Part shown: positions 1 through 39,864 of the stretch, in pieces | Layout of the letters: each line of letters starts with the position of its first letter | Numbering within the stretch: position 1 is the stretch's first letter | Source of the DNA: Nitrososphaerales archaeon | GTDB lineage: Archaea; Thermoproteota; Nitrososphaeria; Nitrososphaerales; JACPRH01 | Reading direction: 5' to 3' | Assembly (NCBI GenBank): GCA_030745655.1 | Contig: JASLOE010000006.1 | Location: 1 to 39,864, forward strand | DNA length: 39,864 nt | The notes under the pieces: generated by a model | Told to the model about the DNA's origin: nothing | Database searches by the model: none | The model's input: the letters and a program-made list of their open reading frames with translations, nothing else | Position numbers and translations under genes: made by a program

Positions 1-2
1 TA

Positions 3-221
3 TTTGCATCAGCAATTATAGGTGGTACTGACGGTCTGTTCTATGGAAATGCTGGTCAATTAGGAATTCAGGCTGCCAGTGTTGGAATTACTTGGATCTA
101 TGCCTTTGTAGTTACCTTCGTTATACTGAAAATTCTAGACTTGACTATGGGTCTACGTGTGGATGAGAAAGAGGAAGAAGCAGGTCTCGATATATCAGTG
201 CACGGAGAAAGAGTTCCATAA
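3..221 (+). CDS. amt: Ammonium transporter (Amt family), C-terminal fragment truncated by window edge
   Basis: Open frame from base 3: FASAIIGGTDGLFYGNAGQLGIQAASVGITWIYAFVVTFVILKILDLTMGLRVDEKEEEAGLDISVHGERVP*. Amt C-terminal motif LRV..EEE.GLD.S.HGE; followed directly by glnK. Confidence 0.93.
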   Translation, partial: FASAIIGGTDGLFYGNAGQLGIQAASVGITWIYAFVVTFVILKILDLTMGLRVDEKEEEAGLDISVHGERVP

Positions 222-230
222 TTGATTTAA

Positions 231-569
231 TTGAAAAAAATTGAAGCAATTATTAGAAGTGAAAAGCTGAGTGAGATTAGGAAAGCTCTTCTTGAAGCGG
301 ATATTCTAGGAATAACCGTCTATGAAGTTCGAGGAAAAGGGCATCAAAAAGGTCTAGAACTTCAGTTTAGAGGGAGGCAGTATAATGTTGATTTATTGCC
401 TAAAACTAAAATTGAGTTGATGGTTAGCGACAAAGATGTGGAAAAAGTTGTGGATCTAGTGAAAAAGATTGCTCATACAGGGAATATTGGAGATGGTAAG
501 ATAATGATTATTCCATTAGAAAACATAATCAGGATAAGAACAGGCGAGAGTGGCGACAAAGCTATCTAG
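231..569 (+). CDS. glnK: Nitrogen regulatory protein P-II (GlnK/GlnB), TTG start
   Basis: MKKIEAIIRSEKLSEIRKAL...YEVRGKGHQKG...RQYNVDLLPKTKIELMVSD; classic P-II sequence with T-loop; adjacent to amt. Confidence 0.95.
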   Translation: MKKIEAIIRSEKLSEIRKALLEADILGITVYEVRGKGHQKGLELQFRGRQYNVDLLPKTKIELMVSDKDVEKVVDLVKKIAHTGNIGDGKIMIIPLENIIRIRTGESGDKAI

Positions 570-597
570 GAGCAATAGTTTGTCTAAATGTTTTCAA

Positions 598-680
598 GTG
601 GGATTGTGGCGGCTTGGACAGGCTGGTCAATATTTTCCTCACGGGCGTTGGAGCCACATGCCTTCGCCCAACTCCCCCAC
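598..680. ncRNA. Candidate structured non-coding RNA (GC-rich island, strand uncertain)
   Basis: GC-rich segment in AT-rich intergenic DNA, with terminal GTGGG/CCCAC complementarity, GTTGG/CCAAC, GGGCG/CGCCC and TGTGGC/GCCACA pairing options; no ORF in the track; not recognisable as tRNA or 5S. Confidence 0.4.
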
Positions 681-770
681 ATTTAAATTTTTGAATCCTT
701 AAAAATAAAAGTTCTTTGTTTCAATAAAACCAATTCACAATATTTTATACTTCTTATTTAGGTAATATCA

Positions 771-1835
771 TTATTCCATTGGTCCATCTGTTGAATCCGA
801 TTTTATTGTGATTGTGGCGGCTCCATTGTTATGTATTTCGAAATAGTATTTACGTTCAGTTAGAACACTTGCAACATGAAGAGATGTACGTATATGTTGA
901 GTTAATGATGATACTTTGAATTTTGATTCACCAGTGGCAAGAAAAAGAGGTGTGACCAGCATATCTCCTAGGTGCATATCAATCGGTGCTTCTGACAAAT
1001 ATTCTTTCAAGAATAGTTGGGCAACCTGTTCACCAACATTCTCAGCAGGCTTTCCTTGCTCACCTATATTATCAGCACCCAAGAAAGAGCCTTTATTGAC
1101 AGAGTAGAGCGTAATTGAGGAACCGGATGCAATAGCATCTATTACAGTCGTAACAACATTATTGCACTTCATATTTTGTGAATATAGGCTTTCAAGAGCT
1201 GCCCTCATCTGTCTTTCAGCAACATTTTTAGGAAGATTTGAGCAGATACTTATACAGGATAGTGGAGAATTAATTCTGGAAACTAATTGTAGTGGTTTTA
1301 ATTTCTTTAAAGGTTTGATGTTTGCTTTTACAATTCCTCCTCCTCGAGGGAAATATCCTCTTTTACCTACTTCTATTGTACAGTCCATACCCAAGAATTT
1401 AAAAGCTGGTAACACAACGAATTGGAAGTAATCAATAGTGGGACTCCACTTAACATCGGTTCCACCTTTAATTTCAAGATCACAACCAACCCCATTTAGA
1501 CTAGCAGCAGGTAAAGCAGCAATTAAAATAAGCGGAATACTGCCAGCGGTTCCAACGTCAAATTTTATTGATGAACGATGTTTCTGTCCGGGTTTAAAGG
1601 TAATCCAATTAGCTCCTACCTGGAGGTTCTGAACTTCAGCATCACACATTTCTGCAAGAAGTTTAACAGCTGTGACATGTTGAGGCCTTAACCCTGTATT
1701 TTTTCGTTTAGCTCTAATATTCTTAATTTTTATTGGCTTATTCAGAACCACAGAGAGTGTAATAGATGTACGAAGGATTTGACCACCCCCTTCTCCAAAC
1801 GATCCATCAATCTCAAAGAAAAGAGACTTTTTCAA
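771..1835 (-). CDS. rtcA: RNA 3'-terminal phosphate cyclase
   Basis: IDGSFGEGGGQILRTSITLSVVLNKPI...RKNTGLRPQH; HLGDMLV..LFLATG; RtcA family signatures. Confidence 0.93.
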   Translation of the reverse strand: MKKSLFFEIDGSFGEGGGQILRTSITLSVVLNKPIKIKNIRAKRKNTGLRPQHVTAVKLLAEMCDAEVQNLQVGANWITFKPGQKHRSSIKFDVGTAGSIPLILIAALPAASLNGVGCDLEIKGGTDVKWSPTIDYFQFVVLPAFKFLGMDCTIEVGKRGYFPRGGGIVKANIKPLKKLKPLQLVSRINSPLSCISICSNLPKNVAERQMRAALESLYSQNMKCNNVVTTVIDAIASGSSITLYSVNKGSFLGADNIGEQGKPAENVGEQVAQLFLKEYLSEAPIDMHLGDMLVTPLFLATGESKFKVSSLTQHIRTSLHVASVLTERKYYFEIHNNGAATITIKSDSTDGPME

Positions 1836-1888
1836 CTATAACACTTCTAGAAAACCATATATTCAAAATGTCAAATAAATGAGTTTTA

Positions 1889-2422
1889 TTAATCATTAAT
1901 CATTTTATCTGACTGCATCAAATCTTTGATTCTTTGAACGCCATCTTGGAGATTTATAAAATCAGCTACACTTTTTGGGACAAGTTTTTCCCAATTATCC
2001 CCAGACAACATTCTTTTCCTTATCTCTGTAGCCCAATATATATCACGCCTAATTAAAGGTACATATTCCACTCTGTATCCAGCTTCCTTTGTGAGACGGC
2101 GAGTTAATGGTTCATTGGAGAATACAACATCAAACCTAGGAACGTATGAGAGAAGACTTGAAAACCAAGTGGAATGTAAAGTAACATCAGGAACCGGCAC
2201 TATAATATGTGTATTAAGATCTATTCGAGATTCTTTAAATGCAAGCCTCACCATATAGATACGTTCACCTGTTGTGAAAGGATTAACGGAGTCGTGACTA
2301 TGCTGCGCACTCCCTACAACTAAAATAAGTTCCTCAACTTGCTTCAGAATAAACTTAACAGCATTAAGGTGGCCTTTATGAAAAGGTTGGAATCGTCCAA
2401 CAAATAATCCTCTTTTCAACAA
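1889..2422 (-). CDS. nadM: Nicotinamide-nucleotide adenylyltransferase (archaeal NadM type)
   Basis: RGLFVGRFQPFHKGHLNAVKFIL (nucleotidyltransferase HxGH motif), VGSAQHSHDSVNPFTTGERIYM. Confidence 0.93.
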   Translation of the reverse strand: MLKRGLFVGRFQPFHKGHLNAVKFILKQVEELILVVGSAQHSHDSVNPFTTGERIYMVRLAFKESRIDLNTHIIVPVPDVTLHSTWFSSLLSYVPRFDVVFSNEPLTRRLTKEAGYRVEYVPLIRRDIYWATEIRKRMLSGDNWEKLVPKSVADFINLQDGVQRIKDLMQSDKMIND

Positions 2423-2547
2423 CTCCTTATCTCCATAAGAACCTTAGTTTGTAATACGACTTGAAATATTTTACGGATAAGGCAGACATCAATGTTAAAC
2501 ACAAACATTAGCAAAGTTTACAATATATATAGATAGCAAATAATGCG

Positions 2548-3696
2548 ATGAACCCAAAAAAACTGATTATGCTTCCCGGTCCCACAAATGTTCCTGAACG
2601 AGTCTTGAATGCAATGTTGACTCCTGTAATGGGTCACAGAACTCCTGATTTTGCTGTTCTTATGAAAAATATCGTTGAAAAGTCAAAACAGGTTTATCAG
2701 ACATCAAGTGATGTTATCGTGTTTACAGCATCAGGTACTGGTGCCGTAGAGGCTGCAATCACCAATATTATAAGAAAAGGGGATAAAGCTATTGTAACTG
2801 TTTTTGGTGAGTTTGGTGAAAGAGCAGCCCTTCTGATTGAAGGCGCAGGTGGAGTAGCGATAAAGGTTGAAGCACCGTTTGGAGATGTACCGAGGATGGG
2901 TCAACTAGAAGAAGCATTTGAAAAGAATAAAGATGTCAAGGCATTAGTTATTGTTACAAATGAAACATCAACCGGAACAATGTTCAAATGGTTAAAGGAA
3001 GCAGGTGATTTGGCAGTAAAGTATGGTAGCTTTCTAATATTAGATTCAGTTTCTAATCTTACTGCAGACGATATTCCTGTTGATAAAATTGGTGCAGACA
3101 TTGTTGCAACAGGAAGCCAAAAAAGTCTTGCAGCACCACCAGGTCTTGCGTTGGTTTCAATTAGTAAAAAAGCGAAAAAGTACATAATTGATAATCCACC
3201 GCCACTCCTTTACTTTAACATCGCAAGACAACTCAAATATGCCGAAATAGGTCAGACGCCATTTACTCCAGCAATTCCGATATACCATGCATTGGATGAA
3301 GCATTGAATATGGCTTTAGAAGAAGGACTAATGCATAGAATACAAAGACATAAGTTATGTGCAGATGCATTCTATTCTTCATTTAAGGCTATGGGACTTA
3401 AACTCTTCGCAAATGAGGAAGTAAGGTCTAATACGATTATTGCAGTTAACTATCCAGAAGGAATAAATGATAAATTGTTTAGAGGTTTGTTAGATAAAGA
3501 GTATGGGGTAGTCATAGCTGGAGGATTCGGACCTTACAAAGGCAAATTATTTAGAGTAGGTTCACTTGGTGAAGTACACAGGTACCATGTAGTTACAACG
3601 GTTTCAGCAGTAAATAATACTTTTAGGTCTTTGATGGGTAAAACAAGAAGTGAAGACCCTGTTGAAATAGCAAGAACAAGATTAAAAAATCTATAG
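2548..3696 (+). CDS. Class V aminotransferase (alanine-glyoxylate / serine-pyruvate aminotransferase family)
   Basis: MLPGPTNVPERVLNAMLTPVMGHRTPDF; TGSQKSLAAPPGLALVS PLP-lysine region. TATA-like aatatatata at about 2523-2532 upstream. Confidence 0.9.
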   Translation: MNPKKLIMLPGPTNVPERVLNAMLTPVMGHRTPDFAVLMKNIVEKSKQVYQTSSDVIVFTASGTGAVEAAITNIIRKGDKAIVTVFGEFGERAALLIEGAGGVAIKVEAPFGDVPRMGQLEEAFEKNKDVKALVIVTNETSTGTMFKWLKEAGDLAVKYGSFLILDSVSNLTADDIPVDKIGADIVATGSQKSLAAPPGLALVSISKKAKKYIIDNPPPLLYFNIARQLKYAEIGQTPFTPAIPIYHALDEALNMALEEGLMHRIQRHKLCADAFYSSFKAMGLKLFANEEVRSNTIIAVNYPEGINDKLFRGLLDKEYGVVIAGGFGPYKGKLFRVGSLGEVHRYHVVTTVSAVNNTFRSLMGKTRSEDPVEIARTRLKNL

Positions 3697-3794
3697 ATAA
3701 AATAATCACCTTCTTATAATTGCTTGAATTTAAAACTGGGCGCAACGTTTTTACGGGCTTCAAAAACAGTGTTGATGAATTGGAGGAATTATAG

Positions 3795-4604
3795 TTGGAG
3801 AAAGGTTCACTAGTACTTATTGATTTATCTGGAAGAGTTAAGGAAACTGGAGAAGTTATAGAAACCAATGTGGAAGCAGACGCTAAGAAGTTTGGAGTTT
3901 TTGATGAAGCCAAGAAATATGAACCAAGATTAGTTGCAGTTGGTGAAGACTGGGTTTTGAAAGGACTTGATGAAGCAATAATTTCTGCAAAACTCAACAA
4001 GAGGGTTGTTCTCGACATATCACCAGAAAAAGCCTTTGGTGCAAGAGACCCAAATAAGGTTAGACGGATACCTTTGAGGAAGCTTGGAGAGAAAGCTGCA
4101 GATCTCAGGGTTGGCGATGAAGTTGAAATTGATAACAGAATAGGTTTAGTGAGGTTCATAGGATCAGGAAGAACGCAATTAGATTTCAATCATAGATATG
4201 CAGGTAAAGTTTTGACATATGATTTTAAGATAACTAAGAAGCTGGAAACCGATTATGAAAAGACTATGTCACTTCTACGTAGAAGATTACCAATAGAAGA
4301 AGGAAAGATTTCGCTCAACATTAAGAACGATGAAATAACTATAAGCATTCCACAAGAAGCTTATCTTACTGAAGGACTACAAATAATAAAAAAAGCAGCT
4401 TCTACGGACATATTCAAGTATATTGAAAACGTTAACAAAGTAACATATTTGGAAATATATGAATCACAAAAACCTAAAAAAACTAAGATAACCGCAAAGA
4501 AGAAAATAAAATCTAAGCAGACTCAACCTCTACCAAAGACCGCGAAGAAGAAAATAAAATCTAAGCAGGCTCAACCTCTACCAAAGACCGCGAAGAGTAA
4601 ATAG
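3795..4604 (+). CDS. FKBP-type peptidyl-prolyl cis-trans isomerase with Lys-rich repeated C-terminal tail
   Basis: MEKGSLVLIDLSGRVKETGEVIETN...VLKGLDEAIISAKLNKRVVLDISPEKAFGARDPNKVRRIP; FKBP/SlyD-like archaeal PPIase. C-terminal duplicated 16-aa unit. Confidence 0.9.
   Translation: MEKGSLVLIDLSGRVKETGEVIETNVEADAKKFGVFDEAKKYEPRLVAVGEDWVLKGLDEAIISAKLNKRVVLDISPEKAFGARDPNKVRRIPLRKLGEKAADLRVGDEVEIDNRIGLVRFIGSGRTQLDFNHRYAGKVLTYDFKITKKLETDYEKTMSLLRRRLPIEEGKISLNIKNDEITISIPQEAYLTEGLQIIKKAASTDIFKYIENVNKVTYLEIYESQKPKKTKITAKKKIKSKQTQPLPKTAKKKIKSKQAQPLPKTAKSK
4494..4589 (+). repeat. Tandem 48-bp in-frame repeat (2 copies) encoding AKKKIKSKQ(T/A)QPLPKT-type units
   Basis: gcaaagaagaaaataaaatctaagcagactcaacctctaccaaagacc followed by gcgaagaagaaaataaaatctaagcaggctcaacctctaccaaagacc; two mismatches by eye. 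Confidence 0.9.
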
Positions 4605-5001
4605 GGCAATCGCATGTCTTTTTAATTAATTTCTTCACAATATAATATTTCCCTGTTTTAATATTGTCTGGAAGACAGAGACAATTATCCCGACATGGCA
4701 CATCATTAGCTTCTCTAATTCTTATTGTAGTCCCTACAACCGCTGAGCTGCTATTAACCGCTAGATCTCTTGGTAATGGTTTTACTTGAACTACAACTGC
4801 TCTTTCTTCGCATAATTTACATTCGAGCTTATTCGTCATAACGTTTGTTATAGTATAATACTCATCTATTTCGAGTCGACCTAGGCAGGCTTTAAGTGAA
4901 GGACATGATCTACAAGTTTCAGCTTCACCCAGAAATTGAAAAGTAAATCCGAGTTTAGCTAGACATTCATTGATGATTGTGTATATCGGTTTGGAAATCA
5001 T
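4561..5001 (-). CDS. UPF0179 family Cys-rich protein
   Basis: FQFLGEAETCRSCPSLKACLGRLEIDEYYTITNV...LECKLCEERAVVVQV...CRDNCLCLPDNIKTGKYYIVKK; resembles archaeal UPF0179. Confidence 0.8.
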   Translation of the reverse strand: MISKPIYTIINECLAKLGFTFQFLGEAETCRSCPSLKACLGRLEIDEYYTITNVMTNKLECKLCEERAVVVQVKPLPRDLAVNSSSAVVGTTIRIREANDVPCRDNCLCLPDNIKTGKYYIVKKLIKKTCDCPIYSSRSLVEVEPA

Positions 5002-6083
5002 ATCACGTTTGTCGACCGTGCTAAGCTAAAAGCTGCCGGTTCATCTAAATTTTTCCTTCCAAGAATCGTGTAACGGTTGGGCCGGATTTTTTTTGCTTGC
5101 AATATTGCTTTCACTATTCTTTTATCTTCAAGCCCAATATCCTTTCCCTTAGTAGGTGCATGAATATCTTCAAGAGCTTTCACTATGTTTTCCCAATTAA
5201 TCCCATGAAGTTTAGCCATAAGTATAGTTCCTAAACCTACCTTTTCTCCATGTAATCCATTATTCGATCCCTGAATGTCCAAAGCATGAGCAAAAAGATG
5301 TTCAGAGCCACTGCAAGGTCTACTACTGCCTGCAATACCGGCCGCTACTCCAGCACTTAATAGAGCTTCAACAACATCTCGTACACTATCCTTAGTTCCA
5401 AGTCCAATATTCTTTGCTTCTCCAATCACTATATCAGCACTGAGATGGGCTAGACTTGCAGCATATTTTCCAAAATAAGATCCTTTATCGCTTCGTTCTA
5501 TTTCCCAATCTTTTACAGCAGTAACCTTACCAATCAAATCACCACACCCACTTGCTAAGAGTCTAATTGGTGCATTACCAATAATATCAAGGTCAGCGAT
5601 GATACCTAGAGGAGAATTAGTAATAATCGAGTATGGTCGACCTGATCCCTTTATTGACGCGAAGGGACTAGATATTCCATCATGAGAAGCACTTGTTGGA
5701 ATACTGATATATGGTAAATTTGTATTAAATGCTGTAAGTTTTGCGGCATCAACTGTTTTTCCTCCACCAAGTCCAATCATGATATCTGTCTTTTGATTAA
5801 TAGATCCAGTGATATATTGAATTGTCTTCATATCAGCAATGTTAATCTCTGACCAATTGACCTTGAATCCTTTTTTGGTTAGAATCGTTTCAACGGGCTT
5901 CTTTACTTTTTTAATAATGTGAGGACCAGTTACAATATGTACCACCTGATATCCAAGATTATCTAGAAAACTACCTAACTCCTTTATCACACCATTACCC
6001 ACAAGTATTCTCTTTGGGAGGTCCATTTCGTGCCTGTTTCCGGACAATTTGATCTCACTGTGTGGCCCTAATGGAATTGTCAA
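4998..6083 (-). CDS. egsA: NAD(P)-dependent sn-glycerol-1-phosphate dehydrogenase
   Basis: MDLPKRILVGNGVIKELGSFL...GLGGGKTVDAAKLTAF...YISIPTSASHDGISSPFASI...SGSEHLFAHALD...HGEKVGLGTI; archaeal lipid enzyme. Confidence 0.95.
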   Translation of the reverse strand: MTIPLGPHSEIKLSGNRHEMDLPKRILVGNGVIKELGSFLDNLGYQVVHIVTGPHIIKKVKKPVETILTKKGFKVNWSEINIADMKTIQYITGSINQKTDIMIGLGGGKTVDAAKLTAFNTNLPYISIPTSASHDGISSPFASIKGSGRPYSIITNSPLGIIADLDIIGNAPIRLLASGCGDLIGKVTAVKDWEIERSDKGSYFGKYAASLAHLSADIVIGEAKNIGLGTKDSVRDVVEALLSAGVAAGIAGSSRPCSGSEHLFAHALDIQGSNNGLHGEKVGLGTILMAKLHGINWENIVKALEDIHAPTKGKDIGLEDKRIVKAILQAKKIRPNRYTILGRKNLDEPAAFSLARSTNVI

Positions 6084-6254
6084 CAGTTTTTTAGAGTTTT
6101 TTCTGCACAGATATAATTCTTTGCATTATATTAGTCCACACTTTTTCAGATGAACATATGTTTAAAACCTGATAATGTCCGCTCCTTCAGATAAATAGGG
6201 TGTAGATAATAATCTTCAAAATTTATGGTCATATTAGTTATTGGAGTAATTAAA

Positions 6255-6917
6255 TTGGCAATTCATCTCCTCGATATCTACCGAAGTAGTAATATTGGCA
6301 TCTTTTTGAAAAGTAATGAAAATCATCTATTAGTTCCACGCGGATTGGCCAAAACCAAAATAGAGAAACTGGCTGAATATCTTAGCGTCGAATCGATAGA
6401 AATTTCAATTGGAGGGTTTAGATTGCTTGGACCATTAATTGCAATGAACAATAATGGGATTTTGGTTTCAAAATTGGCAGATGAAAACGAGATTACACTT
6501 TTGAAAAAAGTAACAGGTCTTCCTGTGGAAAGATTACAATCCAAATACACATCTGTAGGAAACCTCATTTCTGCCAATGATAGAGGAGTGATTGCTTCAA
6601 CATTATTGAAAGACGTAAAAAATCAAATTGCGGATGTGCTAAACGTCCCCATTGAATTCCTTACAATAGCTTCTTTCGACAATGTCGGTGCTCTTATGGT
6701 TTCTGGGAATGTTGGTTCAGCAATTCATCCCCAAGCATCAGATGGAGAGATAACCAAAGCTACCAAGGCATTAAAAGTAGCTGTTGAACCCATAACTATC
6801 AACCGAGGATTACCATTTATCGCTTCAGGGATTATCCTATCCAAAACAAAAGCAGTTGTTGGAAGCCTTACAACTGGGCCTGAACTCATAATGTTAAGCA
6901 GGATTTTCAAGCTATGA
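6255..6917 (+). CDS. eif6: Translation initiation factor 6 (aIF6); likely TTG start at 6255 inside the listed ORF that begins at 6225
   Basis: LDIYRSSNIGIFLKSNENHLLVPRG...GNLISANDRGVIAS; eIF6 repeats. Homology appears to start at LAIHLLDIYRSSNIGIF. Confidence 0.92.
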   Translation: MAIHLLDIYRSSNIGIFLKSNENHLLVPRGLAKTKIEKLAEYLSVESIEISIGGFRLLGPLIAMNNNGILVSKLADENEITLLKKVTGLPVERLQSKYTSVGNLISANDRGVIASTLLKDVKNQIADVLNVPIEFLTIASFDNVGALMVSGNVGSAIHPQASDGEITKATKALKVAVEPITINRGLPFIASGIILSKTKAVVGSLTTGPELIMLSRIFKL

Positions 6918-6966
6918 TACAAACAGTTGGATGAGTTTAAATTTGGTGTTAGAGGGAGTCTGAGAT

Positions 6967-7389
6967 ATGAGCGAAGAAGAAAAACAACTACAAGGCCACT
7001 TATACGAGTTTAGAATGCTAGAGGAACGAATGAAAGAAATTTCAGCGCAGGGTGAAACAATAATACGAGCTCTCATTGAAACAAGGGGTGGACTATCCAC
7101 ATTAAAGGGATTGAGTATATCATCATCAACCGAAGTTCTTGTACCCATAGGAGGAGGTATTTTTGTGGATGCCAAGGCACCACCATCAGATAAATTTCTG
7201 GTTACAATTGGGGCAGATGTAATAATTGAGAAGCCAAAAGAAGATGCTTTGAAATATGTTGAAGATAGAATTAACGAGATGGAAAACGCTGTATCAGGTA
7301 TAGAGGCCCATAAAGCAGATCTTAATAGGAAGATGCTTTCTAAACGTGAATCAATAAATGAGATGATAGCAAAGCAAAAAGGTCAGTAA
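6967..7389 (+). CDS. pfdA: Prefoldin subunit alpha
   Basis: Coiled-coil N- and C-termini with central VLVPIGGGIFVDAKAPPSDKFLVTIGADVIIEK; between eIF6 and FtsY as often seen in archaea. Confidence 0.9.
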   Translation: MSEEEKQLQGHLYEFRMLEERMKEISAQGETIIRALIETRGGLSTLKGLSISSSTEVLVPIGGGIFVDAKAPPSDKFLVTIGADVIIEKPKEDALKYVEDRINEMENAVSGIEAHKADLNRKMLSKRESINEMIAKQKGQ

Positions 7390-7392
7390 ACA

Positions 7393-8304
7393 GTGTTTGA
7401 AAAGCTTCGTTCAGCTATAAAAACAATAACTACAACAGCTAGTCAAAGAACATTAAAAGAAGGCGACACAATAAAGATACTCACAGAATTTGAACTTGCA
7501 CTAATTGAAAGTGATATAGCACCAGTTATTGCAGAAAATCTAGTTAAAAAAGTCAAAGAAACAATAACTGGAACTAAAGTTGATCGATCTTTAGACACAG
7601 AATCACACCTAAGGGCACATCTTAAAAATGTTGTAAAAAATGTTCTTAATGAAGCCTCAGATCTAAACTTCCTCAAGGTTATCAGTGAGAAAAAGAAAAC
7701 AGGTAACCTCTTTTCGATAGTTTTTCTTGGAATAAATGGAACAGGCAAAACTACAACAATATCTAAGATAGGAAAACTCCTAAAAGACAATGGTTTCTCA
7801 GTTGTGTTTGCTGCTGCAGATACACATAGGGCAGGTGCAATTGAGCAACTTACAGAACATGCTAAACGCTTATCCTTGAAAGTGGTATCTCAGAGATATG
7901 GTGCTGACCCAAGTGCAGTAGCTCGTGATGCAATATTGTATGCTAGGTCACATAAGATAGATGTTGTGTTGATTGACACAGCAGGACGTATGCAAACAAG
8001 CAAGAATCTTATGGATGAAATGACGAAGATTATTCAGGTAATAGAACCTGACTTGAAAATATTTGTAGGTGATGCTCTTGCTGGAAGTGATACAGTTTCT
8101 CAAGCCAAGGAGTTTTCAGAATATACTGAATTTGATGCTGCGATTCTTACAAAAATAGATGCAGATGCTAAAGGTGGAGCAGCACTTTCAATTATTAGCG
8201 TTACAGGAAAACCCATTATTTTTCTTGGAATGGGACAAGAATATGAAAACCTTATACCATTCGATGTAAACAATTTTGTATCATCTATATTTGATATGAA
8301 ATGA
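7393..8304 (+). CDS. ftsY: Signal recognition particle receptor FtsY, GTG start
   Basis: LGINGTGKTTTISKIGKLL (G1), AADTHRAGAIEQL, VVLIDTAGRMQTSKNLMDEM, LTKIDADAKGGAALSI; SRP GTPase. Confidence 0.95.
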   Translation: MFEKLRSAIKTITTTASQRTLKEGDTIKILTEFELALIESDIAPVIAENLVKKVKETITGTKVDRSLDTESHLRAHLKNVVKNVLNEASDLNFLKVISEKKKTGNLFSIVFLGINGTGKTTTISKIGKLLKDNGFSVVFAAADTHRAGAIEQLTEHAKRLSLKVVSQRYGADPSAVARDAILYARSHKIDVVLIDTAGRMQTSKNLMDEMTKIIQVIEPDLKIFVGDALAGSDTVSQAKEFSEYTEFDAAILTKIDADAKGGAALSIISVTGKPIIFLGMGQEYENLIPFDVNNFVSSIFDMK

Positions 8305-8320
8305 GAGGAAAATATCTTAA

Positions 8321-9262
8321 ATGAAAGGAAGAAATTTACTTACATTAGCAGAATTCTCGAAAGAAGAGATAATCAAAATACTTGATTTAGCTGATAAATT
8401 TAAGAAACAAAGGAAAAATAATATTTCAAAAAAAATCCTTTCAGATAAGACTCTTGCAATGATTTTTCATAAACCATCAACTCGAACACGGGTGAGTTTT
8501 GATGTTGCTATGAATGATCTTGGAGGAAACAGTATTACACTCAATTCTAATGAAATCCAGTTATCGAGAGGAGAAACAATAGAAGATACAGCAAAAAGCT
8601 TTTCTCGTTATGTAGATGTGATAATGGCCAGAGTATATAATCATAGAGATGTAGATAATCTGGCTAAATATGCATCTATCCCAGTAATAAACGGTCTCTC
8701 AGACATTTATCATCCTACTCAAGTTCTTGCGGACCTTCAGACTATCCGAGAAAAGAAAGGAAAACTTGAAGGGTTAAAATTGACATGGATAGGAGACGGA
8801 AACAACGTCTGCAATACACTTCTTATTGGATGTAGTAGAATGGGAATAAATATGCAAGTAGCATCACCTTCTAATTATAAACCTAATCGTGAAGCATATG
8901 AAATAGCTAAGAAGTCAGCTGAAAAGAATAGAAGTAGGATAGAAGTGATAAATGATCCAAAAGAGGCGATAAAGGATGCAGACATTGTTGTAACAGATAC
9001 ATTCATCTCAATGGGTTCAGATTCTGAACGTAAAGAACGGTTGAAAGCATTCCTACCAGAATATCAGGTGAATATCAAATTAATGAATAGAGCCAAAAAA
9101 AATGCAATTTTTATGCATTGTCTTCCATCACATCGAGGAGAAGAAGTGACAGAGGGAGTTATTGATGGAGCAAAATCAATTGTATGGGATGAAGCTGAAA
9201 ATCGTTTACACAGTCAAAAAGCACTATTAGCATTCTTACTTTTAGATGAAGACTCCTTTTAA
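8321..9262 (+). CDS. argF: Ornithine carbamoyltransferase
   Basis: FHKPSTRTRVSFDVAM (carbamoyl-phosphate STRTR motif), HPTQVLADLQTI, MHCLPSHRGEEVTEGV (HCLP ornithine motif). Confidence 0.95.
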   Translation: MKGRNLLTLAEFSKEEIIKILDLADKFKKQRKNNISKKILSDKTLAMIFHKPSTRTRVSFDVAMNDLGGNSITLNSNEIQLSRGETIEDTAKSFSRYVDVIMARVYNHRDVDNLAKYASIPVINGLSDIYHPTQVLADLQTIREKKGKLEGLKLTWIGDGNNVCNTLLIGCSRMGINMQVASPSNYKPNREAYEIAKKSAEKNRSRIEVINDPKEAIKDADIVVTDTFISMGSDSERKERLKAFLPEYQVNIKLMNRAKKNAIFMHCLPSHRGEEVTEGVIDGAKSIVWDEAENRLHSQKALLAFLLLDEDSF

Positions 9263-9272
9263 TAACTAATGC

Positions 9273-9598
9273 CTACTTGAAGTCAGTAAAAAGAATTTCC
9301 TTAAAATTAGAAATTTTTCTGTGGATAATTACAATACCTTCAACGGATAGAAGATTAATCTTTTTATTATATCCCTTGTAATAACCACCAATAGTACCAT
9401 CGGCATAAACAACCCTATGACATGAAATGAAATAATAATTGGATAAGGATTGCAATTCAGTATTTTGCCAATTGCACGAGAAGCATTTGGTTTTCTCAGG
9501 GCTTTAGCAAGATGACCATAAGTTGAGACTTTACCTTTAGATATCTGAAAAATTAATGCATAAACATGATTCTTTTCTAAACAGTTTCTAGTGTGCAT
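9273..9598 (-). pseudogene. ogt: Methylated-DNA--protein-cysteine methyltransferase (Ogt/MGMT ATase domain), frameshifted
   Basis: ORF 9329-9598: VYALIFQISKGKVSTYGHLAKALRKPNASRAIGKILNCNPYPIII; overlapping ORF 9273-9455 in another frame: ISCHRVVYADGTIGGYYKGYNKKINLLSVEGI. Together they make a full ATase domain across a frameshift near 9423-9432. Confidence 0.85.
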
Positions 9599-9617
9599 AT
9601 TAAGAGCTTAACATCCG

Positions 9618-10424
9618 CTAGAGTTTAATAATCTCTAATCCAGCTTCTTCTACAAGAGATATAACTCGATCTCTTTCTTTTATACCCTTCCAATCCAAGA
9701 TTGCATACGAAACTTTCTCTATAGACCTAGTTATCATTTGATTAAGGATAGATTTGTCTAGATTGATTATAGCATATTTTGGCATTATTGCACCTAAAGC
9801 AAAATTTGATTCAGTGATAAGTTTAGTGAATTTTTCAGAGTAATGATTTCCTCCAAAACCAATAGAAATCTTGTCTGAAGAACATCCTTTTTCAACAGTA
9901 GTCATAACTGCTTCACACACAGTTTCGATTGCATCACTATCTTGCCAATGTTCTTTAGAGGAACCTATTTCTACGAAGAGCACTGGTTTAGAGAAAGATG
10001 TGGGCCCATGATGCATTGGCTCTGTCACTATTGAATATCTAAGAACGTTACTCTTTAGATTCTTTAATTGTTTAAGATATTCTTGATGAAGACTAGGATA
10101 AGTAATTGCCAATTTAGATGGAGCGCCACCAAATTGAGCAACTTTTGAGAAATTACCGGGAAAATGCGCAGTTAAACTCGGTATTCCACTTTCTGATTTA
10201 TGATGAGATAGAAAGATGTATGCAGTGGGATCTAAGATTGGTTCATCTAGAAACAAAAGATTTTTAGAGGTTTTTATTAGTTGTATTCTGCCTTTTTTAT
10301 AAATTGGGTAACCTTCGAATCTTTGATTACTCTCTTTAAAACCATATGTTTCGATTAGATGTTGAGCCATGTTTCTGCTGGCAATGTCTTGGTTAGACGA
10401 CACCAAAATGAAATGGTCATACAT
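9618..10424 (-). CDS. dtdA: D-aminoacyl-tRNA deacylase, archaeal/plant GEK1 type
   Basis: ILVSSNQDIASRNMAQHL...HHKSESGIPSLTAHFPGNF...MHHGPTSFSKPVLFVEIGSSKEHW...GFGGNHYSEKFTKL. Confidence 0.9.
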   Translation of the reverse strand: MYDHFILVSSNQDIASRNMAQHLIETYGFKESNQRFEGYPIYKKGRIQLIKTSKNLLFLDEPILDPTAYIFLSHHKSESGIPSLTAHFPGNFSKVAQFGGAPSKLAITYPSLHQEYLKQLKNLKSNVLRYSIVTEPMHHGPTSFSKPVLFVEIGSSKEHWQDSDAIETVCEAVMTTVEKGCSSDKISIGFGGNHYSEKFTKLITESNFALGAIMPKYAIINLDKSILNQMITRSIEKVSYAILDWKGIKERDRVISLVEEAGLEIIKL

Positions 10425-10525
10425 TGTTTAATTACACTAATTCTTTATAATAGAAAGGTTTTTCGGGTTAGTAGAGTAAACTATTTACTTTATGATTTTA
10501 TGCGATTGAGTTGGTAAAATAAATA

Positions 10526-10696
10526 ATGGGGTTAGGAAGTTTTATTCGATCAGCTAAAAATACTATGAAACTAGCCCACAAATCTGACCGACAAGAATTC
10601 ATGCTTTACCTTAAATTAGTATTACTAGGTGTCAGTGTTGTAGGAACTTTAGGTTTTATCATTCAGACGATTAGTGCATTCTTGCAGCTAGGATGA
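10526..10696 (+). CDS. secE: Preprotein translocase subunit SecE (Sec61 gamma); short, absent from supplied ORF track
   Basis: Manual translation MGLGSFIRSAKNTMKLAHKSDRQEFMLYLKLVLLGVSVVGTLGFIIQTISAFLQLG*; single TM helix, SecE-like, directly upstream of spt5. Confidence 0.88.
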   Translation: MGLGSFIRSAKNTMKLAHKSDRQEFMLYLKLVLLGVSVVGTLGFIIQTISAFLQLG

Positions 10697-10703
10697 GACT
10701 ATT

Positions 10704-11180
10704 ATGAATGAAGCAATTTCAGGAAGAATATTCGGAGTAAAAACTGCGGGTGGACAAGAGAAGACTGTTGCCACATTTGTTGCAACAAGAGTAGAGATGC
10801 GTGAAAAGAAGGTTTATTCTGTTCTGGTATTTGATGCAATGAAAGGATATATCTTTCTTGAAGCTCCAGACGCCCAGGTTGTCAGTGAAAGTATAGCTGG
10901 ATTTAAGCATGTTAAGAGTCAAGTACCTGGAATAATTAGGTTCCCAGATATAGAGAAATTCCTTGTGACAAAGTCAATATTGACTGAACTTAACGAAGGA
11001 GATAAAGTTGAGATTGTAGCTGGACCCTTTAAAGGAATGCAAGCAAATATTACCCGTATTGAGCCAGTACGTAAAGAAGTTACAGTAATACTATTAGATG
11101 CACCATATCAGCTACCGGTAACGGTTGATGCTGATTATCTCAAGATCATTCAGAAAAATAGTGAGACAAACGCTGAATAG
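10704..11180 (+). CDS. spt5: Transcription elongation factor Spt5 (NusG-like)
   Basis: NGN domain and KOW segment LNEGDKVEIVAGPFKGMQANITRIEPVRKEVTVILLDAPYQLPVTVDADYLKII. Confidence 0.93.
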   Translation: MNEAISGRIFGVKTAGGQEKTVATFVATRVEMREKKVYSVLVFDAMKGYIFLEAPDAQVVSESIAGFKHVKSQVPGIIRFPDIEKFLVTKSILTELNEGDKVEIVAGPFKGMQANITRIEPVRKEVTVILLDAPYQLPVTVDADYLKIIQKNSETNAE

Positions 11181-11313
11181 ATACTTTACTAGAATCCATT
11201 ATTAACTTATCATTATAATTTATTATTTGGACTATTTTAGGCATAAACATCTCTAAGACTTATATCAGGGTCGTAAGGAACCTCCACCAAAGCTATTGGA
11301 CAAATGATGAGAA

Positions 11314-11802
11314 GTGGGAGAAAAAAAGTTTGTTAATGCTCTTGTAGTAGGTGGAGGGGCTGATGCGGGTCCACCACTCGGACCAGCATTAGGGCCTTTG
11401 GGAATGAATGTCATGATGATTGTTAAGGAAATTAATGAAAAGACTAAAGATTATTCAGGTATGCGTGTACCTATAAAAATTTCAGTTGATACTGAAACAA
11501 AAGAATTCGATGTGGAAGTGGGAATACCAACAACTTCCGCATTGATAGTTAAAGAATCCGGAGTTGAAAAGGGATCTGGTGAACCTAATACAAAATTGAA
11601 TGGTAATTTAGATTTTCAACAGTTACTAAAGATTGCTAACGCTAAGAGAGATCAATCATATGGAAAGACATTGAAAGCGGTTGTAAGAGAAGTAGTGGGT
11701 TCTTGCATAAGTATGGGGGTCAAGATAGAAGAGAAAGATCCTCGTGAGTTCCAGAAAGAATTAGGTGAAGGAAAGTTTGATTCGAAGATTACTGAAAACT
11801 AA
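11314..11802 (+). CDS. rpl11: 50S ribosomal protein L11, GTG start
   Basis: VGGGADAGPPLGPALGPLGMNVMMIVKEINEKTKDYSGMRVPIKISVD; L11 signature. Confidence 0.96.
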   Translation: MGEKKFVNALVVGGGADAGPPLGPALGPLGMNVMMIVKEINEKTKDYSGMRVPIKISVDTETKEFDVEVGIPTTSALIVKESGVEKGSGEPNTKLNGNLDFQQLLKIANAKRDQSYGKTLKAVVREVVGSCISMGVKIEEKDPREFQKELGEGKFDSKITEN

Positions 11803-11851
11803 AAAATAACTTTAATATCAACATCTTCAAAGGGGAGCCAAGGCTGCCTAA

Positions 11852-12997
11852 ATGGATGTAGAAAGGAATCCTGGATTAATAGCTAAATTAGTCCTTAATG
11901 ATGGAACAGTACTCAAGGGAGAAGGATTCGGTTTTTCAAGTATAACTGTTGGAGAAATAGTTTTTAACACAGGGATGGTTGGTTATACAGAGTCTTTAAC
12001 AGACCCATCCTACCGTGGACAGATTTTATGTTTTACATATCCATTAATAGGGAATTATGGGGTACCAGAATTCAGGCGAAGAGACAAATATAATCTGCCA
12101 GTTGGTTTCGAATCTGAATCCATTCAAGTTTCAGGAGTAATTGTTAATGAGATCTGTGAAAAACCAAGTCATTGGGCATCCAAGATAACTTTGAATGAAT
12201 GGTTGAAACAAAGTAAGGTTTCTGGAATATACGGAATTGATACAAGGGAATTGACGAAAAAGATTCGCGTTCATGGTGTAATGATGAGTATTCTTGAGGT
12301 ATCAAAAGAACCTTCATCAGATGATTTTTTAATTAAAAAACTTGAAAACAATCTAAATTACAATGATATCAATTTTGTTGAGAAGGTTTCTGTAAAGGAA
12401 CCAGTTGAGTACGGAGTAGGAGATAATAAAGTTGTACTCATAGATTGTGGAGTAAAGCTCAACATAGTTAGAGAACTCCTCCGCAGGGGTTTGAAGGTGA
12501 TTCGAGTACCTCATGATACTTCTTCAAGGGATATTTTAGATTTTCAACCAAGGGGAGTAATAGTGAGTAATGGACCAGGGAATCCAAAACAATGTGTCAA
12601 GACTGTAAGAACAGTGAATGAGCTTTTTGATGAGAGTATCCCCCTTTTAGGAATATGCTTGGGAACACAAATTATTGGTTTAGCGCTTGGAGGAGATACC
12701 TATAAACTGAAATATGGTCACAGAGGACAGAATAAGCCCTGCATAGATTTAGGAACTCTGCGAAGTTATGTTACAAGTCAGAATCATGGATATGCAATTA
12801 ATCCTAAATCACTGGAGGGTACCGGTTTAAAACCTTGGTTTGTAAATGCTGATGATAAGACTATCGAAGGTTTGAAGCATAAGAATGGAAGATGTATATC
12901 AGTTCAATTTCATCCTGAGGCTTCACCGGGTCCAAACGATACAGAATATGTTTTTGACGAATTTCTTAATATCCTAAAAGGTGATTCAAGTGAGTAG
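11852..12997 (+). CDS. carA: Carbamoyl-phosphate synthase small subunit
   Basis: LVLNDGTVLKGEGFGFSSITVGEIVFNTGMVGYTESLTDPSYRGQIL; GATase LGICLGTQIIGLALGG and SVQFHPEASPGP. Confidence 0.96.
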   Translation: MDVERNPGLIAKLVLNDGTVLKGEGFGFSSITVGEIVFNTGMVGYTESLTDPSYRGQILCFTYPLIGNYGVPEFRRRDKYNLPVGFESESIQVSGVIVNEICEKPSHWASKITLNEWLKQSKVSGIYGIDTRELTKKIRVHGVMMSILEVSKEPSSDDFLIKKLENNLNYNDINFVEKVSVKEPVEYGVGDNKVVLIDCGVKLNIVRELLRRGLKVIRVPHDTSSRDILDFQPRGVIVSNGPGNPKQCVKTVRTVNELFDESIPLLGICLGTQIIGLALGGDTYKLKYGHRGQNKPCIDLGTLRSYVTSQNHGYAINPKSLEGTGLKPWFVNADDKTIEGLKHKNGRCISVQFHPEASPGPNDTEYVFDEFLNILKGDSSE

Positions 12998-15900
12998 GAT
13001 ACAAGGAATAAAAAAAGTTCTAGTTATTGGAAGCGGAGCAATTAAAATTGGGGAAGCAGGAGAATTTGATTATAGTGGTTCTCAGGCTTTAAAGGCTCTT
13101 CGTGAAGAAGGAATAGAATCAGTTCTAGTGAATCCGAATGTAGCCACTATACAGACAGACACCAGAATGGTGGATAAGATATACTATTTGCCTATTAATC
13201 TTGAATATGTAACCAAAGTAATAGAAAAAGAGAGACCCGATGGAGTATTCTTTAGTTTTGGAGGACAAACAGCTTTAAACTGCGGAGTTCAACTTGCAGA
13301 GAAAGGTATCTTAGAAAAATATGGAGTAAAAGTATTGGGTACACCTATCTCTGGAATTCAAGCAACAGAAGACAGAGATATTTTCGTTCGAACAATGGGG
13401 AAGGCAGGTATACCGGTACCGAAGAGCAAAGCAGCTTATTCTGTTGAAACAGCTCGAAAAATCGCAGATAAGATAGGATATCCCATTATGATTCGAGTAG
13501 CATATACCCTCGGTGGAAAAGGTTCAGGAGTTGCACATAACGAATATGAACTTGATGAAATAGTTCAACGAGGACTTGCTAACAGTCTTGCACATCAAGT
13601 GTTGATTGAAGAATATCTTGGTTCATGGAAACAAGTAGAGTATGAGGTAATGCGAGATCAAAAAGATAACAGTGTAATCATTTGTAATATGGAGAATATG
13701 CTTGCTATGCGAGTACATACTGGTGACAATATTGTAATTGCACCTTCTCAAACTTTATCAAATAATGAATATCATATGCTCAGGACTGCAGCCATACAAG
13801 CGACAAGAGCTTGTGGAGTAATTGGAGAATGCAATATCCAATTTGCACTTGATATGAAGTCTGAAAAGTTTTTGGCTATAGAAATAAACGCTCGTCTTTC
13901 ACGCTCATCAGCACTTGCGTCAAAGGCAACTGGATATCCTTTAGCATATGTAGCAGCAAAACTAGCTTTGGGATATACATTGCCAGAGCTTACTAACAAA
14001 GTTACAGGTGTTACCACAGCGTGTTTTGAACCTTCTTTGGATTACTTAGTGGTCAAAATGCCAAGGTGGGATCTTCAGAAGTTTGATAGAGTTAGTAGAA
14101 ACCTCGGTGCCCAGATGAAATCTGTTGGTGAAGTCATGGCAATCGGGCAAAAGTTTGAAGAAGCTATACAAAAGGCCATACGAATGATTGAAAAAGGTCG
14201 AAACGGATTAGTTTGCAACGAAGACACTGAAGAATCCCTTGACATGATTGAGATTGGGTTGAATAGACCAACTGATGATATTATTTTCGTGGTAGTACAG
14301 GCAATAAAACTCGGGATGTCATTAGAGCGTATTCAAGAATTATCATTTATTGATTTTTGGTTTCTAGAAAAGATTAAGAATATAGTCCAAGTTGAATTAG
14401 AACTTAGAAATAGAAATCAAAAACTCTCAAATGTTTCGAAGAAACTTATCTTGAAATCTAAACAATTAGGTTTCTCAGACAAACAAATCTCTAGTTGTCT
14501 CGGTGTAACAGAATTAGAAGTACGTGATTACCGAAAAAAAATCCGAGTAAATCCAATTGTGAAGCAGATAGATACATTGGCAGGAGAATGGCCTGCACAA
14601 ACCAACTACCTGTATCTAACTTATAATGGTGAAGTAGATGATGTGAAGTTCAGTGAAGAGAAGAAAGCTATAGTATTGGGAGCCGGTACATACAGAATTG
14701 GGAGCTCAGTTGAGTTTGATTGGTGTACAATGAATATGGTCTGGGGTTTGAAGGAGAATGGTGTTAATGAAGTATTGGTAATAAACTGCAATCCAGAGAC
14801 AGTTTCAACAGATTATGACGAAAGTGACCGACTATATTTTGAAGAACTGACATTTGAACATGTCTTAGACATTTATGAAAAGGAGAAACCCATAGGTATT
14901 GTTACCTGTGTAGGAGGACAGACAGCTAATAATCTTACACCGAAACTCGAAAAACAACAAGTAAAGATTCTGGGAACAAGTAGTATTAGTGTGGATATGG
15001 CAGAAAATCGATCTAAGTTTAGTAAACTTCTTGATGACCTCAATATGGCTCAGCCAAAATGGAGCAAATTTGCTTCAATTAAGGAAGCTAAAGAATTCGC
15101 CAAAGATGTAGGGTATCCTGTAATGGTTAGACCGTCATATGTATTGAGTGGAGCTGCTATGAAAGTGATTTGGACATCAGATCATATGGAAAAATTCCTT
15201 AAAACAGCATCTAAGGTTAGCCCAGAATATCCATTAGTTATCAGTAAATTCATCCAGGATGCATTGGAAGTGGAGCTTGATGCAGTTTCTGATGGTGAAG
15301 ATATTCTAATCGGTTCAACAATGGAGCACATTGAAAAGGCGGGAATACACTCAGGTGATGCTATTATGGTAGCACCTCCAAAAGGGGTAAACCAAGATAT
15401 ACAAAATACATTAAATGAATATGCTTCTAAAATCGCTCTTGCACTTCAAGTAAAGGGACCATTTAACATGCAGTTCATAGTCAAAGACAATACAGTATAT
15501 GTTATAGAATGCAATCTGAGAGCGTCAAGATCAATGCCATTCATTTCTAAATTGATGGGAATTAATCTTATGGATGCAGCTTCACTCTCAGTTTTAGGAT
15601 ATAGCATCAAACCTTTGTTAAAGACAATGAGAAGAAAAAATATTGTTGGGGTGAAAGTACCTCAATTCTCTTTCACTCAACTTGAAGGAGCAGATCTTAT
15701 CCTTGGAGTTGAAATGCAATCTACGGGAGAAGTTGCTTGTTTTGGGAAGAATTTCTTTGATGCATTAAGTAAAGCGATGATTTCTGCAGGATATAAGATT
15801 CCTCGACAAGGAGGCAACATCCTAATTACGGTCGGAGGACAAAATATGAAAAGAAGTATACTCCCTTTGGTTCATATGTTACGAGAATTAGGTTATAGTA

Positions 15901-16235
15901 TTCTTTCCACTGAACATACATCAGAATTTCTTATCGAGAATGGAGTTTCAAATGTTACAACAGTTTTTAAGATCGCGGAACCAGAACGAAAACCAAACAT
16001 TGTGGATCATCTTCTGAGTGGGTCTCTTGACCTAATAATCAATATACCTCAATCTTCAGCTATAGAGAAATACGCATATATGCTTGAGGATGAATATGTT
16101 ATCCGACGAAGATCAGTTGAACTTGGAATACCTGTATTAACAAATATAGAAACTGCAACTGTCTTTATAAAAAGTCTAGAGTGGATGCGGTCTAACAAGC
16201 CAACTGTAGATTTCCACACTTCTAAGACAAATTGA
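12990..16235 (+). CDS. carB: Carbamoyl-phosphate synthase large subunit (GTG start at 12990 likely; listed ORF starts 12981)
   Basis: VLVIGSGAIKIGEAGEFDYSGSQALKALREEG; duplicated ATP-grasp halves; homology starts at SRIQGIKKVLVIGSG. Confidence 0.96.
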   Translation: MSRIQGIKKVLVIGSGAIKIGEAGEFDYSGSQALKALREEGIESVLVNPNVATIQTDTRMVDKIYYLPINLEYVTKVIEKERPDGVFFSFGGQTALNCGVQLAEKGILEKYGVKVLGTPISGIQATEDRDIFVRTMGKAGIPVPKSKAAYSVETARKIADKIGYPIMIRVAYTLGGKGSGVAHNEYELDEIVQRGLANSLAHQVLIEEYLGSWKQVEYEVMRDQKDNSVIICNMENMLAMRVHTGDNIVIAPSQTLSNNEYHMLRTAAIQATRACGVIGECNIQFALDMKSEKFLAIEINARLSRSSALASKATGYPLAYVAAKLALGYTLPELTNKVTGVTTACFEPSLDYLVVKMPRWDLQKFDRVSRNLGAQMKSVGEVMAIGQKFEEAIQKAIRMIEKGRNGLVCNEDTEESLDMIEIGLNRPTDDIIFVVVQAIKLGMSLERIQELSFIDFWFLEKIKNIVQVELELRNRNQKLSNVSKKLILKSKQLGFSDKQISSCLGVTELEVRDYRKKIRVNPIVKQIDTLAGEWPAQTNYLYLTYNGEVDDVKFSEEKKAIVLGAGTYRIGSSVEFDWCTMNMVWGLKENGVNEVLVINCNPETVSTDYDESDRLYFEELTFEHVLDIYEKEKPIGIVTCVGGQTANNLTPKLEKQQVKILGTSSISVDMAENRSKFSKLLDDLNMAQPKWSKFASIKEAKEFAKDVGYPVMVRPSYVLSGAAMKVIWTSDHMEKFLKTASKVSPEYPLVISKFIQDALEVELDAVSDGEDILIGSTMEHIEKAGIHSGDAIMVAPPKGVNQDIQNTLNEYASKIALALQVKGPFNMQFIVKDNTVYVIECNLRASRSMPFISKLMGINLMDAASLSVLGYSIKPLLKTMRRKNIVGVKVPQFSFTQLEGADLILGVEMQSTGEVACFGKNFFDALSKAMISAGYKIPRQGGNILITVGGQNMKRSILPLVHMLRELGYSILSTEHTSEFLIENGVSNVTTVFKIAEPERKPNIVDHLLSGSLDLIINIPQSSAIEKYAYMLEDEYVIRRRSVELGIPVLTNIETATVFIKSLEWMRSNKPTVDFHTSKTN

Positions 16236-16348
16236 TGAAAACATTATTAAGGCAATATTAAAGGATAAAAAGAAGACAATTAATCTTGAAGTGATAGGTT
16301 GATAAAGGTCTAATTCAAGAAGTGGTCGAGTCGGAGGCGTATTAATAA

Positions 16349-17005
16349 TTGGTAAGTCTTAAAGAATTTGTAAAAATGGTTAAGGAGTCTAGGGAGAAGT
16401 CCAAAAAGAGGAACTTCAATCAATCATTTGAAATTATAGTTACTCTTCGTGATATTGATGTCAAGAAACAAGATTTTAACATAAGTGAAACTGTATATTT
16501 AGCTCATAAGTTCACTAAGAAACCTGGAATTTGTGTATTTGCAGGAGGAGATATGGCGTTGAAAGCTAAACGAAGCAAAGCAGATAGAGTAATTGAACCA
16601 GAAGAATTAGAAAAGAATGCATCAGACAAAAGGCAATTGAGAAAGATAGCAAAAGGATATTCATTCTTTCTTTCAGAAACTACCCTTATGCCCAAAATAG
16701 GTAAGATATTAGGACAGTTCCTTGGGCCAAAAGGAAAAATGCCTGCACCAGTTCCGCCTAACGCACCAGTGGAAAATATGGTGGAACGGTTTATTTCTGC
16801 AGTTAGAATACGAAGCAGAGGACAATTGGCTGTAACAGGTAAAGTTGGAGATGAATCTATGAACGATGAAGCTGTTGCAGAAAATGCCGTAATAATCCTT
16901 AACGCAATAGAGAAAAAACTTCCATCAGGTAATAACAATATTGATAAAGTTATGCTAAAATTGACAATGGCTGAACCTGTAACAATACCGGCGATGAGTA
17001 AATGA
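16349..17005 (+). CDS. rpl1: 50S ribosomal protein L1, TTG start
   Basis: RNFNQSFEIIVTLRDIDVKK...LGPKGKMPAPVPPNAPVENMVERF; L1 family. Confidence 0.95.
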   Translation: MVSLKEFVKMVKESREKSKKRNFNQSFEIIVTLRDIDVKKQDFNISETVYLAHKFTKKPGICVFAGGDMALKAKRSKADRVIEPEELEKNASDKRQLRKIAKGYSFFLSETTLMPKIGKILGQFLGPKGKMPAPVPPNAPVENMVERFISAVRIRSRGQLAVTGKVGDESMNDEAVAENAVIILNAIEKKLPSGNNNIDKVMLKLTMAEPVTIPAMSK

Positions 17006-17868
17006 GAGACCCCACAGGACGTGAATATTCCACAAAAAAAGTGGAAACAATAAGAAAGATAAACGAATATGCTGAAAAAAAATCTGTTTTAGCACTTTCA
17101 AAGATACGTAAAGTTAGAGCTCGTCAAATGATGACACTTAGAAAACAGTTCAGAGATGAAATGAATATTGTAGTTGCGAAGAATAAGATATCCAAAATGG
17201 GTTTAAAGAATTCAAAAAAGAATATTGATAATTTCATAGAGAAAATAACTGATCAGAATGCAATAATTTTTACGGATATGAACCCATTTAAAATCCAACT
17301 TGTACTTGAGAAGAATAAAGTTGATTTGCCTGCAAGAGTTGGAGATATCGCAACAGACCCGGTTTCTTTGCCTTCAGGTAATACAAGTATTCCACCTGGC
17401 CCAGTTCTAAGTGAATTCAAAGAGCTGAATGTACCCACAAAAATTGATGCTGGCAGTATTTTCATATCCAAAGATACAGAGGTATTGAAGAGGGGAGAAG
17501 TGATAAAACCAAAATTGGCTTCTCTTCTATCCAGGCTTGGTTTGAAGCCCATTAAGGCAGGGTTATCTCTAAGCGCGGCCTACACGGATGGTGTTGTTTT
17601 TAGTGCCGAAGATTTAAAAATAGATCTGGAAGAATATCGAAATAAGATTCAAAAAGCACATACCACAACATTAGCACTAAGCATAGAAGCAGCATATTTG
17701 ACAAAAGAAACTATTCCAATGGTCTTAGGAAAAGCATCTTTGAATGCAAAGACACTTGCTTTAGAATCAGCATACACAACAGAAGAAATGCTACCAGATA
17801 TCCTGACTTCAGGTCAATATAAAGCGAATTCCCTGCTTAACTTAGTTAAGCAAAAAGGCTACAATTAG
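17002..17868 (+). CDS. rpl10: 50S ribosomal protein L10 (P0 stalk base); acidic GLGALFG-like tail not present
   Basis: SVLALSKIRKVRARQMMTLRKQFRDEMNIVVAKNKI...DLPARVGDIATDPVSLPSGNTSIPPGPVLSEFKELNVPTKIDAGSIFISKDTEVLKRGEVI; ends ...SLLNLVKQKGYN*. Confidence 0.93.
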   Translation: MRDPTGREYSTKKVETIRKINEYAEKKSVLALSKIRKVRARQMMTLRKQFRDEMNIVVAKNKISKMGLKNSKKNIDNFIEKITDQNAIIFTDMNPFKIQLVLEKNKVDLPARVGDIATDPVSLPSGNTSIPPGPVLSEFKELNVPTKIDAGSIFISKDTEVLKRGEVIKPKLASLLSRLGLKPIKAGLSLSAAYTDGVVFSAEDLKIDLEEYRNKIQKAHTTTLALSIEAAYLTKETIPMVLGKASLNAKTLALESAYTTEEMLPDILTSGQYKANSLLNLVKQKGYN

Positions 17869-17886
17869 AATAATTATTGGATGCCT

Positions 17887-18195
17887 TTATCCGAATAGGC
17901 TTGATAAGCCTGCAAGTGCTTCTTCATCCTTCTTTTCATCTACTTCTTCCTTCTTCTCTTCTTTGCCTTCTTTTTCTGGTGCGGCTTCACTCGATGCTGG
18001 TGCTGCAGCCGTTGGTGCAACAACAGCACTCTTCAGAGCTTCACCAATATCAACTTCGCTTAATGCAGCAACTAATGCCTTTGTTCTAGTATCATCAGGT
18101 GTTGCCCCAGCTGACTGTAAAACCTTTTTCAATGTTGCTTCATTTATTTCCTTATCCAATTTATGAAGTAGCAATGCGGCGTATATATATTCCAT
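17887..18195 (-). CDS. rpl12: 50S ribosomal protein L12 (P1 type), inverted relative to L1-L10; ATG start at 18195 likely (listed ORF extends to a TTG at 18219)
   Basis: [54 protein letters not shown]...[28 protein letters not shown]; diagnostic archaeal L12. TATA-like cttatata on minus strand at about 18233-18240. Confidence 0.95.
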
Positions 18196-18378
18196 TTCTG
18201 TTTGACTCGCAACAGGCAAACTTTGTGAAGGCTATATAAGATTTTTCAGTAAATATTATTTTTAACTCTAATGAATACGATAAGATATTAATTGTAACCA
18301 AAAAGGTAATTCCAACAATCAATTGAAATAATAAAAAGACAGTATTATTAAACCCCATCTTAAAACACTAGTATGTAG

Positions 18379-21111
18379 ATGAAGGAAAAGGATGTTCTAA
18401 AAGCAAAGTTTTCCAAGGACCCTAAACGATACTATGAAGTAGATTTATTCACTAGAGAAGGATTCATCAGAAAACAATGTTCTAATTGTGATAGATTCTT
18501 TTGGACACTTAATCATGACCGTGAAACCTGTCCTGAACCTCCTTGTCAACAATATGACTTTGTAGGTAATCCACCCACAAACAAAAGATTTGATTATGTA
18601 GATGCTTGGCGTAAAATTGAAAGTTTCTTTGTAAAGAAGGGACACACAAGCATTAAGCGCTACCCAGTAGTATGTAGGTGGAGACCTGACTTATTTTTTA
18701 CAGTGGCCTCAATTATAGCTTTTCAGCGGATTGAAGGGGGAGAGATTGTATTTGATATGCCAGCAAATCCATTGATAATCCCACAAACATGCCTACGTTT
18801 TAATGATATTCAGAACGTAGGAATTTCTGGCAAACATTATTCATCATTTGGAATGATAGGACAACATAGTATAATGGATGGTGAAGGTTATTGGAAGGAT
18901 AGATGTATAGACCTTGACTTTGAACTTTTGACAGGACCTTTTGGGATAAAACCAGAAGAGGTGATATTTACTGAAGATGTATGGGTGGGATTTGGTGCAT
19001 TTGGATATTCACTTGAATATAATGTGAGGGGTTTAGAACTTGGAAATGCAGTGTTTACAGAGTTCAAAGGTACACCAAGCAATTACAAGATAATGCAAGA
19101 TAAAGTGATAGATATGGGTGCAGGATTAGAACGTTTTGCTTGGATTACACAAGGAACCCCAACAAGTTATGACTCGGTATTTGGTCCAGTAATGAAAAAG
19201 TTGATTACAAGATCCAATATAGAATACGACAAAGAATTCTACTTAAAATACTCTCGAATAGCAGGGATGTTTAATATTGATGAAATGCCCGATATAGACG
19301 CTGCAAAAACTCATGCATCTAAAATCTTGAAAGTATCTAAGGAGGAGTTAACAAATCAGACCTCAAAATTAGAAGCACTCTACGCGTTGGCTGACCATGT
19401 AAGGACCCTGGTATTCGCTATATCAGATGGAGGCTTACCAAGTAATGTTGGAGGAGGATATAATTTAAGGGTGGTCCTTCGACGGGCGCTAAGTTTTCTA
19501 GATAAATTCAAATGGAATATTTCTCTAGAAGAAGTCGCCACATGGCACATAGATTATCTAAGAGAAATTTATCCTGAGCTAGAAGAACACCGTGATGAGA
19601 TTGCCACTATTCTTCATGTCGAGAAACAAAGGTACCAAAAAACAATGGAAAGGACGAACAAAATAGTTCACAATATAACAAAGAACAAAAAACCTCAAAG
19701 TATTGCTGAACTTATTCAATTATATGATTCTGAAGGAATAACACCAGACATGTTAAAGAAGCAAGGACTTCAGATAGAAATTCCCTCAGACTTCTACGCT
19801 AAAGTAACAGATCTGCATATGATGGATAAAGAAGATAAAGATAAGCCTAAGTTTGATATCGATAAATTACCCCCAACAAGGCTTCTATTCTATGAAAACC
19901 AACATCAATTTGAGTTTACTGGAACTATTATAAAAATAATTAATGATAAATACATCATTCTTGACCAAACAGCATTCTATCCAAGATCTGGAGGGCAAGA
20001 ACCTGATCATGGTTTCATTGGTAGCTCTGAAGTGTATGAAGTAGAAAAATATGGAAATGTGGTAATGCATAAAGTAAAGGAGAAACACCTTGTTGAAGGC
20101 CAGAAAATAAGATGCAAAGTAGATGAGAAAAGAAGGACAACACTTGCACGACACCATACTGCTACACATCTTGTTAATGGAGCAGCCCAAAAGATACTTG
20201 GCTCATGGGTATGGCAACATTCAGCCTACAAAGATATCGACAAAGCAAGATTAGATATAACCCATTTTGCACACCTTACAGATATTGAAATCGCAAAAAT
20301 TGAATCTTTAGCTAACAGCGCTATCAGATTAAACTTACCTGTAAAAACTGAATTGCTTACACGCAGCAATGCGGAACAAAAGTATGGGTTCAGGTTATAT
20401 CAAGGGGGTGTGGTACCGACTAGAGAATTGAGAGTATTGAATATTTCAGGCTGGGATATAGAAGCGTGTGGAGGAACTCACACATCCATGACTGGAGACA
20501 TAGGCATCATTAAAATATTGAAGAGTGAGCGGATACAAGATGGAATTGAAAGAATAGAGTTTGTTGGTGGTGAACCAGCTCTCGAACATACTCAACAACG
20601 TGATGATACACTAAAAAAATTGTCTGAGATTGTTGAAAGCCCACAAGATAAAGTTGTAAAAGTAGTTACTGATCTAAAAAAGACTAATGATATATTGAAG
20701 AAAAAGCAGAAGCAACTAACCAAAGAACTAGCATATTTTCAGATTCCAGTTATATTGAAGAAAGCTACGAAAATAAATGATCTTAAAATGTATCTTTCAA
20801 CAAAAGAAGGAATTGGAGAGGAATATCATATATTGGTAGGTGATAAAGCGATTTCTACTCAACCAAACTTAATTTATTGTGGGATAACTCTACTAGAGAA
20901 AAGTGTTAGAATTTTCATCTTTAGCGGTGATGAAGCTCAAAAGAATGGAATAAAGGCTAATGAGATTGTTAAAGATATTGCATCTACACTTAATGGTTCC
21001 GGAGGTGGAAATTCCAGATTTGGTCAGGGAGGAGGTAGTAGAATTAACAATATAACTAAACTAGAAGATTCCTTGAAAAACATCATATTGTCACATTTAA
21101 AGAGAGAATAA
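18379..21111 (+). CDS. alaS: Alanyl-tRNA synthetase (archaeal type)
   Basis: QCSNCDRFFWTLNHDRETCPEPPCQQYDFVG; RHHTATHLVNGAAQKILG; GWDIEACGGTHTSMTGDIG. Confidence 0.96.
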   Translation: MKEKDVLKAKFSKDPKRYYEVDLFTREGFIRKQCSNCDRFFWTLNHDRETCPEPPCQQYDFVGNPPTNKRFDYVDAWRKIESFFVKKGHTSIKRYPVVCRWRPDLFFTVASIIAFQRIEGGEIVFDMPANPLIIPQTCLRFNDIQNVGISGKHYSSFGMIGQHSIMDGEGYWKDRCIDLDFELLTGPFGIKPEEVIFTEDVWVGFGAFGYSLEYNVRGLELGNAVFTEFKGTPSNYKIMQDKVIDMGAGLERFAWITQGTPTSYDSVFGPVMKKLITRSNIEYDKEFYLKYSRIAGMFNIDEMPDIDAAKTHASKILKVSKEELTNQTSKLEALYALADHVRTLVFAISDGGLPSNVGGGYNLRVVLRRALSFLDKFKWNISLEEVATWHIDYLREIYPELEEHRDEIATILHVEKQRYQKTMERTNKIVHNITKNKKPQSIAELIQLYDSEGITPDMLKKQGLQIEIPSDFYAKVTDLHMMDKEDKDKPKFDIDKLPPTRLLFYENQHQFEFTGTIIKIINDKYIILDQTAFYPRSGGQEPDHGFIGSSEVYEVEKYGNVVMHKVKEKHLVEGQKIRCKVDEKRRTTLARHHTATHLVNGAAQKILGSWVWQHSAYKDIDKARLDITHFAHLTDIEIAKIESLANSAIRLNLPVKTELLTRSNAEQKYGFRLYQGGVVPTRELRVLNISGWDIEACGGTHTSMTGDIGIIKILKSERIQDGIERIEFVGGEPALEHTQQRDDTLKKLSEIVESPQDKVVKVVTDLKKTNDILKKKQKQLTKELAYFQIPVILKKATKINDLKMYLSTKEGIGEEYHILVGDKAISTQPNLIYCGITLLEKSVRIFIFSGDEAQKNGIKANEIVKDIASTLNGSGGGNSRFGQGGGSRINNITKLEDSLKNIILSHLKRE

Positions 21112-21113
21112 CT

Positions 21114-24026
21114 TTGGATTGGGATGCAATACAGCAAAAGTGGAATGAAAGATGGTGTAAGGATCAAATATTTGAAACCGATCCTGTACCAGGAAAACCC
21201 AAATATTTCATTACTGTAGCATACCCATACCCTAACTCACCTCAACACATAGGACATGGGCGAACTTATACTCTGACAGATGTTTATGCGCGATATAAAC
21301 GGATGAATGGTTTTCAAGTTCTGTTTCCCATGGCTTTTCATTATACTGGAACCCCAATTCTTGCAATGTCAAAGAGAATTGCTGAGGGAGATAAAGAACT
21401 GATAGATACGTTTAAGAAAATATACAAAATTAATCCAGAAATAATTCCAACTTTAATTGAACCAATAAAGATAGCCAAATATTTTCACGAAGAAATAAAA
21501 GCAGGTATGAAAGAAATAGGCTATTCAATAGACTGGAGACGAGAATTCACTACCATCGACCCTCAATACAGTGCCTTTATTCATTGGCAATTCAACAAAC
21601 TCAGAAAAAAAGGATTGATTATCCGTGGAAGCCACCCTGTAGGTTGGTGTCCAAAAGATAGAAACCCCGTTGGACAACACGATACTTTAGGAGATGTGGA
21701 ACCAGAAATAGGTGAGTACACACTTATTATGTTTAAACTAATGGAATATCGCATCCCGACAGCTACACTTAGGCCTGAAACTGTATTTGGTGTTACAAAT
21801 ATCTGGATAAATCCAGAAGCAACATATGTAAAAGCTACCGTGGATGGTGAATTATGGATATTAAGTCAAGAAACAGTTGAAAAATTGCAGCACATTTCAA
21901 TGAAAATAACTGTGAAAGAAAAAATGAAAGGGTCAGATCTTATTGGAAAGGAAGTCGAAAATCCATTAACAAAGACCAAAGTATCTGTATTACCAGCATC
22001 ATTTGTAGACCCAAGAAATGGAACCGGTGTTGTCATGTCTGTTCCAGCTCATGCACCATATGACTTTCAAGCATTGAAGGATTTAGGAAATAGACCTGAG
22101 ATATTACTGAAGTACAAATTGAAGAATGAACTTATCCACTCTATCAAAATACCGGTAATTGTTACTTCAGATGGATATTCAGAGATTCCATCAGAGCAGA
22201 TTATCAAGAAGATGAAGATAAACAATCAAAATGATCCAAAACTCGAAGACGCTACATCAAGTTTGTATAAACATGAATTTCATATAGGTAAAATGGCAGA
22301 AAGGACAGGAAAATTTAGAGGAATGTCAATTTCGATTGCCCGAGACAAAGTAAAGGATCACATTCTGTCTGCCGGAAATGGAAAGGTAATCTATGAAATA
22401 TTGAATAGACCAATAAAATGTAGATGTGGAACAGAATGTTTGGTTAAGATATTTGAGAAACAGTGGTTCATAAACTATGGTGAATCTAAATGGAAAGATC
22501 TTGCAAGAAAATGTATTGACAAAATAGAGATCATACCTGAAGATATCCGACCAGAATTTGATTATACTATTGGTTGGTTGAAGAGAAAGGCATGCGCAAG
22601 AAAATCAGGTCTTGGAACCAAACTTCCATGGGATGAAGAATGGGTAATTGAGAGTTTATCTGATTCTGTTATTTATATGTCCTACTACCTAATCTCAAAG
22701 TATGTAAATGAACACAAGTTACTGGAAGACCAGCTTACCGACAAGGTGTTCGATTACATTCTTCTTGGAGAAGGAGACCTCAATGAGGTGTCCCAAAATA
22801 GTAGGATTAACAATAAGATCTTAAAGAAAATGCGAGAAGAGTTTGAATATTTCTATCCAGTTGATAGTAGACATTCAGGTCGGGATCTAATACCTAATCA
22901 TCTTACATTTTTCATTTTCAATCATTCAGCCATTTTCCAAGAGGAAAATTGGCCAAGGCAAATAGTGGTTAATGGAAGCGTTTTGATGGGTGGAAAGAAG
23001 ATGTCTAAATCATTCGGAAATATTATTCCACTTAGAGAAGCTGTAAAAACCTACGGAGCAGACCCATTAAGGCTCGCTATACTCGCAACCGCTGAGTTAT
23101 TGCAAGACGCAGATATTAGTCTGAATCTTGTAAAATCTTTCAACGAGAGACTTGAAAGACTTTATGGAACGATTGTCTGGGCAATAGAGAAACGGGGGCA
23201 TCTAGATAAAAAAGAGTTTAGGGTAGAAGACAGGTGGATGCTTAGTAGGCTTCAGATGATAATCAAGCAATCTACTGAGGCATTGGAAAAACTTCGTTGC
23301 CGTGAGGCTATTCATAATATTATCTACCTTGCTGATCAAGATGTCCAGTGGTATCTTCGTCGAACCAAAGTCAATTTGGATAAAGAAAGAACAGAAATTA
23401 TTACAGCAGTGGTCTACGAAGTGATACAAACTCGAATAAGACTTCTTGCACCATTAGCACCTTTTATCTCAGAAGAGATATGGGAACTTATGGGAAATGG
23501 AGACAGTATATCATCAGCTACCTGGCCAAAACTAGAAAATTCCAAGATCGATGTAGAAGCTGAAGATGGAGAAGAGTTGATTAAGAATCTGTTAGAAGAT
23601 ACTCTAAACATAATCAGAGTTACTAATATCAAACCGAAAAAAGTGACATATTACACATCTTCAAAGTGGAAATGGGGCGTATATCAAGAAATGTTACATC
23701 TAGCGGATATTGATTCATTGGACATGCGATCATTAATGAATCATATTATGAAGAAAAAAGAAATGAAAGAAAGAGCGAAAGAGATTTCATTATTCACCAA
23801 GAAGCTGATTAAAGAAGTTAGAACAGTTCCAATTGATATGCGCAGGAGAAGATTAAAAACAAAAATCCTTAATGAATTCACTATCTTGAAGACAGCAACG
23901 GATTTTCTAGAAAATGAATTTGAAGCTAAAGTTTCTGTTTTTAGCGAAGATGATCCAGACAAATATGATCCAAAAGCAAGGTCAAGTCAATCAAAACCAT
24001 TTAGACCAGCCATATTTATTGAATAG
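21114..24026 (+). CDS. leuS: Leucyl-tRNA synthetase (archaeal type), TTG start
   Basis: AYPYPNSPQHIGHGRTYTLTDVYARYKRM (HIGH); GGKKMSKSFGNIIPLREAV (KMSKS). Confidence 0.96.
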   Translation: MDWDAIQQKWNERWCKDQIFETDPVPGKPKYFITVAYPYPNSPQHIGHGRTYTLTDVYARYKRMNGFQVLFPMAFHYTGTPILAMSKRIAEGDKELIDTFKKIYKINPEIIPTLIEPIKIAKYFHEEIKAGMKEIGYSIDWRREFTTIDPQYSAFIHWQFNKLRKKGLIIRGSHPVGWCPKDRNPVGQHDTLGDVEPEIGEYTLIMFKLMEYRIPTATLRPETVFGVTNIWINPEATYVKATVDGELWILSQETVEKLQHISMKITVKEKMKGSDLIGKEVENPLTKTKVSVLPASFVDPRNGTGVVMSVPAHAPYDFQALKDLGNRPEILLKYKLKNELIHSIKIPVIVTSDGYSEIPSEQIIKKMKINNQNDPKLEDATSSLYKHEFHIGKMAERTGKFRGMSISIARDKVKDHILSAGNGKVIYEILNRPIKCRCGTECLVKIFEKQWFINYGESKWKDLARKCIDKIEIIPEDIRPEFDYTIGWLKRKACARKSGLGTKLPWDEEWVIESLSDSVIYMSYYLISKYVNEHKLLEDQLTDKVFDYILLGEGDLNEVSQNSRINNKILKKMREEFEYFYPVDSRHSGRDLIPNHLTFFIFNHSAIFQEENWPRQIVVNGSVLMGGKKMSKSFGNIIPLREAVKTYGADPLRLAILATAELLQDADISLNLVKSFNERLERLYGTIVWAIEKRGHLDKKEFRVEDRWMLSRLQMIIKQSTEALEKLRCREAIHNIIYLADQDVQWYLRRTKVNLDKERTEIITAVVYEVIQTRIRLLAPLAPFISEEIWELMGNGDSISSATWPKLENSKIDVEAEDGEELIKNLLEDTLNIIRVTNIKPKKVTYYTSSKWKWGVYQEMLHLADIDSLDMRSLMNHIMKKKEMKERAKEISLFTKKLIKEVRTVPIDMRRRRLKTKILNEFTILKTATDFLENEFEAKVSVFSEDDPDKYDPKARSSQSKPFRPAIFIE

Positions 24027-24069
24027 AAATAGTATAGTTAGAAATATATTTATATTCCCATTTAGTCAT

Positions 24070-24081
24070 TCCTAATTAGGA
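24070..24081. promoter_or_regulatory. Core of candidate operator palindrome TCCTAATTAGGA; outer arms TTAGT (24062-24066) and ACTAA (24085-24089)
   Basis: TTAGT-cat-TCCTAATTAGGA-gaa-ACTAA is a symmetric 28-bp two-part palindrome just downstream of an AT-rich TATA-like segment (24041-24054) and before the DtxR-like gene. Confidence 0.6.
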
Positions 24082-24097
24082 GAAACTAATTCATTAA

Positions 24098-24562
24098 GTG
24101 ATTATGATGGAGTTTTCTGGTTGCAGCCTTCTTTATGTTGATCCTGTAGATTCTGAGAACAAAGAAGAGTATCTTGAAGCTGTTTGGATAATCGGAGAAA
24201 CTGGTGAATCTCCAGTAAGAATATCATCTATTTCACAAAAATTGAAGATAACACCACCTAGTGCTGTTCAGATGCTTAAGAAATTAGAAAAAGAAGGATG
24301 TATAAATTACAAAAATCGTGAAGGAGTAACTTTAACTAGAAAAGGTAGGATAATTGGTCAACGGATGGTTAGAAACGGTATGCTTATTGAAAGTCTTATG
24401 GTTAAATCTTTGGGAATAGAAATTGATTCCAAAGTAGCTTGTGGAATAGAACATCATATGACAGATGAATTTGCTAATGCTCTTTGTTCCTTGATGAAAC
24501 ATCCTATAAAATGTCCACATGGAAACTTAATTCCAAAAGGTAATTGTTGTAATAAAAATTAA
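24098..24562 (+). CDS. DtxR/MntR-family metal-dependent transcriptional regulator, GTG or nearby ATG start
   Basis: SENKEEYLEAVWIIGETGESPVRISSISQKLKITPPSAVQMLKKLEKEGCINYKNREGVTLTRKGRIIGQRMVRNGMLIESLMVKSLGIE...ACGIEHHMTDEFANAL; wHTH plus metal-binding dimerisation helix. Confidence 0.9.
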   Translation: MIMMEFSGCSLLYVDPVDSENKEEYLEAVWIIGETGESPVRISSISQKLKITPPSAVQMLKKLEKEGCINYKNREGVTLTRKGRIIGQRMVRNGMLIESLMVKSLGIEIDSKVACGIEHHMTDEFANALCSLMKHPIKCPHGNLIPKGNCCNKN

Positions 24563-24566
24563 TCTG

Positions 24567-24650
24567 AGCCTCGAGTGGGGATTGAACCCACGATCTCCTG
24601 CTTACTCGATGGTTTACGAGGCAAGCGCTTTACCACTAAGCTATCGAGGC
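24567..24650 (-). tRNA. tRNA-Thr(CGU) with 12-nt intron at 37/38 (intron about 24603-24614)
   Basis: Reverse complement GCCTCGA-TA-GCTTAGTGGTAAAGCG-CTTGC-CTCGTA[AACCATCGAGTA]A-GCAGG-AGATC-GTGGG-TTCAATC-CCCAC-TCGAGGC-T. Acceptor 7/7, T-stem 5/5, anticodon CGT, U73. CTCG/CGAG pair flanks the intron (bulge-helix-loop). Confidence 0.9.
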
Positions 24651-24744
24651 ACGAATAGGTGCTATAAACTTAGATTGTTTATCTTTTTCCATATTAATTA
24701 TGTGAATCATAAAAAAATAAACAAAAAAGTTTATTGTGAAAAAT

Positions 24745-24858
24745 ATGAGTAAAACAGAAAAGAATTTGCGGAAAGCCTTCGCAGGAGAAGAAACCAAAAT
24801 CATTAACTGCCTTTACTTCACTGTTATCCACATGATTTTTATTTATTTACAACTATAA
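24745..24858 (+). pseudogene. Possible rubrerythrin N-terminal relic (37-aa ORF)
   Basis: MSKTEKNLRKAFAGEETKIINCLYFTVIHMIFIYLQL*; the first 15 residues resemble rubrerythrin starts (M.KTEENLKKAFAGE), the rest does not. Confidence 0.45.
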
Positions 24859-24953
24859 AAAAATTGTAAGATTAACAAGAGAATTTTCTTCAAGGACTCG
24901 TAATATTTTTATATACTTATAATCAAGCACAAAGCAATATCTAGTGAGTATAA

Positions 24954-25373
24954 TTGGCAATAGATGAAGAATTTTATAAGAATTTAAAACCTGTTGAGAA
25001 GCATAATGACCACATCGTTTGGGGACCTGGGAAAATTGGTGCAGGAGGAGAAGATCCAAATGTGAAAGCAGCTTATGAAGCAGCTGGAAAGAAAATAGAG
25101 CCGTTAGGAATACATGGAACATATGTTGCTGTGGATTTTGATGATTGTGAAGGTGAAGGTACGTGTCTGACAACATGTCCAACAACCGTCTTTGAATGGT
25201 GGATGAACCCAGGAAATAGTGGGCAAGATGATAGATTAGATTATAGAGACAAGTCTGATCCTACAAGAGAAGCTGATTGCATTTTCTGCATGGCATGTGT
25301 AACAGCTTGTCCAACACAAGCGATAAAAGTGGATGAGTCACTAGTAGACGTTCACAATAATACGAATCTTTAA
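24954..25373 (+). CDS. Ferredoxin with N-terminal extension (zinc-ferredoxin-like), TTG start
   Basis: DCEGEGTCLTTCPTTVFEWW...CIFCMACVTACPTQAIKV cluster motifs with a loop between them; TATA-like tttttatatactta at about 24906-24919. Confidence 0.9.
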   Translation: MAIDEEFYKNLKPVEKHNDHIVWGPGKIGAGGEDPNVKAAYEAAGKKIEPLGIHGTYVAVDFDDCEGEGTCLTTCPTTVFEWWMNPGNSGQDDRLDYRDKSDPTREADCIFCMACVTACPTQAIKVDESLVDVHNNTNL

Positions 25374-25619
25374 TTTAAGATACCGTAAATATTCGTATAA
25401 TCATTACTCCTAGATTTAGTGAAAGATTCAAGAATAATACTATTGTATAATCTAGATTAAAAATCTTCGATTTGATATTTATAAAAAAGTTTCTTTAGGA
25501 TCTCATAATGTAATACAGTATGATTAAGAGAAAATTTTCATTTATCTTGAATAGAAAAACAATAATTATTCGTAATTATTCTGAAGAATAAGAGTTATTG
25601 ACTTAAAGTAGACTGATAT

Positions 25620-25754
25620 TGGTAGCCCGGGCCAGATTCGAACTGGCGTCACCGGCTCTCTTCCAATTATTGGCCAAAGGCCGATATTCAAGAGGTTTCT
25701 CACCTGTGCTTGACCACTACATTCGGTAGAGAAATATTTCTCTTCCACCGGGCT
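25620..25754 (-). tRNA. tRNA-Gln(UUG) with three introns and encoded CCA; introns about 25722-25744 (23 nt), 25687-25706 (20 nt), 25658-25673 (16 nt)
   Basis: Removing the three segments gives AGCCCGG-TG-GTGT-AGTGGTCAA-GCAT-A-TCGGC-CTTTGGA-GCCGG-TGAC-GCCAG-TTCGAAT-CTGGC-CCGGGCT-A-CCA, a complete 76-nt tRNA. Each junction lies in a 3-nt bulge/4-bp helix/3-nt bulge context. Confidence 0.88.
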
Positions 25755-25928
25755 AAACCGGAACCGGGCTACCTTTAGCTAATGGTTAACAACGATTAAA
25801 TCTTTCTAGATTACAAAATAAATCAAACTTAATACCTAGATTTATTGAAAAAAAGTCAACATAATAAAACTACATTGTACGCTTGTCATAGTTTATAAAA
25901 TAGAGAAATAAACAATTCACATATTTAG

Positions 25929-25951
25929 AAGACATTAAGAAAGAATGTCTT
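25929..25951. repeat. Perfect 8-bp inverted repeat with 7-nt spacer
   Basis: AAGACATT-aagaaag-AATGTCTT upstream of the DUF454 gene. Confidence 0.6.
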
Positions 25952-26046
25952 GATGAGAATTTATTAGATTCTACCATATTTTTATAGAAAACAGCTTTTT
26001 AGGAAGATACAAAATTATATACCTGATAGTGTAGGAGAAAATTCCC

Positions 26047-26433
26047 TTGCAAGAACATAAGTCTAATAAATTCATGAGAGGAGTTTTAATTGTTGCGGGA
26101 ACTTTTTTCTTAGGATTAGGGGTCCTCGGGATAATACTGCCAATTCTGCCTACGACTCCTTTTCTTTTACTTTCTGCTGCTTGTTATTCTAGAGGTTCAA
26201 ACAGATTTTACAAATGGTTAATAGGAAATCGATGGTTTGGAAAATATATTAGTGATTATCGATCAGGAAAAGGGATACCAATAAGAGCTAAAATAATTGC
26301 CGTCATAACGCTTTGGGCCACAATATTATTTACGGTATTCACCATCGTCACCCACCCAATTTTAAGATTAATCCTTTTCATAATAGCTATCTCAGTAACA
26401 ATTCATCTGTTAATGACCAAGAATGCAAAGTAA
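26047..26433 (+). CDS. DUF454/YbaN-family inner membrane protein, TTG start
   Basis: GVLIVAGTFFLGLGVLGIILPILPTTPFLLLSAACYSRGSNRFYKWLIGNRWFGKYISDYRSGKGIPIRAK; DUF454 pattern, multiple TM segments. Confidence 0.92.
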   Translation: MQEHKSNKFMRGVLIVAGTFFLGLGVLGIILPILPTTPFLLLSAACYSRGSNRFYKWLIGNRWFGKYISDYRSGKGIPIRAKIIAVITLWATILFTVFTIVTHPILRLILFIIAISVTIHLLMTKNAK

Positions 26434-26610
26434 TAACTTTACATTTTTTAGAATGATTAGATGGAGAATTGATTTAACAAATCATTGTTAGTGAATAAAC
26501 AAATAAAAAAGATAATCTCTTTCTGATAAATAAATTGAAAAATATAGAAATAATAAAGCAAAGACCGATAATACAAAAAAGAGAAATAGGTCGAAACTTT
26601 GTCTTTGGTT

Positions 26611-26739
26611 ATGCCAGAAATTATGAATGAAATCTGCTCAAAACATAAGATTAAGATGAATCCTTCAGGTGAAGGGTCATTTGAATGTCCAGTATGTACA
26701 AAGTTAAGTCAACGCACCTTCAAAAGAAGAGGCAGATAA
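26611..26739 (+). CDS. Small 42-aa protein with possible zinc-binding residues
   Basis: Manual translation MPEIMNEICSKHKIKMNPSGEGSFECPVCTKLSQRTFKRRGR*; CxxH...CxxC spacing; not in supplied ORF track. Confidence 0.5.
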   Translation: MPEIMNEICSKHKIKMNPSGEGSFECPVCTKLSQRTFKRRGR

Positions 26740-26861
26740 TCCAATAGTGTTGAATAAAAGAATAGTCTTAAGGTTGTATTAAACTAAGTTGTCTAAACAT
26801 TATTTTATGAAAATGCTTTTATCATAATTTCTTACTTTCAATAATATCTTTTTTCAATATT

Positions 26862-26933
26862 GGGCCGGTAGTTCAGTGGTAGAATATCCGACTTGCACTC
26901 GGAAGGTCGGGGGTTCAAATCCCCCCCGGTCCA
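26862..26933 (+). tRNA. tRNA-Ala(UGC), intronless
   Basis: GGGCCGG-TA-GTTCAGTGGTAGAAT-A-TCCGA-CTTGCAC-TCGGA-AGGTC-GGGGG-TTCAAAT-CCCCC-CCGGTCC-A; G3:U70 alanine identity pair present. Confidence 0.96.
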
Positions 26934-27059
26934 CTTACCCTATAAATTATATTCTAAAGCATTTTAGATTCAAGCAGCATTCTTTCTTTGCACTTGAAAA
27001 AAACAGTCTACATAATCCAAGTTTATGGAACAAATGAATACAATATTTTTTGGTAATTT

Positions 27060-27506
27060 TCATAATGGCATTCTAAAATCTTCTTTTATTGAATTCAGAA
27101 CAAGATGAGTGTTGGTTCGTTCCACGTGACGGAGAGAAAGCAGAAGCCTAGTAAAATGACTTAACTCTGTCTTATTTCTATATTTACCAATTACTAATAC
27201 ATCTGATAGACCAGTAACATCATACACTGCACAAGTAGACGGTAGTTTTGCTATCTTGTTTTCTACTTGCAAAAGCTTTCCTTCCGAGACTGTTATTTCA
27301 GTAACGGCAGTTAGAGGATATCCCAATTTATCATTGTTCAATAAAACAGTATAATTCTGGATAACTCCATCTTTTTCCATCTTCTTAGTTCTGGAAAGTA
27401 CAGTTCCAACTGAAACATTAATCCGGTTAGCTATTTCCCTAAAAGATAATCGGGCATCTCTAGAATATTCTTTCAGAATTTTTCGATTTATTTCATCAAT
27501 ATTCAA
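27060..27506 (-). CDS. Lrp/AsnC-family transcriptional regulator
   Basis: IDEINRKILKEYSRDARLSFREIANRINVSVGTVLSRTKKMEKDGVIQNYTVLLNNDKLGYPLTAVTEI; wHTH plus RAM domain. Confidence 0.93.
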   Translation of the reverse strand: MNIDEINRKILKEYSRDARLSFREIANRINVSVGTVLSRTKKMEKDGVIQNYTVLLNNDKLGYPLTAVTEITVSEGKLLQVENKIAKLPSTCAVYDVTGLSDVLVIGKYRNKTELSHFTRLLLSLRHVERTNTHLVLNSIKEDFRMPL

Positions 27507-27598
27507 GATTCTGATTTCATATTAGTGAAACTATAATATATAGACATATGGAATATATACAAATATTCAGATAATAAAGGAATTTCAAAAAATTTGAA

Positions 27599-28186
27599 TT
27601 AAGCTACAAAGATAGCGGATTCATCCCAATCGCTTTTGATTTTACCTTTTTCCATATTTACCATAGGTAGATAATTATGAAATAAACGAATAGGTTTTCC
27701 GATCCTTAATGTAGTGATTTGTATTATAGAACCTCTCCCATGGTTTTTTTCAAGTGATGGAATAATTATTTCATTAAAACTTGTATTTATTTCATCATCA
27801 GATGAACCTTCAATTATTAGAACAAGAGCTGTATGTCCCTCTATTTCAGCTAAATGTGATTCGTAAATAAATTCAGTGAAAATAGTTCCAACATTAGGTT
27901 CTACTTTCACTTCATCTATTATTTGGTTTTGAGAAATACCAATTCTAAACTTTACAAGATACATGTGTCTTGCATTGAATCTTTCAGTTCCTTTAGACCC
28001 CATTTTGAGTTCAGCATAATAACGCAGTAAACCTTTTTCTTCCATTTTCTTTCTTTTACGGTTTACTGTCCGTATTGGAACTCCAGTTAGATTACCTATT
28101 TTATTATCTGATAATCTCGGATTCTTAATTAGAGAACGGATTATTTTTTTATCTTGAATGTTCAATTTTTCACTCATATAAATCAT
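27599..28186 (-). CDS. Lrp/AsnC-like HTH transcriptional regulator (divergent C-terminal domain)
   Basis: LNIQDKKIIRSLIKNPRLSDNKIGNLTGVPIRTVNRKRKKMEEKGLLRYYAELKMG; AsnC-type wHTH, followed by a longer C-terminal part. Confidence 0.8.
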   Translation of the reverse strand: MIYMSEKLNIQDKKIIRSLIKNPRLSDNKIGNLTGVPIRTVNRKRKKMEEKGLLRYYAELKMGSKGTERFNARHMYLVKFRIGISQNQIIDEVKVEPNVGTIFTEFIYESHLAEIEGHTALVLIIEGSSDDEINTSFNEIIIPSLEKNHGRGSIIQITTLRIGKPIRLFHNYLPMVNMEKGKIKSDWDESAIFVA

Positions 28187-28317
28187 CTTGTCATATTTAG
28201 GTCAATAATATCAAGTAGCACCTATAAATACGTTCCCAGTGGCTAATTGTAGACCAACATGGATAATAGATTAAGTATGAATCAAGTTAAAATAGCGGTT
28301 GAACAATTAAATAGACA

Positions 28318-28333
28318 CACATCTAAAGATGTG
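28318..28333. repeat. Inverted repeat CACATCT-AA-AGATGTG between divergent genes
   Basis: 7-bp perfect arms, 2-nt spacer, in the intergenic region between the AsnC-like regulator (28186, -) and the dehydrogenase (28523, +). Confidence 0.6.
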
Positions 28334-28522
28334 GCTATTCATTGAGTTAACTTTTATATTGAAATTTTCATAAACTAAAAAATCCATATTAAGAAGAATC
28401 AGTGCTACCTCTTCTTAAGCAGTGAAGTTTATTCTAAAATTCAGAGAACTTTGATTGATATCTATTATTCATTTTTATGATATATAACCTACAGATTTAT
28501 TTGCATCCAATAAAGTGGCTAA

Positions 28523-29539
28523 TTGGTTTTGAATAAACCTAGTATTTACGTAACGCGTAAGATTCCAAAAATAGGACTTGAATTATTATCTAGTCACTGT
28601 GATATTACTGTACATGAAGGAGCAGAACCTCCAGATCATAAAAAGATTCTTTCAAACATCCAAGGTAAAGATGGATTACTCTGTATGCTTACAGATAAAA
28701 TTGATGCTGAGATTATGAATGCTTCGCGTAAATTAAAAGTTATTTCGTCATTTAGTGTTGGAGTAGACCATATAGATATCAGTCAAGCAACTAAAATGGG
28801 TATTTATGTAACACATACTCCTGGAGTACTAACGAATGCAACTGCTGATTTAGCATTTGCTCTTATGATATCAGCTGCACGCAGGATACCTGAGGGAGAT
28901 GAAAATATCAGAAATAATAATTGGAAAGGAGGTTGGTCTCCCGATATGCTTCTTGGAGAAGGAGTATATGGTAAAACTCTAGGCATCATAGGGTTAGGAA
29001 GAATAGGGAGCGCCTTAGCAGAAAGGGCCTCAGGTTTCAAGATGAAAATATTGTATAATAATCGAAAGCGGTCACGTAGTAAAGAGAAAAAACTCAATGC
29101 AGAATATAGGTCTCTTGAAGACCTTCTAAAAGAGAGTGACTTCATCTCATTACATGTTCCTCTCACTGTTGAAACACATCATCTTATAGACAATCAGAAA
29201 TTAAAGAAGATGAAAAGAAACGCAATTTTAGTTAACACATCTAGAGGTCAGATTGTGGATGAAAATGATTTGGTAGACACATTGGAAGAAGGTCTAATAT
29301 CTGGAGCAGGCATAGATGTTTTTTCATCTGAGCCTCTTCCTAGAGATAGTCGTATATCAAAGCTGAAGAACGTAGTGTTAACTCCACATATAGGTAGTGC
29401 AACTCATCATACAAGAAATCTAATGTCAGAAATCTCAGTTAGAAATCTGCTTAAAGTATTAAAAGGAGAAAATCCTTTCTATCTCTTTAATCCTGAAGTG
29501 ATGAAAGTAAAATCTTTATCCTCAATAAAGATGTTCTAA
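28523..29539 (+). CDS. D-isomer-specific 2-hydroxyacid dehydrogenase (glyoxylate reductase / glycerate dehydrogenase family), TTG start
   Basis: GKTLGIIGLGRIGSALAERASGFKMKILYNNR (NAD-binding), VNTSRGQIVDENDLVDTLEEGLISGAGIDVFSSEPLP, LTPHIGSATHHTRNLM. Confidence 0.93.
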   Translation: MVLNKPSIYVTRKIPKIGLELLSSHCDITVHEGAEPPDHKKILSNIQGKDGLLCMLTDKIDAEIMNASRKLKVISSFSVGVDHIDISQATKMGIYVTHTPGVLTNATADLAFALMISAARRIPEGDENIRNNNWKGGWSPDMLLGEGVYGKTLGIIGLGRIGSALAERASGFKMKILYNNRKRSRSKEKKLNAEYRSLEDLLKESDFISLHVPLTVETHHLIDNQKLKKMKRNAILVNTSRGQIVDENDLVDTLEEGLISGAGIDVFSSEPLPRDSRISKLKNVVLTPHIGSATHHTRNLMSEISVRNLLKVLKGENPFYLFNPEVMKVKSLSSIKMF

Positions 29540-32500
29540 CGATTGCTCTCTTCTTCCTCATATATTCTAACTAATGCTTTGAGAGATTTTCCGAAATATT
29601 TTAAGTATAATTCTTCACTATAAATTTCATCTATCATTGCCTGAGTTAACTCTTGTACAATATCAGGACGAATTTTTTCAAGAAACATCAAGAAATGGGC
29701 AGAAGTTTGATACGCACCTAAAGCCTTTCCTTGCTCAAAATGGGCTTTACTTCCAAGAAATGTCCCTTTAGCTTCCCTCTGGAATCCTAATTTATCTCTA
29801 ACAAAATCAGCTATACCTTCAATTAACCAGGATGTATTTTCATCATATCTAGGCGCCCACATTATTGCATGGTCAATTTCGTGAACAATTGCACCATCAT
29901 CTGCGTCTCTACTTCCATAGATTTCTGCAATTTTATCGAAATGGTCAAGGTTTATGAAGATTTTTTTTCCTTCAGTGGCTGCAGGCCATTTACAGTTTCT
30001 AGCAAAAATAACATTAAGAGCTTCCCCAGGACTTCTTCCTCCATGTATTAATCTCACTTTCGGCATCGTGTTCTCAACCAAGGAAATAACATGGGTTGCA
30101 TATCCTTTTTCAGACGGGAATCCAGAGTAATCAACCTTACAATTTTTTCCAATTAATATCGATTCTTGATTTTTAAAGAAATTAGGATTACTCCTTAGTT
30201 TTTTCTTGGCTTCTTCTTTATCTAACCCAGAAGCTAAACTTAGATAATCAAAAAAGTCCTTGCCTCCGATAATTCCTGTCCCTTTTTCCCTTATCGCCTC
30301 TACATATTCCTTGTAATCTTCAATCAGCTTCTCAAAACCTTGATTTGGAATGATTATCTTCTCAAATTTCTCATCTACTGCGATATCAATCTTACCTGAT
30401 CCTTTCTTTGGGTGAATACCACCCACTAGTCCAGCCAAACCGCTTTTCATCTCAATCTTTCCAGTCATACAGACATCTGGGCTTAGGGGTATACTCCAAA
30501 TAGCAGATGCAATTGAAACAGCAATCGCTAAACCTGCAGACGGCCCCCAAAGCTTAAGCTCTTCCCTATCAGACCCTTCTGCAGGGGAGATTATGTGAAC
30601 ATCGACATCATGATTATTTATGTTCGGGTAATACTCTCTAAGAAATTCAACTGCAATTTTCGCACTTTCCTTTACAGATTCCGTTACTGTCCCCAATATA
30701 AGCATGTTTTCACCTCTTTTTGAGCGTGGAAAAACATTAGATTCAACTATTATTATTAATCCACGACGTTCATCTTCACTTTCAGCAGCTGCTAATCCAT
30801 AAGATTTCCCTATCTCAGGTCCCGTTCCTCTGTAAATCCTTTGCATTTCTTTCAGTTCATCAAAGTCCTCACTTTTCAGTGCCATCTCAAAAGCTCTTTC
30901 TAAATGATGTAAGGTCAATGGGTATGACATCGAATCATGAAATGCTGCAGCTACTTTCTTAAACAGAGATTTAATTTTTATTTTCTTAACCTTTGCCAGA
31001 TTCTCAAGATAGGTAAGTTGCTCTCCATAATTCTTCCGAATTGAAGCATTTTTTTCGCTATCATTTTTCTTTAAAGCTGAAAGAATTTCTTGACTGGCAA
31101 CAACCTCCTTTGTGCGTTCAGCTACCGCTGACCTCATCGTATATGCAACTACCCTTGGAGAGAATGTTCGCTGTAAGAATATTTTCATAACTTCATCAAT
31201 AGTTACATCTTTAGACAAGAATGATTCTATTTTTCTAAGATGTACCTCAATGATTTCTCGTCTTTCTTCAGCATTCTTAGGATAAGGGAATTCCACAGAG
31301 AGAAGTCGATTAAGCAACGCCTCATCAATGATGTCTTTTCTATTGGTAATTCCAATAAATAGTACATTCCCACCACCTGATTTCAGACCTTCCAATTCGC
31401 TCAGTAATATCGTTGTGGCTGGTGCATGTACAGGGTCGCCAAGTCGGGATCCTCTTCTCACTGCTACAGCATCAATTTCATCCCAGATTATAATACTGGG
31501 TGATTCCTTCCTAGCCTCGCTGAATATTCTTCTAATATTTCTTTCCGTCTCTCCAACCTCTTTCTGATAAACCTCAGAACCACTTACCACTCTGATTTTC
31601 GTCCCTTCTTCTCCTGCTATAGCCTTCGCCAACAATGTCTTACCTGAACCTGGGGGACCAAAAAATAGAAAACCTATGGGCGGTTCATACCCTAATTGAG
31701 TAGCCAATTCTGGGTTTAAAGAGGCCTTAATCTCAGTTATCACTTTTCCAATTACATCATGTAAACCACCAACATCGCGATACCTCTCTGTAGGTTTAGT
31801 GAATTGTCGTGTCTCTTTAACCATAGTAGAGACCTCTTCTTCTGTATAGGCAGCTACATCAGGAGCGACAGAGACGAAATCATCTATAGTTGGTTTTGGA
31901 ATTGAAACAACATTTCTTTTTTTAATCCTCTTTCGGAAAGATTCTCTAAAGGGTGCTTGCACTTTATTTGTTGCTAATATGAAAGCTTTGTTAATATCCG
32001 AAGGTGTTAAATCACTCTTACCAAGAGTTCTTAATGATTGTGATAGTGCATGAAATAGCTTTTTTGGATTTACATTAAGACCAATTTTCTTGTTCCTTCT
32101 TCTGCAAATTTCAATTAGCGACTCTTCCTTCATTTCGTTTAGGTTTATCCTTTCAGCTATCAATCTGAGTGATTCAGGGATATTTGCAAAATTATTTGTT
32201 GAAAGAAGAGCCACCCCCCTTATCGGATTATCTTTCAAATGTTCTAATGACCTCTCTAAAGCTTCACCGATTCTTCGGCTTTCCCTATCAATATCTCCAC
32301 TAATACCTTGACTTTTTTCTGAAAATGCCTGCGCCTGTTCTATAAAAATCAAAGTAGGATTAGAAAAGATAGAATTCATTTTATTTTCAAGTTGTTTTTC
32401 AGAAACACCCATAAGCCATGATGAAATATCAGATGATTTCAGTGTTTCAGGAATAACTTTAATACCCTCTTTAACACCTCGCTCTAATGCTTCTCTCTGA

Positions 32501-32898
32501 ATTGCTTTAGCGAGAAATTTCTTTCCCCATCCAGGATCGCTTTCAAGAATAAAGATTTTCGGTGGAGGAGTCGCATACATCTTGGCGAATTTAGGATCGT
32601 CATCCTGTAAACGTAATATATGGTAATCTATTGAATCGATTAGAATTGAAATAATATCTCCTCGTCCAACAACCTGGTCTAAAGATATATCTGGAAATCT
32701 TGGATCAATGCTGAATTTCTTTGCCCAGTTTTCTGCTTTTTTAATGCGTTTTTTCCGTGAAAGCTTCCGAAATCTATATGCACGATAGTCTTTGCTTATG
32801 AGTAGAAGTGGAAAATGAAAAATAATCCTGAGCCATCTTCTTCTTCCCCAGAGAAATTGTGAAAATTGAACTTCATCGCTGAGTAACTCATCAGCCAT
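29536..32898 (-). CDS. Fusion protein: degenerate AAA module + AAA+ ATPase + Lon-type Ser/Lys protease + C-terminal basic-secretory-protein-like HExxH domain
   Basis: AAA2: GPPGSGKTLLAKAIAGEEG, IIIWDEID. Lon: LWGPSAGLAIAVSIASAIWSIPLSPDVCMTGKIEMKSGLAGLVGGIHPKKG. C-terminus: DDGAIVHEIDHAIMWAPRYDENTSWLIEGIADFVRDKLGF. Confidence 0.85.
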   Translation of the reverse strand: MADELLSDEVQFSQFLWGRRRWLRIIFHFPLLLISKDYRAYRFRKLSRKKRIKKAENWAKKFSIDPRFPDISLDQVVGRGDIISILIDSIDYHILRLQDDDPKFAKMYATPPPKIFILESDPGWGKKFLAKAIQREALERGVKEGIKVIPETLKSSDISSWLMGVSEKQLENKMNSIFSNPTLIFIEQAQAFSEKSQGISGDIDRESRRIGEALERSLEHLKDNPIRGVALLSTNNFANIPESLRLIAERINLNEMKEESLIEICRRRNKKIGLNVNPKKLFHALSQSLRTLGKSDLTPSDINKAFILATNKVQAPFRESFRKRIKKRNVVSIPKPTIDDFVSVAPDVAAYTEEEVSTMVKETRQFTKPTERYRDVGGLHDVIGKVITEIKASLNPELATQLGYEPPIGFLFFGPPGSGKTLLAKAIAGEEGTKIRVVSGSEVYQKEVGETERNIRRIFSEARKESPSIIIWDEIDAVAVRRGSRLGDPVHAPATTILLSELEGLKSGGGNVLFIGITNRKDIIDEALLNRLLSVEFPYPKNAEERREIIEVHLRKIESFLSKDVTIDEVMKIFLQRTFSPRVVAYTMRSAVAERTKEVVASQEILSALKKNDSEKNASIRKNYGEQLTYLENLAKVKKIKIKSLFKKVAAAFHDSMSYPLTLHHLERAFEMALKSEDFDELKEMQRIYRGTGPEIGKSYGLAAAESEDERRGLIIIVESNVFPRSKRGENMLILGTVTESVKESAKIAVEFLREYYPNINNHDVDVHIISPAEGSDREELKLWGPSAGLAIAVSIASAIWSIPLSPDVCMTGKIEMKSGLAGLVGGIHPKKGSGKIDIAVDEKFEKIIIPNQGFEKLIEDYKEYVEAIREKGTGIIGGKDFFDYLSLASGLDKEEAKKKLRSNPNFFKNQESILIGKNCKVDYSGFPSEKGYATHVISLVENTMPKVRLIHGGRSPGEALNVIFARNCKWPAATEGKKIFINLDHFDKIAEIYGSRDADDGAIVHEIDHAIMWAPRYDENTSWLIEGIADFVRDKLGFQREAKGTFLGSKAHFEQGKALGAYQTSAHFLMFLEKIRPDIVQELTQAMIDEIYSEELYLKYFGKSLKALVRIYEEEESNR

Positions 32899-32904
32899 TT
32901 TTCA

Positions 32905-34230
32905 TCAAATTCCAATTCGTCGAACTACTTCTCCAAGTATGAAAATGATGAGTAGAATCACTAAGAAAGGCCACCATTGTTTCATCATCCCAAGTGAAAG
33001 AGTCCCACGCTTCCATTTGTCATAAATTATTGAACCTATAAAACCAATAATATAAATAGAAATTAATCCAATAATATACCAAATATTGGGAAGAATATAA
33101 TTAATCCACCCCTCATGCATTACCGCCAAGGCTAGCATAGCTGTGTTTGGTGGAGCCCAAACTCCCTTCTGATCTACGAGTTGGATCTGGGTTCCAGATT
33201 TTGATGTCCAGAACTTTGTAAGAAAACCTGATTCCTTGTCATAAGTGTATGCAGAACTACAGCCTCCACCATCACAATCGTCGAATGCAACAACAAATTT
33301 TCTGTAAGTATGCTGAAGAATAATAGGATCTGGCTGGTCATCATTTGGTAATTCTTCATTTATTACGGCTTGAACATCAGGATATATAGGATCGCCTTTA
33401 GCCAGTCCGGAAGTAACAACAAAATATTTGAAAAAACCTGAGCCATGGTTTATTGGTTGATCGGTCTCGAAATTTCTCAATAATATAGTTCTATCTGATT
33501 CACCATCATAGATGATGCTAATCTTAGATATTTTTCCTCTATCAAGCTCATCCTGTGGGATTGTGTTAAAGTTGAACAACTCTTTCTTGTCCCATATAAT
33601 GAACTTAGATTTTCTTGGCTCATTCACATCAAAATCAATAGGAAAAAATTTGCTTTTTCCGGTAGTGTCAGTCATCCAAATAGTATATCTTTCGCCTTCA
33701 GATAGACCATTAATTGAAATAAAATAGTAGAAGTATGACACGTCCCATATATCTAAAGGTTCTTGGAATGAATATTCCATTTCAGCATAACCATCTTTTG
33801 GAATCATATTTATCTCGAGGTGATCATCAATTACGCTGATTGTGTTAGTTCCGTGAGTTGATGTCCATCCTTCATCTTGATTTGTTGGAAGAATGATAGT
33901 CTTTTCACTACTACCAATATTTATTGTGATAATTTCTTCATTTACGTTTCCATTATAGTAGTTAGAAATAGTATTTAGCTTAACTAAATTACCTTCCACA
34001 TCTACTACTGTCACAATAGCATCCTTGATATCGGGGTAGTGTAAGAACTCATATTTCACCTCCATGCCTGGTTTAAGTCCAGGTTGATAAGTGACCGCAA
34101 AAGCCGAAATAAAGATAATAGTGGAGACTAAAATGATAATAAGAATAGGATTCATAATAAATAGTCCTTTTTTTATTATTGGTAGTCTCAATTCTTCTCT
34201 ACTGTAATAAATGAGACCGAATTTTCTCAT
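32905..34230 (-). CDS. Predicted membrane-anchored protein with large extracytoplasmic domain, function unknown
   Basis: N-terminal TM ILIIILVSTIIFISAFAV, long hydrophilic middle, two C-terminal TM helices (WYIIGLISIYIIGFIGSII; WWPFLVILLIIFILGEVV). Ends 6 bp before the AAA-Lon gene. Confidence 0.8.
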   Translation of the reverse strand: MRKFGLIYYSREELRLPIIKKGLFIMNPILIIILVSTIIFISAFAVTYQPGLKPGMEVKYEFLHYPDIKDAIVTVVDVEGNLVKLNTISNYYNGNVNEEIITINIGSSEKTIILPTNQDEGWTSTHGTNTISVIDDHLEINMIPKDGYAEMEYSFQEPLDIWDVSYFYYFISINGLSEGERYTIWMTDTTGKSKFFPIDFDVNEPRKSKFIIWDKKELFNFNTIPQDELDRGKISKISIIYDGESDRTILLRNFETDQPINHGSGFFKYFVVTSGLAKGDPIYPDVQAVINEELPNDDQPDPIILQHTYRKFVVAFDDCDGGGCSSAYTYDKESGFLTKFWTSKSGTQIQLVDQKGVWAPPNTAMLALAVMHEGWINYILPNIWYIIGLISIYIIGFIGSIIYDKWKRGTLSLGMMKQWWPFLVILLIIFILGEVVRRIGI

Positions 34231-34317
34231 ATAAAGGAGTTACTTTGAATATTTGGTTTCCATTATATGTTAATAAATTGATAAATTCTTAACCATTTAA
34301 GAGATCTTTAATGAAAA

Positions 34318-37005
34318 CTAGAAATCTATTCGTAATGTGATGATCTGAGAACGATTTAATTTGAATAGAATTCTGTGTTCTAGTATATCTATATTTTTTT
34401 CTGAATCTTTACTTTCTTTCTCATTGAGATTTACAATAGAGGCATTCAATATTTTTTTATGACTGTGTACTTCTACTTCAGTTTTTTTTGATTCAGGATT
34501 GTAGATTCTTAATATGAGGCTTTGACTTAGTTCTCGTCTTTTAATAGCGGAAATAATTAACGATTCCGGCTTTATTTTTAAGAATGAAAATTCTGGAGGA
34601 AAAGATCCTTTATGCTGAGAAGTGGGGGTTACAATCAAAGGTGTATTGTGGTTGTATGCGTCTTGCCATACTTTATTCTGATTCCAATCACCTTCATGAA
34701 TTACAAGGGAATATTTGAATTCATGTCTCCCAAGGCATTGAGCATCGGGTGTTGCAAGATGGGGGTAAAGTCGGGGTCCTGCTCTTCCCTTCCTTGTCAG
34801 GAGATCATCACGACTTAACCAACCAACACATCGAAGAAGTGACAACAAAATGGAAGAACCTTTCTCAGTATGAATAGCCTCATATTCCGGTAATCCTTGA
34901 TTGATTAGAGTCAAACCTTTTTCATCATCATTAATACTCACAAACGATTGTTGCGGTTTGGTTGTAGAAGGTGATTCTTTCCAATTAGTTGCAGGTGGAG
35001 GAACGATTGGTCTTTGAATAACATCAAATGCACTTTCAGCATAAGTGTAGTTAGTTACTATATCTGTTGGAAAAATGACTCTTAATCGATGATCTTTTAC
35101 ACGATTATTGAAAATCGTTCTAAAATCGATTCGCCTTATCTTTGGATAAAGAGTTACAAAACTTTGGAGTAAACAGTTAACAAGTTTATCGCTTCGAGTA
35201 GTTCTATCTATAGAAATCTCTTTTGGTAATTTCAACTGTATTTCTATTTTGAGAGTAATAGAAACTGGATTATCATCAAGAACTGATACATTCGCTATAC
35301 AATTTTTAGTTGTGATTTTATTTGAGGTCCTAGCGGGTGAGAAGTTATATTCATCACCCACATCTTCCACGTCCTCAAAAAGAAGAACATCATCAAACAT
35401 AACATTTGTAGGTTTATAGATAATCTTCAACGTCCCATTTATGTTAGATGTTATATGGAAGTATTCATTTTCTATAAAATCCTTGTTCCCTTTCAATGTG
35501 GATGATAAGCATTTATTTTGATTAGATGAAGTAAGATAATAGATTTTATATCCAAAAGCAGGAATCTCTTCCGCCAAAAAAGAAACCTTAACTTTTACAG
35601 GTTTCTCCTTTTTAGATTCTGTTGGTCTACTTATATTTGTAAGAGCCCTCTTCTTTTTTTTATCTAAAACATAATAATTGGAGGTAATATTTTCTATATT
35701 TGGTACAGATAGATTAATACTTACAGACTCGTTACGAATCCAATTTAGAGTGTTAAAGACAATTATTGGAATGGAATCAGGGTTTGAAAAAGTAGTATCG
35801 ATCTTTTTATTGAGATAATTGATTGAATTGCAGGAGATATTTTGAGATATCTGAAGAGATCTGATGAAACGGTTGACAACATCTCGATGAACTGCGTCAA
35901 TGTAACAGCCACAAATGCTGTCATGAAATTGTGATTGAAGAAGATATTTCCAAGCCATCCAAATATTACGTTCTGGATATTCAAGTCCTTCCAACCAAGC
36001 TAGTGCTGCTAATGGTTCAGCGATTTTCTCTAACTTGGTTTGTGTCCTTTCATTATATTTTTTAATGGTCATCCGAGTAGATAGCACACTGTAAAGCATA
36101 AACCAGTATTTAGCTGCACGGAGCTCGCCTTCATAAATATCTAACTTGGGTTTACTGGCTACTATTTTTTTGATAAGATTCTCGAAATTACTATGTATTA
36201 CTTTTGCATCCACCATATTATCATTTAAGTATTTTATAATTGATGGTATTTCTGGCTGTGGTTCAAAAAAGTCTTCACCATTATTTAGGAGAAGATATTT
36301 GGTTCTAGCATATTTGGAAAGAATTAATTTATTATGATTTACAGATTCAAGAGCTTTTTGTAGATTTAATTGATTCTTACTAACTCCAAATTCATCAGGG
36401 TTTTCATATCCCAAAGCAGAAGTTGACATATATCCACCTATCTGATGAATTGCTAAAACGTCGCTTCCATCCGGTGCTTTCCAGATAAACTCTGACCCTA
36501 ATTTCTCTCCTTCATCACCCAATCCTCTTGAGAATACTGCCGAATCAAGATTGAAGCCTCTGAGAATCTGTGGAAGTTGAGAGATATGGCCGAATTGGTC
36601 CGGCATATAACCTACTTTCATCGCCCGTCCAAATCGTGCAATTATTTTATATCCCAGCATTAAATTTCTTATCAGTGACTCACCACTAACTAAAAATTCA
36701 TCAGAAGCAATATACCAAGGACCAATGAAAATCTTTTTCTGAGTAATTAGTTTTCTTAATAACATCTCTTTTTCTGGATGTATTTCTAAATAATCTTCCA
36801 AAATAACTGCTTGACCATCTAAGATAAAAAATCGATAATCTGGGTTTGAATCCAGTAACAAGAGTAACTTATCGATTATTTTCACTAATTTTGTTCTGGA
36901 ATCATTAAATGTACGATACCATTCCCTATCCCAATGGATATGTGAAACTAAATGCATTTCATATGGATCTCTCACCACTGAATTTCGTTTGATATGACTA
37001 ACCAT
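34318..37005 (-). CDS. Alpha-mannosidase, glycoside hydrolase family 38-like
   Basis: MHLVSHIHWDREWYRTF, KVGYMPDQFGHISQLPQILRGFNLDSAVFSRGLG; QSQFHDSICGCYIDAVHRDV; GH38 motifs. Confidence 0.92.
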   Translation of the reverse strand: MVSHIKRNSVVRDPYEMHLVSHIHWDREWYRTFNDSRTKLVKIIDKLLLLLDSNPDYRFFILDGQAVILEDYLEIHPEKEMLLRKLITQKKIFIGPWYIASDEFLVSGESLIRNLMLGYKIIARFGRAMKVGYMPDQFGHISQLPQILRGFNLDSAVFSRGLGDEGEKLGSEFIWKAPDGSDVLAIHQIGGYMSTSALGYENPDEFGVSKNQLNLQKALESVNHNKLILSKYARTKYLLLNNGEDFFEPQPEIPSIIKYLNDNMVDAKVIHSNFENLIKKIVASKPKLDIYEGELRAAKYWFMLYSVLSTRMTIKKYNERTQTKLEKIAEPLAALAWLEGLEYPERNIWMAWKYLLQSQFHDSICGCYIDAVHRDVVNRFIRSLQISQNISCNSINYLNKKIDTTFSNPDSIPIIVFNTLNWIRNESVSINLSVPNIENITSNYYVLDKKKKRALTNISRPTESKKEKPVKVKVSFLAEEIPAFGYKIYYLTSSNQNKCLSSTLKGNKDFIENEYFHITSNINGTLKIIYKPTNVMFDDVLLFEDVEDVGDEYNFSPARTSNKITTKNCIANVSVLDDNPVSITLKIEIQLKLPKEISIDRTTRSDKLVNCLLQSFVTLYPKIRRIDFRTIFNNRVKDHRLRVIFPTDIVTNYTYAESAFDVIQRPIVPPPATNWKESPSTTKPQQSFVSINDDEKGLTLINQGLPEYEAIHTEKGSSILLSLLRCVGWLSRDDLLTRKGRAGPRLYPHLATPDAQCLGRHEFKYSLVIHEGDWNQNKVWQDAYNHNTPLIVTPTSQHKGSFPPEFSFLKIKPESLIISAIKRRELSQSLILRIYNPESKKTEVEVHSHKKILNASIVNLNEKESKDSEKNIDILEHRILFKLNRSQIITLRIDF

Positions 37006-37120
37006 AACTGTTTTGAATTAAAGAAGGTAATTATTTAATGGTAATGATGTACATAATTTTGTTGAATCATTCTATTTATATCATGGTTAAGTTTTGCCCT
37101 CATAGGCAAGGAATCCAATT

Positions 37121-39751
37121 ATGAGTGAAAAAATAACATCAGACATATTCTCCTTTGAGGATGGAAATAGTGATGACAAGAAGCTTCTAGGAGGGAAAGG
37201 TGCAGGATTAGCAAAGATGACTCAACTTGGATTACCAGTTCCTCCAGGTTTCACAATTACAACTTTAGAATGCATAAAATATTATGAGAATAATCAACGA
37301 TTATCTGACGAATTAATCCGAAACACATATTCAGCTATGAATATTCTTGAACAGAAGACAGGATCAATCTTTGGAAGTTCAAAGAATCCTCTGCTTGTAT
37401 CTGTGAGGTCAGGTTCAGCAGTTTCTATGCCAGGGATGATGGATACAGTTCTTAATGTAGGGTTAAATGATAAAACTATCCAAGGTTTGATCGAGCAGAC
37501 TGGCGACCCCAGATTTGCATATGATGCATACCGCCGATTTATTCAGCTTTTTGGTAAGGTTGTGTTACATGTAGATGATGATAAGTTTCCCAAAATATCT
37601 GAAGAAATTGATATGACTACTGGAGAATTAAAAGAGTTAGTAAAGAAACTCAAAGATATATGTCAGAAAGAAACTGGAACTGAATTTCCAGATGACCCAT
37701 ACGAGCAGCTGAATAGTACTATTGCAGCTGTATTCAGAAGCTGGAACGTGAAGAGATGTGTGGATTATCGGCGTGAGTTCAATATTGGACCGGAAATAGC
37801 TAATGGAACAGCTGTTAATGTTGTGACAATGGTTTTTGGAAATATGGGAAACAAAAGTGGTACAGGAGTAGTTTTTACACGTGATCCAGGAACAGGGGAG
37901 AAAACATTGTATGGAGAATATCTTTTGAATGCACAAGGAGAAGACGTGGTAGCTGGAATAAGAACACCGAGTCCAATCCGTGGAATGGAAAAAGAACTTT
38001 CAGATGCTTATAATGAACTTTTAGGTTTAACAGAAAAACTCGAAAAGTACTACAAGTATCCTCAGGATATTGAGTTCACAATAGAGAAAGGAAAACTTTA
38101 CCTTCTTCAGACCAGAAATGCCAAAATGAATGCAATAGCAAGAGTCAGAGTAGTAGTTGAAATGGAAAAAGAAGGGCTCATCACAAAAGAAGAAGCACTT
38201 ATGGGAATAACACCAGATACCCTTGAACAGATGCTTCATAGGAGTATTGATCCAACAGTCCATATCGAGCCCAAGGCTAAAGGATTAGGAGCATCTCCTG
38301 GTGCATCTAGTGGCATAGCGATATTTGATGCTGATACAGCAGAAGAAAAAGGAAGAGCAGGTGAAAAGGTGATTTTAGTGAGAGAAGAAACGAAACCAGA
38401 AGATGTCCATGGTTTTTTTGCGTCTCAAGGCATTCTCACTAGCAGAGGAGGAAAAACGAGTCATGCAGCAGTGGTAGCTAGAGGAATAGGAAAGCCCTGT
38501 GTATCTGGTGCTGCTGAGATCAAAATAGACACCAGAAAGCGTCAGTGTTCTATTGGGAAGAACATAGTAAAGGAAGGAGAATACATTACGATTGATGGTA
38601 CAAGTGGTGAAGTCTTTTTAGGTGAGATACCAACAGTAGAGCCTGAACCCACTCCAGAAATGGAAGAAATCCTGAATTGGGCAGATAATGTAAGGAAATT
38701 AGGAATACAAGCAAATGCAGATACTCCGGAAAATGCTAGATTAGCTCGTGAAATTGGTGCAGAAGGGATAGGGCTTTGCCGGACTGAAAGAATGTTCAAT
38801 GCCACAGATAGGTTACCCATAATGGTTTCAATGATACTTGCAGATAGTGACGATGAACGAAAAATCTTTCTTGACAAGCTTAAACCAATGATGAAGCAAG
38901 ATTTTAAGGAGATATTTGCAGCAATGGATGAAAATCCTGTTACAGTCAGGTTGCTTGATGTACCGTTGCATGAATTTCTTCCTAATATTGAAGAACTTCA
39001 TGAAGAGATAAGGAAGTTACAAGAATCTGGAGCAACTGAAACCGATTTATCTAGAAAAAATAGAGTTTTAAATAAAGCTAGAGAACTCTCAGAAGTCAAT
39101 CCAATGTTAGGACATAGAGGGGTTCGAGTAGGAATCACACACCCCGAGATATACGAATCTCAGATATTTGCTATCTGTGAAGCAGCAGCTGAGTTAGTAA
39201 AAGAGGGAAAAAAAGCAAATCCTAAGATAATGATACCTCAAATTGCTTTAAATCAAGAGTTAATGAAAATCTTTGAATTAGTTAAACGTGTAAAAAAAGA
39301 AGTGGAAAAAGAAAAAAATGTAAAACTTGAAATAAAGTTTGGTACAATGATAGAAGTTGTTAGAGCTTGCGTAACTGCTGATGAAATAGCTAATATTGCT
39401 GAATTCTTTAGTTTCGGGACCAATGATCTGACTCAGGCAGTATTTAGCTTCAGCAGGGAAGATGCAGAAAACAAATTCTTACCTCTTTTTGAAGAAAAAG
39501 GAATAATCAATCAGAATCCCTTCCAAACTTTAGATAATGAAGGCGTAGCTGAACTTATGAGGATAGCTATAACAAAAGGCAGAAAAATAAGAAAAGATCT
39601 TGAAATAGGTATATGTGGAGAACATGGTGGAGACCCAGAATCAATAGAAATATGCCATAATCTAGGGATAACATATGTTAGTTGTTCTCCTTACCGCATA
39701 CCAGTTGCAAGACTCGCAGCAGCACAATCAGTGCTAAAGGCAAATAATTAA
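37121..39751 (+). CDS. ppdK: Pyruvate, phosphate dikinase
   Basis: LLGGKGAGLAKMTQLGLPVPPGFTITT; ILTSRGGKTSHAAVVARGIGKPCVSGA (phosphohistidine); EIGICGEHGGDPESIEICHNLGITYVSCSPYRIPVARLAAAQ. Confidence 0.97.
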   Translation: MSEKITSDIFSFEDGNSDDKKLLGGKGAGLAKMTQLGLPVPPGFTITTLECIKYYENNQRLSDELIRNTYSAMNILEQKTGSIFGSSKNPLLVSVRSGSAVSMPGMMDTVLNVGLNDKTIQGLIEQTGDPRFAYDAYRRFIQLFGKVVLHVDDDKFPKISEEIDMTTGELKELVKKLKDICQKETGTEFPDDPYEQLNSTIAAVFRSWNVKRCVDYRREFNIGPEIANGTAVNVVTMVFGNMGNKSGTGVVFTRDPGTGEKTLYGEYLLNAQGEDVVAGIRTPSPIRGMEKELSDAYNELLGLTEKLEKYYKYPQDIEFTIEKGKLYLLQTRNAKMNAIARVRVVVEMEKEGLITKEEALMGITPDTLEQMLHRSIDPTVHIEPKAKGLGASPGASSGIAIFDADTAEEKGRAGEKVILVREETKPEDVHGFFASQGILTSRGGKTSHAAVVARGIGKPCVSGAAEIKIDTRKRQCSIGKNIVKEGEYITIDGTSGEVFLGEIPTVEPEPTPEMEEILNWADNVRKLGIQANADTPENARLAREIGAEGIGLCRTERMFNATDRLPIMVSMILADSDDERKIFLDKLKPMMKQDFKEIFAAMDENPVTVRLLDVPLHEFLPNIEELHEEIRKLQESGATETDLSRKNRVLNKARELSEVNPMLGHRGVRVGITHPEIYESQIFAICEAAAELVKEGKKANPKIMIPQIALNQELMKIFELVKRVKKEVEKEKNVKLEIKFGTMIEVVRACVTADEIANIAEFFSFGTNDLTQAVFSFSREDAENKFLPLFEEKGIINQNPFQTLDNEGVAELMRIAITKGRKIRKDLEIGICGEHGGDPESIEICHNLGITYVSCSPYRIPVARLAAAQSVLKANN

Positions 39752-39864
39752 AAATGATTGATATATATATTAGAATAGAAAGTTATTGGCGAATATATCA
39801 CCATACATAGTCTTTACGCCACCATAAAAAGAATATATTTCTGACACCTTGAGCGATTGGGAGC

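Follow-up and report, generated by a model that had tools for sequence, protein, structure and literature searches.

What is the role of a membrane protein that belongs to no recognised family and is encoded immediately upstream of an ATP-dependent protease? The question is posed by a locus of a Nitrososphaerales archaeon, which we analysed in a stretch of 39,864 nucleotides, referred to below as the window. The window belongs to a 0.90-Mb MAG whose nearest named relative is ETNP2_MAG_84, the MAG of a Nitrososphaerales archaeon. An earlier note on this DNA had proposed that the two genes form a two-gene system, in which the membrane protein would act as a membrane anchor, a substrate adaptor or a sensor for the protease.

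The membrane protein gene

As an ORF, the membrane protein gene (P0001; 32905..34230, minus strand) encodes 441 aa. A spacer of 6 bp separates its end from the ATG of the protease gene (P0002; 29536..32898, minus strand; 1120 aa), which follows on the same strand and at the distance that the earlier note had given. The junction reads ...GGAATTTGA-TGAAAA-ATGGCT. Compared with the nearest relative, codon positions 1, 2 and 3 of the ORF differed by 0.147, 0.110 and 0.354, respectively, and the protein shared 76, 67 and 59% identity with its orthologues in three other genomes. The codon-position differences, together with the conservation of the protein, indicate that the ORF is protein-coding. 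Searches of Pfam and NCBIfam yielded no family for the protein, in agreement with the earlier note, and a sequence search of the PDB was likewise empty.

Translation probably does not begin at 34230. In a related genome, G001, the upstream frame equivalent to the 5' end of the ORF contains a stop codon and the equivalent of the 34230 ATG is out of frame, which casts doubt on this start. The coding sequence probably starts at a conserved TTG at 34191, which would yield a protein of 428 aa, or at the ATG at 34155. The 34230 ATG falls within a conserved CTTTATATG stretch that appears to resemble an archaeal TATA box.

The topology of the protein agreed in large part with that described earlier. 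An extracytoplasmic region of about 330 residues (about residues 46-380) is followed by two hydrophobic segments corresponding to the two C-terminal transmembrane helices, the first at about residues 381-403 (33022..33090, minus strand) and the last at about residues 419-436 (32923..32976, minus strand). The helices are joined by a short, nearly invariant basic loop, DKWKRGTLSLGMMKQ (32977..33021, minus strand), predicted to be cytoplasmic according to the positive-inside rule. The hydrophobic segment at the N-terminus is also present, but it is probably not the transmembrane helix that the earlier note described. More specifically, an AxA pattern immediately before Y48-QPG occurs in all four orthologues (AFA, AYA, ADA and AQA), with A43 and A45 invariant. 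Because such a pattern is characteristic of cleaved signal peptides, the segment (34096..34155, minus strand; residues 26-45) is probably better read as a cleavable signal peptide; if it is cleaved, the mature protein would have two membrane helices rather than three. The cysteine-containing patch singled out in the earlier note is likewise present, as DDCDGGGCSSA (33250..33282, minus strand; residues 317-327). Neither of its cysteines, C319 and C324, varies among the four orthologues, so that a disulfide or a metal site is conceivable.

The protease

According to Pfam, the protease comprises two AAA domains, a Lon_C peptidase domain and a BSP peptidase domain. Its N-terminus carries a motif, W..rrrwLRiifh.PLLL.s.dYRayR (32767..32850, minus strand), that is conserved in all lineages; the form common to all is WW..r..LR.if.PLyl.s..YR.WR. 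This motif may serve for docking or lie close to the membrane. The first AAA domain (31999..32601, minus strand) of the window's family, f1, has a degenerate Walker A (DPGWGKK) and Walker B (FIEQAQ). The Ser/Thr of Walker A and the DE pair of Walker B have been lost in f1 only, these motifs being intact in all other sampled lineages. The second AAA domain (30979..31803, minus strand) has an intact Walker A (GPPGSGKT) and Walker B (IIIWDE), and its Walker motifs are invariant across the aligned relatives.

The Lon (S16) peptidase domain (30184..30831, minus strand) possesses a Ser-Lys dyad, S787/K836, of which the serine (in GPSAG) and the lysine (in GKI) are both retained in all 38 relatives aligned. 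In the AAA-AAA-Lon group, comprising the window's protein and its relatives, the catalytic lysine is preceded by an insertion, giving GG.xxRG.GK as opposed to the usual GGxxEK. The C-terminal, BSP metallopeptidase-like domain (29563..30006, minus strand) contains the sequences HEIDH, beginning at residue 1006, and EGIAD, beginning at residue 1027. In G002, BSP is encoded by a separate ORF (L037 7645-8295, minus strand) located just downstream of the AAA-AAA-Lon gene and overlapping its end; it is fused in the other three f1 genomes.

Comparison with known proteases

We compared the system with four known groups. It resembles FtsH and the mitochondrial m-/i-AAA proteases in that an AAA protease would be held at the membrane and a small extracytoplasmic domain lies between membrane helices, and the AAA part of the protease scores against FtsH models. 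In FtsH, however, a single chain combines the helices with one AAA domain and an M41 zinc protease, whereas in the present system a separate gene encodes the membrane part and the protease has two AAA domains and a Lon (S16) domain. The chain of the latter contains no N-terminal pair of membrane helices, S16 takes the place of M41, and the score of 129 bits is to be set against a cut-off of 600.

The likeness to archaeal LonB, which has a presumed role in membrane protein quality control (PMC4343526, PMC9263693), consists of an AAA-driven Lon S16 peptidase with a Ser-Lys dyad and of the membrane placement that we propose here. By contrast, LonB has a single LonB-type AAA domain with internal membrane segments in place of two classic-clade AAA domains and a partner gene. 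The protease yielded no match to LonB_AAA-LID, contained no inserted helices and scored 57 against a cut-off of 517.

Tandem classic-clade AAA domains are shared with the CDC48/VCP-like archaeal ATPase (VAT). CDC48 provided the best full-length model match of the protease, and its best solved relatives were VCP-like ATPases. Unlike CDC48, the protease has a Lon peptidase fused at its C-terminus; a double-psi N-domain was not detected in it, and it scored 178 bits against a cut-off of 803. Finally, its C-terminal domain in f1, which has an HExxH motif, matches the BSP peptidase family PF04450, the difference being that this domain is fused to an AAA-Lon protein rather than stand-alone. As judged from these sequence features, the system would work like a membrane AAA protease, yet it is not a member of the FtsH, LonB or CDC48 groups, since defining features of each were looked for and were not found.

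Pairing of the two genes across the phylum

We then considered whether homologues of the two genes are neighbours elsewhere, the earlier note having named their separation in related genomes as a refutation of its proposal; the proposal passed this test. Both genes are adjacent and co-oriented in four of the five f1 genomes (G000, G001, G002 and G003) and neither occurs in the fifth (G004), such that they are neighbours in 4/4 of the f1 genomes holding either gene. Across the order, the f1-type partner was confined to the 4 genomes with the f1-type protease, and the partner type of a second family, f8, to the 5 genomes with the f8-type protease. One additional weak f8-type match (E 1e-4) fell in one of the same five genomes.

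The phylum was searched using a profile of the Lon domain (A4), a query that is blind to the membrane protein. This profile identified an AAA-AAA-Lon protein of 900-930 aa in f8, f24 and many other families. Together with the window, L035-L042 and L057, 37 of the phylum matches with a readable 5' side (L078-L114) provided 47 loci. A membrane-protein gene was adjacent to the protease gene in all 47, which represent about 15 archaeal families, loci of the same family not being independent of each other. The partner was co-oriented with the protease in 40 loci and divergent in the remaining seven, all of which belong to f29. Among the 40 same-strand loci, one with a truncated protease start, the two genes mostly lay within about 40 bp of each other or had an overlap of at most about 50 bp, with longer gaps in a few loci. 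At locus L082, a second, tandem partner copy (6344-7135, minus strand; profile E 3e-66) lies directly upstream of the first.

The design shared by the partners is a signal peptide, then an ectodomain and, at the C-terminus, two or three membrane helices. We expressed this as a rule, namely an N-terminal hydrophobic segment, a long gap and then hydrophobic segments near the C-terminus only. This arrangement was found in 42 of the 47 partners versus about 7 of 375 other ORFs of the same loci (10/378 as counted, three of the ten being unlisted f29 partners). No neighbour of this design was found at two control loci of LonB. The genes flanking the pair varied between families, indicating that the pairing is not merely inherited gene order. 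Overall, these data strongly support the proposed two-gene system: the f1 genes are present or absent together, and a neighbour of the same design occurs in every one of the readable loci. We infer that the membrane protein and protease genes are co-transcribed, an arrangement that is not universal given the seven divergent loci.

Sequence differences among the partners

At least five groups of partners could be distinguished, which share hardly any or no recognisable sequence similarity. In profile comparisons, the window's partner showed no similarity to those of other lineages (hhalign probability at most 0.5), while the f8 and f34-type partners matched over the ectodomain with 62% probability. 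As the window's protein has no detectable homology to the partners of other lineages by this method, we do not claim one common partner family, and the equivalence of those partners rests on position and topology. The partner groups fit the protease clades with the smallest possible number of changes, 4. Conservation of position and topology in the face of divergent sequence would fit either extreme divergence or replacement.

Some partners consist of the membrane part only. In f41, they are 124-134 aa long and have no ectodomain, nor was a separate ectodomain gene found beside them. In G052, a partner membrane part, recognised by its match to the f27-type profile (E 5e-17), is joined in frame to the protease at the latter's N-terminal motif, again without an ectodomain. 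The fused ORF (L043, G052 contig 87, 2-1609, minus strand) encodes this membrane part followed by AAA-AAA-Lon. The fusion could be natural or could reflect a frameshift of assembly or sequencing: its only example lies on one MAG contig that is truncated, and partner and protease genes overlap in its closest relative. Since the ectodomain is missing from the f41 lineage and from the fused form, anchoring appears to be the core function of the partner.

Predicted fold of the ectodomain

The AlphaFold model of the full-length membrane protein was poor (pLDDT 48), too poor for a structure search. Residues 108-264 modelled alone (33439..33909, minus strand) gave a beta-sandwich of moderate confidence from three sequences (pLDDT 66, pTM 0.68). 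The Foldseek search of the extracytoplasmic domain suggested in the earlier note was run on these residues and matched the CBM-like domain of GH50 agarases in the PDB with an E value of 2.7e-6 and a TM-score of about 0.6 at best. Consistent with this placement, Pfam returned a weak match to Agarase_CBM in one orthologue (E 0.023). The likeness to the Agarase_CBM of GH50 agarases lies in the predicted fold and this weak match; the difference is that sequence identity with the membrane protein is 18% or less. Unlike in the agarases, there was no sign of a glycoside hydrolase in the membrane protein. The model suggests that the ectodomain may recognise a glycan or glycoprotein at the cell surface. 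A GH38 alpha-mannosidase gene lies just upstream of the membrane protein ORF (34318-37005 of the window, minus strand) and is also present in G001 and G002. A link of this neighbour and the CBM-like ectodomain to surface glycans is conceivable.

Role of the membrane protein

We consider it likely that the ATP-dependent protease is membrane-bound and split over two genes, with the membrane protein as its anchor and receptor subunit. Among the roles put forward in the earlier note, that of membrane anchor is the best supported, the f41 partners and the fused form having retained the membrane part only; a role of the ectodomain as a substrate adaptor or sensor is possible. In the mechanism that we propose, the two C-terminal helices would hold the complex in the membrane. 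The basic loop, if cytoplasmic as predicted, would bind the protease by its conserved N-terminal motif and park it on the inner face, which presumes that partner and protease physically interact. The AAA-AAA-Lon protein would work as a hexamer, whose CDC48-like motor would pull membrane or tail-exposed substrates into the Lon chamber. Trimming of the products may fall to the BSP metallopeptidase that is fused in f1. The domain on the secreted side, enlarged in f1 by the CBM-like sandwich, would sense or select substrates, for example misfolded or, through putative glycan recognition, glycosylated envelope proteins.

An alternative, which we regard as unlikely, assigns the membrane protein a sensory or regulatory role, with the ectodomain detecting an envelope signal and toggling the protease beyond merely holding it at the membrane. 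A large, secreted and lineage-variable ectodomain with a carbohydrate-binding-like fold in f1 would be in keeping with such a role, but the f41 partners and the fused form dispense with the ectodomain, so sensing is not the conserved core. Somewhat less probable still is that the protease is the dedicated quality-control or processing enzyme of the membrane protein, which would then be its client and not a co-subunit. Strict one-to-one pairing would also be expected of an enzyme and its dedicated substrate, and secreted clients evolve fast. The in-frame fusion and the members reduced to the membrane part are nevertheless a better match for a subunit.

That the two genes are neighbours by chance, or passively through inherited gene order only, is largely refuted and in our judgement very improbable. 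Within f1, the flanking genes, encoding GH38 and a 2-hydroxyacid dehydrogenase, are partly conserved as well, as passive inheritance would have it. Yet the pair persists in other families in spite of different flanking genes, adjacency is retained in f29 with the orientation inverted, and the two LonB loci inspected lack such a neighbour.

Distribution of LonB and significance of the pair

According to a review, the ATP-dependent proteases of archaea are the proteasome and membrane LonB only, with LonB probably filling in for FtsH, which archaea lack (PMC4343526). In the order, no LonB match over the model cut-off was obtained in any of 61 genomes, nor in any of the 398 genomes of the phylum. 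As the cut-off was reached by none, strong matches below it were counted as LonB in the phylum set. Strong LonB (28) and AAA-AAA-Lon (42) never occurred together in the 398 genomes (p = 0.039, uncorrected for shared ancestry), making strict mutual exclusion of the two weakly significant. A looser LonB-like form coexists with AAA-AAA-Lon in family f79. A second LonB-like form of about 800-840 aa, which falls well short of the LonB cut-off (E about 1e-40 to 1e-50), was observed in G045, G052, G029, G009, G023, G020 as well as in many genomes across the phylum; it may constitute a LonB subfamily of its own.

We found no description of the AAA-AAA-Lon protein or of its partner in the titles, abstracts and passages covered, a body of literature with few subscription journals and preprints. 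On balance, we favour the view that a class of membrane ATP-dependent protease not described so far is at work in many lineages of the phylum. In it, a CDC48-type double ring would be fused to a Lon chamber and a separately encoded, fast-evolving membrane receptor would serve as the anchor; the class would substitute for the LonB of other archaea and the FtsH of bacteria. For an order without full-score LonB in the searched genomes, a two-gene protease with its own anchor is a testable candidate for the destruction of bad membrane proteins. The pair would also illustrate how a protease can evolve with its membrane part as a separate subunit, whose sequence changes until it is no longer recognisable although position and shape are retained. 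If the partner does anchor the protease, many archaea would have at the membrane a protease whose architecture departs from those known.
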